Source: Bacillus mojavensis RO-H-1 = KCTC 3706 (GTDB lineage Bacteria; Bacillota; Bacilli; Bacillales; Bacillaceae). Taken from it: 64,000 bases of DNA. The position numbers were made by a program, and so were the translations under genes. A model generated the notes under the pieces. The model did not search any database. It had not been told where the DNA came from and saw only the letters and a program-made list of their open reading frames with translations. Shown one piece after another: positions 1 to 64,000 of the stretch; the stretch's first letter is position 1, and every line of letters begins with the position of its first letter. The stretch is from contig NZ_JH600287.1 in the NCBI RefSeq assembly GCF_000245335.1, forward strand, positions 1 to 64,000, read 5' to 3'.

Positions 1-2
1 CA

Positions 3-1335
3 GCCGGAGAGATCATCCGCGGGGATCAGCGCATCTTTATGGCGCAGATTAAAGATGGCGTACAGTTAACAGCAGGTACGTTCATGACAGGTAAATATCC
101 ATTTATGATGTTTGGTCTTCCTGCTGCGGCACTTGCGATTTATCATGAAGCAAAACCGCAAAACAAAAAACTTAGTTGCAGGTATTATGGGTTCAGCAGC
201 ACTGACATCCTTCCTGACAGGGATCACAGAGCCATTGGAATTCTCATTCCTATTCGTTGCCCCTGTCCTGTTTGCGATCCACTGTGTGTTTGCAGGGCTT
301 TCATTCATGGTCATGCAGCTGTTGAATGTTAAGATTGGTATGACATTCTCCGGCGGTTTAATTGACTACTTCCTTTTCGGTATTTTACCGAACCGGACAG
401 CATGGTGGCTTGTCATCCCTGTTGGTTTAGGGATTGCGGTTATTTACTACTTCGGATTCCGATTTGCGATCCGCAAATTTAATCTGAAAACACCAGGCCG
501 TGAAGATGCTTCAGCTGAAACAGCAGCATCTGGGAAGACAGGAGAAGCAGGCGACCTTCCTTACGAGATCCTGCAGGCAATGGGTGACCAAGAAAACATC
601 AAACACCTTGATGCTTGTATCACTCGTCTGCGCGTAACTGTAAACGATCAGAAAAAGGTTGATAAAGACCGTCTGAAACAGCTTGGCGCTTCCGGGGTGC
701 TGGAAGTGGGCAACAACATTCAGGCGATTTTCGGACCGCGTTCCGACGGTTTAAAAACACAAATGCAGGACATCATCGCGGGACGCAAACCAAGACCTGA
801 ACCGAAAACATCCGCTGAGGAAGAAGTAGGGCAGCAGGTTGAGGAAGTCATTGCAGAACCGCTGCAAAATGAAATTGGCGAGGAAGTCTTTGTTTCTCCG
901 ATTGCTGGTGAAATTCACCCGATTACTGATGTTCCTGACCAAGTCTTCTCAGGAAAAATGATGGGTGACGGCTTTGCGATCCTTCCTTCTGAAGGCATCG
1001 TCGTTTCTCCGGTACGAGGAAAAATACTAAATGTTTTCCCGACAAAACATGCAATTGGCCTGCAATCCGACGGAGGAAAAGAAATTTTGATCCACTTCGG
1101 CATTGATACGGTCAGCCTCAAGGGCGAAGGGTTTACGTCTTTCGTATCAGAAGGGGACCGCGTTGAGCCTGGACAAAAGCTTCTTGAAGTTGATTTGGAC
1201 GCAGTAAAACCGAATGTACCGTCTCTGATGACACCGATCGTATTTACGAACCTTGCTGAAGGAGAAACAGTCAGCATTAAGGCAAGCGGATCAGTTAACA
1301 GAGAGCAAGAAGACATTGTGAAGATTGAAAAATAA
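3..1335 (+). CDS. ptsG: PTS glucose-specific EIICBA component, 5'-truncated by window, frameshifted
   Basis: Glucose permease of the phosphotransferase system; imports and phosphorylates glucose at the membrane. The window opens inside the EIIC domain, in the frame that begins at base 3. Membrane segments are followed by an EIIB domain with the phosphorylated cysteine in [11 protein letters not shown] and a C-terminal EIIA domain with the active histidine in [10 protein letters not shown]. The reading frame breaks near 165-174: upstream it reads HEAKPQNKK, downstream [10 protein letters not shown] in another frame. One extra A, in the six-A run or just after it, explains this. ptsH and ptsI follow. 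The identity is sure; whether the frameshift is real is doubtful. Confidence 0.93.
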
Positions 1336-1355
1336 GGGTATATAGTACGCTGTGC

Positions 1356-1389
1356 TTGTCAGATGACAAGTACGGCTGTATGATATAAT
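1356..1389 (+). promoter_or_regulatory. Probable SigA promoter for ptsHI
   Basis: TTGTCA at 1356-1361 and TATGAT at 1379-1384 are separated by 17 bases, upstream of ptsH. A small hairpin (cttgtc/gacaag) overlaps the -35 region and could also act as a weak processing or pausing signal after ptsG. Assigned from sequence only. Confidence 0.5.
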
Positions 1390-1433
1390 ATTGTGAAGTA
1401 ATAAAGCTTTAAGTTAAAAGGAGAATGATAAAA

Positions 1434-1700
1434 ATGGCACAAAAAACATTCAAAGTAACTGCAGATTCTGGAATTCACGCTCGTCCTGCGACAGTTCTTG
1501 TACAAACTGCAAGCAAATACGACGCTGACGTTAATTTGGAATATAACGGCAAAACTGTAAACCTTAAATCAATCATGGGTGTTATGTCTCTTGGAATCGC
1601 TAAAGGCGCTGAAATCACAATTTCTGCAGCTGGCGCTGACGAAAACGATGCTCTTAACGCTTTAGAAGAAACAATGAAAAGCGAAGGACTCGGCGAGTAA
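1434..1700 (+). CDS. ptsH: Phosphocarrier protein HPr
   Basis: An 88-residue HPr. His15, in GIHARPATV, accepts phosphate from Enzyme I and passes it to sugar-specific EIIA domains. Ser46, in [10 protein letters not shown], is the site used by HPr kinase, and the seryl-phosphate form is the CcpA corepressor in Firmicutes. The ATG at 1434 follows AAAGGAG with good spacing; an in-frame start at 1425 lies on the ribosome-binding site and is less likely. The stop overlaps the ptsI start by one base (taATG), so the two are translationally coupled. Confidence 0.97.
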
Positions 1701-3411
1701 TGCAAGAATTAAAAGGGATTGGTGCTTCAGCCGGCATCGCGATTGCAAAAGCGTACCGGCTTGAAGAGCCAGATTTAACGGTTGAAAAGAAAAACATCTC
1801 TGATTCTGAAGCGGAAGTAAGCCGTTTTGAAGAAGCGATTGCACGTTCTAAAGAAGAGCTCGAAAAAATCAAAGAGCATGCTTTGAAAGAACTGGGTCAG
1901 GATAAAGCTGATATTTTTTCTGCTCACCTTTTAGTCCTCAGTGACCCTGAGCTTCTGAATCCTGTGAAAGAAAAAATCAGCTCTGATTCTGTGAACGCTG
2001 AATTCGCTTTAAAGGAAACGTCTTCTATGTTCGTTACCATGTTTGAATCAATGGACAACGAATATATGAAAGAGCGTGCGGCAGATATCCGCGACGTAAC
2101 AAAACGCGTAACCGGCCACCTGCTTGGCGTTGAAATTCCAAACCCAAGCATGATTTCAGAAGAGGTTATTATTGTAGCTGAAGACTTAACACCGTCTGAC
2201 ACAGCTCAATTAAACCGTGAGTTCGTTAAAGGATTCACAACTGATATCGGCGGACGCACATCTCACTCTGCCATCATGGCGCGTTCTCTTGAGATTCCAG
2301 CAGTTGTTGGAACGAAAGCGGCTACAGGCACGATCCAAAACGGCGTGACTGTTATCGTTGACGGTATTAATGGCGATGTCATTATCGATCCTTCTGCGGA
2401 AACTGTAAAAGAGTATGAAGAAAAACATAACGCTTATTTAGCTCAAAAAGCAGAGTGGGCGAAGCTTGTCAATGAACCGACTGTATCAAAAGACGGTCAT
2501 CATGTAGAGCTTGCAGCGAATATCGGTACTCCAGATGATGTAAAGGGTGTTCTTGAAACGGCGGAGAAGCAGTTGGTCTTTACCGTACAGAATTCCTTTA
2601 CATGGGAAGAGATCAGCTGCCTACAGAAGATGAACAGTTTGATGCTTATAAAACGGTTCTTGAGCGTATGGAAGGAAAATCAGTTGTCGTGCGGACACTT
2701 GATATCGGCGGAGACAAAGAGCTTCCTTACCTGCAGCTTCCTAAAGAAATGAACCCGTTCTTGGGATACAGAGCAATTCGTCTTTGCCTTGAAGAGCAAG
2801 AAATCTTCAGAACACAGCTTCGCGCGCTGCTTCGTGCAAGTACATACGGAAACTTGAAAATCATGTTCCCTATGATTGCGACAGTTAACGAATTCAAAGA
2901 AGCGAAAGCGATCCTTCTTGAAGAGAAAGAAAAGCTTGTCAAAGCGGGACAACCTGTATCTGACGATATTGAAGTCGGTATGATGGTTGAGATTCCGTCG
3001 ACTGCAGTCATCGCTGATCAGTTTGCTAAAGAAGTTGACTTCTTCAGTATCGGAACAAATGATTTGATCCAATACACAATGGCAGCTGACCGTATGAATG
3101 AACGTGTAGCTTACCTGTATCAGCCATACAACCCTGCAATCCTTCGCTTAATTACACTTGTAATTGAAGCGGCACATAAAGAAGGAAAATGGGTCGGCAT
3201 GTGCGGAGAAATGGCAGGAGACGAAATTGCGATTCCGATTCTTCTTGGCTTAGGCTTAGATGAGTTCTCAATGAGCGCAACTTCTATTCTTCCGGCAAGA
3301 ACTCAAATCAGCAAATTGTCTAAACAAGAAGCTGAGTCATTCAAAGAGAAAATCTTATCTATGAGCACGACAGAAGAAGTTGTCGCGTTCGTAAAAGAAA
3401 CATTCAAGTAA
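1700..3411 (+). CDS. ptsI: PTS Enzyme I (phosphoenolpyruvate-protein phosphotransferase), frameshifted
   Basis: First protein of the PTS cascade; takes phosphate from PEP and gives it to HPr His15 in the cytoplasm. The N-terminal part holds the swivelling histidine in [13 protein letters not shown]. The C-terminal PEP-binding barrel shows [11 protein letters not shown] and the late active-site segment [10 protein letters not shown]. The frame breaks at about 2556-2558: GVLET is followed by noise, while the next frame resumes at [12 protein letters not shown]. Adding one A (gaaac to gaaaac) gives [15 protein letters not shown] and exactly 570 residues, the usual length. A real null mutation would abolish PTS sugar uptake, so a base-calling error is likely. 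Confidence 0.95.
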
Positions 3412-3415
3412 TGCG

Positions 3416-3452
3416 CAAAAACCAGACGGCCTCGGGCCTGTCTGGTTTTTTT
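3416..3452 (+). terminator. Rho-independent terminator of ptsHI
   Basis: The stem AACCAGAC/GTCTGGTT with a short inner GC stem is followed by a run of seven T residues directly after the ptsI stop. Confidence 0.9.
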
Positions 3453-3482
3453 CATAATCAGGGTTGCAGCGGGGCACAATAA
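3452..3482 (+). promoter_or_regulatory. Possible SigG-type promoter for splAB
   Basis: TCATA near 3452 and CACAATA at 3475-3481 sit about 17 bases apart just upstream of splA, resembling the forespore SigG pattern. Forespore expression of splAB is established in B. subtilis. The match here is by eye and moderate. Confidence 0.35.
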
Positions 3483-3501
3483 CATGGCTAGGAGGGATAG
3501 A

Positions 3502-3741
3502 ATGTCAAACGAATTTAACGCAGGAGATACAGTCTACGTGATCTACAGAAATCCGCACGCCGCCAATGTTGCTCATATAAAGGAAGCTGAAATTGTGCAT
3601 CATCCATACCATGAGGGTGAGCTTTCCCTGTTTATATTTGAAACCTACCATCCGTTTGCTGAGGATGATGCTGTTTTTGCAAGCTATGAAGAAGCTAAAT
3701 CGCTTTACAAAGAACTCTTTGATATTGATCCGTATGAGTAA
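3502..3741 (+). CDS. splA: Transcriptional regulator of the spore photoproduct lyase operon
   Basis: A 79-residue small acidic protein. In B. subtilis SplA is a negative regulator of splAB expression in the developing forespore. The ATG at 3502 follows AGGAGGG with six-base spacing; an in-frame ATG at 3484 lies before this ribosome-binding site and is rejected. splB follows 77 bases downstream in the same operon. Function is taken from the family and gene order; no catalytic motif is visible. Confidence 0.9.
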   Translation: MSNEFNAGDTVYVIYRNPHAANVAHIKEAEIVHHPYHEGELSLFIFETYHPFAEDDAVFASYEEAKSLYKELFDIDPYE

Positions 3742-3818
3742 CAAGGAAATCATTACAACTCATATCCTTTCCGCCTAGTGAGAAAAGTAACGTTAGTAAA
3801 GGAAAAGGATGTGGCATC

Positions 3819-4847
3819 ATGCAGAACCCATTTGTTCCGCAGCTCGTTTATATTGAACCGAGAGCAATGGAATATCCATTGGCACAAAAATTACATGATA
3901 AATTTGAAAAAATGGGCATCGAAATCAGAGAAACGACGTCCCATAACCAAGTGCGCAATATTCCTGGTAAAAACCATCTTCAGCAATACCGTAATGCAAA
4001 ATCAACGTTAGTAGTTGGTGTCAGAAAAACATTGAAGTTTGATTCTTCAAAACCGTCAGCTGAATATGCGATTCCGTTTGCGACAGGCTGTATGGGGCAT
4101 TGCCATTACTGCTATTTACAAACCACAATGGGAACAAAACCCTATATCAGAACCTATGTAAACGTCGAAGAAATATTGGATCAGGCGGATCAGTATATGA
4201 AAGAACGTGCACCGGAGTTTACAAGGTTTGAGGCTTCATGTACCTCTGATATTGTGGGCATCGACCATTTGACACACACGCTCAAGCACGCCATTGAACA
4301 TTTCGGACAGAGTGAGCTTGGCAAGCTCAGGTTTGTCACAAAGTTTCACCATGTTGACCACCTTTTGGATGCTAAACATAACGGAAAAACAAGATTCAGA
4401 TTCAGCATAAATGCTGACTATGTGATTAAGAATTTTGAGCCGGGAACCTCTCCTCTCGATAAACGGATTGAAGCGGCTGTAAAAGTAGCGAAAGCAGGCT
4501 ACCCGCTAGGCTTTATTGTTGCGCCGATATACATTCACGAAGGCTGGGAGGAAGGATACAGACATCTGTTTGAAAAGCTGGATGCTGCTTTGCCGCAGGA
4601 CGTCAGACATGATGTTACCTTTGAATTAATTCAGCATCGTTTTACAAAACCGGCCAAACGAGTGATAGAGAAGAATTATCCGAAGACGAAGCTAGAATTA
4701 GATGAAGAAAAACGTCGTTATAAATGGGGACGTTACGGAATCGGAAAATATATTTATCAGAAAGATGAAGAACATGTGCTTCGGGAAACACTCGAATCTT
4801 ATATCGATACGTATTTTCCTAATGCGAAAATTGAATATTTCACGTAA
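3819..4847 (+). CDS. splB: Spore photoproduct lyase (radical SAM)
   Basis: A 342-residue radical SAM enzyme that repairs the 5-thyminyl-5,6-dihydrothymine photoproduct in spore DNA during germination. The CX3CX2C cluster motif appears as CMGHCHYCYLQ near residue 91-98. The extra cysteine characteristic of the lyase family is in FEASCTSD. The length equals the known protein. The start is the ATG after AAAGGATGTGGCATC. The gene converges with ykwB, and the two stop codons overlap by 8 bases. Confidence 0.96.
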   Translation: MQNPFVPQLVYIEPRAMEYPLAQKLHDKFEKMGIEIRETTSHNQVRNIPGKNHLQQYRNAKSTLVVGVRKTLKFDSSKPSAEYAIPFATGCMGHCHYCYLQTTMGTKPYIRTYVNVEEILDQADQYMKERAPEFTRFEASCTSDIVGIDHLTHTLKHAIEHFGQSELGKLRFVTKFHHVDHLLDAKHNGKTRFRFSINADYVIKNFEPGTSPLDKRIEAAVKVAKAGYPLGFIVAPIYIHEGWEEGYRHLFEKLDAALPQDVRHDVTFELIQHRFTKPAKRVIEKNYPKTKLELDEEKRRYKWGRYGIGKYIYQKDEEHVLRETLESYIDTYFPNAKIEYFT

Positions 4848-5523
4848 ACGGGCTGTCAGTTTTACAGCTCGTTTTTTCATAAAAGGGATTTTTCCACTCC
4901 ATCAAAACCCCATAATTCAGCGATTCTTCATCGTCTAAATAATTGCTGACGATACAGAGCGGTGAACGGCCGCAATGCAGGAGAAATGACAGTACAGGAT
5001 CTTTCTTTTTTCCTTCAATTACATCCTCTACATATTGTGAAGCGCTGATCTCGTGGGCGTACTTATGATAAAAAGGAATACGTCCGCCGCCGAGTAACCG
5101 TTCCATTCGCTTTTCAACGGCTAATTCATACATCGTATTCATCAGCCATTTTCCTATTCCAAGCTTCCGGTAATGCGGTGAAACCGAAATATCAACTACA
5201 TATAATGTATTTGCCTGCGGATCATGACATGTAATATAGCCGTTATCTGTTGTCTCCGCCCATGTATGCTCGGGAGCATCGGGATCAAAATGCACGATAA
5301 GGGCAGTCATCGAACCGACGATTTCACCATTAACCAGCGCGCATAAAGCCCCTTCCGGAAAGGTGTTGATATGGCTGTCAAGCTGTTCTTCTGACCACAG
5401 CAATTCCTGCGGAAATGGAGGGGGAAAACACTCTTTCTGAAGAGAAAGCAATCCCTCAATGTCTGTTCTTGAATAATTTCTGATCGTCAGCCGTTCAAAT
5501 TTAAAGCCATTATGGACATACAT
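4840..5523 (-). CDS. ykwB: GNAT-family N-acetyltransferase
   Basis: A predicted GCN5-related acetyltransferase of about 227 residues, target unknown. The acetyl-CoA pyrophosphate loop is visible as SPHYRKLGIGKWLMN, preceded by the strand LYVVDIS. The start is uncertain: the clear ribosome-binding site (GGGGGGAG) lies about 20 bases before the ATG at 5523, so translation may begin at a non-ATG codon slightly upstream, such as the ATT at about 5535. The gene is transcribed toward splB, and its last codons overlap the splB stop. Confidence 0.85.
   Translation of the reverse strand: MYVHNGFKFERLTIRNYSRTDIEGLLSLQKECFPPPFPQELLWSEEQLDSHINTFPEGALCALVNGEIVGSMTALIVHFDPDAPEHTWAETTDNGYITCHDPQANTLYVVDISVSPHYRKLGIGKWLMNTMYELAVEKRMERLLGGGRIPFYHKYAHEISASQYVEDVIEGKKKDPVLSFLLHCGRSPLCIVSNYLDDEESLNYGVLMEWKNPFYEKTSCKTDSPFT
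4846..4878. terminator. Terminator between convergent splB and ykwB
   Basis: AAACGGGCTGT pairs with ACAGCTCGTTT followed by T residues, right after the splB stop. On the other strand it lies inside the last codons of ykwB, so it probably serves splB. Confidence 0.7.
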
Positions 5524-5648
5524 CTGTTTAAAAATGACAATCACTCCCCCCATGCTGTTTATTATATCGTAATCAAACTGCTGAAACACAATGAATTGGA
5601 ATATTCAATGAATATTCTGTGTTTTCAATATCATTTATTTTATGATTA

Positions 5649-5675
5649 TTCATTTTTGGGTGAAAAGGCCGATAT
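5649..5675 (+). promoter_or_regulatory. SigD promoter of mcpC
   Basis: GCCGATAT at 5668-5675 is a perfect SigD -10 element. The -35 position 15 bases upstream reads TTCA, a weak match to TAAA. SigD control fits a chemoreceptor gene. Confidence 0.7.
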
Positions 5676-5696
5676 AGAAATTAGGAGGGGATTGGT

Positions 5697-7664
5697 TTGT
5701 TTAAAAAACTTCACATGAAAATTGCTGTTTTTGTTTCTATCATGTTAATCGTTACAGTTGTTCTTTTAATGCTTTCTTCTTACCTGACGTTAAAACCGAT
5801 GATTACAGAGGATGGGAAAAACACGACACAAAACGTAACAAACTCGCTTGAACAAAATATTGAACTGCAATTAAAGAGTTATGACATTTCGCTGTTAAGA
5901 TTGGCAAATGGAGAGTTAACCCGTGCGTTTGTGACAAACTCAAGTAAAGATGCTGCCAGGCTGTTTAATGATGACATCAAACAAATTAAAGAAAACGATG
6001 ATTATGTAGCGATGGCCTATATTGGCACCGCAAAAAAAGAAATGTTTACATATCCGAAAGCCGAATTCGCAGAAGATTATGACCCGGCTTCTAGAACATG
6101 GTATAAGCGCGCGGCTGAAACACCGGATAAAGTCGTCTGGACTGAACCCTATAAAGATGTCGTGACGGGAGAAATGGTCGTCACAGCCTCAAAAGCAATT
6201 CTTGACGGGCAGAAGGTGATAGGGGTTGCCAGTTATGATCTGAAACTTTCTTCCATTCAAGCTATGGTAAATAAGCAAAAGGTGCCATACAATGGCTTTG
6301 CTTTTTTAGCTGATGCAAGCGGCAATCTTTTAGCACATCCGTCAAACCAAGGAAAAAATATCTCCAAGGACCAAACATTAAAAACCATTGCATCTGACAA
6401 AAACGGGATACAAGATGCAAAGGGAAAAATGATTGTGTATCAAACGGTTGGAGAAACGGGATGGAAAGTCGGAACACAATTTGACACAAATCAATTAATG
6501 TGGATTTCAGATAAAATGAATCGGGCGAACCTTTTCATCTCACTCATCGCGCTGGCGGTGACGATTATTCTCAGCTACTTCCTCGCCAAAACAATAACCG
6601 GGCCGATCCAGCAGCTGATTGCGAAAACAAAGGCTGTCTCTGCAGGCGATTTGACAGTCCACGCAGAGTCAAAGACTAAGGATGAAGTCGGCATGTTAAC
6701 AAGAGACTTTAATCAGATGGTTGAAAACATGAAGGAAATGGTGGAACAAGTCAGATATTCCTCAGGAAAAGTGTCTGACACCTCTGAACAACTAACAGCT
6801 GTCTCCGCTGAAACCAATGAAACGAGCGGACAAATTGCGAAAGCGATCGAAGAAGTGGCAGCAGGGGCAACAGAACAGGCTTCAGAGGTTGAAACCATTA
6901 ACGAAAAATCGGAAAACCTATATGATAAAATCAGAGGAATTGCGGATCAGGCAGGCGGCATGAAAGCACGTTCAAAATCCTCAGAGGATGCAAGCTATAA
7001 AGGGCTTGACGCTCTCGGCCAGCTGCTGATGAAATCAAACGAAGCCAATACGGAAACAAAGAAAGTCGAAACGATGCTGCTGGATTTAGAAAATCAAACC
7101 AAGAATATTGAAGAAGTGGTTACTGCGATTTCAAATATCTCGGATCAAACCAATTTACTTGCCTTAAACGCCAGTATTGAGGCAGCCAGAGCCGGTGAAA
7201 GCGGACGCGGATTTGCAGTCGTGGCTGAAGAGGTGCGGAAGCTTGCCGAGCAATCAGCGCTTTCCACCAAGCATATCAGTGAGACAGTGAAGTTGATACA
7301 GCTTGAAACAAAAGAGGCTTCCCATGCAATGGTTGAAGCAAGTAAAATGAATGATGAACAAAACAGCGCAATCCATGAGACTGGCGAAGTATTAAACACA
7401 ATCACGTCGGAAATGCAGTCACTTGTACAAGGGATTGATCAAATTTACGAAGACATACAAAGAATGAGTGAAGAACAGCTTGCCATATCTGAAGCGATTC
7501 AAAGCATCTCAGCTATATCACAGGAATCGGCTGCTGCAGCGGAGGAAGTCAACGCCTCAACCGATGAACAGCTGATCACGCTTGAGAAAGTCAAACACTC
7601 AACTGATACATTAAAACATGCTAGCCAAGAGCTTATGAACGCTATTGAGAAATTCACATTATAA
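5697..7664 (+). CDS. mcpC: Methyl-accepting chemotaxis protein McpC
   Basis: A 655-residue transmembrane chemoreceptor, known in B. subtilis for amino acid sensing and PTS-linked chemotaxis. It has an N-terminal membrane segment (about residues 8-30), an extracellular dCache-like sensor with [11 protein letters not shown], a second membrane segment near 280-300, and a HAMP domain beginning [10 protein letters not shown] long cytoplasmic coiled coil carries the conserved signalling hairpin ([16 protein letters not shown]) and methylation regions. The start is TTG at 5697 after AGGAGGGG. A SigD promoter precedes it and a terminator follows. Confidence 0.95.
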
Positions 7665-7672
7665 ATATTGGA

Positions 7673-7705
7673 TACCCAGAACTTTTTCAAGTTTTGGGTT
7701 TTTTC
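7673..7705 (+). terminator. Terminator of mcpC
   Basis: ACCCAGAACTT and AAGTTTTGGGT pair across a short loop and are followed by six T residues. Confidence 0.85.
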
Positions 7706-7800
7706 ATTTTCTAGGCTCTACTATATGATTACTAGATATGGTAGTCTAGAAAATGATAAATTTTAACTAAATGAAAACAATACGTCTGGGAGGAATCGCC

Positions 7801-8667
7801 TTGAAAAAAACAGTCGGTTTTATCGGTCTTGGAGTAATGGGAAACAGTATGGCTTCACATATCCTTAATGATGGACATCCTGTATTGGTGTACACCCGCA
7901 CAAAAGAAAAAGCGGACAGCATACTGGAAAAAGGTGCGGTATGGAAAGGCACCGTAAAAGATCTTTCAAAAGAAGCTGATGTCATTATTACAATGGTAGG
8001 CTATCCCAGTGATGTAGAAGAAGTGTATTTCGGCAGCAACGGAATTATTGAAAATGCTAAAAAAGGCGCGTATCTCATTGATATGACGACTTCTAAACCA
8101 TCGTTAGCCAAAAAAATTGCGGAGGCAGCCAAAGAAAAATCATTATTTGCCTTAGACGCACCTGTTTCAGGAGGTGACATCGGCGCGCAAAAAGGAACAC
8201 TGGCGATTATGGTCGGAGGAGAAAAAGAAGCGTTTGAAGCTTGCCTGCCCACCTTCTCTTTAATGGGAGAGAATATTCAATATCAAGGGCCGGCAGGAAG
8301 CGGGCAGCACACAAAAATGTGTAATCAAATCGCGATCGCAGCAGGTATGATCGGTGTAGCCGAAGCGATGGCTTATGCCCAAAAATCAGGTCTTCAGCCG
8401 GAAAACGTCCTGAAGAGCATTACAACTGGAGCGGCAGGAAGCTGGTCATTGTCAAACCTCGCCCCGCGTATGCTGAAAGGTGATTTCGAACCAGGTTTTT
8501 ACGTAAAGCATTTTATTAAAGATATGGGAATTGCTTTAGAGGAAGCGGAATTAATGGGGGAAGAAATGCCAGGCTTGTCGCTAGCGAAATCATTATATGA
8601 CCAACTTGCCGCACAAGGAGAAGAAAACAGCGGAACTCAAAGTATATATAAACTTTGGGTGAAATAA
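7801..8667 (+). CDS. ykwC: 3-hydroxyisobutyrate dehydrogenase-family oxidoreductase
   Basis: A 288-residue NAD(P)-dependent beta-hydroxyacid dehydrogenase, substrate unproven. The N-terminal Rossmann motif GFIGLGVMGNSMA binds cofactor. DAPVSGGDIGAQ is the family's substrate-binding segment, and the catalytic lysine region is GSGQHTKMCNQ. The start is TTG at 7801, preceded by GGGAGG at proper spacing; an in-frame ATG at 7771 comes before that site and is rejected. It stands alone between mcpC and convergent ykwD. Confidence 0.92.
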   Translation: MKKTVGFIGLGVMGNSMASHILNDGHPVLVYTRTKEKADSILEKGAVWKGTVKDLSKEADVIITMVGYPSDVEEVYFGSNGIIENAKKGAYLIDMTTSKPSLAKKIAEAAKEKSLFALDAPVSGGDIGAQKGTLAIMVGGEKEAFEACLPTFSLMGENIQYQGPAGSGQHTKMCNQIAIAAGMIGVAEAMAYAQKSGLQPENVLKSITTGAAGSWSLSNLAPRMLKGDFEPGFYVKHFIKDMGIALEEAELMGEEMPGLSLAKSLYDQLAAQGEENSGTQSIYKLWVK

Positions 8668-8668
8668 A

Positions 8669-8701
8669 AAGAGATTGCCTGTCAAAACAGGCAATCTCTT
8701 C
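8669..8701. terminator. Bidirectional terminator between ykwC and ykwD
   Basis: A 13-bp stem (AGAGATTGCCTGT / ACAGGCAATCTCT) with A-rich and T-rich flanks lies between the convergent genes and can stop both. Confidence 0.9.
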
Positions 8702-8705
8702 TTTA

Positions 8706-9483
8706 TTATTTTCCGATGAATTGCTGTGTCCAGTAGCTGCCTGATTCAACATAACCCACACCGATGTGTGTAAAGTTAGGGTTAAGAATGTTTTTTCTGT
8801 GGCCCTCACTGTTCATCCAAGCTTTTACTACTTCTTCAGGTGTTTTTTGTCCTTTAGCAATGTTTTCACCAGCTGTTTTGTAGCTGATTCCGAAAGATTT
8901 CATCATATCAAACGGTGAGCCGTAAGTTGGGCTTTGGTGATCAAAATAGTTTTTGTCTTTCATATCCTGTGATTTTGCACGTGCAGATTTGCTTAATGTT
9001 TCATCAATTTGAAGCGGTTTTAAACCTTGTTTTTGTCTTTCTGCATTTGTCAGCTCAACAACTTTTTTCTCATATGCACTTACAGATGAAGGTGCAGCTG
9101 TTGTTGTATTATTGCTGGTTTTTTCAGCAGTAGCCGGTGCTTTAGCAGCAGTGCTTTGATCAGCGGCTTTTTCTAGGAGCCTTTTGAGCTGGCTTTACAG
9201 CTTCCGGTTTTTGAACATCCTGAATCTTCATGTTGGATTGTTTCGCATGCTTTTGAAGAAGCTGCTCAAGCTCTTTTTCATTCGCCGCGTTTAGTGTTTT
9301 TATATTTGTTTTAATATGTAGCTTTTTCACTACATCCTTAAGTGTAAGGTTTTGCACTGTGTTCCCCGTTTTGACCGTTACCACAGGCTGGCAGGAGAGT
9401 TCTTTCGCTGATGCTTGCTGTACGCCTCCGAATGTGAATAATCCAACCGCAGCGGCAGCAGATAAAATAAATGCTTTTTTCAT
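8706..9483 (-). CDS. ykwD: Secreted CAP/SCP-domain protein YkwD, frameshifted
   Basis: A secreted protein of unknown function with a cysteine-rich-secretory/PR-1 (CAP) domain. The N-terminus is a signal peptide (MKKAFILSAAAAVGLF, cleavage near ASA-KE). A low-complexity Ala/Lys/Thr linker follows, then the CAP domain with NYFDHQSPTYGSPFDMM, AGENIAKGQ and EGHRKNILNPNFTHIGVG. The two parts lie in different frames; the break is at about 9174, where one extra base turns APEKAADQ into APRKSR-stop. Removing it restores about 258 residues. This is probably a sequence error. Confidence 0.88.
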
Positions 9484-9821
9484 TAGTTCGTAACCTCCTA
9501 GAGTTGTTTGTTTTCTACAAAAAAATCATAACATAGCTTTTTTGTCATAAAGAATCCATCACTTTCCTTTGACAAATGATGATTGTCATTTTTGTAATCA
9601 AAACGCGCTGAACCGCTGATGACAAGCGAGTCATGTGTATGTAGTGACTTTATCTCACAGTTACATAGCTTCCTATTTTTTGAATCGTTAGTTATATTTT
9701 AATGTATTTCATTATTGACAACTTTTTTTATCCCTTTTCGCTGTAACAACTATTACAAAGGTGTTACAATTAAAAACAGTATATGTAAATATATTGAATG
9801 ATTTGAGAGGGGTAACCAGAA
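9484..9821. other. Intergenic region between divergent ykwD and pbpH
   Basis: A+T-rich 338-bp spacer holding the promoters of two divergent cell-envelope genes. A TTGACA hexamer lies at 9715-9720. Short repeated tgacaa/ttgtca words occur around 9570-9640. No convincing ORF or RNA gene was seen. Confidence 0.5.
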
Positions 9822-11937
9822 GTGACTGAAATAGGACGTGAACCAAAGAAAAAGCGAAAAGGAAGCAGAGCAATCAGAATGAATCTGTATTTCTTAGCGG
9901 TCTTTGTTCTATTTACTGCATTAATCTTTAAGCTTGGCGTTGTTCAAATTGTCGAAGGCGAACAGCATGAAGAAAACGCTGAGAAAGCTAATGCGAAAAC
10001 AGCTTATTATCCAGCGCCTCGGGGAAAGATGTATGACAGAAACGAGAAAGTGGCTGTTGATAACCAGAGCGTTCCGGAAATTGTGTATGTCTCAACATCA
10101 AGCACAAAAACAAAGGACAAAATCAAAACAGCTAAACGGCTTGCCGCTTTGATCGATATTGATACCGAATTTTTAAAGGATAGAGATTTACGTGATTACT
10201 GGCTCGCTTCTCATCCGAAAAAAGCCGCCCGCCTGTTAAAGGAATCTGAAAGCAATCTGAAGGGGACACAGGCTTACAAGCTTCAAGTGGAACGCGTCCC
10301 GGCTAAAGAATTGAAGGCCATCCAGCGGGATGACGAAGCTATGCAAACCGCGGCCATATACACAAGATTTTCAAGCGGGAATGCGTATGAACCTCAGATT
10401 GTAAAAGCGATGGACCCGAATAACAGCAATGGTAACGGCAAAAACGGATCATTGCTTGATGAAAAGAAAAACTCCTCGCAAAGACCGAAAAATGATTTAA
10501 CATATGATGAAATTTCTATTGTGTCTGAGCATTTAGAAGAGCTGCCGGGGATAGATGTCGTAAACGATTGGACACGAAAATACCCTTATGACAAAACACT
10601 TTATTCCGTTTTTGGAGGTGTCACAACACCTGATCAAGGGCTGCTCAGCGACCGGAAAGACTTTTATGTTACGAGAGGTTATGCGAGTAATGACAGAGTC
10701 GGCAAAAGTTATTTGGAGTATCAATATGAGGACTATTTAAATTCTCATAAAGAAAAAGTGGAATACGTGGAAGACAATAAAGGAAATGTCGTCAGCCAGA
10801 AAACAATCGACAAAGGCAGCCGGGGCTATGATCTTCGTCTTTCATTTGACATGGAGCTGCAGGCAAAGGTAGAAAAGATTGTGGAAGAAGAAGTGAGAAA
10901 TAGCCGCGCACGCGGAAACTATATGCTTGACCGGGCCTTTGTTGTGATGATGGATCCGAATAACGGCGATATTTTGTCGATGGCAGGAAAAAAGATAGAT
11001 TTAAAAACGAATAAGATTCAAGATTATGCGATCGGTGCTTTTACAACCCAATATGAAATGGGATCAGCAGTAAAGGGCGCAACCGTTCTCGCGGGCTATC
11101 AGGATGGGATTCCGCATTATAAATATTTCCATGATGCGCCGATGTATTTAGGAACGAACCTCATAAAAAAATCTTACACAAATATGGGAACCATCAATGA
11201 ATTAACGGCTTTGCAAAAAAGCTCAAACGTTTATATGTTTAATGTTGCTATGCATATTGCTGGGGTAACGTATAAGCCGCATGGACCGCTTCCTGCTGAT
11301 CAGAAGGATCTGCTCAAAATGAGAAATTACTACAGCCAATTTGGCCTTGGAGTCAAGACTGGTGTTGACCTGCCGCAGGAATCTGCAGGAATGCAAACGA
11401 CACCTGATGTTGTAGGGGGCTTAATTTTAGACTTGGCAATTGGTCAATATGATACATATACACCGCTTCAGATGGCGCAGTACATTTCGGCAATCGCAAA
11501 TGGCGGATACCGCATACAGCCTAGAATCGTCACAAGTATCCATAAACCCAGCAGTGAAGAGGAGCTTGGAAAAACAATTGAGCAAAGAAAGCCAAACATT
11601 CTCAACAAAATTAACAACTCAGAAAGTGACATTCAGCAGGTGAAGACTGGAATGAAGCTAGTTACCACTTCGGGAACAGCTAGAAATACGTTTGCAGAGG
11701 ATGTTTCCGGAAAAACAGGAACTGCTCAAACATTTTATTACGGAACAAATCATAATTGGTGGGGAAAAAGCACGTACAATCTAACATTTGTCGGCTATTA
11801 TCGTCAAAAATCCAAAAGTGGCATTCAGTGTTGTTGTTCCTTCTGTAGCGAACGACCACGACCCGATCAACAAACTCATTGCCAAAAGAGCTATCCACGC
11901 CTACGCAGAGCTCGAAAAAAAACACAGTAAAAAATAA
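9822..11937 (+). CDS. pbpH: Class B penicillin-binding protein PbpH, frameshifted near the 3' end
   Basis: A monofunctional transpeptidase; in B. subtilis PbpH and PbpA are redundant for rod-shape side-wall synthesis. It has one N-terminal membrane anchor (about residues 23-43), a PBP dimerisation domain, and a transpeptidase domain with the active-site SxxK as GSAVKGAT, the SxN motif as KSSNVYMF and KTGTAQ. The start is GTG at 9822. Near 11810 the frame shifts: GYY is followed by an aberrant tail stopping at 11930, whereas the next frame reads KNPKVAFSVVVPS to a stop at 11937. Removing one base gives 704 residues, the length recalled for PbpH. Confidence 0.92.
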
Positions 11938-11938
11938 A

Positions 11939-11981
11939 AAACAGGGTGCACAACTAAAAGATTGTGTGCCCTTTCTTTTCC
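11939..11981 (+). terminator. Terminator of pbpH
   Basis: AGGGTGCACAA pairs with TTGTGTGCCCT followed by a T-rich tract. Confidence 0.85.
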
Positions 11982-12008
11982 TCAAAAATTAGAGATCACT
12001 ATAAGAAT

Positions 12009-12037
12009 AGAAGGAGAATACTCATTTTCTAGCGAAT
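12009..12037 (+). promoter_or_regulatory. SigH promoter of kinA
   Basis: AGAAGGAGAATA (-35 type RnAGGAwWW) and GCGAATC (-10 type RnnGAAT) are spaced about 11-12 bases apart, 70 bases before the kinA start. kinA is an established SigH-dependent gene in B. subtilis. Confidence 0.8.
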
Positions 12038-12100
12038 CATACTAGGTAAAAGTCAATCTGTATATGTCGAAACACGATGATCATGCAAAGGAGGGATTCT

Positions 12101-13922
12101 GTGGAACAGGATACGCAGCATGTTAAACCACTTCAAACAAAAACCGATATTCATGCAGTCTTGGCTTCTAATGGACGCATCATTTATATATCAGCCAACT
12201 CCAAACTGTATCTGGGTTATCTCCAGGGAGAAATGATCGGATCATTCCTCAAGACATTTCTGCATGAGGAAGACCAATTTTTAGTTGAAAGCTATTTTTA
12301 TAATGAACATCATCTGATGCCGTGCACCTTTCGTTTCATTAAAAAAGATCATACGATTGTATGGGTGGAGGCTGCAGTAGAAATTGTGACGACGAGAGCT
12401 GAGCGGACGGAACGGGAAATCATTTTGAAAATGAAGATTCTCGAAGAAGAGTCCGGGCATCAGCCTCTTACCTGCGAAAAACATGAAATTGAGCCTGCGA
12501 ACCCGGAATCAACTACATATATAACGGATGATTATGAGCGGCTAGTTGAAAATCTTCCAAGCCCGCTATGCATCAGTGTCAGCGGCAAAATCGTCTATGT
12601 GAACAGCGCGATGCTTTCTATGCTGGGCGCAAAGAGCAAGGATGCTGTTATTGGCAAATGGTCCTATGAATTTATTGAGGAAGAGTATCATGATATCGTG
12701 AAAAACAGAATTATACGAATGCAAAAAGGAATGGAAGTCGGAATGATTGAACAGACGTGGAAAAGACTTGATGGCACACCTGTTCATTTAGAAGTGAAAG
12801 CGTCCCCGACCGTCTACAAAAACCAGCAGGCTGAACTGCTTCTGCTAATCGATATCTCTTCAAAGGAAAAAATTCCAAACCATCCTGCAAAAAAGCCGTG
12901 AACGATATCAGCTGCTGATTCAAAATTCAATCGATACTATTGCTGTGATTCATAATGGGAAATGGGTGTTTATGAATGAGTCGGGAATTTCGCTGTTTGA
13001 AGCGGCGACCTATGAGGATTTAATCGGCAAAAATATATACGATCAGCTTCACCCTTGCGATCATGAGGACGTGAAAGAGAGAATCCAAAACATTGCCGAG
13101 CAAAAAACAGAATCGGAAATCGTTAAGCAATCATGGTTTACCTTTCAGAACAGGGTCATCTACACGGAGATGGTCTGCATTCCGACGACCTTTTTCGGTG
13201 AAGCAGCTGTCCAAGTCATTCTGCGTGATATTTCTGAGAGAAAACAAACAGAGGAACTCATGCTTAAATCAGAAAAGTTATCTATCGCAGGACAGCTCGC
13301 AGCGGGAATCGCGCATGAGATCCGCAATCCGCTGACAGCGATCAAAGGATTTTTACAGCTGATGAAACCGACGATGGAAGGAAATGAACATTATTTTGAC
13401 ATTGTATTCTCTGAGCTCAGCCGAATTGAATTAATACTCAGTGAACTGCTGATGCTGGCGAAGCCCCAGCAGAATGCGGTTAAAAAGCATTTGAACTTGA
13501 AAAAACTAATTGGTGAAGTCTCGGCGCTGCTGGAAACTCAGGCGAATTTGAACGGGATTTTCATCAGAACCCGTTATGAGAAAGACAGCATTTATATAAA
13601 CGGGGACCAAAATCAGCTAAAGCAGGTATTCATTAATTTAATAAAAAATGCCGTAGAATCCATGCCTGACGGAGGCACTGTAGACATTATCGTAACAGAG
13701 GATGAGCATTCTGTTCATGTTACCGTCAAGGACGAAGGGGAGGGCATACCTGAAAAGGTGCTCAACCGTATTGGAGAACCATTTTTAACGACAAAAGAAA
13801 AGGGAACGGGACTCGGGCTGATGGTAACATTCAATATCATTGAGAATCATCAAGGCGTTATCCATGTAGACAGTCAGCCGGATAAAGGCACAGCGTTTAA
13901 GATCTCATTTCCAAAAAAATAA
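12101..13922 (+). CDS. kinA: Sporulation sensor histidine kinase KinA, frameshifted
   Basis: The major kinase feeding phosphate into the Spo0F-Spo0B-Spo0A phosphorelay. It is cytoplasmic, with three N-terminal PAS domains (the first opening with DIHAVLASNGRIIYIS), an H-box AGIAHEIRNPLTAIKGF whose histidine is residue 405 after correction, an N-box (NLIKNAVES) and G-boxes (DEGEGIP, GTGLGL). The GTG at 12101 follows AAAGGAGGG; the ATG at 12077 precedes that site. The frame breaks at about 12862-12866: ISS is followed by KEKIPNH to a stop, while the next frame gives KKFQTILQKSRERYQ. Removing one base gives exactly 606 residues. Confidence 0.95.
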
Positions 13923-13949
13923 AACAACGGCTTAAACGCCGTTGTTTAT
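13922..13949. terminator. Bidirectional terminator between kinA and patA
   Basis: AAACAACGGC and GCCGTTGTTT form a strong stem between the convergent genes. Confidence 0.85.
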
Positions 13950-15115
13950 ATCGTCTGCATCGATTCCCTTTTCTTTAGTACAAATAATTCTAAACGATCT
14001 AATCCTTCTCTTAATGTGTCCAGCGAGTATGCAAAAGACAGCCGTACATATCCTTCACCAAACGCTGAGAACGAGCTGCCGGGCACAAGCGCCACACCAG
14101 CATCCTCCAAAAGAGCCATACTAAAATCAAACGAAGACATTCCAAAGGATTTAATAGAAGGAAAAATATAAAATGCGCCAGACGGTTTTACGACATCAAG
14201 CCCCATAGACACGAGGCGGTCATACACATAATCGAGCCGTTTTTTGTACTGCTCTCTCATGATCAGGGCGTCGTCAAATCCGTTAGTCACAGCTTCAAGC
14301 GCTGCCTTTTGAGAAATAGAGGACGCACATGACACATTGTATTGATGAACCTTTAAAATGTGTTTTGCTATTTCTTTAGGAGCGAATAAAAATCCGATTC
14401 TCCATCCCGTCATGCTGTGGGATTTTGACAAGCCGTTAATAACAATCGTTTGATCCCGCAAATGTGTTGCGATCGAATGGTGCGGTCTGTCATATGTTAA
14501 TTCGCTGTATATTTCGTCTGACAATACGAAGACATTTCTGCCTTTTAATAGAGCCGCAATGCTTTTCAGCTCTTCTTCAGATAACGTGACACCGGTAGGG
14601 TTTGACGGATAAGGAAGCACGACACACTTGGTATTCGGAGTCAGAGCTTCTTCAATCAGCCGGGCTGTGAGCTTAAAACCGTGGGACGTCGTGTCAACAA
14701 TGACAGGTTTAGCACCGCACAAATTGATAATAGGTTCATAACCCGGGTATATCGGACCGGGCATAATGACTTCATCGCCGGGAGACAAAATGGTGCGGAA
14801 TGCTGCATCAATGGCTTGGCTTGCTCCTGTTGTGATCATTATTTCACTTTCAGCTTCATAGTTGAAATCCGCTTTTTTCTTCATATAAAGTTGAACAGCT
14901 TGTCTCAATTCCAGGTAACCGGCATTTGGAGTGTATGATGTAACGTTGTCATCAATGGCTTTTTTTGCGGCAGCTTTTACGTGATGCGGCGTGAAAAAAT
15001 CAGGCTGGCCGATCGTAAGTGAAATGACATTTTCGTGTTGAGATACAAGATTTGCGAATTTGCGTATTCCTGAAATTTCAATCTCTCTGGCTTTCGGATT
15101 CAGCAAATGTTCCAT
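13946..15115 (-). CDS. patA: N-acetyl-LL-diaminopimelate aminotransferase PatA (class I PLP aminotransferase)
   Basis: A 389-residue fold-type I PLP enzyme acting in the acetylase branch of diaminopimelate/lysine synthesis. The PLP lysine lies in NGLSKSHSMTGWRIGF. VLPYPSNPTGVTLS and SDEIYSELTY are conserved cofactor-contact segments. The start is ATG at 15115. It works between DapH and DapL, which are encoded together at 31.6-33.5 kb in this window. It is a few residues shorter at the C-terminus than the 168 protein as I recall it. Confidence 0.92.
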   Translation of the reverse strand: MEHLLNPKAREIEISGIRKFANLVSQHENVISLTIGQPDFFTPHHVKAAAKKAIDDNVTSYTPNAGYLELRQAVQLYMKKKADFNYEAESEIMITTGASQAIDAAFRTILSPGDEVIMPGPIYPGYEPIINLCGAKPVIVDTTSHGFKLTARLIEEALTPNTKCVVLPYPSNPTGVTLSEEELKSIAALLKGRNVFVLSDEIYSELTYDRPHHSIATHLRDQTIVINGLSKSHSMTGWRIGFLFAPKEIAKHILKVHQYNVSCASSISQKAALEAVTNGFDDALIMREQYKKRLDYVYDRLVSMGLDVVKPSGAFYIFPSIKSFGMSSFDFSMALLEDAGVALVPGSSFSAFGEGYVRLSFAYSLDTLREGLDRLELFVLKKRESMQTI

Positions 15116-15239
15116 AATTCATCACCTTAATATATATAATGAGTTTATCCTATTTTACCACTAGCTGGCCATTTGTCACCTTTTTAACCGATATATTTCG
15201 ATTGTATGCGCCTATTTTCTAAACATACCTTCCTTCTCA

Positions 15240-15279
15240 GAAAAAAAGAAGACAACCAGCGATTTGATTGTCTTTATTG
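15240..15279 (-). terminator. Probable terminator of the small minus-strand gene
   Basis: On the minus strand AAGACAATC pairs imperfectly with GGTTGTCTT, followed by a long T tract, 38 bases past the stop of the 53-residue gene. Confidence 0.6.
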
Positions 15280-15316
15280 TATCATGTTCTATTATTGTTT
15301 ATATGTGCCAATTTCA

Positions 15317-15478
15317 TCAATAACCATAGTCAAAATGAAGGTCTTCGTGCCAAATCATGTACGGGGGATGCTCTTCTTGAAGATCAACAGATTCTTTCTT
15401 CATATGAAGATAAGTCTCTTCACTGATGTCCTCTAAAACAGTCATTTCATCTTCTTTAAATATTACTAAAGTACCCAT
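15317..15478 (-). CDS. Small acidic protein of unknown function
   Basis: A 53-residue reading frame starting [18 protein letters not shown] and ending [11 protein letters not shown]. It has a good ribosome-binding site (GAAGGGTG, about 6 bases before ATG) and a terminator-like hairpin after the stop. It is rich in Glu/Asp with aromatic residues, with no membrane segment or signal peptide. It sits alone between divergent patA and cheV. I do not recognise it. Start signal, terminator and protein-like composition argue that it is real. Confidence 0.7.
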
Positions 15479-15619
15479 TATTTACACCCTTCTTTGGAAA
15501 AATCCTTGACTATTTTATCACTGTCAGTCGGAATGTCAATGGACATTAGGAAAAAAGTTTTCTTTTTTTGAGATTGTCAGGATAACTGTGGCCGGAATAG
15601 GATTTTGAAGAGCCTCACC

Positions 15620-15648
15620 ATTCATTTTTTTGTAATTTGCGCCGATAT
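15620..15648 (+). promoter_or_regulatory. SigD promoter of cheV
   Basis: GCCGATAT at 15641-15648 matches the SigD -10 exactly. A TTCAT element about 16 bases upstream stands in for the -35. The arrangement matches mcpC in this window. Confidence 0.7.
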
Positions 15649-15687
15649 ATACAGTACAATACTGAATGCGAATAGCGAGGGATTGAA

Positions 15688-16599
15688 TTGTCGTTACAAC
15701 AATACGAAATTTTATTGGATTCTGGTACAAATGAATTAGAAATTGTGAAGTTTGGCGTTGGTGGCAATGCTTTCGGCATTAACGTCATGAAAGTGAGAGA
15801 GATTATTCAGCCTGTCGAGGTCACATCAGTGCCTCACTCCCACCAGCATGTAGAAGGAATGATTAAACTAAGGGGAGAAATTCTCCCAGTCATCAGCCTG
15901 TTTTCCTTTTTTGGGGTTGAGCCTGAGGGATCAAAAGACGAGAAGTATATCGTAACTGAATTTAACCAGCGAAAAATTGTTTTCCATGTCGGATCTGTTT
16001 CTCAAATTCACAGGGTTTCCTGGGAAGCGATTGAAAAGCCGACTTCCTTAAATCAAGGAATGGAGCGACACCTCACAGGGATTATCAAACTGGAAGACAT
16101 GATGATCTTTTTGCCTGATTATGAAAAAATCATCTATGATATCGAATCAGACTCAGGTGTTGATACGTATAATATGCATACCGAGGGCTTCGATGAAAGA
16201 AGAGCTGATAAAAAACTTATCATTGTGGAGGATTCACCGCTTCTGATGCGCCTCTTAAAGGATGAATTAACAGAAGCCGGATACAACAATATTACAGCGT
16301 TTGAGAATGGAAAAGACGCATATGACTATATCATGAACCTTGCTGAAAGCAGCAATGATTTAACAGAACAGATCGATATGATCATCAGTGACATTGAAAT
16401 GCCGAAAATGGACGGGCACAGGCTGACAAAGCTGCTTAAAGACAATCCGAAGAGTTCTGATGTACCGATTATGATTTTCTCATCATTAATTACAGATGAT
16501 TTGCGTCACCGGGGAGAAGTGGTCGGTGCCGATGAGCAAATCAGCAAGCCGGAAATCGGCGATCTGATTAAAAAAGTAGATACGTATGTGATCGATTAA
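15688..16599 (+). CDS. cheV: Chemotaxis coupling protein CheV (CheW-receiver fusion)
   Basis: A 303-residue adaptor linking chemoreceptors to CheA. It has an N-terminal CheW-like domain (about residues 15-155; [21 protein letters not shown]) and a C-terminal response-regulator receiver domain (about 170-300) with the acidic pocket [11 protein letters not shown], the phospho-acceptor aspartate in [13 protein letters not shown], and the K in ISKPE. The start is TTG at 15688 after GCGAGGGA. SigD control fits the motility regulon. Directly downstream lies an IS-like remnant that appears to have entered its terminator. Confidence 0.95.
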
Positions 16600-16622
16600 T
16601 AAAAAGACGGATGCCATAAGTA

Positions 16623-16827
16623 GGACTGACTCCATAAGATGAGACAAATAAAAAACACCTTCAAGTTTGAAAACGGATCGTTGTTGTCCGAAATAAGACT
16701 GGAGGTGTTTTTTGTATGGGAACAAGCCGTATTCAAACGAAACTAAACAGCCAATCACCGATAAGCTATCGGCAATTGGCTGGATAAAAGGTGTTTTGAT
16801 CCCTGTCTCAAAAATGGGGGTCAGTCC
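16623..16827. mobile_element. IS3-type insertion sequence remnant with terminal inverted repeats
   Basis: About 205 bp bounded by imperfect inverted repeats: the left end begins GGACTGACTCC and reaches GAGAC; the right end has GTCTC and closes with GGGGGTCAGTCC. Near the right end a frame opens MGTSRIQTKLNSQSPISYRQ at about 16716-16787. This resembles the C-terminus of IS3/IS150-family OrfB transposases (…RIQTKLN…SPVEYR…). Most of the transposase is gone, leaving a MITE-like deletion derivative. The assignment rests on motif memory; a database search is needed for the family. Confidence 0.7.
16647..16716 (+). other. Hairpin inside the IS remnant
   Basis: AAAAAACACCT at 16650-16660 pairs with AGGTGTTTTTT at 16704-16714, with another small stem (CGGATCG … TTGTCCG) inside the loop. 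It could act as a transcription stop after cheV. Confidence 0.5.
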
Positions 16828-16850
16828 CCCAGTGGCAGCGGCTTTTTTTA

Positions 16851-17315
16851 TTAAAAATAACTCTCGCCGAGTTTCTTAAAGACAGGCTTATGATATGCAG
16901 GCTGCTGGCGATTCGTCACAAGCGGCTTTTCTTTCATGCCGACGTATTGTTGCAATAGGTGTTTTGCTTTTGTTAAAGACATTTGAGCTTTAGGATTTCG
17001 GTACGACTGATTAAGTGTACCTAAATGCGGAAGATGTTCGAAGTCTTCTTTAGTTGGAGGCATGTGAAAATAGTAGTCTCCGATTGAGATAAGCACGTCC
17101 GATTGCTGCTGGCTGAACCTTGGATTTTTTGAAAAATGAAGCCCTATTTTCTTTCCTTTACCTTCTTTGACAAGCTTTTGCAAAGCCCGTTTTTTCAGCA
17201 GATATAGGTATTTAGGGTTGGGGGCGGTTTTTGCATGGCGGTTCACAGTGTAAACTGCTTTTGAAAGATTATCTACGGTTGGCTGCAGATCTTTCGAGTA
17301 TGCATGGTCGTCCAT
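16851..17315 (-). CDS. ykyB: YkyB-like conserved hypothetical protein
   Basis: A 154-residue basic, soluble-looking protein conserved in Bacillus; function unknown. It begins MDDHAYSKDLQPTVDNLSKAVY and has a lysine-rich centre (LLKKRALQKLVKEGKGKK) without membrane segments. ATG at 17315 follows AAAGGAGAGA. It lies after the IS remnant on the opposite strand from cheV. No catalytic motif is recognised. Confidence 0.85.
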   Translation of the reverse strand: MDDHAYSKDLQPTVDNLSKAVYTVNRHAKTAPNPKYLYLLKKRALQKLVKEGKGKKIGLHFSKNPRFSQQQSDVLISIGDYYFHMPPTKEDFEHLPHLGTLNQSYRNPKAQMSLTKAKHLLQQYVGMKEKPLVTNRQQPAYHKPVFKKLGESYF

Positions 17316-17393
17316 TATTTCTCTCCTTTGCTCTAATCAAATACTTTATGATTAGATTATACTTTTTTAAAGTTGAAATGCAAATATTGAATG

Positions 17394-17433
17394 CAAAAAT
17401 GCGCTTTTTCTGAGGAAAAAAGCGCATTTTTAA
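17394..17433 (-). terminator. Terminator of ykuC
   Basis: AAAAATGCGCTTTTT and AAAAAAGCGCATTTTT form a long A/T-flanked stem just past the ykuC stop. Confidence 0.85.
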
Positions 17434-17439
17434 CTGATA

Positions 17440-18732
17440 TTATACAGATTTTGCTTTCTTTTTCGGCTGAGCTTGAAATGTTTCCTGTACATTCACTTCC
17501 ACAGCCTGCGCACTGTATTTTGGCAGTGCCACAAAATAGAAAATGAAAACAGCCAGGATGAAAACGCCCATGCCGTAATACAGATAATCGATGTTTGATA
17601 CGAACTTAGGGAATAACAGCGCCACTAAGCCGAGTGTCAAAGACTGCGCAAACATCATAAAAGGATCTTGCCAGCCGCTTACACGTCCCATCAGCTTCGG
17701 ATGGACAATCTTAGGCATCCATCCCCCGATGGCGATGTTTACCGGACCGATGCACATCCCCAGTACAAAAGTAGTCGCGTAGTACACCCATAAAACTTTG
17801 GTGTAGCCAAGGACAAAAATCAGCAAGCCTGCAATTAAAATCGGCACCGACATTAAAAAGTGAGGCTTCACTTTTCTAGAGATTAACGTGCCGATCACAC
17901 TTCCTGCCAAAAGCCCAAACCCGATCGCGATCGTAAATACGGATGTATGCCACTCATAACGGTCGGGGGCCAGTCCATACTTCATTGTAAACATCGGCAA
18001 TACAGCAAATCCTCCGTTCACAAAACCAAAAACAAAGAAACCGAAAATCAGAGAGGCCAGCAGCTTGTTTTTTAAAATGTAGACAATGCCTTCCTTAAAA
18101 TCGTTTATCGAATCCTTTAAGGAAGCTTGTCTCCAGTTAAATGTACCGTTCGGCTGTCTGGCTTCTTTCGGAATCCGGCAGGTACGGATCAGCAGGCCGG
18201 AGATAATAAAGCTGATAAAATCAAGAATAATCGCTCCATGAATTCCGATTGTGTTATACATAAAAGCACCGATTCCAACCCCAAATACCATAAAGATACT
18301 AAAAAGCATCTGATTAAGCCCGGCCGCTTTCGCATAATGCTCCTTCGGCAGGATGGCTTGTACTAAACTGTTTTCTGCAGGAAAGAAAAACTTGGTTACA
18401 GCGCTTCTGACAAACAAAATACAGAAAACAAGAGGAATATTACCGGTAAATAAAGTGAAAAAAAGAACGACAGTCAGGGCGGCTCTGATCCAATCACAGT
18501 TTTCCGCGACTTTTTTTCTGTCAAACCGGTCCGCCACAACTCCCACAAGTAAAAACACAAATACTGTAGGAAGGGAATACATCAGTTCAGCCAAGGTTGT
18601 GTACGAAGGCTGGCTGCTGAAGCGGTCCAGCAAGAAAAAAGCAAATGCCATGTTGCCTACTGTCGTGCCCATTTGAGAAGCGAGTGCTGCGAAAAAAAGA
18701 CGAACAAAATTACGATTTTTAAATATATCCAT
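17440..18732 (-). CDS. ykuC: Major facilitator superfamily efflux transporter
   Basis: A 430-residue MFS permease with about 12 predicted membrane helices, similar to macrolide-type drug efflux proteins. The loop 2-3 signature is visible as GVVADRFDRKKV. The C-terminal tail is basic (QPKKKAKSV). The substrate is unknown. The start is ATG at 18732 preceded by GGAGCG. ykuD lies 75 bases upstream in the same direction, but the two look functionally unrelated. Confidence 0.9.
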   Translation of the reverse strand: MDIFKNRNFVRLFFAALASQMGTTVGNMAFAFFLLDRFSSQPSYTTLAELMYSLPTVFVFLLVGVVADRFDRKKVAENCDWIRAALTVVLFFTLFTGNIPLVFCILFVRSAVTKFFFPAENSLVQAILPKEHYAKAAGLNQMLFSIFMVFGVGIGAFMYNTIGIHGAIILDFISFIISGLLIRTCRIPKEARQPNGTFNWRQASLKDSINDFKEGIVYILKNKLLASLIFGFFVFGFVNGGFAVLPMFTMKYGLAPDRYEWHTSVFTIAIGFGLLAGSVIGTLISRKVKPHFLMSVPILIAGLLIFVLGYTKVLWVYYATTFVLGMCIGPVNIAIGGWMPKIVHPKLMGRVSGWQDPFMMFAQSLTLGLVALLFPKFVSNIDYLYYGMGVFILAVFIFYFVALPKYSAQAVEVNVQETFQAQPKKKAKSV

Positions 18733-18807
18733 AAAAACGCTCCTTACCCTAAAGGTCCCACTTTATCATATTATAAACCGCCTGTTTTTGAAACAAATAA
18801 GAAAACA

Positions 18808-19302
18808 TTACCGGTTAATCATGACTCTTGTTCCGTTTGGCACAATGGAAGCGAGTTCTAGAACATCTTTGTTATGCATGCGGATACAGCCTTTAGACAC
18901 AGCCTTGCCAATCGAAGCGGGATTATTCGTGCCGTGTATTCCATAGTGTTGCCTTGAAAGGCTCAGCCAATAAGCGCCAAATGGGCCGCCGGGATTGCGT
19001 TGGCGGTTAATAATATAGAACTCGCCAGTCGGTGTTTGTGTCAGTATTTTACCGACGGCGATTGGATATGTTTTTATTACCCGATTATTTTGGTGCAAAG
19101 TAAGGGTTTTAGCCCCAATTGAGACTGCAATATGATAGGGGATCGTATTCGGGTCCGGGAGACCGGGGATGACAATGCGCTGTCCGGCGATAACTCCTGA
19201 TTGCAGCGAAGGGTTGGCCTGAGTTAAAGCAGCGGTGCTGATTCTGAAATCGGCCGCGATGCTGGTGAGTGTATCGCCTTGTTTAATCTGGTACGTGAGC
19301 AG
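18808..19302 (-). CDS. ykuD: L,D-transpeptidase YkuD (LysM plus catalytic domain)
   Basis: A 164-residue peptidoglycan cross-linking enzyme of the spore/cell wall; founder of the L,D-transpeptidase (YkuD) family. An N-terminal LysM domain ([17 protein letters not shown]) is followed by the catalytic domain with [22 protein letters not shown], holding the catalytic cysteine. The start is probably CTG at 19302: the GGGAGG site lies 9 bases before it and touches the ATG at 19311, leaving that ATG no spacing. CTG also gives the 164 residues known for YkuD. No signal peptide is visible. Confidence 0.9.
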
Positions 19303-19358
19303 TTTCCTCATCCTCCCTTTTTTATTTAAAGTATTGATGAGGAACCCATTCTGCTACA

Positions 19359-20219
19359 TTAATTTGTGCTTTTTAATGTAAAGACTGTGATCTCAGGTTT
19401 AGCCAGAAATCGCAAAGGCAGTCTCGTCATCCCAAGGCCCCGGTTCACATAAATATGAGTGCCATCTGTTTGATACATTCCTTCGGTATAGACTTTTCCG
19501 TACGGAGGCGTAATAAGCGGTCCGTAGAAGGGCAGCTGAATTTGCCCGCCGTGTGTGTGTCCGGATAGCTGCAGATTGACAGGATATGTTTTTGTATTCA
19601 AGGCGGCATCAGGCTCATGGACGAGCAGAATGGAAAAAAGCTTCTCGCTTAGTTTTGATAGGGTGCCTTCATAATCGGGTTTCCCGAGCATTAACTCATC
19701 GAGCGCAGCAATCTCAATTTCGCTGCCGTCTGTGAGCGTCAATTTTTGATAGGCGTTGCGGAACACCGTAAAACCTCCTGAAGTCATCAGGCTTTTATAA
19801 GCATCGGTTCCATAGCCGCCGTGATCATGATTACCGTAAACACAAATCTTTCCGAAGGGTGCCTGCAGCTTTCTCAAGAAAGGAATCACTGCCTGATAAT
19901 TGTGATACGTATCAGGGTTATCGATAATATCACCGGTAAAAACAATTAAATCAGGCTTAGATTCATTGATTGTCAGAATGACAGTTCTAAAGTCATCAAG
20001 CGTAAAATAATCGCTTAAATGTGTATCACTGAACTGCACAATTTTAAAACCATCAAATCCATGGGGAATGAGAGAGCTTTTAATCGTGTGTTTAGTAGTC
20101 TCAATCATATGCGGTTCCAGATAGCGGGCATAGCCATATCCGCCGCCAGCCGTTAAAACCCCGGCCGCAAAAACGCCGAACGTTCCTTTTAAAAATTGTC
20201 TTCTGGACATCTTTTTCAT
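19359..20219 (-). CDS. ykuE: Tat-exported metallophosphoesterase YkuE
   Basis: A 286-residue calcineurin-like phosphoesterase. The N-terminus is a twin-arginine signal (MSRRQFLKG then a hydrophobic stretch); in B. subtilis YkuE is a TatAyCy substrate targeted to the cell wall. Metal-binding motifs are in order: FSDTHLSD, FTGDIIDNPD, YGNHDHGG, VHEPD and LSGHTHGGQ. The start is the ATG at 20219 preceded by AAAGGTTGG. The gene is divergent from fadH. Confidence 0.93.
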   Translation of the reverse strand: MKKMSRRQFLKGTFGVFAAGVLTAGGGYGYARYLEPHMIETTKHTIKSSLIPHGFDGFKIVQFSDTHLSDYFTLDDFRTVILTINESKPDLIVFTGDIIDNPDTYHNYQAVIPFLRKLQAPFGKICVYGNHDHGGYGTDAYKSLMTSGGFTVFRNAYQKLTLTDGSEIEIAALDELMLGKPDYEGTLSKLSEKLFSILLVHEPDAALNTKTYPVNLQLSGHTHGGQIQLPFYGPLITPPYGKVYTEGMYQTDGTHIYVNRGLGMTRLPLRFLAKPEITVFTLKSTN

Positions 20220-20326
20220 TTCAAACCAACCTTTAATAGAGTTTTTCTATTATATCACCTGTACCTTTAAAAAATCTCATCTCAGCATGTGCTGACAGAA
20301 GATGGTGTATGATGATAGAATAATAT

Positions 20327-20347
20327 TGAATGAATGATCATTCATAA
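20327..20347. promoter_or_regulatory. Likely FadR operator upstream of fadH
   Basis: ATGAATGATCATTCAT is a perfect 16-base palindrome within TGAATGAATGATCATTCA, close to the FadR consensus TGAATGA…TCATTCA of B. subtilis fatty-acid-degradation genes. It lies 17-37 bases before the fadH start and would block initiation or early elongation. Confidence 0.8.
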
Positions 20348-20363
20348 TAGGAGGGACCATACA

Positions 20364-21128
20364 ATGGAAAAAAAGGTTGTTATTATTACCGGCGGGTCAA
20401 GCGGCATGGGAAAAGTAATGGCAAAGAAACAGGCCGAATTGGGCTGGAACGTCATGATAACAGGGCGGAACCAGGAAGCGCTTGAAGAAACAAAAAAAGA
20501 AATTGAAACCTTTGAGAGCCAAGTTGCCTGCTTTCAAATGGATGTCCGTTCTGATTCTTCTGCAGCACAAATGGTTGCAGAAGCGCTAAATGGGTTTGGG
20601 CGTCTTGATGCACTTATTAATAATGCAGCCGGCAATTTTATTTGTCCGGCGGAAAAGCTCACGCCCAATGGATGGAAAGCGGTAATTGAAATTGTATTAA
20701 ATGGTACATTTTTTTGCAGTCAGGCCGCAGCCAGGCACTGGATTGAGCATCAGCAGAAGGGTGTTATTTTAAATATGGCCGCCACTTATGCGTGGGGAGC
20801 GGGTGCGGGGGTTGCTCATTCCGCTGCGGCAAAAGCTGGCGTATTATCGCTCACTAGAACTCTTGCCGTAGAGTGGGGCAGTCAATACGGAATCCGTTCC
20901 AATGCGATTGCACCCGGTCCAATTGAACGAACAGGCGGTGCAGAGAAGCTTTTTGAATCAGAAAAAGCGATGTCCCGAACGATAAACAGTGTGCCGCTCG
21001 GCCGGCTTGGCACACCCGAGGAAATTGCCGCTTTGGCAGCGTTTATGCTTTCTGATGAAGCTTCCTATATGAATGGAGAATGTATCACTCTGGATGGGGG
21101 GCAATGGCTGAATCCCTATCCGTTTTAA
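20364..21128 (+). CDS. fadH: 2,4-dienoyl-CoA reductase (short-chain dehydrogenase)
   Basis: A 254-residue SDR enzyme that reduces 2,4-dienoyl-CoA during beta-oxidation of unsaturated fatty acids. The cofactor motif is TGGSSGMGK; NNAAGNF is the structural NAG-type motif. The usual Tyr-x3-Lys region here reads HSAAAKAGV, with serine two residues before the alanine in place of Tyr, as in other dienoyl-CoA reductases of this class. The C-terminus is LDGGQWLNPYPF. The start is ATG at 20364 after AGGAGGG. It is known as ykuF in older naming. A FadR-like operator sits directly upstream. Confidence 0.92.
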   Translation: MEKKVVIITGGSSGMGKVMAKKQAELGWNVMITGRNQEALEETKKEIETFESQVACFQMDVRSDSSAAQMVAEALNGFGRLDALINNAAGNFICPAEKLTPNGWKAVIEIVLNGTFFCSQAAARHWIEHQQKGVILNMAATYAWGAGAGVAHSAAAKAGVLSLTRTLAVEWGSQYGIRSNAIAPGPIERTGGAEKLFESEKAMSRTINSVPLGRLGTPEEIAALAAFMLSDEASYMNGECITLDGGQWLNPYPF

Positions 21129-21441
21129 TTTTACAATAATATTTATCAGTAAATATTGGAAATTATTAAGTGGAATTTTTATGTTTAAAAGTTTAACCTC
21201 CAAAATTAACCTTCTTCCTATCCCATTAAACCTATTAAGATAACACATAAAACTCTAAGTGTTTAAGAGGATTTGGTGTCATACGTAAGCCACCTAATAT
21301 ATGAAAGTTATATTTCAAAAGGGGAGGCGAAGTATGAAGAACTTAGATTAAAACATTCATATAATTACTTCGTTAACTAAAAAGAGGAATTATAGGAATG
21401 AATTGATTAGGTTTATATTATTATGGAAAGAAGGTTAAATA
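21129..21441 (+). other. A+T-rich intergenic region upstream of ykuG with a five-codon leader frame
   Basis: A 313-bp spacer. It contains a very strong ribosome-binding site (AAGGGGAGG at 21319-21327) followed by ATG at 21334 and a five-codon frame MKNLD ending at 21351. A second site (GAAGG) serves the ykuG ATG at 21442. The mini-frame could be a leader peptide or a relic of an earlier gene start. No other gene is seen. Confidence 0.5.
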
Positions 21442-23757
21442 ATGGACGAAATGGTATTGTTAACTCAGGAATGGCTCAATGAAACGTACAAGGGGAAAAG
21501 TGGCTATAATCCCATTGAGGAAAATGGGAAAACTGGCTGGGAAACAATGTATGCATTAACTAGAGCGTTACAACTAGAATTGGGAATTATACAGACTTCC
21601 GACAGTTTTGGTCCTACAACTTTGAGAAAGCTTGAAGAATTAGGCCCAATTTCTATGTCATCTAATTCAAAAAAAAATATTGTGAAAATTATTCAAGGTG
21701 CCCTTTATTGTAAAGGTTATGGTCCAGGTGGATTAACGGGTACATTTGGACAGGGAACGAAAGGCGCGATAGCAGAAATGCAAATGAATATGGGTCTTTC
21801 TAAAGCAGATGGTGTAGTAACGCCTAAAGTGTTTAAGGCTTTATTGAACATGGACTCTTATATCCTTTTAAGTGGAGCATCAGAGAAAGTTCGTTCAATA
21901 CAGCAATGGCTAAATAATAAATTTAACCATAGAGAGAATTTCTATTTAATGCCCTGTGATGGTCAGTATTCAAGGGATACTCAAAAGTCTCTTGTATATG
22001 CAATACAGTACGAGGAAGGATTAGATGATAGTATAGCTAATGGGAATTTTGGACCAACTACACAAAGATTGATTCCTGTATTGGGAATTGGATCCACGGA
22101 TGAAAGAAATAGTTTTGTTCATTTATTTCAAGCTGCTCTAATTTTTAATGGGTACAATGTTCCTTTTGATGGAGTATACTCTGAATCCGTAAAATCAAAA
22201 GTAATGGATTTTCAATCTTTTGTAAAATTGCAACAGAGTGGTATCGCTGACTTTCAAACATGGTCTTCGCTTCTAGTAAGTACTGGGGACCCCAATCGAA
22301 AAGGAGTTGCTTGTGACTCAATTACTCAAATTACATCGGACAGAGCGGAGTCCCTTAAGAGAGCAGGTTATAAGATTGTAGGGCGATATCTCACAAATGC
22401 GCCGGGGAGTACTCTAAATAAAAAAATACAACCAGGTGAATTAGAAACAATCTTAAAATCAGGTTTAAATGTTTTTCCGATTTATCAAACCTATGGGGGA
22501 GAAGCAATTTATTTTAATAAAGAACAAGGAAAAAAAGATGCGCTTGCAGCTTATAAGGCAGCAAAAGAATATGGGTTTAAAAATAACACTGTAATATATT
22601 TTGCAGTAGATTATGATGCTTATGGTAACGATTTAAACAACAATATTATTCCACACTTCGAAGGTATTAATGAAATAATGAATGGTTTTTTAGGTTCGAC
22701 TTACAAAATTGGCATTTATGCACCTAGAAATGTATGTACTTCAGTTTCTAAAAAAGGTTTAGCATTTGCAAGTTTTGTAAGTGGTATGTCTACCGGTTTT
22801 AGTGGAAACTTAGGATATCCCCTGCCTTACAATTGGGCGTTTGACCAAATTTCAACAATTACTGTTGGAAGTGGTTCTGGAATGATACAAATTGATAATG
22901 ATATTTGTTCAGGTTTGGATATTGGAGTTAATACTATAAATGAAGTCTCTTCAGAGAATAAAAAGTTTTTTGACCAAATTGATGTTTTATACGAAACAGC
23001 TGAAAAATATGCCCAAATGCAAAGTGATTTAAATAACGGAGTAGAAAAAACACAATTAGCTAATGAGTTGGTTGCCCAGTATTTAAGAAAGGATAACTAT
23101 AAAGGGTGGAAGTGGGTGCCTACTGCAGGCCAGATTGATCCTATTTATCGCGAATGGGCTGATAAAGCGCTAGGGGAAGATTTAGTAAATGGAATTGTTG
23201 ATCCTAAATCGAAAACTGTCATAGGAACACAGCATCTTATGGCAACTTATAATGCCATTATTTATAGTGGTGGTTACTCTCAAACTTTACGAGATTTTGC
23301 TGGTTGGACTGGAGATCTATTAACAACAATACAGGACATGAAATTACATGCTCAAGAATTTAATTCGCCTTATGATGCGGCTACAAAGATAATAGGTAAT
23401 ATGTATCAATTTAGCTTAGATGATTTATTTAGTGATGTAGATGCAATTAATCTGGCGAATAAGACATCAGTTGGTGCTAATGCTCAACCTCTGAATATCG
23501 TAATCAGAGATTACTATAGTAATAATGAGTTTATGAATAGGTTCACTCAATTTATAAATAATAGATTTGATGGTTCATTAGACAAAATTTTCTCTGAGGC
23601 AGAGTATTATTTAAATACAAATCTTGATCCAGTTGTTGTTCCGATTAGGTTAGCCTTTAAAAAAGCTTTTGATGTTGAGGATTATAGTGAAGAGATTGGA
23701 AAAATAACAGCACAAGCATTTAGAGATGTTATTAAGAAAAAAATGAGATCTGAATAA
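21442..23757 (+). CDS. ykuG: Large protein with peptidoglycan-binding repeats and a glycoside-hydrolase-like (DUF1906) domain
   Basis: A 771-residue protein of unproven function. Residues about 1-280 hold PG_binding_1-like repeats (GTFGQGTKGAIAEMQ, GNFGPTTQRLI, DGVYSESVKSKVMDFQ). Residues about 290-505 resemble the Rv2525c/DUF1906 glycoside-hydrolase-like fold: GVACDSITQITSDR, GRYLTNAPGS, VIYFAVDYDAYG, IGIYAPRNVC, WAFDQIS and IDNDICSGLDIG. The last ~260 residues are helical and unrecognised. No signal peptide is visible. The gene is far more A+T-rich than its neighbours. Only ykuH follows before a change of composition, suggesting acquisition by transfer. Confidence 0.88.
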   Translation: MDEMVLLTQEWLNETYKGKSGYNPIEENGKTGWETMYALTRALQLELGIIQTSDSFGPTTLRKLEELGPISMSSNSKKNIVKIIQGALYCKGYGPGGLTGTFGQGTKGAIAEMQMNMGLSKADGVVTPKVFKALLNMDSYILLSGASEKVRSIQQWLNNKFNHRENFYLMPCDGQYSRDTQKSLVYAIQYEEGLDDSIANGNFGPTTQRLIPVLGIGSTDERNSFVHLFQAALIFNGYNVPFDGVYSESVKSKVMDFQSFVKLQQSGIADFQTWSSLLVSTGDPNRKGVACDSITQITSDRAESLKRAGYKIVGRYLTNAPGSTLNKKIQPGELETILKSGLNVFPIYQTYGGEAIYFNKEQGKKDALAAYKAAKEYGFKNNTVIYFAVDYDAYGNDLNNNIIPHFEGINEIMNGFLGSTYKIGIYAPRNVCTSVSKKGLAFASFVSGMSTGFSGNLGYPLPYNWAFDQISTITVGSGSGMIQIDNDICSGLDIGVNTINEVSSENKKFFDQIDVLYETAEKYAQMQSDLNNGVEKTQLANELVAQYLRKDNYKGWKWVPTAGQIDPIYREWADKALGEDLVNGIVDPKSKTVIGTQHLMATYNAIIYSGGYSQTLRDFAGWTGDLLTTIQDMKLHAQEFNSPYDAATKIIGNMYQFSLDDLFSDVDAINLANKTSVGANAQPLNIVIRDYYSNNEFMNRFTQFINNRFDGSLDKIFSEAEYYLNTNLDPVVVPIRLAFKKAFDVEDYSEEIGKITAQAFRDVIKKKMRSE

Positions 23758-23803
23758 ACTGCAAAACAAGCGAACGTTAATGCTGGTCGTTCGCTTGTTT
23801 TAT
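23758..23803 (+). terminator. Hairpin terminator after ykuG
   Basis: AAACAAGCGAACG and CGTTCGCTTGTTTT form a strong stem, with T-rich sequence following, between ykuG and ykuH. ykuH is therefore probably partly independent of ykuG transcription. Confidence 0.8.
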
Positions 23804-23852
23804 TTTCTATTCAAATTTATGATATAATTTTTAAAGATTAAGGGGTGGTCGA

Positions 23853-24401
23853 TTGAAGAAATTGTTAAAAATGTCAGCTGTATTATTTTTAAGCAGTTTA
23901 GTTATCATCTTTAATATTTGGTACTTTATTATATGTGCTTTTACTCCAGAGTATTATCAAAATACAAATCTTACATCTGATGAAAAAATAAGATTTGAAA
24001 AACTTTACCATATAGATTTTCCTGATGAAACGAAATTTATTAAAGCTAGAGAGTATTTGGCTGGGCCCGGAGGCGATACGTCTGCTGTATTATATGTGTC
24101 TCTGCCAACCAAACGGGTAGAAAAAATTTTATCTGATTACACGTATATGAAAATAAACTATACTGACAATGTCGGTTCAATGTATGGAGTTGATGTTTCA
24201 AAGAGTGTTGGTGGTTCAACAACTCTTACATTTGGCACATACGATAAAAAAGGAACTTTCTTTAATTTGAAACATGATAATGATTGGATGTTTAAAGGCA
24301 CTGATTGGAATCATTACTTTTGGACAGCTGCTAGTATTAATGCTCTTATTTATGTATTTGTCTTGGTTATTGGGAAACAAATGAATAAAATCCTTAATTA
24401 A
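23853..24401 (+). CDS. ykuH: Small membrane protein of unknown function
   Basis: A 182-residue A+T-rich gene. It has one hydrophobic segment at residues about 8-32 and another near the C-terminus (about 153-173), with a ~115-residue polar region between them that includes AGPGGDTSAVLYVSLP. The topology suggests an extracellular or periplasm-facing middle domain. TTG at 23853 follows AGGGGTGG. It lies directly after ykuG and shares its composition, so it may be its functional partner. No family is recognised. Confidence 0.85.
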   Translation: MKKLLKMSAVLFLSSLVIIFNIWYFIICAFTPEYYQNTNLTSDEKIRFEKLYHIDFPDETKFIKAREYLAGPGGDTSAVLYVSLPTKRVEKILSDYTYMKINYTDNVGSMYGVDVSKSVGGSTTLTFGTYDKKGTFFNLKHDNDWMFKGTDWNHYFWTAASINALIYVFVLVIGKQMNKILN

Positions 24402-24551
24402 GTCTGTAGATTTATAATCCCAAAAATATTTTATCCTCTTCTTTTAAGACACTTCCATACAACCCACTTTTCCGCTATGTTTTTTTAAAAATTTGTGGTG
24501 TAGATATAATTGTGTGTATAATCAGACAAAGATAGAGAAGCAGGTGATAAC

Positions 24552-25778
24552 ATGTTGGATCCACTTGATATTTTAACGAACATTGATGATGTCCACCCAT
24601 ATTACCAGGCGATTTTCAGTGCCGAGGAGCAGAAAATCGTCGGGTATGAGGTGCTGGGACGTATATTGGCAGATTCAGAAATTCAAAGTCTCGGACCCTT
24701 TTTTTTAGATGCGGGGATACCCGAAGAATATAAATTAGAGGTTGATAACAGAATTATCCGCCAGGCTCTTGACCGCTTTTTAGAAGCGGATTCTGATCTG
24801 CTGATTTTTATGAATCAGGATGCCAATCTTTTAATGCTTGATCACGGCGAAAGCTTTCTTGAGCTTCTGAAAGAGTATGAAGCGAGAGGGATCGAACTTC
24901 ATCGTTTCGTGCTTGAAATTACGGAGCACAATTTTGAAGGGGATATTGAGCAGCTTTACCATATGCTTGCCTACTATCGTACATACGGAATTAAAATTGC
25001 AGTTGATAATATCGGAAAAGAAAGCAGCAATCTGGACCGAATTGCGCTGCTTTCACCAGATTTGTTAAAAATTGATCTGCAGGCGCTGAAAATATCGCAG
25101 CCATCTCCGTCTTATGAGCATGTGCTGTACAGCATTTCATTATTAGCAAGAAAAATCGGTGCGGCGCTGCTTTACGAAGATATTGAGGCGAATTTTCAGC
25201 TTCAATATGCATGGAGAAACGGAGGCCGCTATTTTCAGGGCTTTTATTTGGTGTCCCCGTCAGAATCGTTTTTAGAGAGAGATGTATTGAAGCGAAGACT
25301 TAAGACTGAATTTCACCAATTTATCACACATGAGAAAAAGAAACTAGAAACCGTCTATGAGCACTCTGAACAGTTTTACAAACGGGTGCATCAGGCTGTT
25401 ACATCATTGCGAAAATATAACCAGTCTCCGGATGATGACGACTTTATTAAAAAGCTGGCGGAAGAGCTGACGGATTGCAGTTTTAGAATTTATATTTGTG
25501 ATGAAGAAGGCGATCAGCTGACTGGAAATGTTTTTAAACAAGACGGAGAATGGATTTACCAGCCGGAGTATACGGAGAAGAACTGGAGCTGGCGTCCTTA
25601 TTTTTTAGAGAATATTATGAGAATGAGAAACCTCAGAAAAGGATTTTTCAGTGATTTGTACAGCGATTTGGAAACAGGTGAAATGATTAGAACGTTTTCG
25701 TATCCGATGGATGATCATATGTATTTATTTATAGACCTGCCGTATTCTTATTTATATGAGCAGGATGGTTTGATTTAA
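24552..25778 (+). CDS. ykuI: Degenerate EAL-domain c-di-GMP-binding protein YkuI
   Basis: A 408-residue cytoplasmic protein. Residues about 1-250 form an EAL domain (YEVLGR, FVLEITEHNFEG) and the C-terminal part is a PAS/Cache-like domain (LTDCSFRIYICDEEG, FFSDLYSDLETGE). The usual DDFG loop is altered to VDNIG. This fits published work showing that B. subtilis YkuI binds c-di-GMP without detectable phosphodiesterase activity. The start is ATG at 24552 after AAGCAGGTG. Its terminator precedes the fsrA locus. Confidence 0.93.
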   Translation: MLDPLDILTNIDDVHPYYQAIFSAEEQKIVGYEVLGRILADSEIQSLGPFFLDAGIPEEYKLEVDNRIIRQALDRFLEADSDLLIFMNQDANLLMLDHGESFLELLKEYEARGIELHRFVLEITEHNFEGDIEQLYHMLAYYRTYGIKIAVDNIGKESSNLDRIALLSPDLLKIDLQALKISQPSPSYEHVLYSISLLARKIGAALLYEDIEANFQLQYAWRNGGRYFQGFYLVSPSESFLERDVLKRRLKTEFHQFITHEKKKLETVYEHSEQFYKRVHQAVTSLRKYNQSPDDDDFIKKLAEELTDCSFRIYICDEEGDQLTGNVFKQDGEWIYQPEYTEKNWSWRPYFLENIMRMRNLRKGFFSDLYSDLETGEMIRTFSYPMDDHMYLFIDLPYSYLYEQDGLI

Positions 25779-25802
25779 ACGGCTGAAGAGCCGTTTTTTT
25801 TA
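25776..25802 (+). terminator. Terminator of ykuI
   Basis: AACGGCT and AGCCGTT flank a short loop and are followed by eight T residues. Confidence 0.9.
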
Positions 25803-25831
25803 TGAATTGAAAAAAAAAATCAAAAAAACGA

Positions 25832-25860
25832 TTGACATTGATACTGAGAATCATTATCAT
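25832..25860 (+). promoter_or_regulatory. Fur-controlled promoter of fsrA
   Basis: TTGACA at 25832-25837 and TATCAT at 25855-25860 have 17-base spacing. A 7-1-7 Fur box, TGAGAATCATTATCA at 25845-25859 (one mismatch to the TGATAATNATTATCA consensus), overlaps the -10, so iron-loaded Fur would block transcription. Confidence 0.88.
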
Positions 25861-25867
25861 TTAATTA

Positions 25868-25952
25868 TAGAGAGAAGCTACTCTCTGTTCCCCAACCCCT
25901 CTATCAGATCAAGATCCGAAAAGCTTGGCGCTACCCCCGCCAAGTTTTTTAT
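25868..25952 (+). ncRNA. fsrA: FsrA, Fur-regulated small RNA
   Basis: A non-coding RNA of about 84 nt known to lie between ykuI and ykuJ in B. subtilis. It base-pairs with mRNAs of iron-rich enzymes (for example sdhCAB) and blocks their translation in the iron-sparing response. The sequence shows a Fur-box promoter upstream, two single-stranded C-rich tracts (CCCCAACCCCTC and CTACCCCC) suited to pairing with G-rich ribosome-binding sites, and a terminator stem CTTGGCG/CGCCAAG followed by six T residues ending at 25950. The 5' end is inferred from the -10 position. Confidence 0.88.
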
Positions 25953-26025
25953 TTGTCAACGAATAAGACAAACCATAAAACAATAAACCTTATTAGTGGT
26001 AAACAACGCCACTAGGAGGATAAAA

Positions 26026-26580
26026 CTTGTTCAAAAGGAGCAACAGCCTGCGCATTGACCTTCCAACCCCAGAACATCCTGACCCAAATGCTCTAGCCGC
26101 GGTTCAAAAGCTGTTAGGCGGCAAATTTGGTTGTCCACTCTCAATCATTACATGTTCCAATCCTGTAACTTTCGCTGCAAGAAAAAATTAAAACCGTTTT
26201 ACGACGATCTCGTATCAAGCATTACGGCTGAAGGATTATGTCTTTAATGCTGACAGGTTCGTCATTTAAAGGTGATCCCGATGTTTTACATCGATGAGAG
26301 ATGCAAAAAATAGACGCAATTCCCAGCATCTTATTGAAACGGCTCAAACGTATCCGTTTGATTCGATGGGGAAGTCTGGACTGGTGAAAATGGGTTTAAC
26401 AGCGGAAACCTGATGCTGCTGGATTTGCTCATGTGCGGCGGCGTTCACATCGGGGCTTATGCCAAAGCGCTTGAGGTTGCGACTGGCGGAAGTATCGGCA
26501 AAATGCATCCAATCCCGAATCCCGTTATTCAAAAGAAGATTTTGACAAAATTGCAAAAAGGCTGTTGGATTCTGCCGGAA
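26026..26580 (+). pseudogene. Decayed manganese (non-haem) catalase gene
   Basis: A relic of a dimanganese catalase like B. subtilis YdbD/YjqC. From the TTG near 26027 (after AGGAGG) one frame reads FKRSNSLRIDLPTPEHPD and on to LLGGKFG. A second frame continues LNHYMFQSCNFRCKKKLKPF to SSITAE. Further pieces are LMLTGSSFKGDPDV, QHLIETAQTYPFDSMGK and MCGGVHIGAYAKALEVATG. Several frameshifts and an internal deletion of the central metal-binding region separate these. The C-terminal third is missing. It lies between fsrA and ykuJ. It cannot make an enzyme. Confidence 0.85.
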
Positions 26581-26787
26581 TATCAAAAAAACTATAATTG
26601 TGTGTATGACATTCCAAAAAAAGCCTCAAACTACGTAAAAATAGTTTTTTCACTTTTTTTCTTTTCTTAAATTCAGCAGGGAAAATGCCATCCTGTCCGA
26701 CTTTATGGTATGATGCTCAATAGAACTTGTATTATAATAAATACTTGTTGATTTGAAGTTGTTTTTTGAAAGGAGTCTTTTTTTAGA

Positions 26788-27027
26788 ATGTCACAATTAA
26801 TGGGTATCATCACACGGCTGCAAAGTCTGCAAGAAACGGCGGAAGCGGCTAGCGAGCCAATGCAACGCTACTTCGAAGTAAATGGTGAAAAAATATGCAG
26901 TGTTAAATATTTCGAAAAAAATCAAACGTTCGAACTGACAGTTTTCCAAAAAGGTGAAAAGCCGAACACATATCCGTTTGATAATATCGACATGGTTTCA
27001 ATCGAAATCTTTGAACTTTTGCAGTAA
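26788..27027 (+). CDS. ykuJ: Small conserved protein YkuJ
   Basis: A 79-residue protein of unknown function conserved in Bacillus. It starts MSQLMGIITRLQSLQETAE and shows alternating strands in its second half (ICSVKYFEKNQTFELTVFQ). ATG at 26788 follows AAAGGAGTC. ykuK lies 109 bases downstream in the same direction. No motif is recognised. Confidence 0.88.
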   Translation: MSQLMGIITRLQSLQETAEAASEPMQRYFEVNGEKICSVKYFEKNQTFELTVFQKGEKPNTYPFDNIDMVSIEIFELLQ

Positions 27028-27136
27028 GACTCTTGATATAGGGGAAACAAGCTTTCGCTTTGCAGCATGTAATCGAAATAAACGGTAAGGAACATACTTG
27101 TTTCATGGTTGTAAATCCTTGAAAAGGAGTGTCGTC

Positions 27137-27655
27137 ATGGCCGATTCTTTTCTGTTTTATAATCTTTCAGAAGCACAGATGACCTTTCAAGATGTGATGG
27201 AGCGGCTTAAAGCCTTTATCCGAAAGGACCCCCGTTCTTCATATGTGTTATCGATCGGAACCGATTCTCAGGTTTATCGTGATTACACAAAGTTTATTAC
27301 TGCATTACATTTGCATCGTACAGGCAAGGGAGCTTGGGGCTGCTTGAAAAACCACGCAGTCGACAGACCCATACATAGCCTTCGTGAAAAGATTTCGTTA
27401 GAAACGGCGTACAGTCAAGAAACAGCCGCCTATATTCTGGATGGACACTTGATGGATATTACCGATCTGCTCCTGCCTTTTACAGGTGAAGGGGCGGATC
27501 TTACATTTGAGGTTCACTTGGATATTGGGAAAAAAGGGCTTACAAAAGAACTGATTCAAGAAATGACAGGGCGTATTACTTCAATGGGGATTGAGGCTAA
27601 AATCAAACCGGATTCATACACAGCCTTCAGCTATGCAAATCGTTTCACAAAATAA
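27137..27655 (+). CDS. ykuK: YkuK-family (DUF458) RNase H-like protein
   Basis: A 172-residue protein of the DUF458 family, thought to have an RNase H-like fold; activity unproven. YVLSIGTDSQVYRD and YSQETAAYILDG are the conserved acidic segments, and VHLDIGKKG gives a further aspartate. ATG at 27137 follows AAAAGGAG; an in-frame upstream start at 27098 lies before the ribosome-binding site and is rejected. The gene is downstream of ykuJ and upstream of abbA. Confidence 0.88.
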   Translation: MADSFLFYNLSEAQMTFQDVMERLKAFIRKDPRSSYVLSIGTDSQVYRDYTKFITALHLHRTGKGAWGCLKNHAVDRPIHSLREKISLETAYSQETAAYILDGHLMDITDLLLPFTGEGADLTFEVHLDIGKKGLTKELIQEMTGRITSMGIEAKIKPDSYTAFSYANRFTK

Positions 27656-27679
27656 TTCCGGCTCGCAAGCCGAGGGAAA

Positions 27680-27723
27680 TGTCGAATTATGCGGTTGACG
27701 ATTGTTTTCTGATTACTTATTCT
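27680..27723 (+). promoter_or_regulatory. abbA promoter with Spo0A box
   Basis: A TGTCGAA 0A box at 27680-27686 lies nine bases before TTGACG (27695-27700); TATTCT at 27718-27723 is 17 bases further. An upstream 0A box fits activation by Spo0A~P, established for abbA. Confidence 0.7.
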
Positions 27724-27794
27724 AGCGGTAGAGCTGAAAGTAAGTTTTCTTGCTTTCAGAGGTATTCAGTATAAAACAGGGGGCCTGATTACGA

Positions 27795-27986
27795 ATGAGT
27801 CTTATCGGTGAACGATTTACAGAAGAAGAACAAAAACTTCTGCTGAATATCCTGATCAATCATGAGTATGCTATCGAGCTTTTAAGCAGTGAGATCAACG
27901 ATATAGAGACAGGAACCAAAAACGTTGACGGAACCACCTACAAAAAACTTGTAACGCTATACGACCGATTTCGATTTGAAAATTAA
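27795..27986 (+). CDS. abbA: AbrB antirepressor AbbA
   Basis: A 63-residue acidic helical protein that binds the AbrB DNA-binding domain, mimicking DNA, and so relieves repression of transition-state genes. The sequence MSLIGERFTEEEQKLLLNIL … NVDGTTYKKLVTLYDRF matches AbbA. ATG at 27795 follows AGGGGG with 6-8 base spacing; a start two codons earlier is possible. It acts opposite to Abh/AbrB; abh is in this same window. It has its own promoter and terminator. Confidence 0.92.
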   Translation: MSLIGERFTEEEQKLLLNILINHEYAIELLSSEINDIETGTKNVDGTTYKKLVTLYDRFRFEN

Positions 27987-28002
27987 TGGAACACTTTATA
28001 AT

Positions 28003-28030
28003 TGATACTCCTCCAAAGAGTATCTTTTTT
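28003..28030 (+). terminator. Terminator of abbA
   Basis: GATACTC and GAGTATC pair across a short loop and are followed by six T residues. Confidence 0.88.
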
Positions 28031-28123
28031 ATTGAGGAAACTTTTCGACAAATACTGATAAAGTTTATATTATTGTAGTATAGGGAATGTATGTGTTGAT
28101 GAAAATGAAAAGGGGTCGAAAAC

Positions 28124-28567
28124 ATGATAAGCTTGCAATCAGATCAGCTTCTTGAGGCAACAGTCGGACAATTTATGATTGAGGCGGACAAAGTAGCGCA
28201 CGTTCAAGTTGGGAACAACCTGGAGCACGCTTTATTAGTGCTGACAAAAACAGGATACACGGCCATCCCGGTGCTGGATGCGTCTTATCGTTTACACGGC
28301 TTAATCGGGACAAATATGATCATGAACAGCATTTTTGGTCTTGAAAGAATTGAATTCGAAAAGCTTGACCAGATTACCGTAGAGGAAGTCATGCTGAGTG
28401 ATATTCCGCGTCTTCATATAAATGATCCGATTATCAAAGGATTCAGCATGGTCATTGATAACGGGTTTGTTTGCGTTGAAAATGATGATCAGGTCTTTGA
28501 GGGGATCTTCACGAGAAGAGTGGTTTTGAAGGAATTGAATAAACATATTCGCTCATTGAACAAGTAG
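28124..28567 (+). CDS. darB: CBS-domain c-di-AMP receptor DarB (YkuL)
   Basis: A 147-residue protein made of two CBS domains. In B. subtilis DarB binds c-di-AMP; the free form stimulates Rel (p)ppGpp synthesis and pyruvate carboxylase, linking potassium status to the stringent response. The first domain includes HALLVLTKTGYTAIPVLDAS, and the second has the matching VEEVMLSDIPRLHINDP and FEGIFTRRVVLKEL. ATG at 28124 follows AAAGGGG. A terminator follows. Confidence 0.92.
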   Translation: MISLQSDQLLEATVGQFMIEADKVAHVQVGNNLEHALLVLTKTGYTAIPVLDASYRLHGLIGTNMIMNSIFGLERIEFEKLDQITVEEVMLSDIPRLHINDPIIKGFSMVIDNGFVCVENDDQVFEGIFTRRVVLKELNKHIRSLNK

Positions 28568-28588
28568 GCTGCTCGGCCTATTTTTTAT
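28564..28588 (+). terminator. Terminator of darB
   Basis: TAGGCTG and CGGCCTA form a short GC stem followed by six T residues. Confidence 0.75.
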
Positions 28589-28676
28589 TATATTTGCAGA
28601 GCAATAAAGAAAGCGCATACATAAATTGGGGTGAAAAGGACTTGAATCATAAACTAAGTTTTTATTAGAATGGGAG

Positions 28677-28691
28677 ATAAGAAAAACTTAT
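28677..28691. promoter_or_regulatory. CcpC-type autoregulatory dyad
   Basis: ATAA-N7-TTAT (ATAAGAAAAACTTAT) lies 22 bases before the ccpC start and matches the dyad bound by CcpC. A related looser repeat (ATAA … TTTAT) lies about 30 bases upstream near 28649-28665. Confidence 0.7.
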
Positions 28692-28713
28692 TGATAATAA
28701 AAAGGAGGACGAC

Positions 28714-29595
28714 ATGCAGCTTCAAGAGCTTCATATGCTCGTAGTTTTAGCTGAGGAGTTAAATATGAGAAAGGCGGCTGAACGGCTTTTTGTATCCCAG
28801 CCGGCTTTATCTCAGCGTTTACAAACCATTGAAAAGGCGTGGGGGACAAAGATATTTTTAAGATCCCAAAAAGGATTGACGGTAACGCCGGCCGGAGAGA
28901 AAATCATTCAGTTTGCGAATGACGTTACGTCAGAGCAGGACAGAATCAGAGAAAATATCGATGAGCTCGAAGGAGAAATTCACGGCACACTGAAGCTCGC
29001 CGTCGCCTCTATCATCGGCCAGCATTGGCTTCCTAAAGTTCTGAAAACGTATGTGGAAAAGTATCCGAATGCAAAGGTTTCGCTTATTACCGGCTGGAGC
29101 AGCGAAATGCTGAAAAGCCTTTATGAGGATCAGGTTCATATTGGCATTATTAGAGGAAACCCCGAGTGGAAAGGCCGCAAAGACTATTTAATGACAGACC
29201 ATCTGTATTTAGTCGATACTGAAATTTCCTGTATAGAAGATATTGCTCATACAGAACGGCCGTTTATCCAATTTAAAAGCGACAGCACTTATTTTCAGGA
29301 GATTCAGCATTGGTGGCATCAAAAATTTAAAACGTCGCCAAAACAAACTATATTGGTTGATCAGATTGAAACGTGCAAACAGATGGCGCTGCACGGGATC
29401 GGATATGCGATTTTGCCGTCTGTTACCCTTCAGAACGAAGACAAAGTCAATAAAATGCCTCTGTTAGACGGTAAAGGAAACCCTATCGGGCGGGATACGT
29501 GGTTATTAGGCTATGAGCCTGCTTTTGAACTGAAGCAAGTTCAAGCTTTTGTTTCAGTTGTAAAGGAGATGCTTGATCAAGAGCACCCATTTTAA
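28714..29595 (+). CDS. ccpC: LysR-family catabolite regulator CcpC
   Basis: A 293-residue LysR-type repressor of citrate synthase (citZ) and aconitase (citB) genes; citrate is the inducer. The N-terminal winged helix is MRKAAERLFVSQPALSQRLQTIEK. The C-terminal periplasmic-binding-like sensor includes LKLAVASIIGQHWLPKVL. ATG at 28714 follows AAAGGAGGAC. The ATAA-N7-TTAT dyad just upstream suggests autoregulation. A terminator follows before the Fur-controlled ykuNOP operon. Confidence 0.94.
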   Translation: MQLQELHMLVVLAEELNMRKAAERLFVSQPALSQRLQTIEKAWGTKIFLRSQKGLTVTPAGEKIIQFANDVTSEQDRIRENIDELEGEIHGTLKLAVASIIGQHWLPKVLKTYVEKYPNAKVSLITGWSSEMLKSLYEDQVHIGIIRGNPEWKGRKDYLMTDHLYLVDTEISCIEDIAHTERPFIQFKSDSTYFQEIQHWWHQKFKTSPKQTILVDQIETCKQMALHGIGYAILPSVTLQNEDKVNKMPLLDGKGNPIGRDTWLLGYEPAFELKQVQAFVSVVKEMLDQEHPF

Positions 29596-29599
29596 GAGA

Positions 29600-29628
29600 A
29601 AAGACAGCACAAGGCTGTCTTTTTTTAT
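29600..29628 (+). terminator. Terminator of ccpC
   Basis: AAGACAGC and GCTGTCTT form a stem followed by a T run, immediately before the ykuN promoter. Confidence 0.88.
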
Positions 29629-29635
29629 TTACATA

Positions 29636-29694
29636 TTGACAATGAAAATCATTATCATTTAAAGTGGTACATATGATATTGAAAATCATTATCA
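29636..29694 (+). promoter_or_regulatory. ykuNOP promoter with two Fur boxes
   Basis: Two identical 15-mers TGAAAATCATTATCA lie at 29643-29657 and 29680-29694, 37 bp apart, each one mismatch from the 7-1-7 Fur consensus. TTGACA at 29636-29641 is the likely -35. ykuNOP is a known Fur-repressed operon. Confidence 0.9.
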
Positions 29695-29710
29695 ATTATG
29701 AGGTGATAAC

Positions 29711-30187
29711 ATGGCAAAAGCCTTGATTACATATGCCAGCATGTCAGGAAATACCGAAGACATTGCTGGAATTATAAAAGATACGCTGCAGGAATATGGT
29801 TTAGACATTGATTGCATCGATATGGATGACGCAGAAACATCGGCTCTGACTTCTTATGATTATGTGCTCATTGGCACCTATACATGGGGGGATGGCGATT
29901 TGCCTTACGAAGCAGAGGACTTTTTCGAAGAGGTTCAGCAGCTCGAGCTGAACGGATTGAAAACAGCTTGCTTTGGCTCGGGGGATTATTCTTACCCAAA
30001 ATTTTGTGAAGCTGTCAATCTGTTCAGTGACATGCTGCAAGAGGCGGGAGCTGCTGTCTATCAAGAAACACTTAAAATTGAGCTTGCCCCTGAAACGGAT
30101 GATGACGTGGAAAGCTGCAGAGAATTTGCAAGAGGTTTTCTTGCATGGGCAGATTTTGTGAACAAGGGAAAAAGCCATGTTTCATAA
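29711..30187 (+). CDS. ykuN: Flavodoxin YkuN
   Basis: A 158-residue FMN-binding electron carrier that replaces ferredoxin when iron is short; B. subtilis YkuN donates electrons to fatty acid desaturase and P450 BioI. The FMN-phosphate loop is SMSGNTED, the second loop YTWGDGDLP, and the third SGDYSYPKFC. ATG at 29711 follows GAGGTGA. Its last codons overlap the ykuO start by 11 bases. The two Fur boxes upstream put it under iron repression. Confidence 0.95.
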   Translation: MAKALITYASMSGNTEDIAGIIKDTLQEYGLDIDCIDMDDAETSALTSYDYVLIGTYTWGDGDLPYEAEDFFEEVQQLELNGLKTACFGSGDYSYPKFCEAVNLFSDMLQEAGAAVYQETLKIELAPETDDDVESCREFARGFLAWADFVNKGKSHVS

Positions 30188-31070
30188 AGGTGCGACAGCT
30201 GTTGCGGCATCATCGTTTTCTGGCTATTTTGTGGCAGTAAAAAGAGAGGGCATTTTTCATTATTCTTTGGAACAAGGCTGGAAGAAGCTTTTTCGTTTAA
30301 AAGCGAAAATACACTGCATCAGTTACATCGGTCCTTATTTATTCGGTGTCGGTGAAAAGGGAACGATCATTCGTTCATCTGACGAGGGGAAAACATGGTC
30401 GATATCGAGCTTCCCGACAAATGCGACAGTGTGGGCGATTACGGGCAGGAATGATGGATTTGTTTGCGCCCATGGCAAGCATTGCGTTTATGTATCAGAA
30501 GACTTCGGTATTTCGTGGCGGGTTGCCAAACCCTTTGCGGAATTTGAACATCCGCCTGTTATCCGTTCACTGTGTCTGCACGGCGGTAATCTTTATATTG
30601 GTACACAAATACACGAATGCTTCGGAGGGATTTGGGTTTACGATTTCACACAAGACGCTGTCCGAATGGTGAAAAAAGAAGACAACCGTATGACGGCATC
30701 CATGCTAGTGTTCAATGAAAAATGGCTGGTTGCTGCAATGGGCTCTGTAAAAGGGAAACGCGGAGCCGTCATTGCACAGCATATTTTAACGGCTGAAGAA
30801 GTCACGATACATTCTAGCATGATGAAAAAGGAAGAATCGTTTCTTGATATTTCAGAGGATGATGGCATTATTTATGTCACAACGGCTCAAGATGAAAATG
30901 GCTATTCGAGGATTTATCAGGCTGATCTTGAGGCCCGAGAGCTAAGATGGTTTGATACCATTAAAGGTCATGGCTGGAGAGTGGCCAATCAAAGAGAAAA
31001 TTTCTTTTGTGCAGGTTTGTATGAATGTAAATTTGTCCAGCCGTACGAAGTTTCAGCAATGATTCATTAG
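30177..31070 (+). CDS. ykuO: YkuO, beta-propeller-like protein of unknown function
   Basis: A 297-residue protein with repeated sialidase/BNR-like units (RSSDEGKTWSIS, YVSEDFGISWRVAK) typical of a beta-propeller. There is no signal peptide or metal-binding motif. It overlaps ykuN by 11 bases and is 15 bases from ykuP, so it is translationally coupled between two flavodoxins in the Fur-repressed operon. This suggests a role in iron limitation or flavodoxin use, but no biochemical role is known to me. Confidence 0.9.
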   Translation: MFHKGATAVAASSFSGYFVAVKREGIFHYSLEQGWKKLFRLKAKIHCISYIGPYLFGVGEKGTIIRSSDEGKTWSISSFPTNATVWAITGRNDGFVCAHGKHCVYVSEDFGISWRVAKPFAEFEHPPVIRSLCLHGGNLYIGTQIHECFGGIWVYDFTQDAVRMVKKEDNRMTASMLVFNEKWLVAAMGSVKGKRGAVIAQHILTAEEVTIHSSMMKKEESFLDISEDDGIIYVTTAQDENGYSRIYQADLEARELRWFDTIKGHGWRVANQRENFFCAGLYECKFVQPYEVSAMIH

Positions 31071-31085
31071 AGGAGGAATACGGAA

Positions 31086-31541
31086 TTGGGGAAGATTTTG
31101 CTGGTTTACGCAACGATGTCAGGCAACACAGAAGCCATGGCTGATTTGATTGAAAAGGGACTTCAGGAAGCGGAAGCGGAAGTAGACCGTTTTGAAGCGA
31201 TGGACATTGATGATGCTGAGCTGTTTAATGATTATGAACATATCATCTTAGGAACCTATACATGGGGAGACGGAGATTTGCCTGACGAATTTCTCGACCT
31301 TGCCGAAGAAATGGATGCACTTGACTTTACCGGTAAAACATGCGCTGTTTTCGGTTCCGGTGATACAGGATATGAATTTTTCTGCGGTGCTGTAGATACA
31401 CTTGAAGAGAAAATAAAAGATCGAGGCGGCGAAATCGTGCTTCCTTCCGTAAAAGTTGAAATGAATCCTGAAGGGGAAGAAGAGGAAGCATTAAAGGAAT
31501 TCGGCAGACAATTTGCTAGAAAAAGCGGCTGTGCTGTCTGA
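31086..31541 (+). CDS. ykuP: Flavodoxin YkuP
   Basis: A 151-residue second flavodoxin of the operon. Loops ATMSGNTEAMAD, YTWGDGDLPDE and GSGDTGYEFFC bind FMN. The start is TTG at 31086 after GAGGAGG. It is a paralogue of YkuN and shares its role as a low-potential electron donor under iron starvation. The C-terminus ends KSGCAV. Confidence 0.94.
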   Translation: MGKILLVYATMSGNTEAMADLIEKGLQEAEAEVDRFEAMDIDDAELFNDYEHIILGTYTWGDGDLPDEFLDLAEEMDALDFTGKTCAVFGSGDTGYEFFCGAVDTLEEKIKDRGGEIVLPSVKVEMNPEGEEEEALKEFGRQFARKSGCAV

Positions 31542-31646
31542 TAGATGCAAGAAGAAATGCCGAGCGCCTGTTTCCTTTTTTTCTTGTCTTTGTATCTTTC
31601 CTTTGATACAGTAATGAGGTAGAAAATCAGGAGGAGGACTATACAT

Positions 31647-32357
31647 ATGAAAATGATGGATGCAAATGAAATTATTTCATTTATTCAAAATAGTACAAAA
31701 TCTACACCTGTAAAGGTTTATGTAAAAGGTGAGCTGGAAGGAATCAATTTCGGTGAATCTGCGAAAGCTTTTCTAAACGGAAACACTGGTGTTGTCTTCG
31801 GTGAATGGAACGAAATCAAAACAGCAATTGAAGAAAACCAAAGCAAAATCGAGGATTACGTGGTTGAAAATGACCGCCGCAACTCTGCGATTCCTATGCT
31901 TGATCTTAAAGATGTAAAAGCGCGCATCGAGCCGGGTGCGATCATCCGCGACCAAGTTGAAATCGGCGATAACGCAGTCATCATGATGGGGGCTTCTATC
32001 AATATCGGATCAGTTATCGGAGAAGGTACAATGATCGATATGAACGTTGTCCTTGGCGGACGAGCTACTGTCGGTAAAAACTGTCACATCGGTGCAGGTT
32101 CTGTGCTTGCGGGCGTTATTGAGCCGCCATCCGCTAAACCGGTTGTCATTGAAGACGACGTTGTGATCGGCGCAAATGCTGTCGTGCTTGAAGGTGTAAC
32201 AGTTGGTAAAGGAGCTGTTGTAGCTGCGGGTGCGATCGTAGTAAACGATGTTGAGCCATACACAGTTGTTGCAGGAACACCTGCTAAGAAAATTAAAGAT
32301 ATCGATGAGAAAACAAAAGGCAAAACTGAAATCAAGCAGGAATTACGCCAGCTGTAA
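31647..32357 (+). CDS. dapH: Tetrahydrodipicolinate N-acetyltransferase DapH
   Basis: A 236-residue enzyme of the acetylase branch of lysine/diaminopimelate synthesis; acetylates tetrahydrodipicolinate using acetyl-CoA. Left-handed beta-helix hexapeptide repeats run from about residue 90 to 200 ([38 protein letters not shown]), ending in [14 protein letters not shown] at 31647 follows AGGAGGA. dapL follows 70 bases downstream. PatA at 14-15 kb supplies the intermediate transamination step. Confidence 0.95.
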
Positions 32358-32373
32358 GGAATGATTTGATCAA

Positions 32374-32402
32374 AAAGGCGTGGATGATATATCCACGCCT
32401 TA
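32374..32402 (+). other. Hairpin between dapH and dapL
   Basis: AGGCGTGGAT and ATCCACGCCT make a 10-bp stem with a weak T tract after it, in the 70-bp gap. It may cause partial termination or protect the upstream mRNA. Confidence 0.6.
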
Positions 32403-32427
32403 TTCGTATAGGCAGGAGGACATGAAA

Positions 32428-33552
32428 ATGAAGAAAGAGGAGCTCATTGCAATCCGCAGAGATCTGCACCGTATTCCCGAGCTTGGATTTCAGGAATTTA
32501 AAACACAGCAATATTTAATAAACGTCTTGGAGCAATATCCGAAAGACAGAATTGAAATTGAGAAATGGAGAACAGGGCTTTTTGTGAAAGTGAACGGAAC
32601 AGCGCCGGAAAAAATGCTCGGATACCGAGCGGACATTGATGCGCTATCAATCGAAGAGCAGACAGGGCTGCCATTCGCATCAGAGCATCACGGCAAAATG
32701 CACGCTTGCGGACACGATTTGCATATGACGATTGCGCTGGGCATCATCGACCACTTTGTTCATCAACCTGTTAAGCAGGATCTGCTCTTTTTATTCCAGC
32801 CGGCAGAGGAAGGTCCAGGCGGAGCGGAACCGATGCTAGAGAGCGACGTTTTGAAAAAGTGGCAGCCTGATCTCATCACTGCGCTTCATATTGCTCCAGA
32901 GCTGCCGGTCGGAACCATCGCGACAAAAAGCGGTTTGCTTTTTGCGAATACATCAGAGCTTGTCATTGACCTGGAAGGCAAAGGGGGGCATGCAGCTTAT
33001 CCGCACTTAGCTGAGGATATGGTTGTAGCGGCAAGCACACTCGTTACTCAACTGCAAACAATCATCTCCAGAAATACGGACCCGCTGGACAGCGCTGTGA
33101 TTACTATCGGTACGATTACGGGCGGCTCCGCGCAAAATATCATTGCGCAAACAGCTCATCTGGAAGGCACAATCCGCACGCTTTCTGAAGAATCCATGAA
33201 GCAGGTAAAGGAACGGATCGAAGATTTAGTGAAAGGAATCGAAATCGGTTTTCGCTGTAAAGGAAAAGTGACGTATCCGTCTGTGTATCACCAAGTTTAC
33301 AATACAAGCGGGCTCACAGAGGAATTTATGTCTTTTGTTGCTGGGCACAAATTGGCACAAGTAATTGAAGCAAAAGAAGCGATGACCGGAGAGGATTTTG
33401 GCTACATGCTGAAAAAATATCCGGGTTTCATGTTCTGGCTCGGCGCTGATTCCGCGCACGGACTCCATCACGCAAAGCTGAATCCTGATGAAAATGCAAT
33501 CGAAACAGCGGTTAACGTGATGACAGGTTATTTTTCTGTTTATGCCAATTAA
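32428..33552 (+). CDS. dapL: N-acetyldiaminopimelate deacetylase DapL
   Basis: A 374-residue M20-family metallopeptidase that removes the acetyl group from N-acetyl-LL-diaminopimelate. Metal-binding motifs are [10 protein letters not shown], the catalytic glutamate pair in [10 protein letters not shown] and the terminal histidine in [19 protein letters not shown] at 32414-32420 is seven bases before ATG 32428 but only one before ATG 32422, so the former is chosen; it also gives the standard length. It follows dapH in the same operon. Confidence 0.94.
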
Positions 33553-33612
33553 GTACAATGGAAAGAATAAAATGCCATATGATGAGCACCCTATTTAACG
33601 GAGGTGTTCTTT

Positions 33613-33858
33613 ATGACAAAAAAAATTGGAATTGAACAGTCGTTATCAGATGTAGAAGCTGCATTAAGGGAAAAAGGATATGACGTTGTCATGATGAAAA
33701 GTCCTGCAGATGCAAAAGGCTGTGACTGCTGTGTCGTAACAGGGCTAGACAACAATGTGCAAGGTATTGCCGATACAGTAACACAAGCACCAGTCATTAC
33801 AGCTTCCGGGATGACTGCTGAAGAAATTTGCAGCGAAGTTGAAAGCAGAATTCAGTAA
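33613..33858 (+). CDS. ykuS: Small conserved protein YkuS (UPF0180)
   Basis: An 81-residue protein of the UPF0180 family, function unknown. It has a CDCC cysteine cluster in AKGCDCCVVTGLDNN, and the family is conserved in Bacillus. ATG at 33613 follows GGAGGTG with good spacing; a GTG at 33604 sits within that site and is rejected. A terminator follows. The cysteine cluster could bind metal or form disulphides, which is speculation. Confidence 0.88.
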   Translation: MTKKIGIEQSLSDVEAALREKGYDVVMMKSPADAKGCDCCVVTGLDNNVQGIADTVTQAPVITASGMTAEEICSEVESRIQ

Positions 33859-33862
33859 AGTA

Positions 33863-33893
33863 AAAACCGAAGCAAAAGCTTCGGTTCTTTTAT
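33863..33893. terminator. Terminator between ykuS and convergent ykuT
   Basis: AACCGAAGC and GCTTCGGTT pair around a four-base loop and are followed by T residues. Confidence 0.88.
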
Positions 33894-34696
33894 TATTCTG
33901 TTTCTTTAGGAAAAGCGCGGTCGAGTGCGGTTTTTATTTCTTTTCTCAGCACGCGTTCGACCCGCCACTGTTCCATATTTTCTGTTTTGGCAATGACTCT
34001 GATCACAATTTCAGAGGTTCCCAGCTCTTGAATGCCGATAACATTAGGGCCCTCTTTAATTTGCGGAAGAGCAGCTGCCGTTTCGTCACATACATGTTGT
34101 AAGATGTGAATGGTTTCATCGAGGTTTCTTTCAGCAGGGACTTTAATATCAACCAGCGCCTGCATCGTTCCGCGGGAATGGTTGCTTACATTTGTGATGT
34201 TCCGATTCGGGATATAATGCAGTGTGCCGTCAAAGCTGCGGATTTGGGTCGTTCTTAAACCGACCTGCTCCACAATTCCATTAAAGGTTGCAACGGTTAT
34301 ATAATCTCCGACATCCAATTGTTTTTCAAGCAGAATAAAAAAACCTGTCACGATGTCGCTGACAAGGCCTTGGGCGCCAAAACCGACCGCCAGACCTACA
34401 ATTCCCGCACCTGCTAAAAGAGCGCTCGGATCGTAATGAAACAAATCCAGAACCATAACGAAAAAAATAAAAATCAATATGTAAGCAAATACATTAAGTG
34501 TCAGGCTTCGGAGCGTGTGAGCCCGTCCAATAGTCAGGTTGTTTTGCGCTTCAAATTTTGCAAATAGATGTTTAATAATTCTCATGCCTACAGATCGAAC
34601 GATAAAATAGAGGCAAATCATAATGACGAGCTTAATGAGTAAAACACCCGCATTGGTGACAAGACCTGCCCAATCATAGTGTGTAATAAAATCCAT
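33893..34696 (-). CDS. ykuT: MscS-family small-conductance mechanosensitive channel YkuT
   Basis: A 267-residue membrane protein of the MscS family that opens under hypo-osmotic stress. Three N-terminal membrane helices end in the pore-lining segment [20 protein letters not shown] with the glycine/alanine-rich packing pattern. A beta domain follows ([26 protein letters not shown]) and an alpha/beta C-terminus. ATG at 34696 follows AGGAAGC and gives the expected length; an in-frame extension to 34798 lacks a ribosome-binding site. Confidence 0.9.
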
Positions 34697-34940
34697 GTTG
34701 GAGCTTCCTTTCTGAATGTGTTGCAGCATGTTAAAATTTGTTTCCCTATACATGAACATGTTAAACTTTTTAACGTAAAATGTCGAAGGCAAAGACATGT
34801 ATTCTTTGTTAAAAATTGACTGTGAAAATGCGCTTCGATATAATGGTCATTGTGATGTTATTAACGAAATAAGGGATATTTTCCTTTATTTTCTTATCTG
34901 TCTGGCTTTTAAAGCCAAACTATCAATTGGAGGGATACAT

Positions 34941-35483
34941 ATGGCAGAACGTATGGTAGGTAAACAAGCTCCTCGTTTTGAAATGGAAGCAGTCCTTGCA
35001 AATAAGGAATTTGGCAAAGTTAGTCTTGAAGAAAACATGAAAAACGACAAATGGACGGTTCTTTTCTTCTATCCAATGGACTTTACTTTTGTCTGTCCGA
35101 CAGAAATTACAGCGATGTCTGACCGTTATGACGAATTCGAAGATCTTGATGCTGAAGTGATCGGCGTTTCAACTGATACAATCCATACCCACTTGGCGTG
35201 GATCAACACAGACCGCAAAGAAAATGGTCTAGGTCAGCTGAAATATCCGCTTGCTGCTGATACTAACCATGAAGTATCCCGTGAATATGGCGTTTTAATT
35301 GAAGAAGAAGGCGTTGCACTTCGCGGATTGTTTATTATCAATCCTGAAGGCGAGCTACAATATCAAACGGTTTTCCATAACAACATCGGCCGTGACGTTG
35401 ATGAAACGCTTCGAGTGCTGCAAGCACTTCAAACAGGCGGACTATGCCCGGCTAACTGGAAACCAGGTCAAAAAACACTTTAA
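34941..35483 (+). CDS. ykuU: 2-Cys peroxiredoxin YkuU
   Basis: A 180-residue typical 2-Cys peroxiredoxin of the AhpC/Prx1 class. The peroxidatic cysteine lies in PMDFTFVCPTEI and the resolving cysteine in GGLCPANWKPG. The ATG at 34941 follows GGAGGG; the open frame continues upstream without a ribosome-binding site. ykuV, a thiol oxidoreductase, follows about 80 bases downstream after a hairpin, suggesting joint thiol redox work. Confidence 0.94.
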   Translation: MAERMVGKQAPRFEMEAVLANKEFGKVSLEENMKNDKWTVLFFYPMDFTFVCPTEITAMSDRYDEFEDLDAEVIGVSTDTIHTHLAWINTDRKENGLGQLKYPLAADTNHEVSREYGVLIEEEGVALRGLFIINPEGELQYQTVFHNNIGRDVDETLRVLQALQTGGLCPANWKPGQKTL

Positions 35484-35499
35484 TTCTTTTTGAGAACGA

Positions 35500-35534
35500 A
35501 AGAAAAAGGTCTAACAATTCGTTAGGCCTTTTTG
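35500..35534 (+). terminator. Terminator between ykuU and ykuV
   Basis: AAAAAGGTCTAAC and GTTAGGCCTTTTT form an A/T-flanked stem ending in T residues. Confidence 0.8.
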
Positions 35535-35564
35535 ACTCTTACTGCTCACTAGGAGGAAAAAGCG

Positions 35565-36023
35565 ATGAAATTACGTCAGCCAATGCCTGAATTGACAGGA
35601 GAAAAAGCTTGGTTCAACGGTGAAGTAACAAAAGAACAACTGATTGGAGAAAAGCCGACACTGATTCATTTCTGGTCTATCAGCTGTCACCTGTGCAAAG
35701 AAGCAATGCCGCAGGTGAATGAATTCCGTGACAAATATCAAGACAAGCTGAACGTTGTAGCTGTTCATATGCCTCGTTCCGAAGACGACCTGGATCTCGA
35801 CAAAATCAAGGAAGTAGCTGCTGAACATGACATGACTCAGCCTATTTTTGTTGATAGCGACCACGCTTTAACCGACGCATTTGAAAACGAGTATGTGCCT
35901 GCGTACTATGTGTTTGATAAAACCGGCCAGCTTCGTCATTTTCAAGCGGGCGGCAGCGGCATGAAAATGCTTGAAAAACGTGTGAACCGCGTTCTGGCTG
36001 AAACAGAACAAGCAGCTGAATAA
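35565..36023 (+). CDS. ykuV: Thioredoxin-like thiol-disulfide oxidoreductase YkuV
   Basis: A 152-residue thioredoxin-fold protein; B. subtilis YkuV is a structurally characterised cytoplasmic thiol-disulfide oxidoreductase of the TlpA/ResA type. The redox site is WSISCHLCKEAMP (CxxC). The cis-proline region is ENEYVPAYYVFDKTG. There is no signal peptide, unlike ResA. ATG at 35565 follows AGGAGG. It ends a few residues later than the 168 protein as I recall it. Confidence 0.92.
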   Translation: MKLRQPMPELTGEKAWFNGEVTKEQLIGEKPTLIHFWSISCHLCKEAMPQVNEFRDKYQDKLNVVAVHMPRSEDDLDLDKIKEVAAEHDMTQPIFVDSDHALTDAFENEYVPAYYVFDKTGQLRHFQAGGSGMKMLEKRVNRVLAETEQAAE

Positions 36024-36025
36024 TA

Positions 36026-36074
36026 TTGCGCAAATAAAAAAACCTGAGGGTATCAGGTTTTTTTATTTGCGCAA
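36026..36074. terminator. Long perfect inverted repeat after ykuV
   Basis: A 22-bp perfect stem (36026-36047 with 36053-36074, loop of 5) holds a core AACCTGA/TCAGGTT terminator followed by T residues. The outer arms TTGCGCAAATAAAA and TTTTATTTGCGCAA extend it well beyond a normal terminator. Confidence 0.88.
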
Positions 36075-36473
36075 AAAAGGAAAAGAGTAAGAAGCTTATT
36101 TTTCCATATTTGGGTATAAGAAAAACCTTTTTTAATGACTTATCTTCTAAAAAAGAGACCTAATTTCTTATGTTTTTCTGCAAATTTAGATATTTTTCAT
36201 ATCTCAGAACGCGAAAATTGTAGATATTACACTAAATTTCATTAAAGAAGTAATTAAAAGATAGAATTTCAACATTATTCCAAATGATTGGCATAAGCTT
36301 TAAACCCTTGTGGATAAAGAGGTCTGTTGAAAAATAAAACATTTTCAGAAAATAAGGAATTTTTCATAGAGTAAATATAATAGTAAAATGCTAAAATAAT
36401 AGTTGATAAAATTACTTTTGTAATCTAATATCTTAATTAAAGATGTTAATTCTGATAGGGGGTACATTGAGGA
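36075..36473 (+). promoter_or_regulatory. A+T-rich upstream regulatory region of rok
   Basis: A 400-bp stretch of very A+T-rich sequence without a gene, before rok. Rok itself binds A+T-rich DNA and represses its own gene, and AbrB and SinR also act at rok in B. subtilis, so this composition fits a nucleoprotein control region. No exact promoter could be fixed by eye. Confidence 0.6.
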
Positions 36474-37058
36474 ATGTTTAATGAAAGAGAAGCTTTGCGC
36501 TTGCGATTAGAACAATTAAATGAAGCTGAAGTGAAAGTCATTCGTGAATATCAAATTGAACGCGATAAAATATACGCAAAATTAAGAGAGCTGGACAGAA
36601 ATGGAAGCCCTTCCGAAACGAAAAAAGAGTTCCGTTCTGAAAGAAAAACTGACTCTCTGCCAGTTCTCGCCGAGCTTGCAGCTCAGGAAATCAGAAGCTA
36701 TCAGCCGCCATCACAGCAGCAGTCCGCCCAGCCTCAGCTTCAAACTATTTCCTCTCTTCCTGCCGGTATACCAGATGGAGCGACAAGAAGAAGAAGAGGA
36801 ACGGCAAGACCGGGGTCAAAAGCAGCTAAACTGCGTGAAGCGGCTATTAAAACATTAAAACGCCACAACGCGGCAATTAAAAGTTCCGAACTTCAAAAAG
36901 AGATTGAAAAGGAAAGCGGTCTGGAAATTCCTAATATGACAACGTTTATGCAAAGCTTAATTAAAATGTATCCTGAAGTGAAAAAACCGTATCGCGGCCA
37001 GTACATTTTAGAGGGCGAAATTGAATCCGTTGAATCAACTGAATCAGCAACAGAATAA
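36474..37058 (+). CDS. rok: Nucleoid-associated repressor Rok
   Basis: A 194-residue DNA-binding protein that silences A+T-rich horizontally acquired genes and represses comK. An N-terminal coiled-coil oligomerisation region (FNEREALRLRLEQLNEAEVKV…) is followed by a Gln/Pro/Ser-rich linker (about 80-105). The basic C-terminal winged-helix DNA-binding domain contains TRRRRGTARPGSKAAKLREA and LEIPNMTTFMQSLIKMYPEVKKPYRGQY. ATG at 36474 is preceded by GGGGG at modest spacing. It might silence the A+T-rich ykuGH island in this window. Confidence 0.95.
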   Translation: MFNEREALRLRLEQLNEAEVKVIREYQIERDKIYAKLRELDRNGSPSETKKEFRSERKTDSLPVLAELAAQEIRSYQPPSQQQSAQPQLQTISSLPAGIPDGATRRRRGTARPGSKAAKLREAAIKTLKRHNAAIKSSELQKEIEKESGLEIPNMTTFMQSLIKMYPEVKKPYRGQYILEGEIESVESTESATE

Positions 37059-37066
37059 GCACACAG

Positions 37067-37099
37067 AAAAACTGCTTGGCGAGCTCAAGCAGTTTTTTT
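37067..37099. terminator. Bidirectional terminator between rok and yknT
   Basis: AAAAACTGCTTG and CAAGCAGTTTTT form the stem; A and T tracts on both sides suit both convergent genes. Confidence 0.9.
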
Positions 37100-37100
37100 A

Positions 37101-38066
37101 TTATTGGGTTTTTTTCGAGGAAGGTTTATTTTCTTTTTCAAGATTAAGCTTATACACCCATTTTTGATAAGGTTTTTCTTCGGCGGCGCGGCTCTTCAGC
37201 TCTTCAATTTTATGATTGATAAGCTGGTCAGATGATTGGGCTCTGGTCAGCTGTTTTTGAAGCTCATTTACTTGTTTTGTGACATCTTCAAGGATGGTCT
37301 CTACATGACTTGACGGTGCGTAAACGGTTTGAGCTTCTTCTGCCGTTTTTTCTTTCTGTTTCGCGCCGCCATCAATATCGGCAAAATGAGAAGCAATCCA
37401 GGCATCACTTTCATCAAGCTGCCGTTTGTACGAAATAATAGTTTCTTGAAATAGTTTTTCTTTCGTTTTTTCTATTTCAAGCAGCCTTTCTTTCGTTTCT
37501 ATGATTCGATCTTTCATATGATCTATTTCTATTTTGATATGTTTTAGCTGGTATTCTTTTTCTATCATTTGCTCTTTTAAGCGTCCGTTTTCGGCTTTTA
37601 TCGTTTCGGCTTGCTGCTTTGCTTGAAACAATTCGTGCTGTTCTCGCTGGATAGAGGTATTAAGATGAATGATTTGTTTATGCAAATTTTTATTTTCTTC
37701 CTCAATTTTGATTTTTTCGATATGAAGCTTATGTTTTTCTTCAATTTCAGTTTTGCGTTTGTAGGTTTCCGCGGAAAGGAGCTCCTGCAAGGTGACGATT
37801 TTATCGAGCAGTTCGGCTCTCATTTGATGCAGTGTATGGCTCGTATGGGAGGCGTGTTTTTCTTTCATTGACATTTGCTTTAACTCAGCAGACAGCTGCT
37901 GAAGTTTTTCTTTCATATTGGTATTTTCTTTGAGCAATTTGTTATTTTTCTGATGGAAGTAGCTTGCCTCAAGCTCGGAAATAAGTTTATGGCACCTTGA
38001 CAGCTCTGATTTTAAATAAAGGTTCTCCTGTGACACGTCATGGAAAAAAGGACCTGATCTTTTCAA
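37101..38066 (-). CDS. yknT: Sporulation coiled-coil protein YknT
   Basis: A protein of about 321 residues that is almost all charged coiled coil (ELSRCHKLISELEASY, RDI-type Lys/Glu/Gln heptads), with no membrane segment. In B. subtilis yknT is a SigE-dependent mother-cell gene of unclear function. The start is uncertain: GAGGGAG abuts ATG 38075 but lies nine bases before TTG 38066, which is preferred. A SigE-like promoter precedes it. Confidence 0.85.
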   Translation of the reverse strand: MKRSGPFFHDVSQENLYLKSELSRCHKLISELEASYFHQKNNKLLKENTNMKEKLQQLSAELKQMSMKEKHASHTSHTLHQMRAELLDKIVTLQELLSAETYKRKTEIEEKHKLHIEKIKIEEENKNLHKQIIHLNTSIQREQHELFQAKQQAETIKAENGRLKEQMIEKEYQLKHIKIEIDHMKDRIIETKERLLEIEKTKEKLFQETIISYKRQLDESDAWIASHFADIDGGAKQKEKTAEEAQTVYAPSSHVETILEDVTKQVNELQKQLTRAQSSDQLINHKIEELKSRAAEEKPYQKWVYKLNLEKENKPSSKKTQ

Positions 38067-38095
38067 GCGAACCATCTCCCTCATGATGTTAACAT

Positions 38096-38126
38096 TACAA
38101 TATGCAAATACTGAACAGCTATTCCT
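38096..38126 (-). promoter_or_regulatory. Possible SigE promoter of yknT
   Basis: On the minus strand GGAATA is followed 14 bases later by GCATATTGT, which resembles the SigE -10 (CATACANT) in six of eight positions. Mother-cell control is known for yknT. Confidence 0.5.
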
Positions 38127-38198
38127 CTTTAATAAACAGACAAGCATTGGCGTTGGAGCCTTGCTTTTGCTATGCTTTTGGTAACTAGAGGTGAGAGC

Positions 38199-38798
38199 AT
38201 GAAGCATATAAATGTACTTTTAGCAGGAGGAGCCTCACGCCGATTTGGGGAGCCAAAGGCTTTTGTAAAATGGAAAGGCCACATGTTTTACGAGTGGGCT
38301 AAAAAGGCGCTTGGTGAGCAAGCGGTCATCATCAGCCGTCCCGAGTTTATCGATAGATTTCAAGAGAATGGCGAAACCGAAGTATATCAAGACGCGGAGC
38401 TGTTCGAGGGAATGGGCCCATTGGCTGGTATCTATACTGCTTTTGAAAAGACAGACGGTGACCTTTATACGATTCTATCCTGTGACACACCGTTAATATG
38501 TAGAAGGACGATGGCGGAGCTCAGGCGCATGGTGACTGCCGATACGGACGCAGTCATCCCGATATCAGGCGGACGAGAGCAGCCATTGATAGCACTGTAT
38601 CATAAAAGGATCATGCCTATTCTATATGAACAGCTATCCGAGAAAAAATTAAGAATATCAGATTTGTTAGACCGTATTTCAGTTCGTTACGTACAGGCAG
38701 AGGAAATCGCGGCAGTGCCGGAAGAGTTTATGAATATTAATACACGCGATGACTATAGGCGTTTGGAAGAATTCAAGACATTCTCCTGCTGGGACTGA
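38199..38798 (+). CDS. mobA: Molybdenum cofactor guanylyltransferase MobA
   Basis: A 199-residue nucleotidyltransferase that attaches GMP to molybdopterin. The N-terminal GTP-binding signature is LLAGGASRRFGEPKA, and SCDTPLICRR is the metal-binding aspartate segment. ATG at 38199 follows AGAGGTGAGA. It is the first gene of a six-gene molybdenum cofactor operon that ends at moaD. The C-terminus includes NINTRDDYRRLEE, the typical family ending. Confidence 0.93.
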   Translation: MKHINVLLAGGASRRFGEPKAFVKWKGHMFYEWAKKALGEQAVIISRPEFIDRFQENGETEVYQDAELFEGMGPLAGIYTAFEKTDGDLYTILSCDTPLICRRTMAELRRMVTADTDAVIPISGGREQPLIALYHKRIMPILYEQLSEKKLRISDLLDRISVRYVQAEEIAAVPEEFMNINTRDDYRRLEEFKTFSCWD

Positions 38799-38849
38799 CG
38801 GGAGAAAAACATGGTATGATTGACATAAAAGATAAGGAGATCAGGTTTG

Positions 38850-39869
38850 ATGGAGGAGCGTTATTCACGGCAAATCAGATTTAAGCAAATTGGAGAAGAG
38901 GGCCAGCAAAGACTGGCAGACAGCCGCGTGCTGATCGTAGGAGCAGGAGCGCTCGGAACAGCCGGAGCTGAAGGGCTTTCGAGAGCGGGAGTGGGAACCA
39001 TCACCATCATTGACCGTGATTATGTAGAATGGAGCAATCTGCAAAGGCAGCAGCTCTATACAGAAAGCGATGCAGAACTCCGCATGCCGAAAGCTATGGC
39101 TGCCAAAGAACATTTATCCGCTATAAACAGCGGCATATATATTGAGGCATATGTTACAGAGGGGACGGCTGAAACACTTGAACCGCTGATTGAAAAAGCG
39201 GATATTGTTATCGATGCGACAGATAATTTTGAAACACGTATGCTTATCAACGATCTAGCTCAGAAAACAAAGACACCGTGGATTTATGGCGCATGTGTAA
39301 GCAGTCAAGGGATGTTCATGACGATCATACCGGGGGAGACACCTTGTTTGTCTTGTTTGTTTGAACAAATTCCTGTCGGCGGAGCGACGTGCGATACAGC
39401 GGGGATTATTCCCCCTGCGGTCCATATGGTTTCAGCCTATCAGCAGGCAGAAGCACTGAAACTGTTAACGGGAAACATAGAAGCGATACAGCGCGGCTTT
39501 GTCACGTTTGATGTCTGGAACAATTCACATATGAAAATAAACGTTAGCGATGTACGAGTCGAAGATTGTCCGTCATGCGGCGCACACGCAGTTTATCCTT
39601 ATCTTCAAGACTGGAACACGCCAAAAGCCGCTGTACTGTGCGGCCGTGATACGGTTCAAGTCAGATCAGAGTCATTAAAAAGAATACCGAAGCAGGAGCT
39701 CGTCAGTCGGCTGAAAACAATCGGCAAGGTAGAGGCCAATGCATTTTTGCTTCATATCTATTATGAACATTTTAGAATCGTTATTTTTAATGACGGACGG
39801 GCTCTGATTCACGGAACAAGTGATGTGAAAGAAGCCAATTCTGTGTTGGCAAGAGTAATCGGATTGTAA
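38850..39869 (+). CDS. moeB: MoeB/ThiF-type adenylyltransferase
   Basis: A 339-residue E1-like enzyme that adenylates the C-terminal Gly-Gly of MoaD for sulphur transfer. The ATP-binding glycine motif is [15 protein letters not shown]; the arginine/aspartate contacts lie in [13 protein letters not shown] and DATDNFETR. Zinc-type cysteines appear in ETPCLSCLF and [10 protein letters not shown] at 38850 follows AAGGAG. It is the second gene of the operon. Confidence 0.92.
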
Positions 39870-39886
39870 CAACAGGAGGGTTCAGA

Positions 39887-41179
39887 ATGCTGGAGAAAAG
39901 AACACCGATACCGGTAGATGAAGCTGTTCGGCGTGTTGGCCGATTTCAAAAACGAGGGGAAACAGAATGGGTGGCGCTTGAAAACAGCCTTCACCGATTT
40001 TTAGCTGAAGATGTAACGGCAGATCACCATGTGCCTGCATTTGACCGTTCGCCATATGACGGTTTTGCTGTCAGAGCATGCGATACGGCTGAAGCTTCAC
40101 GCGAGCACCCTGTCCGCTTTGAGGTCATTGACCATATCGGAGCAGGGGCTGTATCTGAGAAAGAACTTGCTGCGTTTCAGGCAGTGCGAATCATGACAGG
40201 TGCGCAAATTCCAAAAGGAGCGGATGCCGTGGTCATGATTGAGCTGACTCAAACCTTTGAAGAGAATGGTCAGCCGTTTATGTCTTTAAAACGCCGCTTC
40301 CACCCAGGGGACAATATTTCAAAAACAGGTGAAGATGCTAGAAAAGGGAGCGTTTTAGTCAGAAAGGGCACTCGAATTACCCCGGGAGTAACAGCTCTTC
40401 TGGCAACCTTTGGATACGCTTCTGTGCCTGTCGTGAGAAAGCCTGTTGTTGGGATCATCGCAACCGGCACAGAATTGCTGAATGTCAGTGACCCGCTGGA
40501 GCCGGGGAAAATACGTAACAGCAACGCAAGTATGGTATATGCACAAGTCATTGAAGCGGGCGCTTCACCTCTTTACTTAGGGAAAATTTCCGATGATCTT
40601 GATCAAAGCTTTGCTGCGGTCAAAGAAGCAATGGAAAAGGTTGATTTTCTAATCACAACAGGCGGCGTGTCAGTTGGTGACTTTGACTTTTTGCCTGCAA
40701 TCTATGAAAGACTCGGGGCGGAGGTGCTCTTTAATAAAGTTGCTATGCGTCCAGGAAGTGTAACGACTGTGGCTCATGCAAATGATATGCTGCTGTTTGG
40801 GCTGTCAGGTAATCCATCGGCATGCTATGTCGGTTTTGAACTGTTTGTAAAACCGATGATCCGGACATGGCTGCTTCATGATAAACCGCACCCCATTTGC
40901 GCAGAAGCTGTTTTGACTAAGGACTTTCCTAAGCCAAATCCTTTTACCCGATTTGTACGTGCTTATGTACACCATCAGGAAGGAAAGCTGTTAGCGGCTC
41001 CCGTTGGATTGGATAAGTCAAGCTCTGTCACTTCACTGGCAGAGGCGAATGCGTTTATCATCCTGCCGGGCGGTACGAGAGGTTACGAATCGGGCAGAGC
41101 GGTTCACGTGCTGCTGATCAGAGAAGAGAATGGAAGTGAGTGGCCTTGGTCCGTCCTTTCCCAATCGTCCAAATTGTAG
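39887..41179 (+). CDS. moeA: Molybdopterin molybdenumtransferase MoeA
   Basis: A 430-residue enzyme that inserts molybdate into adenylylated molybdopterin. The conserved RSPYDGFAVRA and GAGAVSEKEL segments mark the N-terminal lid. The central MogA-like domain includes IIATGTELL, RNSNASMVYAQ, TTGGVSVGDFDF and GLSGNPSACYVGF. ATG at 39887 follows CAGGAGGG. The 3' end overlaps mobB by 40 bases. Confidence 0.94.
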   Translation: MLEKRTPIPVDEAVRRVGRFQKRGETEWVALENSLHRFLAEDVTADHHVPAFDRSPYDGFAVRACDTAEASREHPVRFEVIDHIGAGAVSEKELAAFQAVRIMTGAQIPKGADAVVMIELTQTFEENGQPFMSLKRRFHPGDNISKTGEDARKGSVLVRKGTRITPGVTALLATFGYASVPVVRKPVVGIIATGTELLNVSDPLEPGKIRNSNASMVYAQVIEAGASPLYLGKISDDLDQSFAAVKEAMEKVDFLITTGGVSVGDFDFLPAIYERLGAEVLFNKVAMRPGSVTTVAHANDMLLFGLSGNPSACYVGFELFVKPMIRTWLLHDKPHPICAEAVLTKDFPKPNPFTRFVRAYVHHQEGKLLAAPVGLDKSSSVTSLAEANAFIILPGGTRGYESGRAVHVLLIREENGSEWPWSVLSQSSKL

Positions 41180-41661
41180 GGTTCCAAAACAGCGGAAAAA
41201 CAACGTTGATAGAGCGTATACTTAAAAAAGCCGCACAACAGGGGCTGCATGCAGGCTGTTTGAAGCATCATGGTCATGGAGGCGAACCGGAAGCATTCAC
41301 TGAAGGAAAAGACACTGACCGTTACCAAGCCGCGGGAGCTGATATAACAGCAGTAGAAGGAGCGGGTGTTTTACAGCTTACGGCCCGCCGTAAATGGGAT
41401 CTCCCGCAGCTGATCGAGTTATATCGCTTTCTCGATATGGATTGCCTGCTCATAGAAGGCTTTAAAAAAGCTCCTTACCCTAAAGTCGTTATAGTACGAG
41501 ATAAGGATGATCTGGCCGAACTGCAGGCAGTAAATATAATCGCAATCATGTACAGAGAAAAAGAACAAATGGCTTCACACCAAGGATTACCCGTTTTTCA
41601 CGCGGATGATCCAGCAGGAGTTGATTATGTGCTTTCACAGCTGAAGGGGGAATCTGTGTAA
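41140..41661 (+). CDS. mobB: Molybdopterin-guanine dinucleotide biosynthesis protein MobB
   Basis: A 173-residue P-loop GTPase that assists MobA. The Walker A motif is GFQNSGKTTLIERIL, and IEGFKKAPYPK is the switch-like family segment. The start is GTG at 41140, inside moeA, giving a 40-base overlap and the expected length; the ribosome-binding site is weak, as usual for coupled genes. Its stop overlaps the moaE start by one base. Confidence 0.92.
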   Translation: MALVRPFPIVQIVGFQNSGKTTLIERILKKAAQQGLHAGCLKHHGHGGEPEAFTEGKDTDRYQAAGADITAVEGAGVLQLTARRKWDLPQLIELYRFLDMDCLLIEGFKKAPYPKVVIVRDKDDLAELQAVNIIAIMYREKEQMASHQGLPVFHADDPAGVDYVLSQLKGESV

Positions 41662-42134
41662 TGGGTCGATTTGAGATCACGAAAACACCCATCGTTACTG
41701 AAGATATCATAAAAAAGGTAGAGAAACGGGAAGCCGGAGCTATTTCCACGTTTATCGGGACGGTTCGGGAGTGGACAAACGGAAAAAAAACAATCAGGCT
41801 GGAATATGAGGCTTATGAACCGATGGCTGTGCAGATGCTGGCCCAAATCGGGGCTGAAATAGAAGAGAAATGGAAAGGTGCCTCAGCTGCTATCACACAC
41901 CGGATCGGTGTACTGGATATCGGCGAAGCGGCAGTTGTCATCGCTGTGTCTTCCCCCCATCGAAAAGCTGCTTATGAAGCCAATGAGTATGCAATCGAAC
42001 GCATTAAACAAATAGTGCCTATTTGGAAAAAAGAAATTTGGGAAGACGGAGAGCAATGGATTGGTGATCAGCTTGAGACAACAGCTTATCCGAATGGAAA
42101 ACCAGATCTAAGTGAGGGAGAGCAGCATGATTAA
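41661..42134 (+). CDS. moaE: Molybdopterin synthase catalytic subunit MoaE
   Basis: A 157-residue large subunit of molybdopterin synthase, which moves sulphur from MoaD thiocarboxylate to precursor Z. Conserved pieces are [46 protein letters not shown] and the catalytic-lysine region [14 protein letters not shown]. It starts one base inside the mobB stop and overlaps moaD by eight bases. Confidence 0.95.
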
Positions 42135-42360
42135 AATTCTTTTGTTTGCGGGACTTGCTGAAAAGGCCGGCACATCAACGCTTGAAATTGATATGGAACA
42201 AGCAACAACCGATGATGTAAAAGCAGTATTAAAGGAACAATACGGACTTGAATCAATTGATACGGCTATGATTGCCGTAAATGAAAGCTACGTCAAAGAA
42301 AATACTTCAGTATCTTCCGGTGACACGGTGGCTGTTATTCCGCCTGTCAGCGGAGGATGA
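42127..42360 (+). CDS. moaD: Molybdopterin synthase sulphur carrier MoaD
   Basis: A 77-residue ubiquitin-like sulphur carrier. The C-terminus ends in the essential Gly-Gly (VIPPVSGG), which is adenylated by MoeB and converted to thiocarboxylate. ATG at 42127 follows GAGGGAGAG; a GTG at 42112 overlaps that site and is rejected. It is the last gene of the operon, followed at once by a terminator. Confidence 0.94.
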
Positions 42361-42394
42361 AAACCGGACGGCGATAAAGCCGTCCGGTTTTTGC
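42358..42394 (+). terminator. Terminator of the molybdenum cofactor operon
   Basis: AAACCGGACGGC and GCCGTCCGGTTT form a 12-bp GC-rich stem followed by T residues, right at the moaD stop. Confidence 0.92.
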
Positions 42395-42596
42395 GTTAGA
42401 AGCCATATCTCTCGTTTTTTGCATATCCTGCTCCTCATCCTGCATACAATGATTTTCTGTAAGCATTTATTTTACATAGTCCCACCATATAAAGTAAGAG
42501 ACCATCTCAATCATTAGATTGAATTTTGGAAAATTAATAGAAATTTATTTCGGGAATCGATATAGTAAGGGTGAAAAAACTGGAAGGGTGCTGGAT

Positions 42597-44354
42597 ATGG
42601 AGACATTTAAAAGATTAAAATCGTTTTATTGGCCGTACAGAAAGGTGTTTATGTGGTCGCTTCTGGCGATGTTTTTGATGACAGCGATAACGGTCGTTTA
42701 TCCGATCATTCTTCAAATTACGATTGATGAGATCGTACTGGGGAGGCAGTATCAGCTTGCAGTATGGGTCAGTCTGGGATTTATTGCGGTAATGGCTGTA
42801 AAAGGAACCGCCACTTTTTTTCATCAGTATTTAGGTGATATGTTTGGCATCAAATCTGTTTATCGGCTGAGAAATGGCCTGTATGGAAAACTGCAGAGGC
42901 TTTCTTTTTCTTACTATGACAATGCCAAAACAGGTGATTTGATGTCCAGGCTGACAGCCGATGTTGAGGGGCTTAGGTTTTTTTTATCCTATGGGCTTGC
43001 TGAGTTTATTCGATTCGGCTTGCTGGTTGCGATCAGCTTATCAGTCATGTTTTACTATTCGGTCCCTCTTACGCTGGTAACAATCGCTGCTTTGCCTTTT
43101 CTGGCGATCGCAGTATATCAATTTGACAAAAGAGTACACCCTGCCTTCCGAGGTATCAGAAAATCGTTTGCGAAGCTCAATACAAAGGTGCAGGAAAATA
43201 TCAGCGGCATCAACACAGTTAAGTCACTATCAAGAGAAGATTTTCAAATTAGCGCCTTTAATAAGGCAAATGCGGCCTACAGAACAAAATATTTACAAAC
43301 GTCATTCATCTGGTCTGCGTATTTTCCGCTGATGGAATTTATCGGCAATATTTGTATTGTGGCTCTTCTTTCATACGGCGGCTATTTGGTCATGCAAAAT
43401 CAGCTGAATCCGGGTGAGCTTGTCGCTTTCTTCAGTCTTGTCAGTTATATGATGTGGCCGATCATGAACTTAGGTTTTGTGATTAATATGTTTTCTCAGG
43501 CAAAAGCCTCAGGAGAGCGTCTGTTAGACATTCTTGATGAAGAGGAAGACATTAAAGACCATGCTCATGCTTTACACCAGCCAAAATTAACCGGAGATGT
43601 CTCATTCAAAGATGTGACTCTCGCATACAAAAATGAGCAAACGAACGCGCTTTCCAATGTAAGCTTTGAAGCAAACAGCGGAAAGATGATCGGACTTTTG
43701 GGCCCTACGGGATCTGGAAAAAGCTCAGTCACACAGCTCCTCACTAGATTTTACAGTCCGGCAGGCGGAATCATCACGATTGATCATAAACCTATCACAG
43801 ATTATTCATTAAAAACCCTTCGCTCAAATATTGGAGTCGTACCTCAAGAATCATTCCTATTTTCATCTACTATTCGATCAAATATTTCATACGGGAAGCC
43901 GGATGCTTCGATGGAGGACGTTATAGCTGCGGCAAAAAGGGCTCAGGCTCACGAGTTTATTATGGAACTGCCTGACGGATATGACACCATGCTTGGAGAA
44001 AGGGGGATGGGGCTTTCAGGCGGCCAGAAGCAGCGTATTGCTATTGCCAGAGCCATCTGTTTAAACCCAAGCATTTTAATATTAGATGACGCTACAAGTG
44101 CAGTAGATATGCAAACGGAGCACAGCATACAGCTTGCGTTAAAAGATGTCATGAAAAACCGCACAACGTTTATCATCGCTCACCGCATTTCATCACTGAA
44201 ACACGCAGATGAAATTCTCTTCTTCGATAAAGGCAGCATTCGTGAAAGAGGCACTCATCACGAGCTTCTTGCCAAAAACGGCTATTACAAAAAGATATAC
44301 GATTTGCAATACCGGGATGCCAATATGATAAATGAGCCGCATCAGGTCGGGTAG
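42597..44354 (+). CDS. yknU: ABC transporter YknU (membrane plus ATPase)
   Basis: A 585-residue half-transporter: six N-terminal membrane helices, then an ATPase domain with Walker A LLGPTGSGKSSV, Q-loop, signature LSGGQKQRIAIARA and Walker B LILDDATSAVD. It probably forms a heterodimer with YknV of the BmrCD/LmrCD multidrug type; here the signature is complete. The substrate is unknown. ATG at 42597 follows GGAAGGGTG and gives the known length; the upstream in-frame extension from 42519 has no good ribosome-binding site. Confidence 0.92.
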   Translation: METFKRLKSFYWPYRKVFMWSLLAMFLMTAITVVYPIILQITIDEIVLGRQYQLAVWVSLGFIAVMAVKGTATFFHQYLGDMFGIKSVYRLRNGLYGKLQRLSFSYYDNAKTGDLMSRLTADVEGLRFFLSYGLAEFIRFGLLVAISLSVMFYYSVPLTLVTIAALPFLAIAVYQFDKRVHPAFRGIRKSFAKLNTKVQENISGINTVKSLSREDFQISAFNKANAAYRTKYLQTSFIWSAYFPLMEFIGNICIVALLSYGGYLVMQNQLNPGELVAFFSLVSYMMWPIMNLGFVINMFSQAKASGERLLDILDEEEDIKDHAHALHQPKLTGDVSFKDVTLAYKNEQTNALSNVSFEANSGKMIGLLGPTGSGKSSVTQLLTRFYSPAGGIITIDHKPITDYSLKTLRSNIGVVPQESFLFSSTIRSNISYGKPDASMEDVIAAAKRAQAHEFIMELPDGYDTMLGERGMGLSGGQKQRIAIARAICLNPSILILDDATSAVDMQTEHSIQLALKDVMKNRTTFIIAHRISSLKHADEILFFDKGSIRERGTHHELLAKNGYYKKIYDLQYRDANMINEPHQVG

Positions 44355-44364
44355 GGAGGAACAT

Positions 44365-46179
44365 ATGAAACAAGCAAAAAAACAGGCGATTTTGGAGCGT
44401 TTCTATTATTCTTCAGATGAAATCATTGAAAAACCGTTTAACTGGGATCAAATGTGGCGGCTGTTAAGCTATGTCAAACCGTATCGAAAAACAATTCTGC
44501 CGCTTTCTTTTCTCACCGTTTTGATTGGGACTGCTGTGAAGCTTGTCATTCCCATTCTGATCGGTGTTTATGTTCTCGATCAAGCCATTACAGCAAAGAA
44601 TTCGGAATTGCTGATGCAGCTGATGATTTTGATCAGTGTTTTATACGCAGTTAATTATGCAGCCAATATGCTAAGGATCAGATGGATGAACCAGCTTGGC
44701 CAGCATGTCATTTACGATTTGCGCCAGCATTTATTTACCCATGTGCAGCGCTTGTCCCATCGATTTTTCGATCAGAGATCGGCAGGATCTATTCTCGTCA
44801 GAATTATGAATGACATTAACTCCCTTCAGGAGCTTTTCACAAGCGGCGTAATTAACTTATTAACAGATTTATTGCTTTTGGCGGGAGTCGTCATCATTTT
44901 ATTCACGCTAAGTCCTGAACTGACCATAGCCATCATGGTGACTCTGCCGATTATGTTTTTTATTTCAACAAGTCTCAGAAAAAAAATCCGCCGTTCATGG
45001 CAAACGGTGCGCCTGAAGCAATCAAAGCTGAACTCCCATTTAAACGAAAGCATCCAAGGTATCCGCGTAACGCAGGCTTTCACGCAGGAACAAGAAAACA
45101 TGACGTATTTTGACGGAGTCAATCAAGAAAACTATCAATCATGGCGGGAAGCAACAAGAAAAAATGCTGTGTTCCGTCCGCTGGTAGAAATGACAAATGC
45201 GATAGGAACAGCCGTATTAATATGGTATGGCGCCACACTCATCATGAACGAAACCATTACGATAGGTGTCTTCGTATCTTTTGCCTTCTATTTAGGCATG
45301 TTTTGGGAGCCTATTTCAAGATTAGGCCAGGTTTATAACCAATTGTTAATGGGGATGGCCTCGTCAGAGAGGATTTTTGAATTTTTAGATGAACAGCCGA
45401 ACGTCAAGGAAAAACCGGAAGCCATTCATAAGAAAAATATAAAAGGCCATATCAGCTTTGAAGAGGTTGAATTTTCTTATGATGAAAAACGAAAGGCTCT
45501 TCATTCTGTCTCCTTTTCCATTCCTGCAGGCTCTACACTTGCACTTGTCGGACACACAGGGAGCGGGAAAACAACGATTGCCAATTTAATCAGCCGTTTT
45601 TATGATGCAACAGGAGGAACCATTAAAATAGACGGCATTCCGATAACAGACCTATCCCTTGCCAGTTTGCGCTCTCAAATCAGCATTGTGCTTCAAGACA
45701 CGTTTATTTTCTCCGGAACGATTATGGAAAATATTCGCTTCGGAAGGCCGGATGCCTCAGACGAAGAAGTAATAAAAGCTGCTCAAGCAGTCGGAGCGGA
45801 TGAGTTTATTTCTGGTTTAGCAGAAGGATACGAAACAGAGGTGGAAGAAAGGGGAAGCGTATTATCCGCCGGTCAGCGCCAGCTCATTTCCTTCGCAAGA
45901 GCGCTGCTCGCAGATCCTGCTATTATCATTCTTGACGAAGCCACGGCAAGCATTGATACAGAGACAGAGGTCAAAATCCAGCAGGCTTTAAAAACATTGC
46001 TGAAAGATCGTACAGCCGTCATGATTGCCCATAGACTGTCCACGATCCGCGACGCCGACCATATCATCGTTCTAGATCACGGCAGGAAAATAGAAGAGGG
46101 GAATCACGAACAGCTGCTTGGGAAAAGAGGTATTTACGCAGGACTGGTGAAATCGCAGTACAGCATCGCTGCAGAATAA
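44365..46179 (+). CDS. yknV: ABC transporter YknV (membrane plus ATPase)
   Basis: A 604-residue half-transporter paired with YknU, separated by only 10 bases. It has Walker A LVGHTGSGKTTI, Q-loop SIVLQDTF, an altered signature LSAGQRQLISFARA (normal LSGGQ has Gly in place of Ala) and Walker B IIILDEATASID. The N-terminal extension of about 40 residues is typical of this partner type. ATG at 44365 follows AGGGAGG. Substrate unknown; heterodimeric exporter inferred. Confidence 0.92.
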   Translation: MKQAKKQAILERFYYSSDEIIEKPFNWDQMWRLLSYVKPYRKTILPLSFLTVLIGTAVKLVIPILIGVYVLDQAITAKNSELLMQLMILISVLYAVNYAANMLRIRWMNQLGQHVIYDLRQHLFTHVQRLSHRFFDQRSAGSILVRIMNDINSLQELFTSGVINLLTDLLLLAGVVIILFTLSPELTIAIMVTLPIMFFISTSLRKKIRRSWQTVRLKQSKLNSHLNESIQGIRVTQAFTQEQENMTYFDGVNQENYQSWREATRKNAVFRPLVEMTNAIGTAVLIWYGATLIMNETITIGVFVSFAFYLGMFWEPISRLGQVYNQLLMGMASSERIFEFLDEQPNVKEKPEAIHKKNIKGHISFEEVEFSYDEKRKALHSVSFSIPAGSTLALVGHTGSGKTTIANLISRFYDATGGTIKIDGIPITDLSLASLRSQISIVLQDTFIFSGTIMENIRFGRPDASDEEVIKAAQAVGADEFISGLAEGYETEVEERGSVLSAGQRQLISFARALLADPAIIILDEATASIDTETEVKIQQALKTLLKDRTAVMIAHRLSTIRDADHIIVLDHGRKIEEGNHEQLLGKRGIYAGLVKSQYSIAAE

Positions 46180-46240
46180 AAGCCTTCAGTTTTAACATCA
46201 GGAAGGTCTTTTGAATGATTTGGATATTTTTTAAAAAATA

Positions 46241-46266
46241 TGAAACTTTTTTTAGGTCCTTACGTA
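46241..46266 (+). promoter_or_regulatory. SigW promoter of yknWXYZ
   Basis: TGAAAC at 46241-46246 and CGTA at 46263-46266 are 16 bases apart, an exact match to the SigW consensus. yknWXYZ is an established SigW operon protecting against the SdpC toxin. Confidence 0.9.
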
Positions 46267-46298
46267 TTATCAGCTAGATATGTTAAAGGAGGATTTAT

Positions 46299-46994
46299 AT
46301 GGAAGCAAATGTAGAAAAAAACGGTGGAGTAACAACTGAAAAGCCATCCCTTTTTGGCGTGATCACAAGTCCTGGAATTCAATTTGAGAGAATAAGAGAA
46401 AGGCCGGTTGTATGGGGCCCGCTCTTAATTGTTGCGGCAATCATCATAGTTGGTGCTGTATTGCAGGGGCTCGGAACGGATTATAGCGAGCTTCTTAAAG
46501 CGACCGATACTGAAGGCTTATTGCCTGAGCAAATTTCAACTGTCGCAACCATTACCAAATTTGGAGCAATGGTAGGTTCGATTCTTGGCGGAATTGCAGC
46601 TTTATTTATTGCGCCTCTTATTTATTGGCTCTGCGTGAAAATATCAGGAGGCGTAACGACATATAAGAAAATGCTTTCTCTCGGTCTGTTTGTCTCCTTA
46701 ATCAGCAGCTTAGGCTTATTGGTTAATGGAATTGTAGCTTTTACCACTGATGCAAGTTCACTTTACAGCATGACGTCACTTGCTGGAATTATTCATTCAG
46801 ACATGCCTTTAGCAAACGTATTAAATACATTTGAAATCTTCAGCATTTGGAGCTATGTATTATTAGCGATCGGTCTTCATAAAACGGGAGGCATCTCAAA
46901 AAAAGCAGGGTGGATATCCGTTATTATTCTTTTCGTCCTTTTGGTCGCATTTTCGTTTATTTCAGGATCAATAAGCTCTGTGGCAGGTGCATAA
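46299..46994 (+). CDS. yknW: Yip1-family membrane protein YknW
   Basis: A 231-residue membrane protein with about five predicted helices (WGPLLIVAAIIIVGAVL, ISTVATITKFGAMVG… and others). In B. subtilis YknW interacts with and assists assembly of the YknXYZ complex that defends against the SdpC killing factor. ATG at 46299 follows AAAGGAGG. First gene of the SigW operon; the gap to yknX is four bases. Confidence 0.92.
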   Translation: MEANVEKNGGVTTEKPSLFGVITSPGIQFERIRERPVVWGPLLIVAAIIIVGAVLQGLGTDYSELLKATDTEGLLPEQISTVATITKFGAMVGSILGGIAALFIAPLIYWLCVKISGGVTTYKKMLSLGLFVSLISSLGLLVNGIVAFTTDASSLYSMTSLAGIIHSDMPLANVLNTFEIFSIWSYVLLAIGLHKTGGISKKAGWISVIILFVLLVAFSFISGSISSVAGA

Positions 46995-46998
46995 TTAG

Positions 46999-48135
46999 AT
47001 GAAAAAAGTCTGGATCGGAATTGGGATTGCAGCATTAGTCGCTCTTTTTATTGGAATTAATATTTACCGGTCTGCCGCTCCTGCAAGCGGCAGCGCCGGC
47101 CAGAAGGTGGAGACGGGAAGCCTCGAAGAAAAAAAGATATCGTCAACGGTTATGGTTCCAGGCACACTTAAATTTTCAGATGAACAATATGTGTTTTATG
47201 AAGCGGATAAAGGAACTCTGCACGACATTAAAGTGAAGGAAGGCGACAAAGTCAAAAAGGGTACGCCGTTAGTCACTTATTCGAATGAGCAGCTCAGTCT
47301 GGAAAAAGAACAAAATGAATTAACCGCTCAATCGAACCGGCTGCAAATCGATCAGATTCTAGAAAAGTTACAAGCGTTGGACAATAAAGAAAAAGAACTG
47401 ACAAAACAGCTCGGAAAGAAAGAAGCAGAAAAACAAATTGAATCTGAGCGCACAGAGCTTGAAATGCAGGAAAAAACGGCTCAAATTGAATTAAAGCAAA
47501 CTGAGCTTCAGCGGCAGTCGCTTGCTAATAAAATGTCAGATCTTCAAGTGAAAAGCGAGATCGATGGCACTGTAATTTCAGTCAACAAAGAAGCGGCATC
47601 AAAAAAATCAGATATTCAAGAACCTGTCATACATATTGGTAATCCTAAAAACCTTGTTGTTTCAGGAAAATTGTCTGAATACGATACACTTAAAGTCAAA
47701 AAAGGCCAAAAGGTCACACTCACTTCAGATGTCATTCAGGATAAAACATGGAAAGGGACAGTTTCCGCTGTCGGGCTGGTGCCGGATCAGCAGGAAAACG
47801 CCGCGGCAGCAGCTGGCACAGATCAGGCGGTTCAATACCCGCTTCAAGTTAAAATAAAAGGCGATCTTCCAGAAGGAAAGCCGGGTTTTAAATTCATTAT
47901 GAACATTGAGACGGATAAGCGGAAAACCAATACGCTTCCTTCTAAGGCAGTTAAAAAAGAAGATGATCAATATTACGTGTATACAGTAAAGGATGGTAAA
48001 GCCAAGCGAGTCGATGTCAAAATCGGTGAAGTAACAGACGACGTAACGGAAATCAAAGAAGGAATTTCTAAGGATGACCAAGTCATTTTAAATCCTGCTG
48101 ATGATTTGGCTGACGGAACGGATGTGAAAGCATAA
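46999..48135 (+). CDS. yknX: Membrane-fusion protein YknX (ABC exporter accessory)
   Basis: A 378-residue HlyD/MacA-type adaptor. It has an N-terminal membrane anchor (about residues 5-25), a split lipoyl domain (YVFYEADKGTLHDIKVKEGD … SEIDGTVISVNKEA), a coiled-coil hairpin between them (about 95-180, Lys/Glu/Gln-rich), then beta-barrel and membrane-proximal domains. It bridges YknYZ to the cell wall side. The stop (TAA at 48133-48135) abuts the yknY ATG. Confidence 0.93.
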   Translation: MKKVWIGIGIAALVALFIGINIYRSAAPASGSAGQKVETGSLEEKKISSTVMVPGTLKFSDEQYVFYEADKGTLHDIKVKEGDKVKKGTPLVTYSNEQLSLEKEQNELTAQSNRLQIDQILEKLQALDNKEKELTKQLGKKEAEKQIESERTELEMQEKTAQIELKQTELQRQSLANKMSDLQVKSEIDGTVISVNKEAASKKSDIQEPVIHIGNPKNLVVSGKLSEYDTLKVKKGQKVTLTSDVIQDKTWKGTVSAVGLVPDQQENAAAAAGTDQAVQYPLQVKIKGDLPEGKPGFKFIMNIETDKRKTNTLPSKAVKKEDDQYYVYTVKDGKAKRVDVKIGEVTDDVTEIKEGISKDDQVILNPADDLADGTDVKA

Positions 48136-48822
48136 ATGATTCAGCTTTCTAAAGTGCGAAAAAGCTACCAGATCGGCAGAGAAACGTTTGATGTTCTTCA
48201 TTCGATTGATTTGAACATCAATCAAGGGGAATACGTTTCGATCATGGGGCCGTCAGGATCGGGAAAATCAACGATTATGAATATTATCGGCTGTCTGGAT
48301 CGTCCGACTTCCGGTATATATAAGCTGGACGGCGAAGACATCTCTTCTTATAAAGACAAAGAACTGGCCGCGGTCCGCAACAAATCCATCGGTTTTGTCT
48401 TTCAGCAATTCCAGCTTCTCCCGCGGCTAAACGCTAAAAAAAATGTCGAGCTGCCAATGATTTATTCCGGCATTGGAAAAAAAGAACGCCAAGAGAGAGC
48501 TGAAAGAGCCTTAGAAAAGGTCGGATTAGCCGATCGAATGCTTCATATGCCGAATGAGTTATCCGGCGGCCAGAAGCAGCGTGTGGCCATTGCAAGGGCA
48601 ATCGTCAATGAACCAAAATTAATTTTGGCGGATGAACCGACGGGCGCGTTGGATACAAAAACAAGTGCATCGATTATGGACCAATTTACAGCGTTAAACG
48701 ACGAGGGAACAACAATTGTACTTGTCACCCACGAGCCTGAAGTTGCAGATTGCACGAACCGGGTCATCATGGTGCGAGACGGAGAAATTGTTCCTCCGGG
48801 CTCTGGACAAAGGAGCGTGTGA
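48136..48822 (+). CDS. yknY: ABC transporter ATPase YknY
   Basis: A 228-residue MacB/LolD-type ATPase. Walker A MGPSGSGKSTI, signature LSGGQKQRVAIARA, Walker B LILADEPTGALD and H-loop LVTHEPEVAD are all present. ATG at 48136 starts directly after the yknX stop. It powers the YknWXYZ system. The coding sequence ends two bases before the yknZ start. Confidence 0.93.
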   Translation: MIQLSKVRKSYQIGRETFDVLHSIDLNINQGEYVSIMGPSGSGKSTIMNIIGCLDRPTSGIYKLDGEDISSYKDKELAAVRNKSIGFVFQQFQLLPRLNAKKNVELPMIYSGIGKKERQERAERALEKVGLADRMLHMPNELSGGQKQRVAIARAIVNEPKLILADEPTGALDTKTSASIMDQFTALNDEGTTIVLVTHEPEVADCTNRVIMVRDGEIVPPGSGQRSV

Positions 48823-48824
48823 GA

Positions 48825-50018
48825 ATGAGTCTGTTAGAAAACGTCAGAATGGCTTTGAGCTCTGTTCTTGCACATAAAATGCGTTCCATTTTAACGATGC
48901 TCGGAATCATCATTGGTGTTGGCTCTGTTATTGTTGTCGTTGCTGTAGGGCAGGGCGGCGAGCAGATGCTTAAGCAGTCCATCAGCGGTCCGGGGAATAC
49001 GGTTGAACTATACTACATGCCGAGTGACGAAGAGCTTGCAAGCAATCCGAACGCCGTAACGGAGTCAACTTTCACAGAAAACGATATTAGCGGATTAAAA
49101 GAGATAGATGGGATAAGACAAGTAGTTGCATCCACTTCTGAAAGCATGAAGGCGCGTTATCATGAGGAAGAAACCGATGTAACCATTAACGGAATCAACG
49201 ACGGATATATGAATGTGAATTCCTTAGAAATAGAAAGCGGGAGAACCTTTACTGATAATGACTTTCTTGCGGGAAAAAGGGCGGGCATCATATCACAAAA
49301 AATGGCCGAAGAGCTGTTTGATAAATCCTCTCCTCTCGGTGAAGTTGTCTGGGTAAACGGACAGCCTGTTGAAATTATCGGTGTACTGAAGAAGGAAACA
49401 GGTTTGCTGTCTTTCGGACTAAGTGAAATGTATGTGCCGTTTAATATGATGAAATCGTCTTTTGGTACAAGTGACTTCAGTAATGTGTCATTGCAGGTCG
49501 AATCGGCTGATGATATAAAATCTATCGGAAAAGAAGCGGCACAGCTGATGAATGACAATCACGGCACTAAGGATTCATATCAAGTAATGAACATGGAAGA
49601 GATTGCAGCAGGAATTGGAAAGATCACAACAATTATGACCACAATTATCGGCTCAATTGCAGGCATATCGCTTGTAGTCGGCGGAATCGGTGTCATGAAT
49701 ATTATGCTTGTATCAGTGACAGAACGAACGCGGGAAATCGGAATTCGTAAGTCTCTCGGAGCGACTAGAGGACAAATTTTGACCCAGTTTTTAATTGAAT
49801 CTGTGGTATTAACGCTCATCGGCGGACTAATTGGGATCGGGATCGGATATGGAGGGGCCGCGCTGGTTTCTGCCATCGCCGGCTGGCCGTCATTAGTATC
49901 CTGGCAGGTCGTATGCGTAGGCGTGCTGTTCAGTATGCTTATTGGCGTAGTGTTTGGAATGCTTCCTGCAAATAAAGCTGCTAAGCTCGATCCGATTGAA
50001 GCGCTGCGTTACGAGTAA
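48825..50018 (+). CDS. yknZ: MacB-type ABC permease YknZ
   Basis: A 397-residue permease with one membrane helix near the N-terminus (SILTMLGIIIGVGSVIVVVAVG), a large extracellular domain (about residues 45-265), then three helices toward the C-terminus with VTERTREIGIRKSLGATRGQIL, the FtsX-type loop. ATG at 48825 follows AAAGGAGCG within the end of yknY. Operon end is marked by a terminator. Confidence 0.93.
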   Translation: MSLLENVRMALSSVLAHKMRSILTMLGIIIGVGSVIVVVAVGQGGEQMLKQSISGPGNTVELYYMPSDEELASNPNAVTESTFTENDISGLKEIDGIRQVVASTSESMKARYHEEETDVTINGINDGYMNVNSLEIESGRTFTDNDFLAGKRAGIISQKMAEELFDKSSPLGEVVWVNGQPVEIIGVLKKETGLLSFGLSEMYVPFNMMKSSFGTSDFSNVSLQVESADDIKSIGKEAAQLMNDNHGTKDSYQVMNMEEIAAGIGKITTIMTTIIGSIAGISLVVGGIGVMNIMLVSVTERTREIGIRKSLGATRGQILTQFLIESVVLTLIGGLIGIGIGYGGAALVSAIAGWPSLVSWQVVCVGVLFSMLIGVVFGMLPANKAAKLDPIEALRYE

Positions 50019-50047
50019 CCTCATGCATATGCATGAGGTTTTTTAAT
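50017..50047 (+). terminator. Terminator of yknWXYZ
   Basis: CCTCATGCAT and ATGCATGAGG form a perfect stem followed by six T residues. Confidence 0.92.
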
Positions 50048-50228
50048 GCTTGGTGTTTTTTACTATGAATATAAAAGACTTTTTACATTAAGATAAGGAG
50101 AAAAAGTCATACAATTGTCCTTGTTTTTGTCGAATTTACAGTTTACAAACCCTATATACATACGTTAATATGGAGAAACGTGAAAGATTTTGATAGTTAT
50201 TGAATGAATTTGAATGATTTCAGTTGCC

Positions 50229-50282
50229 TATTGTAAAAAAAGCGTTTACAATGAAATTGTATTCAAAATGAATACGTTTTCA
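50229..50282 (+). promoter_or_regulatory. fru operon promoter with CcpA cre site
   Basis: TGAATACGTTTTCA at 50269-50282 matches the cre consensus TGWAANCGNTNWCA with one mismatch. A possible -35 (TTTACA at 50245-50250) and -10 near 50268-50273 overlap it. A second cre-like word (…AAAGCGTTTACA) ends at 50250. The site sits just before the fruR ribosome-binding site. Confidence 0.7.
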
Positions 50283-50296
50283 TTAGGAGGTGAAGC

Positions 50297-51052
50297 ATGC
50301 TAACTCCTGAAAGATATCAATTGATTATTGATCAAATAGAAAAGCATGATGTGGTAAAGATTCAAGAGCTCATAAATCTAACAAATGCTTCTGAATCAAC
50401 AATCAGAAGAGATTTATCGACGCTTGAAGAACGCGGTTTTTTAAAGCGTGTTCACGGGGGAGCTGCCAAGCTTTCCGATATCAGACTTGAACCCGATATG
50501 CTTGAAAAATCATCCAAAAACCTTCACGATAAGTTGAAGATTGCTGAAAAAGCCGCTTCACTTTTAGAGGATGGGGATTGCATTTATCTCGATGCGGGCA
50601 CGACGACTTTGCACATGATTGATTTTATGGATAAAAGCAAAGATATCGTTGTGGTCACGAATGGGGTTATGCACATCGACGCATTGATAAGGAAAGAAAT
50701 ATCTTTTTATCTGCTTGGAGGATATGTAAAGCACAGAACAGGCGCGGTTATCGGGGGCACTTCACTGATTGCCATGGATCAGTACAGATTCGATAAGAGT
50801 TTTCTGGGGGCAAACGGTGTGCATACAGAGGCTGGCTTCACAACGCCTGACCCTGATGAAGCCCTTTTGAAAACGAAGGCTGTCAAACAGGCAAAACACG
50901 CTTACGTCTTAGCGGACCCTTCGAAATTTGGAGAAATTTCATTTTCGGCATTTGCCGGCATAGGCGACGCAACAATCATTACGACTGACGCTGAAGAGCT
51001 TACATTCGATAATTACCAAGAAAAAACTGTCGTAAAGGTAGTGAAACCATGA
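50297..51052 (+). CDS. fruR: DeoR-family repressor of the fructose operon
   Basis: A 251-residue repressor with an N-terminal DeoR helix-turn-helix (LTPERYQLIIDQIEKHDVV … STIRRDLSTLEERGFLKRVHGGA) and a C-terminal sugar-phosphate sensor domain (DAGTTTLHM, LGGYVKHRTGAVIGG). The likely ligand is fructose 1-phosphate. ATG at 50297 follows TAGGAGGTG. It overlaps fruK by four bases (ATGA). Confidence 0.94.
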   Translation: MLTPERYQLIIDQIEKHDVVKIQELINLTNASESTIRRDLSTLEERGFLKRVHGGAAKLSDIRLEPDMLEKSSKNLHDKLKIAEKAASLLEDGDCIYLDAGTTTLHMIDFMDKSKDIVVVTNGVMHIDALIRKEISFYLLGGYVKHRTGAVIGGTSLIAMDQYRFDKSFLGANGVHTEAGFTTPDPDEALLKTKAVKQAKHAYVLADPSKFGEISFSAFAGIGDATIITTDAEELTFDNYQEKTVVKVVKP

Positions 51053-51960
51053 TTTATACTGTAACACTTAATCCATCTGTCGATTATATTGTTCACGTTG
51101 AAGATTTTACTGTAGGAGGCCTGAACCGTTCCGCATATGATACAAAGTATCCAGGGGGAAAAGGCATCAACGTATCGAGACTGCTGAAAAGACATCATGT
51201 TCAGTCAAAAGCGCTCGGATTTGTCGGCGGATTTACAGGAGAATATATCAAAACATTTTTGCGGGAGGAAAATCTGGAAACAGCTTTTTCTGAAGTAAAA
51301 GAAGATACCCGCATCAATGTAAAACTGAAAACTGGTGATGAAACGGAAATTAACGGTCAGGGACCAACGATTTCAGACGAAGATTTCAATGCCTTTTTAG
51401 AACAGTTTACATCTTTGCAAGAGGGGGATATTGTCGTTCTTGCTGGCAGCATTCCTTCTTCACTGCCTCAAGATACCTACGAAAAAATCGCAGAGGCTTG
51501 CAAACGGCAGAACGCACGTGTTGTATTAGATATTTCAGGCGAAGCGCTTATGAAAGCAACAGAAATGAAACCATTTTTGATGAAGCCGAACCATCACGAG
51601 CTTGGTGAAATGTTCGGAACGACGATTTCATCTGTTGAAGAAGCTGTTCCTTATGGGAAAAAGCTTGTAGAACAAGGCGCTGAGCATGTAATCGTATCCA
51701 TGGCCGGTGACGGAGCGCTTCTGTTTACAAAGGATGCCGTCTACTTTGCAAACGTACCAAAGGGGAAATTGGTAAACTCTGTCGGAGCAGGAGATTCTGT
51801 TGTTGCAGGTTTTCTTGCCGGTGTTTCCAAGCAGCTGCCGCTTGAAGAGGCATTCCGCTTAGGAGTTACATCAGGCAGCGCTACCGCGTTTTCTGAGGAA
51901 CTTGGTACAGAAGAATTTGTCCAGCAGCTTCTTCCTGAAGTTAAGGTCACACGTCTATAG
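51049..51960 (+). CDS. fruK: 1-phosphofructokinase
   Basis: A 303-residue PfkB-family kinase that converts fructose 1-phosphate to fructose 1,6-bisphosphate. TLNPSVDYIVHV is the substrate-binding start, YPGGKGINVSRLL is PfkB signature 1, and VNSVGAGDSVVAGFLAG is signature 2 with the catalytic aspartate. It overlaps the fruR stop, and fruA follows 14 bases downstream. Confidence 0.95.
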   Translation: MIYTVTLNPSVDYIVHVEDFTVGGLNRSAYDTKYPGGKGINVSRLLKRHHVQSKALGFVGGFTGEYIKTFLREENLETAFSEVKEDTRINVKLKTGDETEINGQGPTISDEDFNAFLEQFTSLQEGDIVVLAGSIPSSLPQDTYEKIAEACKRQNARVVLDISGEALMKATEMKPFLMKPNHHELGEMFGTTISSVEEAVPYGKKLVEQGAEHVIVSMAGDGALLFTKDAVYFANVPKGKLVNSVGAGDSVVAGFLAGVSKQLPLEEAFRLGVTSGSATAFSEELGTEEFVQQLLPEVKVTRL

Positions 51961-51974
51961 AGGAGGAAACAAAA

Positions 51975-53879
51975 GTGAAAATAACTGAGCTTTTAACGAA
52001 GCATACGATAAAGCTTAATATTGAAAGCAAAGAAAAAGAAAACGTTATTGACGAGATGGTCACAGTTCTTGATAAGGCTGGTAAATTAAATGACAGACAA
52101 GCCTACAAAGAAGCCATTTTAAATCGTGAAAGCCAAAGTTCAACGGGTATCGGTGAAGGAATCGCTATTCCGCATGCGAAAACGGCAAGCGTTATCAACC
52201 CGGCGATTGCCTTTGGGCGTTCAAAAGACGGTGTCGATTATGAATCACTAGACGGCCAGCCGGCTCACTTGGTCTTCATGATTGCAGCGACTGAAGGCGC
52301 AAACAACACCCACCTTGAAGCGCTGTCAAGACTGTCTACTCTGTTAATGCGTGAAGAAATTCGCAAACAGCTGCTTGAAGCTGAATCAGAAGACGCAATT
52401 ATTGACATTATCAATCAGCATGATAAAGATGATGATGAAGAGGAAGAAGAAGAAGAAATGGCACCAGCACCAGCCGGAAAAGGCAAAATTCTAGCGGTCA
52501 CAGCTTGTCCGACAGGTATCGCCCATACTTTCATGGCAGCGGATGCCCTTAAAGAAAAAGCAAAAGAGCTTGGTGTTGAGATTAAGGTTGAAACAAATGG
52601 ATCAAGCGGTATTAAGCACAAGCTAACTGCCCAAGAAATTGAAGATGCACCTGCAATCATTGTCGCAGCGGACAAGCAGGTTGAAATGGAGCGCTTCAAA
52701 GGCAAACGCGTGCTTCAAGTTCCGGTAACGGCAGGCATCAGACGCCCGCAAGAGCTTATCGAAAAAGCGGTGAACCAAGACGCACCGATTTATCAAGGCA
52801 GCGGCGGCGGTTCTTCTGCTCAGAGTGATGAAAATGAAGCAAAAGGCAGCTCCGGCGGTATTGGAAACGCGTTTTATAAGCACCTTATGAGCGGTGTCAG
52901 CAACATGCTTCCATTCGTAGTGGGCGGCGGTATACTCGTTGCAATTTCATTCTTCTGGGGGATCCATTCTTCAGATCCGAATGATCCTAGCTACAATACG
53001 TTTGCTGCAGCATTGAACTTTATCGGCGGCGACAACGCATTAAAACTGATTGTTGCAGTACTGGCCGGTTTTATCGCGATGAGTATTGCAGATCGTCCGG
53101 GATTTGCTCCTGGTATGGTCGGCGGGTTTATGGCCACTCAAGCGAATGCGGGATTCTTAGGCGGCCTGATTGCCGGATTCCTTGCTGGTTATGTCGTAAT
53201 TTTATTGAAAAAAGTATTTGTGTTTATCCCTCAGTCACTTGATGGATTAAAGCCTGTATTGATTTATCCGCTGTTTGGTATTTTTATCACTGGCGTATTA
53301 ATGCAATTTGTAATCAATACACCTGTGGCAGCATTTATGAATTTCTTAACAGACTGGCTTCAAAGCCTTGGTACAGGAAACCTGGTGTTAATGGGTATTA
53401 TTTTAGGTGGTATGATGGCGATCGACATGGGCGGTCCGCTTAATAAAGCAGCCTTCACGTTCGGTATCGCGATGATTGATGCAGGCAACTATGCGCCTCA
53501 TGCAGCGATCATGGCCGGCGGTATGGTTCCTCCATTAGGTATCGCACTTGCAACAACAATTTTCAGAAACAAGTTCTCTCAGCGTGACCGTGAAGCAGGT
53601 ATTACGTGCTACTTCATGGGTGCGGCTTTCGTAACGGAAGGCGCAATCCCGTTTGCTGCGGCTGATCCGCTTCGCGTCATTCCAGCTGCTGTGGTCGGTG
53701 CAGCGGTTGCCGGCGGATTAACTGAATTCTTCCGTGTAACCCTTCCTGCACCTCACGGAGGCATATTCGTAGCCTTTATTACAAACCATCCGCTCCTTTA
53801 CTTATTAAGTATTGTAATTGGTGCTGTGGTTATGGCGATTATCCTAGGTATCGTGAAAAAACCTGTAACCGAAAAATAA
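51975..53879 (+). CDS. fruA: PTS fructose-specific EIIABC component
   Basis: A 634-residue permease with domain order EIIA-EIIB-EIIC. The EIIA histidine is in GEGIAIPHAKT, and the EIIB cysteine in LAVTACPTGIAHTFMAA. The EIIC domain starts near residue 300 with multiple helices (LPFVVGGGILVAISFFWG…) and the GAAFVTEGAIPFAA family segment. An acidic DDDEEEEEEE linker joins IIA and IIB. It makes fructose 1-phosphate for FruK. ATG at 51975 follows GAGGAGG. Confidence 0.95.
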   Translation: MKITELLTKHTIKLNIESKEKENVIDEMVTVLDKAGKLNDRQAYKEAILNRESQSSTGIGEGIAIPHAKTASVINPAIAFGRSKDGVDYESLDGQPAHLVFMIAATEGANNTHLEALSRLSTLLMREEIRKQLLEAESEDAIIDIINQHDKDDDEEEEEEEMAPAPAGKGKILAVTACPTGIAHTFMAADALKEKAKELGVEIKVETNGSSGIKHKLTAQEIEDAPAIIVAADKQVEMERFKGKRVLQVPVTAGIRRPQELIEKAVNQDAPIYQGSGGGSSAQSDENEAKGSSGGIGNAFYKHLMSGVSNMLPFVVGGGILVAISFFWGIHSSDPNDPSYNTFAAALNFIGGDNALKLIVAVLAGFIAMSIADRPGFAPGMVGGFMATQANAGFLGGLIAGFLAGYVVILLKKVFVFIPQSLDGLKPVLIYPLFGIFITGVLMQFVINTPVAAFMNFLTDWLQSLGTGNLVLMGIILGGMMAIDMGGPLNKAAFTFGIAMIDAGNYAPHAAIMAGGMVPPLGIALATTIFRNKFSQRDREAGITCYFMGAAFVTEGAIPFAAADPLRVIPAAVVGAAVAGGLTEFFRVTLPAPHGGIFVAFITNHPLLYLLSIVIGAVVMAIILGIVKKPVTEK

Positions 53880-53917
53880 GGAAAAAAGCGTCCTGTTACT
53901 AAAGGACGCTTTTTCTC
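53880..53917 (+). terminator. Terminator of the fru operon
   Basis: AAAAAAGCGTCCT and AGGACGCTTTTT form the stem after the fruA stop. Confidence 0.92.
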
Positions 53918-54021
53918 TATCTTCTTGCAGCAGCGCGGTTAAGTTATGTATTTTATAATAAATTATGATAAAGTAAAAGAAGGGAAACAACTGATATAGC
54001 AATCGTCTAGGAGGAAACACT

Positions 54022-54602
54022 TTGACCGAAGAAAATCAAATAAAAACTGAAAAAGCGGGGAAGAAAAAACCAATACGTATTGGGAATGGGGAAAAGCGAT
54101 TGTCATTGCTGTCCTGCTGGCACTCATTATCCGCCACTTCCTATTTGAACCGTATTTAGTTGAAGGTTCATCTATGTATCCCACTTTACATGACGGCGAA
54201 AGGCTGTTTGTCAATAAAACGGTACACTATATCGGTGAGCTGAAGCGGGGAGATATCGTCATTATCAATGGTGAGACTTCAAAAATCCATTACGTCAAAC
54301 GATTGATCGGTAAGCCTGGAGAAACCGTGGAAATGAAGGATGACACGCTTTATATAAACGGAAAAAAAGTTGACGAGCCTTATTTGTCTAAAAACAAAAA
54401 AGAGGCAGAAAAGCTCGGTGTCAGTCTTACAGGTGACTTTGGCCCGGTGAAAGTACCGAAAGGCAAATATTTCGTCATGGGGGATAACCGGCTAAACTCC
54501 ATGGACAGCAGAAATGGCCTCGGACTGATTGCGGAAGATCGGATTGTGGGTACGTCGAAGTTTGTATTTTTCCCGTTTAATGAAATGCGCCAAACCAAAT
54601 AA
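54022..54602 (+). CDS. sipT: Type I signal peptidase SipT, frameshifted
   Basis: A major signal peptidase that cleaves Sec signal peptides outside the membrane. The sequence shows one membrane helix (AIVIAVLLALIIRHFLF), the catalytic serine in EGSSMYPT and lysine in YVKRLIGKPGE, plus MGDNRLNSMDSR. The start is TTG at 54022 after GGAGGA. The first 18 codons (TEENQIKTEKAGKKK) lie in a different frame from WEWGKAIV; the break is near 54079-54081, where one missing T explains it. Correction gives exactly 193 residues, the known length. Probably a sequence error. Confidence 0.93.
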
Positions 54603-54640
54603 AAACGCCTTGCTGGCCTTTGGACAGCAGGCGTTTTTTA
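54602..54640. terminator. Terminator between sipT and ykoA
   Basis: AAAAACGCCTGCTG-type arms (AAAAACGCCTTGCTG / CAGCAGGCGTTTTTT) form a stem with A/T flanks between convergent genes. Confidence 0.88.
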
Positions 54641-54907
54641 ATTGGAAAAAGAAGCTACCAATGCAATGCATAATACAGTGACAAATACTGAACCGATAAT
54701 GGCCAGCACACTGAAGAAAAGGTGCACTTGTTTGTTCTCTTTGCCGCGTTTTTCTAATAACCGTTTAGAGAAGATATGTGAGAAGATATAAATCAGGGCG
54801 ATCCCGATATATAAGCCGATATCTTTGGCGGTAAAGCCAGTTACGGCAAGATAAAAGCCTGTAAAAAAGATCAATAAGCAATATTCAGTCAGTGTTAAAA
54901 GCCTCAA
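54638..54907 (-). CDS. ykoA: Small membrane protein YkoA
   Basis: An 89-residue protein of unknown function with about three hydrophobic segments (CLLIFFTGFYLAVTGF, IGLYIGIALIYIFSHIF, FFSVLAIIGSVFVTVLCIALVA). The start is TTG at 54907, seven bases after GGAGGA; the ATG at 54976 lies upstream of that site. It is convergent with sipT and divergent from ykpA. Confidence 0.82.
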   Translation of the reverse strand: MRLLTLTEYCLLIFFTGFYLAVTGFTAKDIGLYIGIALIYIFSHIFSKRLLEKRGKENKQVHLFFSVLAIIGSVFVTVLCIALVASFSN

Positions 54908-55091
54908 TGTGTTCCTCCGAGTAAGAATGTATGATTTTCCATCTGGATGCATCCTCTTTGCCTTCAATTGTACCACAGCTTCTCCCTTTTAGTGTAGAAG
55001 TGTTTCTGCCTGCTTTTATCAGGGAAGCATTTCTCTTGTCTTCCATTCATGGTATACTTTTAATGATGATAGACATGATGGAGGATATTAA

Positions 55092-56711
55092 ATGATTGCT
55101 GTAAATAATGTGAGCTTGCGGTTTGCTGATCGCAAGTTATTTGAAGATGTAAATATTAAATTTACCCCAGGCAACTGCTACGGGTTAATTGGTGCCAATG
55201 GTGCTGGTAAATCAACGTTTCTGAAAGTGTTATCAGGAGAAATTGAGCCTCAGACAGGCGATGTTCATATGAGCCCTGGCGAGCGTCTTGCCATTCTGAA
55301 ACAGAACCACTTTGAGTATGAAGAGTATGAAGTGCTAAAAGTTGTGATTATGGGACATAAGCGTTTATACGAGGTCATGCAGGAGAAGGACGCAATTTAC
55401 ATGAAGCCTGATTTCTCGGATGAAGACGGAATTCGTGCGGCAGAGCTCGAAGGTGAATTTGCAGAGCTGAACGGATGGGAAGCAGAAAGTGAAGCTGCGA
55501 TCCTCTTAAAAGGTCTCGGCATCTCAGAAGATCTTCACATGAAAAAGATGGAAGATATTGGAGGTTCCGAAAAAGTAAAGGTTCTCCTGGCCCAGGCATT
55601 ATTCGGCAAACCCGATGTCCTGCTTCTTGATGAGCCGACGAACCACTTGGACCTTCAGGCAATTCAGTGGCTGGAAGAGTTTCTGATTAACTTTGACAAT
55701 ACTGTGATTGTTGTATCCCATGACCGTCACTTTTTAAACAAAGTGTGTACACATATTGCTGACCTTGATTTTAACAAAATCCAAATCTACGTTGGAAACT
55801 ATGATTTCTGGTATGAATCAAGCCAGCTTGCATTGAAGCTTTCACAAGAAGCGAACAAGAAAAAAGAAGAGCAAATTAAACAGCTGCAAGAGTTTGTGGC
55901 CAGATTCAGCGCGAATGCGTCTAAATCAAAACAGGCGACTTCAAGAAAGAAACTTCTTGATAAAATTTCTCTTGATGACATTAAACCGTCTTCACGCCGT
56001 TATCCTTACGTCAACTTCACACCGGAACGAGAAATCGGTAATGACGTTCTCCGGGTAGAAGGATTAACGAAAACAATTGATGGTGTAAAAGTTCTCGACA
56101 ATGTCAGCTTTATTATGAATAGAGAAGATAAAATTGCATTTACAGGGCGTAACGAATTGGCTGTTACTACTTTGTTCAAAATCATTTCCGGGGAAATGGA
56201 AGCTGACAGCGGAACGTATAAATGGGGCGTGACGACATCTCAAGCGTACTTCCCTAAAGACAACAGCGAATATTTTGAAGGCAGTGATTTAAATCTTGTA
56301 GACTGGCTTCGCCAATATTCTCCTCATGATCAAAGTGAAAGCTTTTTACGTGGCTTCTTAGGTCGCATGCTGTTTTCCGGTGAAGAAGTACACAAAAAAG
56401 CAAATGTATTATCTGGGGGAGAAAAGGTTCGCTGCATGCTTTCGAAAGCAATGCTTTCTGGCGCCAATATTTTAATTTTGGATGAACCGACCAACCATTT
56501 AGACCTAGAATCCATTACAGCGCTCAATAACGGCTTAATCAGCTTTAAAGGCGCTATGTTGTTTACATCACATGACCACCAGTTTGTACAGACGATTGCC
56601 AACAGAATCATAGAAATTACGCCTAATGGCATCGTTGACAAGCAAATGAGCTATGACGAGTTCCTTGAAAATGCTGATGTGCAGAAAAAACTGGCTGAAC
56701 TATACGCGTAA
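55092..56711 (+). CDS. ykpA: ABC-F family ATPase YkpA
   Basis: A 539-residue soluble protein with two ABC ATPase domains and no membrane segment, of the YbiT-like ABC-F class that acts on ribosomes. Walker A in the first domain is GANGAGKSTFLK and the Walker B segment is LLLDEPTNHLDL. The first signature is degenerate (IGGSEKVKVLLAQ), and the second domain has LSGGEKVRCMLSKA, but its Walker A is GRNELAVTTLF, lacking the lysine. ATG at 55092 follows GATGGAGG. Confidence 0.92.
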   Translation: MIAVNNVSLRFADRKLFEDVNIKFTPGNCYGLIGANGAGKSTFLKVLSGEIEPQTGDVHMSPGERLAILKQNHFEYEEYEVLKVVIMGHKRLYEVMQEKDAIYMKPDFSDEDGIRAAELEGEFAELNGWEAESEAAILLKGLGISEDLHMKKMEDIGGSEKVKVLLAQALFGKPDVLLLDEPTNHLDLQAIQWLEEFLINFDNTVIVVSHDRHFLNKVCTHIADLDFNKIQIYVGNYDFWYESSQLALKLSQEANKKKEEQIKQLQEFVARFSANASKSKQATSRKKLLDKISLDDIKPSSRRYPYVNFTPEREIGNDVLRVEGLTKTIDGVKVLDNVSFIMNREDKIAFTGRNELAVTTLFKIISGEMEADSGTYKWGVTTSQAYFPKDNSEYFEGSDLNLVDWLRQYSPHDQSESFLRGFLGRMLFSGEEVHKKANVLSGGEKVRCMLSKAMLSGANILILDEPTNHLDLESITALNNGLISFKGAMLFTSHDHQFVQTIANRIIEITPNGIVDKQMSYDEFLENADVQKKLAELYA

Positions 56712-56745
56712 TAAAAAAAGCAGAGAATTCTCTGCTTTTTTTTGT
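56712..56745 (+). terminator. Terminator of ykpA
   Basis: AAAAAGCAGAGAAT and ATTCTCTGCTTTTTT form a perfect stem followed by T residues. Confidence 0.92.
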
Positions 56746-56771
56746 ACATAGAAAAGAAAGGGGACATTCAC

Positions 56772-57683
56772 TTGAAATTTTTAATTGTCGGAGCAGGTGG
56801 AGTAGGCGGTTATATTGGCGGACGGCTTGCAGAGAAAGGGAATGCGGTGACGTTTCTTGTCCGCCAAAAAAGAGCTGAACAGCTAAAACAAACGGGACTC
56901 GTTATTCATAGTGAAAAGGGTGACGTGTCCTTGGACCCAGCAGTAATCACTGCAGGAGAAAGAGGACAGTTTGATGTGATCATCATCGCTTCTAAAGCAT
57001 ATTCACTCGGTCAGGTGATTGACGATGTCAAACCTTATGTCCACAGCGCATCAGTCATTATTCCTTTCTTGAACGGTTATCGCCACTATGAGCAGCTGTT
57101 TACGGCATTTTCGAAAGATCAGGTGCTGGGCGGGCTGTGTTTCATAGAAAGTGCTTTAAACAAGCAGGGAGAAATCAACCATACAAGTGCGTCGCATCGT
57201 TTTGTGTTTGGTGAATGGAACGGTGAGCGTACGAAACGGATAAAAGAACTTGAGAAAGCATTCGCAGGAGTGAAGGCGGAGGTCATCATTAGCGAGCATA
57301 TCGAGAAAGACATCTGGAAAAAATATCTGTTTATTGCAGCGCAAGCAGGAATGACAACCTTATTTCAAAGACCGCTTGGACCAATCCTTGAAACAGAGAG
57401 CGGCCGGCACACTGCGCAAACACTCATTGGGGAAATCGGCATGATCTTGCGCAAGGAAGGAGTTCCGGCTGATCCAGAACTTGAAGAAGACAGCTTCCGC
57501 ACAATGACAAGCATGTCTTATCATATGAAATCCTCCATGCTCCGTGATATGGAAAATGGTCAAACGACTGAAGGTGATCATCTGCATGGCTTTTTGCTTG
57601 ATAAAGCAAAGCGTTTATCTCTTTCAACACCAATATTAGAAACAGTCTATGCCAATCTGCAAATGTATGAAGCAGAAAAATAA
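56772..57683 (+). CDS. ykpB: Ketopantoate reductase-like protein YkpB
   Basis: A 303-residue homologue of 2-dehydropantoate 2-reductase (PanE/ApbA family). The NADP-binding motif is FLIVGAGGVGGYIGGRL. The catalytic-lysine segment is HIEKDIWKKYLFIAAQAG, and SSMLRDMENGQTTEGDHLHG is the substrate-binding segment. TTG at 56772 follows AAAGGGG and gives the known length. It is a paralogue of PanE with unproven substrate. Confidence 0.9.
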   Translation: MKFLIVGAGGVGGYIGGRLAEKGNAVTFLVRQKRAEQLKQTGLVIHSEKGDVSLDPAVITAGERGQFDVIIIASKAYSLGQVIDDVKPYVHSASVIIPFLNGYRHYEQLFTAFSKDQVLGGLCFIESALNKQGEINHTSASHRFVFGEWNGERTKRIKELEKAFAGVKAEVIISEHIEKDIWKKYLFIAAQAGMTTLFQRPLGPILETESGRHTAQTLIGEIGMILRKEGVPADPELEEDSFRTMTSMSYHMKSSMLRDMENGQTTEGDHLHGFLLDKAKRLSLSTPILETVYANLQMYEAEK

Positions 57684-57711
57684 GAAGGAGGCGAAAGCCT
57701 CCTTCTTATTT
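57684..57711. terminator. Bidirectional terminator between ykpB and ampS
   Basis: AGAAGGAGGC and GCCTCCTTCT pair around a four-base loop. Confidence 0.9.
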
Positions 57712-58943
57712 TAAAAAGCCCAATTTCCATTTCTAAAGATCGGTTCTCTTTTTCCGTCTTCAGTAATTCCATCAATGTTCATATCCTTAGAACCAACCAT
57801 AAAATCTACGTGGGTAATGCTTTCGTTTAAGCCTTCCTTGACAAGCTCTTCACGAGACATCTGTTTTCCGCCCTCAATGTTAAAAGCATAGGCACTGCCG
57901 ATTGCCAGGTGATTTGATGCATTTTCATCAAATAAAGTGTTATAAAAAAGAATATTTGATTGTGAGATAGCTGAATCGTAAGGGACAAGAGCTACCTCAC
58001 CAAGATAGTGAGAGCCTTCATCTGTTTCGACCAATTCTTTTAATATGTCTTCTCCTTTTTCAGCTTTGATATCAACAATACGGCCGTTTTTGAATGTGAG
58101 CGTGAAGTTTTCGATAATATTCCCGCCGTAGCTGAGCGGTTTTGTGCTCGATACAAACCCGTCAACCCCGTCTTTTTGCGGCAGCGTGAATACTTCTTCT
58201 GTCGGCATATTAGCCATAAATTCATGTCCGCTTTCATTTACGCTTCCGGCTCCAGCCCAAACGTGTTTTTTCGGAAGCTTGATTGTTAAATCAGTTCCTT
58301 CTGCTTGATAATGTAAAGCGGCGTAATGTTTTTGGTTCAAATGATCAACTTTTTCATGAAGGTTTTGATCATGATTGATCCACGCTTGGACCGGATTTTC
58401 TTCGTTTACGCGTGTTGCTTTAAAAATTTCTTCCCACAGAAGCTGTGTCGCTTCCTCTTCTGATTTATCAGGGAACACTTTCTGAGCCCAACCTGCTGAT
58501 GCAGCACCGACGACAGTCCAGCTCACTTTATCTGATTGAATGTATTGTCTGTATGTATGTAACGCTTTTCCTGCTGCTTTTTGGAAGGCGGCAATCCGTT
58601 TGGAATCTACACCTTGCAGTAAGTCTGGGTTTGAGGATACGACTGAAATAAAAGCAGCTCCTTTTTTGGCGAGCTCTTCTCTGCCTTTTGCTTCCCATTC
58701 AGGATACTCTTCAAAGGCTTCAAATGGCGCCAGTTCATATTTTAATCTGGCTACTTCATCATCCTGCCAATTCACTGTTACATTTTTTGCGCCTTTTTCA
58801 TATGCATGTTTCACAATCAGACGGACGAAATCACGTACCTCCGTCGAAGCATTTACAACCACATACTGGCCTTTTTGGACATTAACGCCGACCTCAACCG
58901 CCAGCTGGGCATATGTATTTAATTTCTCTGAAAATGTATCCAT
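57711..58943 (-). CDS. ampS: M29-family aminopeptidase AmpS
   Basis: A 410-residue cytosolic metalloaminopeptidase. Metal-site segments of the family are visible: NMPTEEVFTLPQKDGVDG, GEVALVPYDSAISQSN, ENASNHLAIGSAY and the terminal THVDFMVGSKDMNIDGI. ATG at 58943 follows GAGGAAAG, giving the known length; an in-frame extension toward 59033 lacks a ribosome-binding site. It is separated from ykpC by 113 bases in the same direction. Confidence 0.93.
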   Translation of the reverse strand: MDTFSEKLNTYAQLAVEVGVNVQKGQYVVVNASTEVRDFVRLIVKHAYEKGAKNVTVNWQDDEVARLKYELAPFEAFEEYPEWEAKGREELAKKGAAFISVVSSNPDLLQGVDSKRIAAFQKAAGKALHTYRQYIQSDKVSWTVVGAASAGWAQKVFPDKSEEEATQLLWEEIFKATRVNEENPVQAWINHDQNLHEKVDHLNQKHYAALHYQAEGTDLTIKLPKKHVWAGAGSVNESGHEFMANMPTEEVFTLPQKDGVDGFVSSTKPLSYGGNIIENFTLTFKNGRIVDIKAEKGEDILKELVETDEGSHYLGEVALVPYDSAISQSNILFYNTLFDENASNHLAIGSAYAFNIEGGKQMSREELVKEGLNESITHVDFMVGSKDMNIDGITEDGKREPIFRNGNWAF

Positions 58944-59056
58944 CAATCTTTCCTCCTCGTGCTTTTTTCTCATCATATCAAATAATCTCCAATAAAGAAA
59001 AGAAAGGAGTGCAAAGAGAAAAACCCAACACAAAATTGTCTTGGGCTTTTCAATAC

Positions 59057-59188
59057 TTATGGATGATTCATTTTTACAGGGCCTTCAGGCGCATGAGGCA
59101 TGTTTGCCAGTGAAATGCTCATGCCTCCAAGAATGATTCCGCTCAAAATGGCTGCAATCGCTACCCGTCTTCCTAAATCTCTAAGCAT
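59057..59188 (-). CDS. ykpC: Small protein YkpC
   Basis: A 43-residue peptide, MLRDLGRRVAIAAILSGI…, with one hydrophobic segment (AIAAILSGIILGGMSISLA) and a polar Pro/His-rich tail. ATG at 59188 follows AAGGAGG. In B. subtilis ykpC lies with mreBH, and the pair is linked to heat-stress factor SigI. Its function is unknown; a membrane or secreted location is likely. Confidence 0.9.
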   Translation of the reverse strand: MLRDLGRRVAIAAILSGIILGGMSISLANMPHAPEGPVKMNHP

Positions 59189-59290
59189 CTGTTTCCTCCT
59201 TATCGTTTCTCCATTTCCCACAATATGAAGAGAGAGAGGAAAAAAGAAGCAGGAATTTCAATTACTTTCTGAGATTTTGCGAGAAAAGGA

Positions 59291-60298
59291 TTATTTAACC
59301 GTTTTTTGGAGCTTATCAATCACCTCTAAGGAACGTCCGGTGCCGATTGCCACGGATTCAAGCGGGTTTTGCGCAACGTGTACGGGTACAACGATTTCTT
59401 CTGACAGCCATTCTTTTATTCCTTTAAGAAGCGCCCCGCCGCCTGTTAAAATGACACCGCGATCGACAATGTCTCCGCTTAATTCAGGAGGACAGTCCTC
59501 AAGTGTGGCTCTAATCGCTTCAAGAATATGAAGGAGAGATTCACGCATCGCATTTTGAATTTCATTTGATTGAAGCAGAATGGTTTTTGGTAGCCCTGTT
59601 ACAAGGTCACGTCCGCGAATTTCCATTGCATCCGGCACATGCTCAATCAATGCATGGCCAATTTCCATTTTAACCTGCTCAGCTGTGCGTTCACCGATCA
59701 GCAAATTGTACTTTTTCCGCACAAATGCAACGATATCCTCATCAAGCTGGTCTCCGCCGATTCTGATTGAATGGCAGGAGACAATGCCTCCAAAGGAAAT
59801 AATCGCGACTTCCGTCGTCCCGCCGCCGATATCTACCACCACGTTAGCAACCGGCTCGTCAACCGGCAAATCCGCTCCGATCGCAGCTGCCACCGGTTCT
59901 TCGATTAAATGGACGTTTTTCGCTCCGCAATTTTTCACCGCGTCACTGATGGCGCGGCGTTCCACTGCAGTTGAGCCTGATGGTGTGCACACAACGACAT
60001 TCGGCTTTCTAAACGACATGCCGATGCTCTTTCCGGCTTTTTTCATGATGTGCCTTAACAAATCAGTTGTCATGTCGTAGTCAGCGATAACGCCGTCTTT
60101 CATCGGTCTGACAGCGACAATTTTTCCTGGTGTTTTACCGATCATATTTTTCGCGTCAGTCCCGATCGCAAGCACTGCTTTTGTCGTTGTATCTACTGCG
60201 ACAACAGAAGGTTCATTTAAGATGATTCCTTTATTTTTGCTGTAAACAAGTATATTAGCTGTTCCTAAGTCAATTCCAATTTCAGTTGATTGAAACAT
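59291..60298 (-). CDS. mreBH: Actin-like cell-shape protein MreBH
   Basis: A 335-residue bacterial actin that guides cell-wall synthesis and the LytE hydrolase along the side wall. Phosphate-binding loops are [26 protein letters not shown] and GGGALLKGI; the connector and adenosine motifs are also intact. ATG at 60298 gives the standard length; an in-frame ATG at 60310 would add four residues. It is upstream of ykpC on the same strand. Confidence 0.94.
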
Positions 60299-60484
60299 GT
60301 TTTCACCCAATCTTTATCCTGATTTAATATGATTCTACATTTAAAGTTTCTAAGAAAAGAAGTGATTTGTGGGGGTGTGCGTCGGGAAAGAAATGTTTTT
60401 GTAAAAAAATGCGGAAGGGTGTAACAGAAGTAATACATTTATCGGTTTTATGGAAAAAATTTCGAGCAATTCTTCAAGAAAGCG

Positions 60485-60513
60485 GGAAACTTTTTCTAAG
60501 TTTCGTACGTCTA
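60485..60513 (+). promoter_or_regulatory. ECF (SigX/SigW-type) promoter of abh
   Basis: GGAAAC at 60485-60490 and CGTCTA at 60508-60513 are 17 bases apart, a strong ECF-sigma pattern. abh is known to depend on SigX (and related factors) in B. subtilis. Confidence 0.75.
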
Positions 60514-60579
60514 CGATATATTGAGGGACAACCTTTAATATTACATGAAAAAAGAAACGTTTAAGGAAGAAGGGTTTTT

Positions 60580-60858
60580 ATGAAATCAATAGGTGTTGTA
60601 AGAAAAGTAGATGAATTAGGCCGTATTGTTATGCCGATCGAGTTAAGACGGGCACTGGACATTGCTATTAAAGACAGCATTGAGTTTTTTGTCGACGGTG
60701 ATAAAATTATTTTGAAAAAGTACAAACCTCATGGCGTTTGTTTAATGACTGGGGAAATCACTTCAGAAAATAAAGAATACGGCAACGGTAAAATTACGTT
60801 AAGCCCTGAAGGTGCACAGCTGCTTCTCGAGGAAATCCAAGCCGCTTTAAAAGAATAA
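60580..60858 (+). CDS. abh: Transition-state regulator Abh
   Basis: A 92-residue paralogue of AbrB that binds DNA through an N-terminal swapped-hairpin domain (MKSIGVVRKVDELGRIVMPIELRR split over residues 1-24). The C-terminal part mediates tetramers. It controls biofilm, antibiotic and sublancin immunity genes. ATG at 60580 follows AAGGAAGAAGG. It is preceded by an ECF promoter and followed by a terminator, then kinC. Confidence 0.95.
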   Translation: MKSIGVVRKVDELGRIVMPIELRRALDIAIKDSIEFFVDGDKIILKKYKPHGVCLMTGEITSENKEYGNGKITLSPEGAQLLLEEIQAALKE

Positions 60859-60864
60859 TATATG

Positions 60865-60901
60865 TTAAAAGGCGGAATGTGTAATCTCCGCCTTTTTTTG
60901 C
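60865..60901 (+). terminator. Terminator of abh
   Basis: AAAAGGCGGA and TCCGCCTTTT form a stem followed by T residues. Confidence 0.9.
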
Positions 60902-61045
60902 GTGCCAATTTCTGATTACCGCCGCCTAAGATATGACATCATGAACAAAAGGTAATGAATGATTTGGGATACTTTACATATTTTACTCAATTATTTGTCG
61001 AAGAATGGTACAATAAACAGAGAAACACAAGCGGCAGGTGGTCAT

Positions 61046-62332
61046 ATGAGAAAATATCAAGCACGTATCATTTCCATTATTTTGGCAATGATTTTTATTA
61101 TGTTTTGGGATTATTTATTTTATTTTATAGGCAAAAACCCGATTAATTGGCCTGTTGACATTGTGTATACAGCAGTCACGATTTTCAGTGTCTGGATGCT
61201 GGCGTATTATGTCGATGAGAAAAAACAGCTGGTCAAGAAAATGAAAGATAATGAATGGAAGTATAAACAGCTTTCTGATGAGAAGAACCGCATCATGGAT
61301 AATTTACAGGAGATCGTTTTCCAAACAAATGCAAAAGGCGAAATTACATACTTAAATCAAGCGTGGGCAGCGATCACAGGTTTTTCGATCAGTGAATGTA
61401 TGGGGACAATGTATAATGATTACTTCATAAAAGAAAAGCATGTAGCTGATCACATTAATACTCAAATCAAAAACAAAGCGTCCTCGGGAATGTTTACGGC
61501 AAAATATGTGACAAAGACCGGGACGATCTTTTGGGGTGAGGTCCACTATAAACTTTACTATGACCGAGATGAGCAATTTACCGGAAGCTTAGGTACAATG
61601 TCAGACATCACTGAGCGAAAAGAGGCTGAAGATGAGCTTCTGGAGATTAATGAACGGCTTGCGAGAGAGTCGCAGAAACTGTCGATCACGAGTGAACTGG
61701 CTGCCGGCATTGCCCATGAGGTCAGAAATCCCTTAACGTCCGTCAGCGGATTCCTTCAAATTATGAAAACATCATATCCGGATAGAAAAGATTATTTTGA
61801 TATCATCTTTTCAGAGATTAAAAGAATTGATCTGGTGCTCGGCGAGCTTTTGCTGCTGGCGAAGCCACAGGAAATTACATTTAAAACGCACCCAATTAAT
61901 GAAATTTTGAAACAAGTCACAACATTGCTTGATACAAATGCCATATTGTCCAATATTGCTATAGAAAAGAATTTTGATGAGACGGAAACCTGTATGATTA
62001 AAGGGGACGAAAACCAGCTGAAGCAGGTTTTTATCAATATAATCAAAAATGGAATTGAAGCAATGCCAAAAGGCGGTGTCGTTACGATTTCCACTGCTAA
62101 AACAGCTTCACACGTCGTAATAAGCGTAAAAGATGAAGGGAACGGCATGTCACAGGAAAAGCTTGAACAAATCGGAAAACCTTTTTATTCAACAAAGGAG
62201 AAAGGCACAGGACTGGGGCTCGCGATTTGTTTGAGAATATTAAAGGAGCATAACGGGGAATTGAAGATTGAAAGTGAAGCTGGAAAAGGCAGCATCTTTC
62301 AAGTTGTTCTGCCTTTAAAATCTGATAGCTGA
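61046..62332 (+). CDS. kinC: Sensor histidine kinase KinC
   Basis: A 428-residue membrane kinase feeding the Spo0A phosphorelay; in B. subtilis it responds to potassium leakage and drives biofilm matrix genes. Two N-terminal helices (about residues 7-30 and 38-55) are followed by a PAS domain (NLQEIVFQTNAKGEITYLNQAW), an H-box AGIAHEVRNPLTSVSGF with His about residue 224, an N-box and GTGLGLAICL. ATG at 61046 follows AGGTGG; the longer in-frame opening from 60959 has no ribosome-binding site. Confidence 0.94.
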   Translation: MRKYQARIISIILAMIFIMFWDYLFYFIGKNPINWPVDIVYTAVTIFSVWMLAYYVDEKKQLVKKMKDNEWKYKQLSDEKNRIMDNLQEIVFQTNAKGEITYLNQAWAAITGFSISECMGTMYNDYFIKEKHVADHINTQIKNKASSGMFTAKYVTKTGTIFWGEVHYKLYYDRDEQFTGSLGTMSDITERKEAEDELLEINERLARESQKLSITSELAAGIAHEVRNPLTSVSGFLQIMKTSYPDRKDYFDIIFSEIKRIDLVLGELLLLAKPQEITFKTHPINEILKQVTTLLDTNAILSNIAIEKNFDETETCMIKGDENQLKQVFINIIKNGIEAMPKGGVVTISTAKTASHVVISVKDEGNGMSQEKLEQIGKPFYSTKEKGTGLGLAICLRILKEHNGELKIESEAGKGSIFQVVLPLKSDS

Positions 62333-62347
62333 GAGGGGAAAAACAAG

Positions 62348-63177
62348 ATGAACTCGCTTCTGTTTGTATATGGGACCTTAAGGAAGCATGAAAAAAATCA
62401 TCATCTGTTATCACAGTCGGCTTGTATCAGTGAGCAGGCACGGACAAAGGGATGTCTTTTTGATACGGCAGGCGAGGAACCTGCGGCCGTCTTAGAGGCT
62501 GATGGCTATATTTGCGGTGAGATTTATGAAGCAGATGAATCATGTATACATAAGCTGGATCTTTTTTATCAAGGCTATTACAAGAAATCTGTACATGTAG
62601 AAACTGATGCTGGAATTAAGAAAGCACTTGTGTATGATATGAAAAAAGATGATTGTGCTGACTTTGTGAAATAGGCAGCGGTGACTGGAAAGAACATCAG
62701 ATGATCAGCAAATCTAAAGGTCCCGTGTACTATTTTGCCTACGGATCTTGTATGGACAATGCCCGTTTTCAAAAAGCAGGGGTTGATCATTATTTTCAAG
62801 ATCCAATGGGAGGAGCTGTTTTAAAAGGGTATACAACCCGCTTTACGTTAAAAAGACAAGACGGCTCAAGAGCGGATATCACTGAAGACGGAGGCACGAC
62901 AGAAGGGGTTTTGTATCGTCTTCCTTTTTCAGCTGTCGCCTATTTGTATAAAAGAGAAGGGGTTGAATCTCTTACCTATCGGCCGGCATTTGTAGACGTT
63001 GAAGCAGGGGGAAAGCTCTATACCGATTGTTTAACCTTTCTCGTCCTCCGAAAAGAAGCAGAAACAGCACCTCCTCAGCATTATCAAACCGAGATTGAAC
63101 GGGGAGCCGAGCTTTATTTGACCCCGGGCTTTACTGAACGGCTTAAGCAGCATATGAATTCGCTGCCAAAGGGTTGA
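62348..63177 (+). CDS. ykqA: Two-domain gamma-glutamylcyclotransferase-like protein YkqA, frameshifted
   Basis: A protein of about 276 residues with two AIG2/GGCT-like domains: residues 1-105 (SLLFVYGTLRKHEKNHHLL) and the second beginning PVYYFAYGSCMDNARFQ. The function is unknown; the fold suggests cyclotransferase activity on gamma-glutamyl compounds. The domains lie in different frames. The break is at 62669-62671, where adding one A (gaaata to gaaaata) gives DFVKIGSGDWKEHQ and joins them. Without correction, the first part stops at 62674. A sequencing error is likely. Confidence 0.88.
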
Positions 63178-63248
63178 TGAAATTAACACTGCTTCAAAAG
63201 AATATGATAAAATTTGATCAATATGATGTTAGGTAAAGGAGCACCACT

Positions 63249-63914
63249 ATGAAAAAAGAATTTGCGGTAATTGGACTCGGCCGTTTTGGTGGAAGTATTT
63301 GCAAAGCATTGAGCGAAGAGGGCGTCGAGGTCATGGCGATGGATATTGATGAAGATAAAGTCAACGAGTATGCCAAAATTGCATCACATGCCGTCATCGG
63401 AGATTCGACCGACGAATCTGTTCTGAAAAATTTAGGTTTGAGGAATTTTGACCACGTCATTGTTGCGATCGGTGAAAATATTCAGGCGAGTATATTAACA
63501 ACTCTGATCCTCAAAGAACTGGGTGTCAATACGATTACAGTTAAGGCTCAGAACGATTATCATGAAAAAGTGCTGTCTAAAATCGGAGCGGATCACATTG
63601 TCCACCCGGAACGAGATATGGCAAAAAGAATTGCGCATAATATCGTTTCCAACAATGTACTTGATTATTTGGAGCTGTCAGAAGAGCATAGTCTTGTCGA
63701 GATCGTAGCCAACAGCCGTCTTGCCGGAAACACTCTTCTCGATTTAGATATACGGGCGAAATACGGTATTAATATTGTAGCGATTAAAAGGGGCAAGGAA
63801 GTCATCGTGTCACCGCTTGCGACTGAAGTGATACACCAAGAAGATATTCTCATCGTCATTGGATCGGTTACGGATATTTCACGTTTTGAGAAAAGAGTTC
63901 TTCATACGAAATAG
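63249..63914 (+). CDS. ktrC: Potassium uptake regulatory subunit KtrC
   Basis: A 221-residue RCK protein that gates the KtrD potassium channel. The Rossmann motif is FAVIGLGRFGGSICKAL, and the C-terminal RCK_C part (LVEIVANSRLAGNTLLDLDIRAKYG…) binds c-di-AMP in this family. ATG at 63249 follows AAAGGAGC. It was called ykqB before. With darB in the same window it gives two c-di-AMP-binding proteins. Confidence 0.94.
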   Translation: MKKEFAVIGLGRFGGSICKALSEEGVEVMAMDIDEDKVNEYAKIASHAVIGDSTDESVLKNLGLRNFDHVIVAIGENIQASILTTLILKELGVNTITVKAQNDYHEKVLSKIGADHIVHPERDMAKRIAHNIVSNNVLDYLELSEEHSLVEIVANSRLAGNTLLDLDIRAKYGINIVAIKRGKEVIVSPLATEVIHQEDILIVIGSVTDISRFEKRVLHTK

Positions 63915-63922
63915 AAGAAATA

Positions 63923-63951
63923 TAAGCCGTCCTTAGGGGCGGTTTTTTCAT
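63923..63951 (+). terminator. Terminator of ktrC
   Basis: AGCCGTCC and GGGCGGTT form a short GC stem followed by six T residues. Confidence 0.8.
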
Positions 63952-64000
63952 ATTATCAGAATATAACAACTTTAATGAACTGAGTGCCAATTTATTAAAA

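Follow-up and report, generated by a model that had tools for sequence, protein, structure and literature searches.

A relic of a manganese catalase gene next to fsrA in Bacillus mojavensis, and the promoter-like block in front of it

The locus between ykuI and ykuJ

The window analysed here is the whole stretch of 64,000 nucleotides from Bacillus mojavensis RO-H-1 = KCTC 3706, whose genome (G000) measures 3.96 Mb. The locus is bounded by a ykuI-like gene, a name that we adopt from the gene order of B. subtilis, and by a ykuJ-like gene, and it holds the following features, all on the forward strand:

24552..25778, +, ykuI-like gene, 408 aa, left boundary of the locus
25839..25859, +, Fur box 5' of fsrA, with TGAGAATCATTATCA at 25845, one mismatch against the core used
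25867..25949, +, fsrA small RNA with its terminator hairpin (RF02273, 113 bits)
25961..25989, +, promoter-like block, here ATA-N16-AATA, common to intact leaders and gene-less relatives
26014..26019, +, AGGAGG, remnant ribosome-binding site of the relic, from sequence and alignment
26027..26597, +, relic of a Thermus-type manganese catalase gene, 566 of 909 coding positions aligned, 10 indels
26598..26787, +, 190 nt 5' of ykuJ, 0 of 190 differences from B. halotolerans
26788..27027, +, ykuJ-like gene, 79 aa, right boundary of the locus

The covariance model identified fsrA in the window as a full member of RF02273, with 113 bits against a gathering cut-off of 80, and a table in PMC3574147 likewise gives the position of fsrA as ykuI-ykuJ. 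Within 26598-26787, the part closest to ykuJ is strongly conserved in genomes that lack the catalase gene as well. Further downstream, Fur-like boxes with one mismatch each are found at 29643 and 29680, just 5' of a ykuN-like gene at 29711, which presumably encodes a flavodoxin.

A broken manganese catalase gene behind fsrA

An earlier note, made from the letters of the window alone, had proposed a dimanganese catalase relic at 26026-26580, directly downstream of fsrA, with at least four frame changes and an internal deletion. Translated alignment confirmed that a broken manganese catalase gene lies directly 3' of fsrA, and placed it, close to the proposed extent, from 26027 (the position of the start codon, now TTG) to 26597 (the position of the stop). 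First, the intact protein of the B. halotolerans type aligned with the relic over residues 1-207 and 281-301, with 97.1, 96.7 and 42.0 bits and a best E of 5.7e-28, against a maximum of 21.9 bits in 200 dinucleotide shuffles. Second, among the 14 Mn catalases tried, the best alignment of the relic was with the intact orthologue from the same place, which is present in other species between ykuI and ykuJ, where the note had advised to look for it. Third, a single open reading frame of about 300 codons is absent, the longest plus-strand frame in the relic being of 85 aa. Comparison with the intact B. halotolerans gene gave ten indels, five of them frame-shifting, a count in which neighbouring deletions may be single events.

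The Pfam model PF05067 (Mn_catalase) matched pieces of the relic in two frames, namely, 26027-26188 (E 3e-4) and 26131-26244 (E 2.5e-5), and gave no match for the pieces 26294-26410 and 26413-26667; in a search of the whole genome, three places in the relic were recovered with E of 0.0017, 0.026 and 5.8, all below the family cut-off. Such scores of single pieces would suit a chance similarity or a sequencing error, but this is refuted by the shuffle control, and the pattern of decay by codon position, the several indels and the relics in other genomes speak against it too, so that we give it practically no weight.

The earlier note knew of no annotation of this relic, and our search of the literature, by titles and the beginnings of abstracts, likewise returned no paper on it, nor one in which fsrA, manganese catalase and Bacillus come together; PMC3896406 makes no mention of YdbD, YjqC, manganese, Mn-catalase or fsrA. 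The relic itself is of an ordinary, known kind of enzyme, to which its old fsrA neighbourhood and the surviving block add somewhat.

The intact orthologue and its subfamily

The intact orthologue, found in G015 and in B. halotolerans ATCC 25096 with the fsrA-ykuJ stretch identical in both, is a protein of 302 aa. Compared with solved Mn catalases, it scored 359 bits to 2cwl and 71 bits to 1jku, which we take to be the enzymes of Thermus thermophilus (together with 2v8t) and of Lactobacillus, respectively. Because of this difference, the intact copy is assigned, as judged from its sequence, to the Thermus type and not to the YdbD/YjqC/CotJC type. With the T. thermophilus enzyme it shares the long type, the five ligand positions and an alignment over nearly its whole length; the window copy differs in being dead, with one of the five ligand positions. 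At the positions that we assume to be those of the Mn ligands (Glu, Glu, His, Glu, His), whose letters were checked, nine of nine intact orthologues of the locus examined carry all five, whereas in the window, as read from alignments, the codon of one is lost to a deletion, that of another is changed, two more lie within or at the edge of deletions, and the last His is kept. The window sequence is therefore named a relic, and not a working Thermus-type Mn catalase.

The likeness to YdbD and YjqC that the earlier note had drawn did not hold at this level. The genome has four other PF05067 genes over the cut-off (L001-L004, with open frames of 288, 273, 189 and 284 codons), three of which we call, from length and neighbours, YjqC-, YdbD- and CotJC-like, and a dead duplicate of one of these would account for the shared Pfam family. 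The intact orthologue, however, is only 22-41% identical to the four, and 28-30% to the YdbD- and YjqC-like proteins, and in tblastn against the relic the four proteins reached at most 29.6 bits, as compared with 97.1 for the orthologue from the same place; descent of the relic from a catalase of its own genome is thus highly improbable, and L001-L004 were ruled out as its parent by the intact syntenic orthologue. YdbD, YjqC and CotJC of B. subtilis are alike in Pfam family and ligand letters, but are of another subfamily, 22-30% identical to the intact orthologue. With the NCBI model ManCatBAC, L001 and L002 pass the cut-off, and the intact orthologue, L003 and L004 stay below it.

Repeated loss and neutral decay

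Among 44 genomes of the genus, the gene stands at full length behind fsrA in 19, as a relic in 10, and without a trace in 15, the last including G026, in which fsrA over the cut-off is absent too. In five of the relics (G004, G005, G007, G010 and G038), a DNA search recognises little beyond the leader and the 3' end. Twenty named loci were also examined. First, the gene is intact between fsrA and ykuJ in B. halotolerans, B. atrophaeus and eight pumilus-type records, and in B. safensis FO-36b it is cut by the end of the locus. Second, relics are found in B. spizizenii, B. inaquosorum, B. tequilensis, B. sp. N13C7 and B. sp. SKDU12. Third, B. velezensis, B. siamensis, B. nakamurai and B. sp. ISL-51 lack the gene. 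All 17 pumilus-type genomes of the set have it intact.

In a tree of ykuJ and ykuK (22 rows, the B. xiamenensis row being a short piece), the window pairs with the intact B. halotolerans with support of 100/97, and the other nine relics group apart from it, with lower support (91/94). From this place in the tree, we regard the source of the window as a member of the B. subtilis group. A 28-nt deletion near the start is common to B. inaquosorum, B. spizizenii and G005, and a similar one is present within about 10 nt in B. tequilensis and G010; the window has no deletion at these sites, and no lesion of the same size and place is common to it and the other nine relics. Because of the pairing with B. 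halotolerans and the lack of common lesions, the loss in the window is independent of the other relics. The gene was thus lost more than once, and the window copy died after the split from B. halotolerans.

The substitutions in the relic are spread over the three codon positions as 14/13/18, as compared with 20/5/132 between the intact genes of B. halotolerans and B. atrophaeus, where 26 of 156 changes are nonsynonymous, which indicates purifying selection. With B. atrophaeus as outgroup (492 sites), the window branch has 21 nonsynonymous changes out of 28, against a neutral expectation of 0.756, and the B. halotolerans branch has one out of six. With N13C7 as outgroup, the corresponding figures are 20/29 and 1/5. 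These computations show that the relic decays neutrally, without constraint.

An old place in the family

The gap between ykuI and ykuJ was examined in 35 genomes from five other genera of the family (g2-g6); a 36th, G054, had no match to ykuJ, and the G065 contig stops short of ykuI. Intact copies of the catalase occupy eight gaps (two in g2, five in g4, one in g5) and broken or fragmentary ones four, and the remaining 23 gave no tblastn match to it at E 1e-3; in g2, four of the seven genomes have broken or fragmentary copies. A usual arrangement runs from ykuI through a gene for 79 aa and one for about 200 aa, in some cases a Fur-box RNA, the catalase and genes on the opposite strand to ykuJ. 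The opposite-strand genes are glutaredoxin-like and beta-lactamase-fold-like, names given by reading of the sequence only. We had considered that fsrA took the place of the two genes preceding the catalase, but abandoned this when Fur-box RNAs turned up behind the same two genes in other genera.

From this shared position we infer that the catalase was already in the ykuI-ykuJ gap before the split of at least four genera of the family. Its patchy presence within Bacillus (19 intact, 10 relic and 15 none of 44) would also be produced if some species had acquired the gene recently, but the same position in three other genera, with 75-84% protein identity, and the presence in gene-less genomes of the block found 5' of the gene argue against this, and we regard a recent acquisition as very improbable.

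A Fur box with at most one mismatch is present in 24 of the 35 gaps (19/20 in g3, 4/6 in g4, 1/1 in g6, 0/7 in g2 and 0/1 in g5), and all 24 carry a C-rich core, by a pattern that was widened after looking at g4 and G074; behind these RNAs, a terminator hairpin can be seen by eye in the printed sequences. The arrangement of Bacillus recurs in g4, where a perfect Fur box and a C-rich RNA immediately precede the catalase at four of its five loci. No Fur-box RNA accompanies the catalase in g2 and g5, and 19 of 20 g3 loci have the RNA but no catalase. Within the genus, 43 of 44 genomes scored above the cut-off of the Rfam model of FsrA; of the 36 genomes outside the genus none did, in a run with stricter filters by which weak matches are lost, and G079 among them reached 47.8 bits. 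With a relaxed threshold, nine loci of g2, g4 and g5 gave no FsrA match. Because the model passes none outside the genus, the Fur-box RNAs of g3, g4 and g6 are named FsrA candidates only, by position and anatomy and not by model score. These 24 RNAs (L102-L105, L115 and L120-L138) lie below or outside the reach of the Rfam model. PrrF matches overlap those of L103 and L102, with E of 0.3 and 2.8 and 30.7 and 26.3 bits, respectively, against a cut-off of 90.

The catalase-fsrA neighbourhood looks old, since the catalase is at the same place in three other genera and in one of them behind an FsrA-like RNA. The suggestion that fsrA lies in the old upstream region of the relic stands to this extent: many relatives have the two together in the ykuI-ykuJ gap, and in a second genus the catalase follows an FsrA-like RNA.

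fsrA and the catalase: probably neighbours rather than partners

The earlier note had also seen in the catalase a possible partner of fsrA. Taken further, the two would form one iron-sparing unit, in which iron shortage releases Fur, FsrA shuts down iron proteins, and read-through beyond the fsrA terminator yields a catalase dependent on manganese in place of heme. The adjacency in the genus and in a second one (4/5 catalase-bearing g4 loci) would agree with such a unit, as would the ykuN-like gene downstream in the window with its Fur-like boxes at 29643 and 29680. Against it, a terminator hairpin stands between fsrA and the catalase in the printed fsrA sequences, the catalase comes with a block of its own even where a Fur box is lacking (the four loci G046, G050, G078 and G077), and g3 keeps the RNA in the absence of the catalase. 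FsrA is reported to bind Shine-Dalgarno sequences via a C-rich motif (PMC9410917). Its predicted pairing with the six catalase starts behind fsrA, of -12.4 to -18.3, is no stronger than with other genes (mean -18.1 in a small null of 20 start regions of the window), and pairing to the catalase start region was rejected on these ordinary energies. We therefore consider the iron-sparing unit unlikely. A regulatory tie between fsrA of the window, full member of its family as it is, and the catalase was not found in these comparisons. As the gene would be transcribed from a promoter-like block of its own, placed after the fsrA terminator and before the start codon, fsrA looks like a long-standing neighbour more than a partner.

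A promoter-like block in front of the catalase

The pattern ATA-N17-CATA occurs about 60 nt 5' of the start codon in 32 of 37 catalase leaders, many of them near-copies, as compared with 84 of 7400 shuffled ones. It is present in eight of the nine loci outside the genus, including the four that lack a Fur box. It is missing from L107, a broken copy with CATG, and from the four leaders of B. halotolerans and B. atrophaeus, which have AATA. The consensus of sigma-E promoters consists of ATA, 16-18 nt and a CATACA-like -10 element, and in the genome of the window ATA-N16-CATACC stands 5' of the first gene of a cotJ-like operon, which is presumably under sigma-E control. The block would most likely be a promoter for a sporulation sigma factor, resembling the sigma-E type, a reading that is weaker in the clade of the window because the intact B. 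halotolerans and B. atrophaeus have AATA and not CATA. The two boxes make a loose pattern: allowing a spacing of 15-18, it also matches four times in repetitive DNA of L001 in the same genome, at a great distance from the gene, and has no match in the 250 nt before L002 or L004.

Taken together, the explanation that we consider probable is that of an old Thermus-type catalase pseudogene with its own promoter-like block, lost repeatedly and dead in the window by an independent, neutral route. First, a dimanganese catalase of the long type (about 300 aa) would have settled in the ykuI-ykuJ gap before at least four genera separated. Second, its intact copies presumably break down hydrogen peroxide without heme iron. 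Third, the gene would be read from its own block between the fsrA terminator and the start codon, most likely a promoter for a sporulation sigma factor. Fourth, it was lost repeatedly, the window copy dying after the split from B. halotolerans and drifting neutrally since. The relic, orthology by position, subfamily, independent death, neutral decay and conserved block of this explanation were computed; for the enzyme activity and spore use of the intact copies and for the type of promoter, we infer. A loose hint has thereby become a placed event, namely, the repeated loss among B. subtilis relatives of an Mn catalase with an old, fixed place beside fsrA, and FsrA candidates have come to light in further genera, beyond the Rfam model.

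The block is the most novel part of the locus. A weight matrix made from nine catalase leaders, seven from other genera and two of pumilus type, finds it in 15 of 15 gene-less genomes of the genus, with p of 0.003-0.010 each against 300 shuffles, the genomes being related and these p values not independent. Applied as a control to longer stretches from 11 of the 23 loci without the gene in other genera, with 100 shuffles, the matrix gave p of 0.04-1.0, with one value below 0.05. In nine gene-less genomes belonging to one clade, probably licheniformis relatives, mean identity is 79% in the block, against 21% for the 50 columns before it and 37% for the 45 after it, with gaps counted as mismatches, which lowers the first of these figures. 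At the gene-less loci (L111, L112, L113, L141-L147 and L035-L038, all in the gap behind fsrA, and L140 from G026), the block reads GAATAAGACA...CATAAA or similar.

In each of the ten relics the 30-nt block contains no more than one gap column. Of 12 comparisons (ten relics, B. atrophaeus and B. velezensis), one showed the block to change more slowly than the dead coding region at p<0.05, that of G010 with p=0.04, followed by B. spizizenii with 0.053; because of this, the case for conservation rests on the gene-less genomes and the lack of indels. These observations argue that selection may keep the block for something other than the catalase, with slow decay as the alternative. Since it is also found without the gene, the block may not be the promoter of the catalase alone. 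It is tempting to speculate, although the odds seem to us somewhat against it, that a sporulation-type promoter has outlived the catalase, and that in gene-less genomes selection keeps the block driving a short RNA, or ykuJ and the genes that follow. If so, the locus would join, by position, the Fur-FsrA control of iron with sporulation, the catalase being one former output. The gene-less genomes expose a conserved promoter-like element.

BPUM_1305 and other catalase copies

Some strains of the pumilus group have spores of unusual peroxide resistance, for which BPUM_1305 has been named as a candidate, in one paper with spore coat oxidoreductases (PMC1976550, PMC3682946). The gene is labelled ydbD in one paper, and is greatly different from YdbD according to PMC1976550, where strain SAFR-032 is described as having YjqC and an Mn catalase 25% identical to YdbD, no homologue of YdbD or CotJC, and BPUM_1319 as YkuU. 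The eight pumilus-type genomes that we examined for PF05067 genes have one or two each, one of which is located after fsrA. This gene is probably BPUM_1305, as compared by description and numbering, and the intact B. halotolerans copy is most probably its orthologue, a link that rests on counts and gene numbering and not on sequence. The passages on BPUM_1305 in PMC1976550 and PMC3682946 leave fsrA unmentioned.

In two of these eight genomes, G025 and G017, the fsrA-linked catalase is the sole PF05067 match. G015 shows the reverse of the genome of the window, with the fsrA-linked catalase intact and an apparent broken copy, at G015:C1:429628-430444, of the catalase type that is intact as L004 in the genome of the window. 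Finally, G067 has five catalase matches of equal score (C1:1399553-1414606 and C1:256898), four of them spaced exactly 4723 bases apart, which reflects either a tandem amplification or an assembly artefact.
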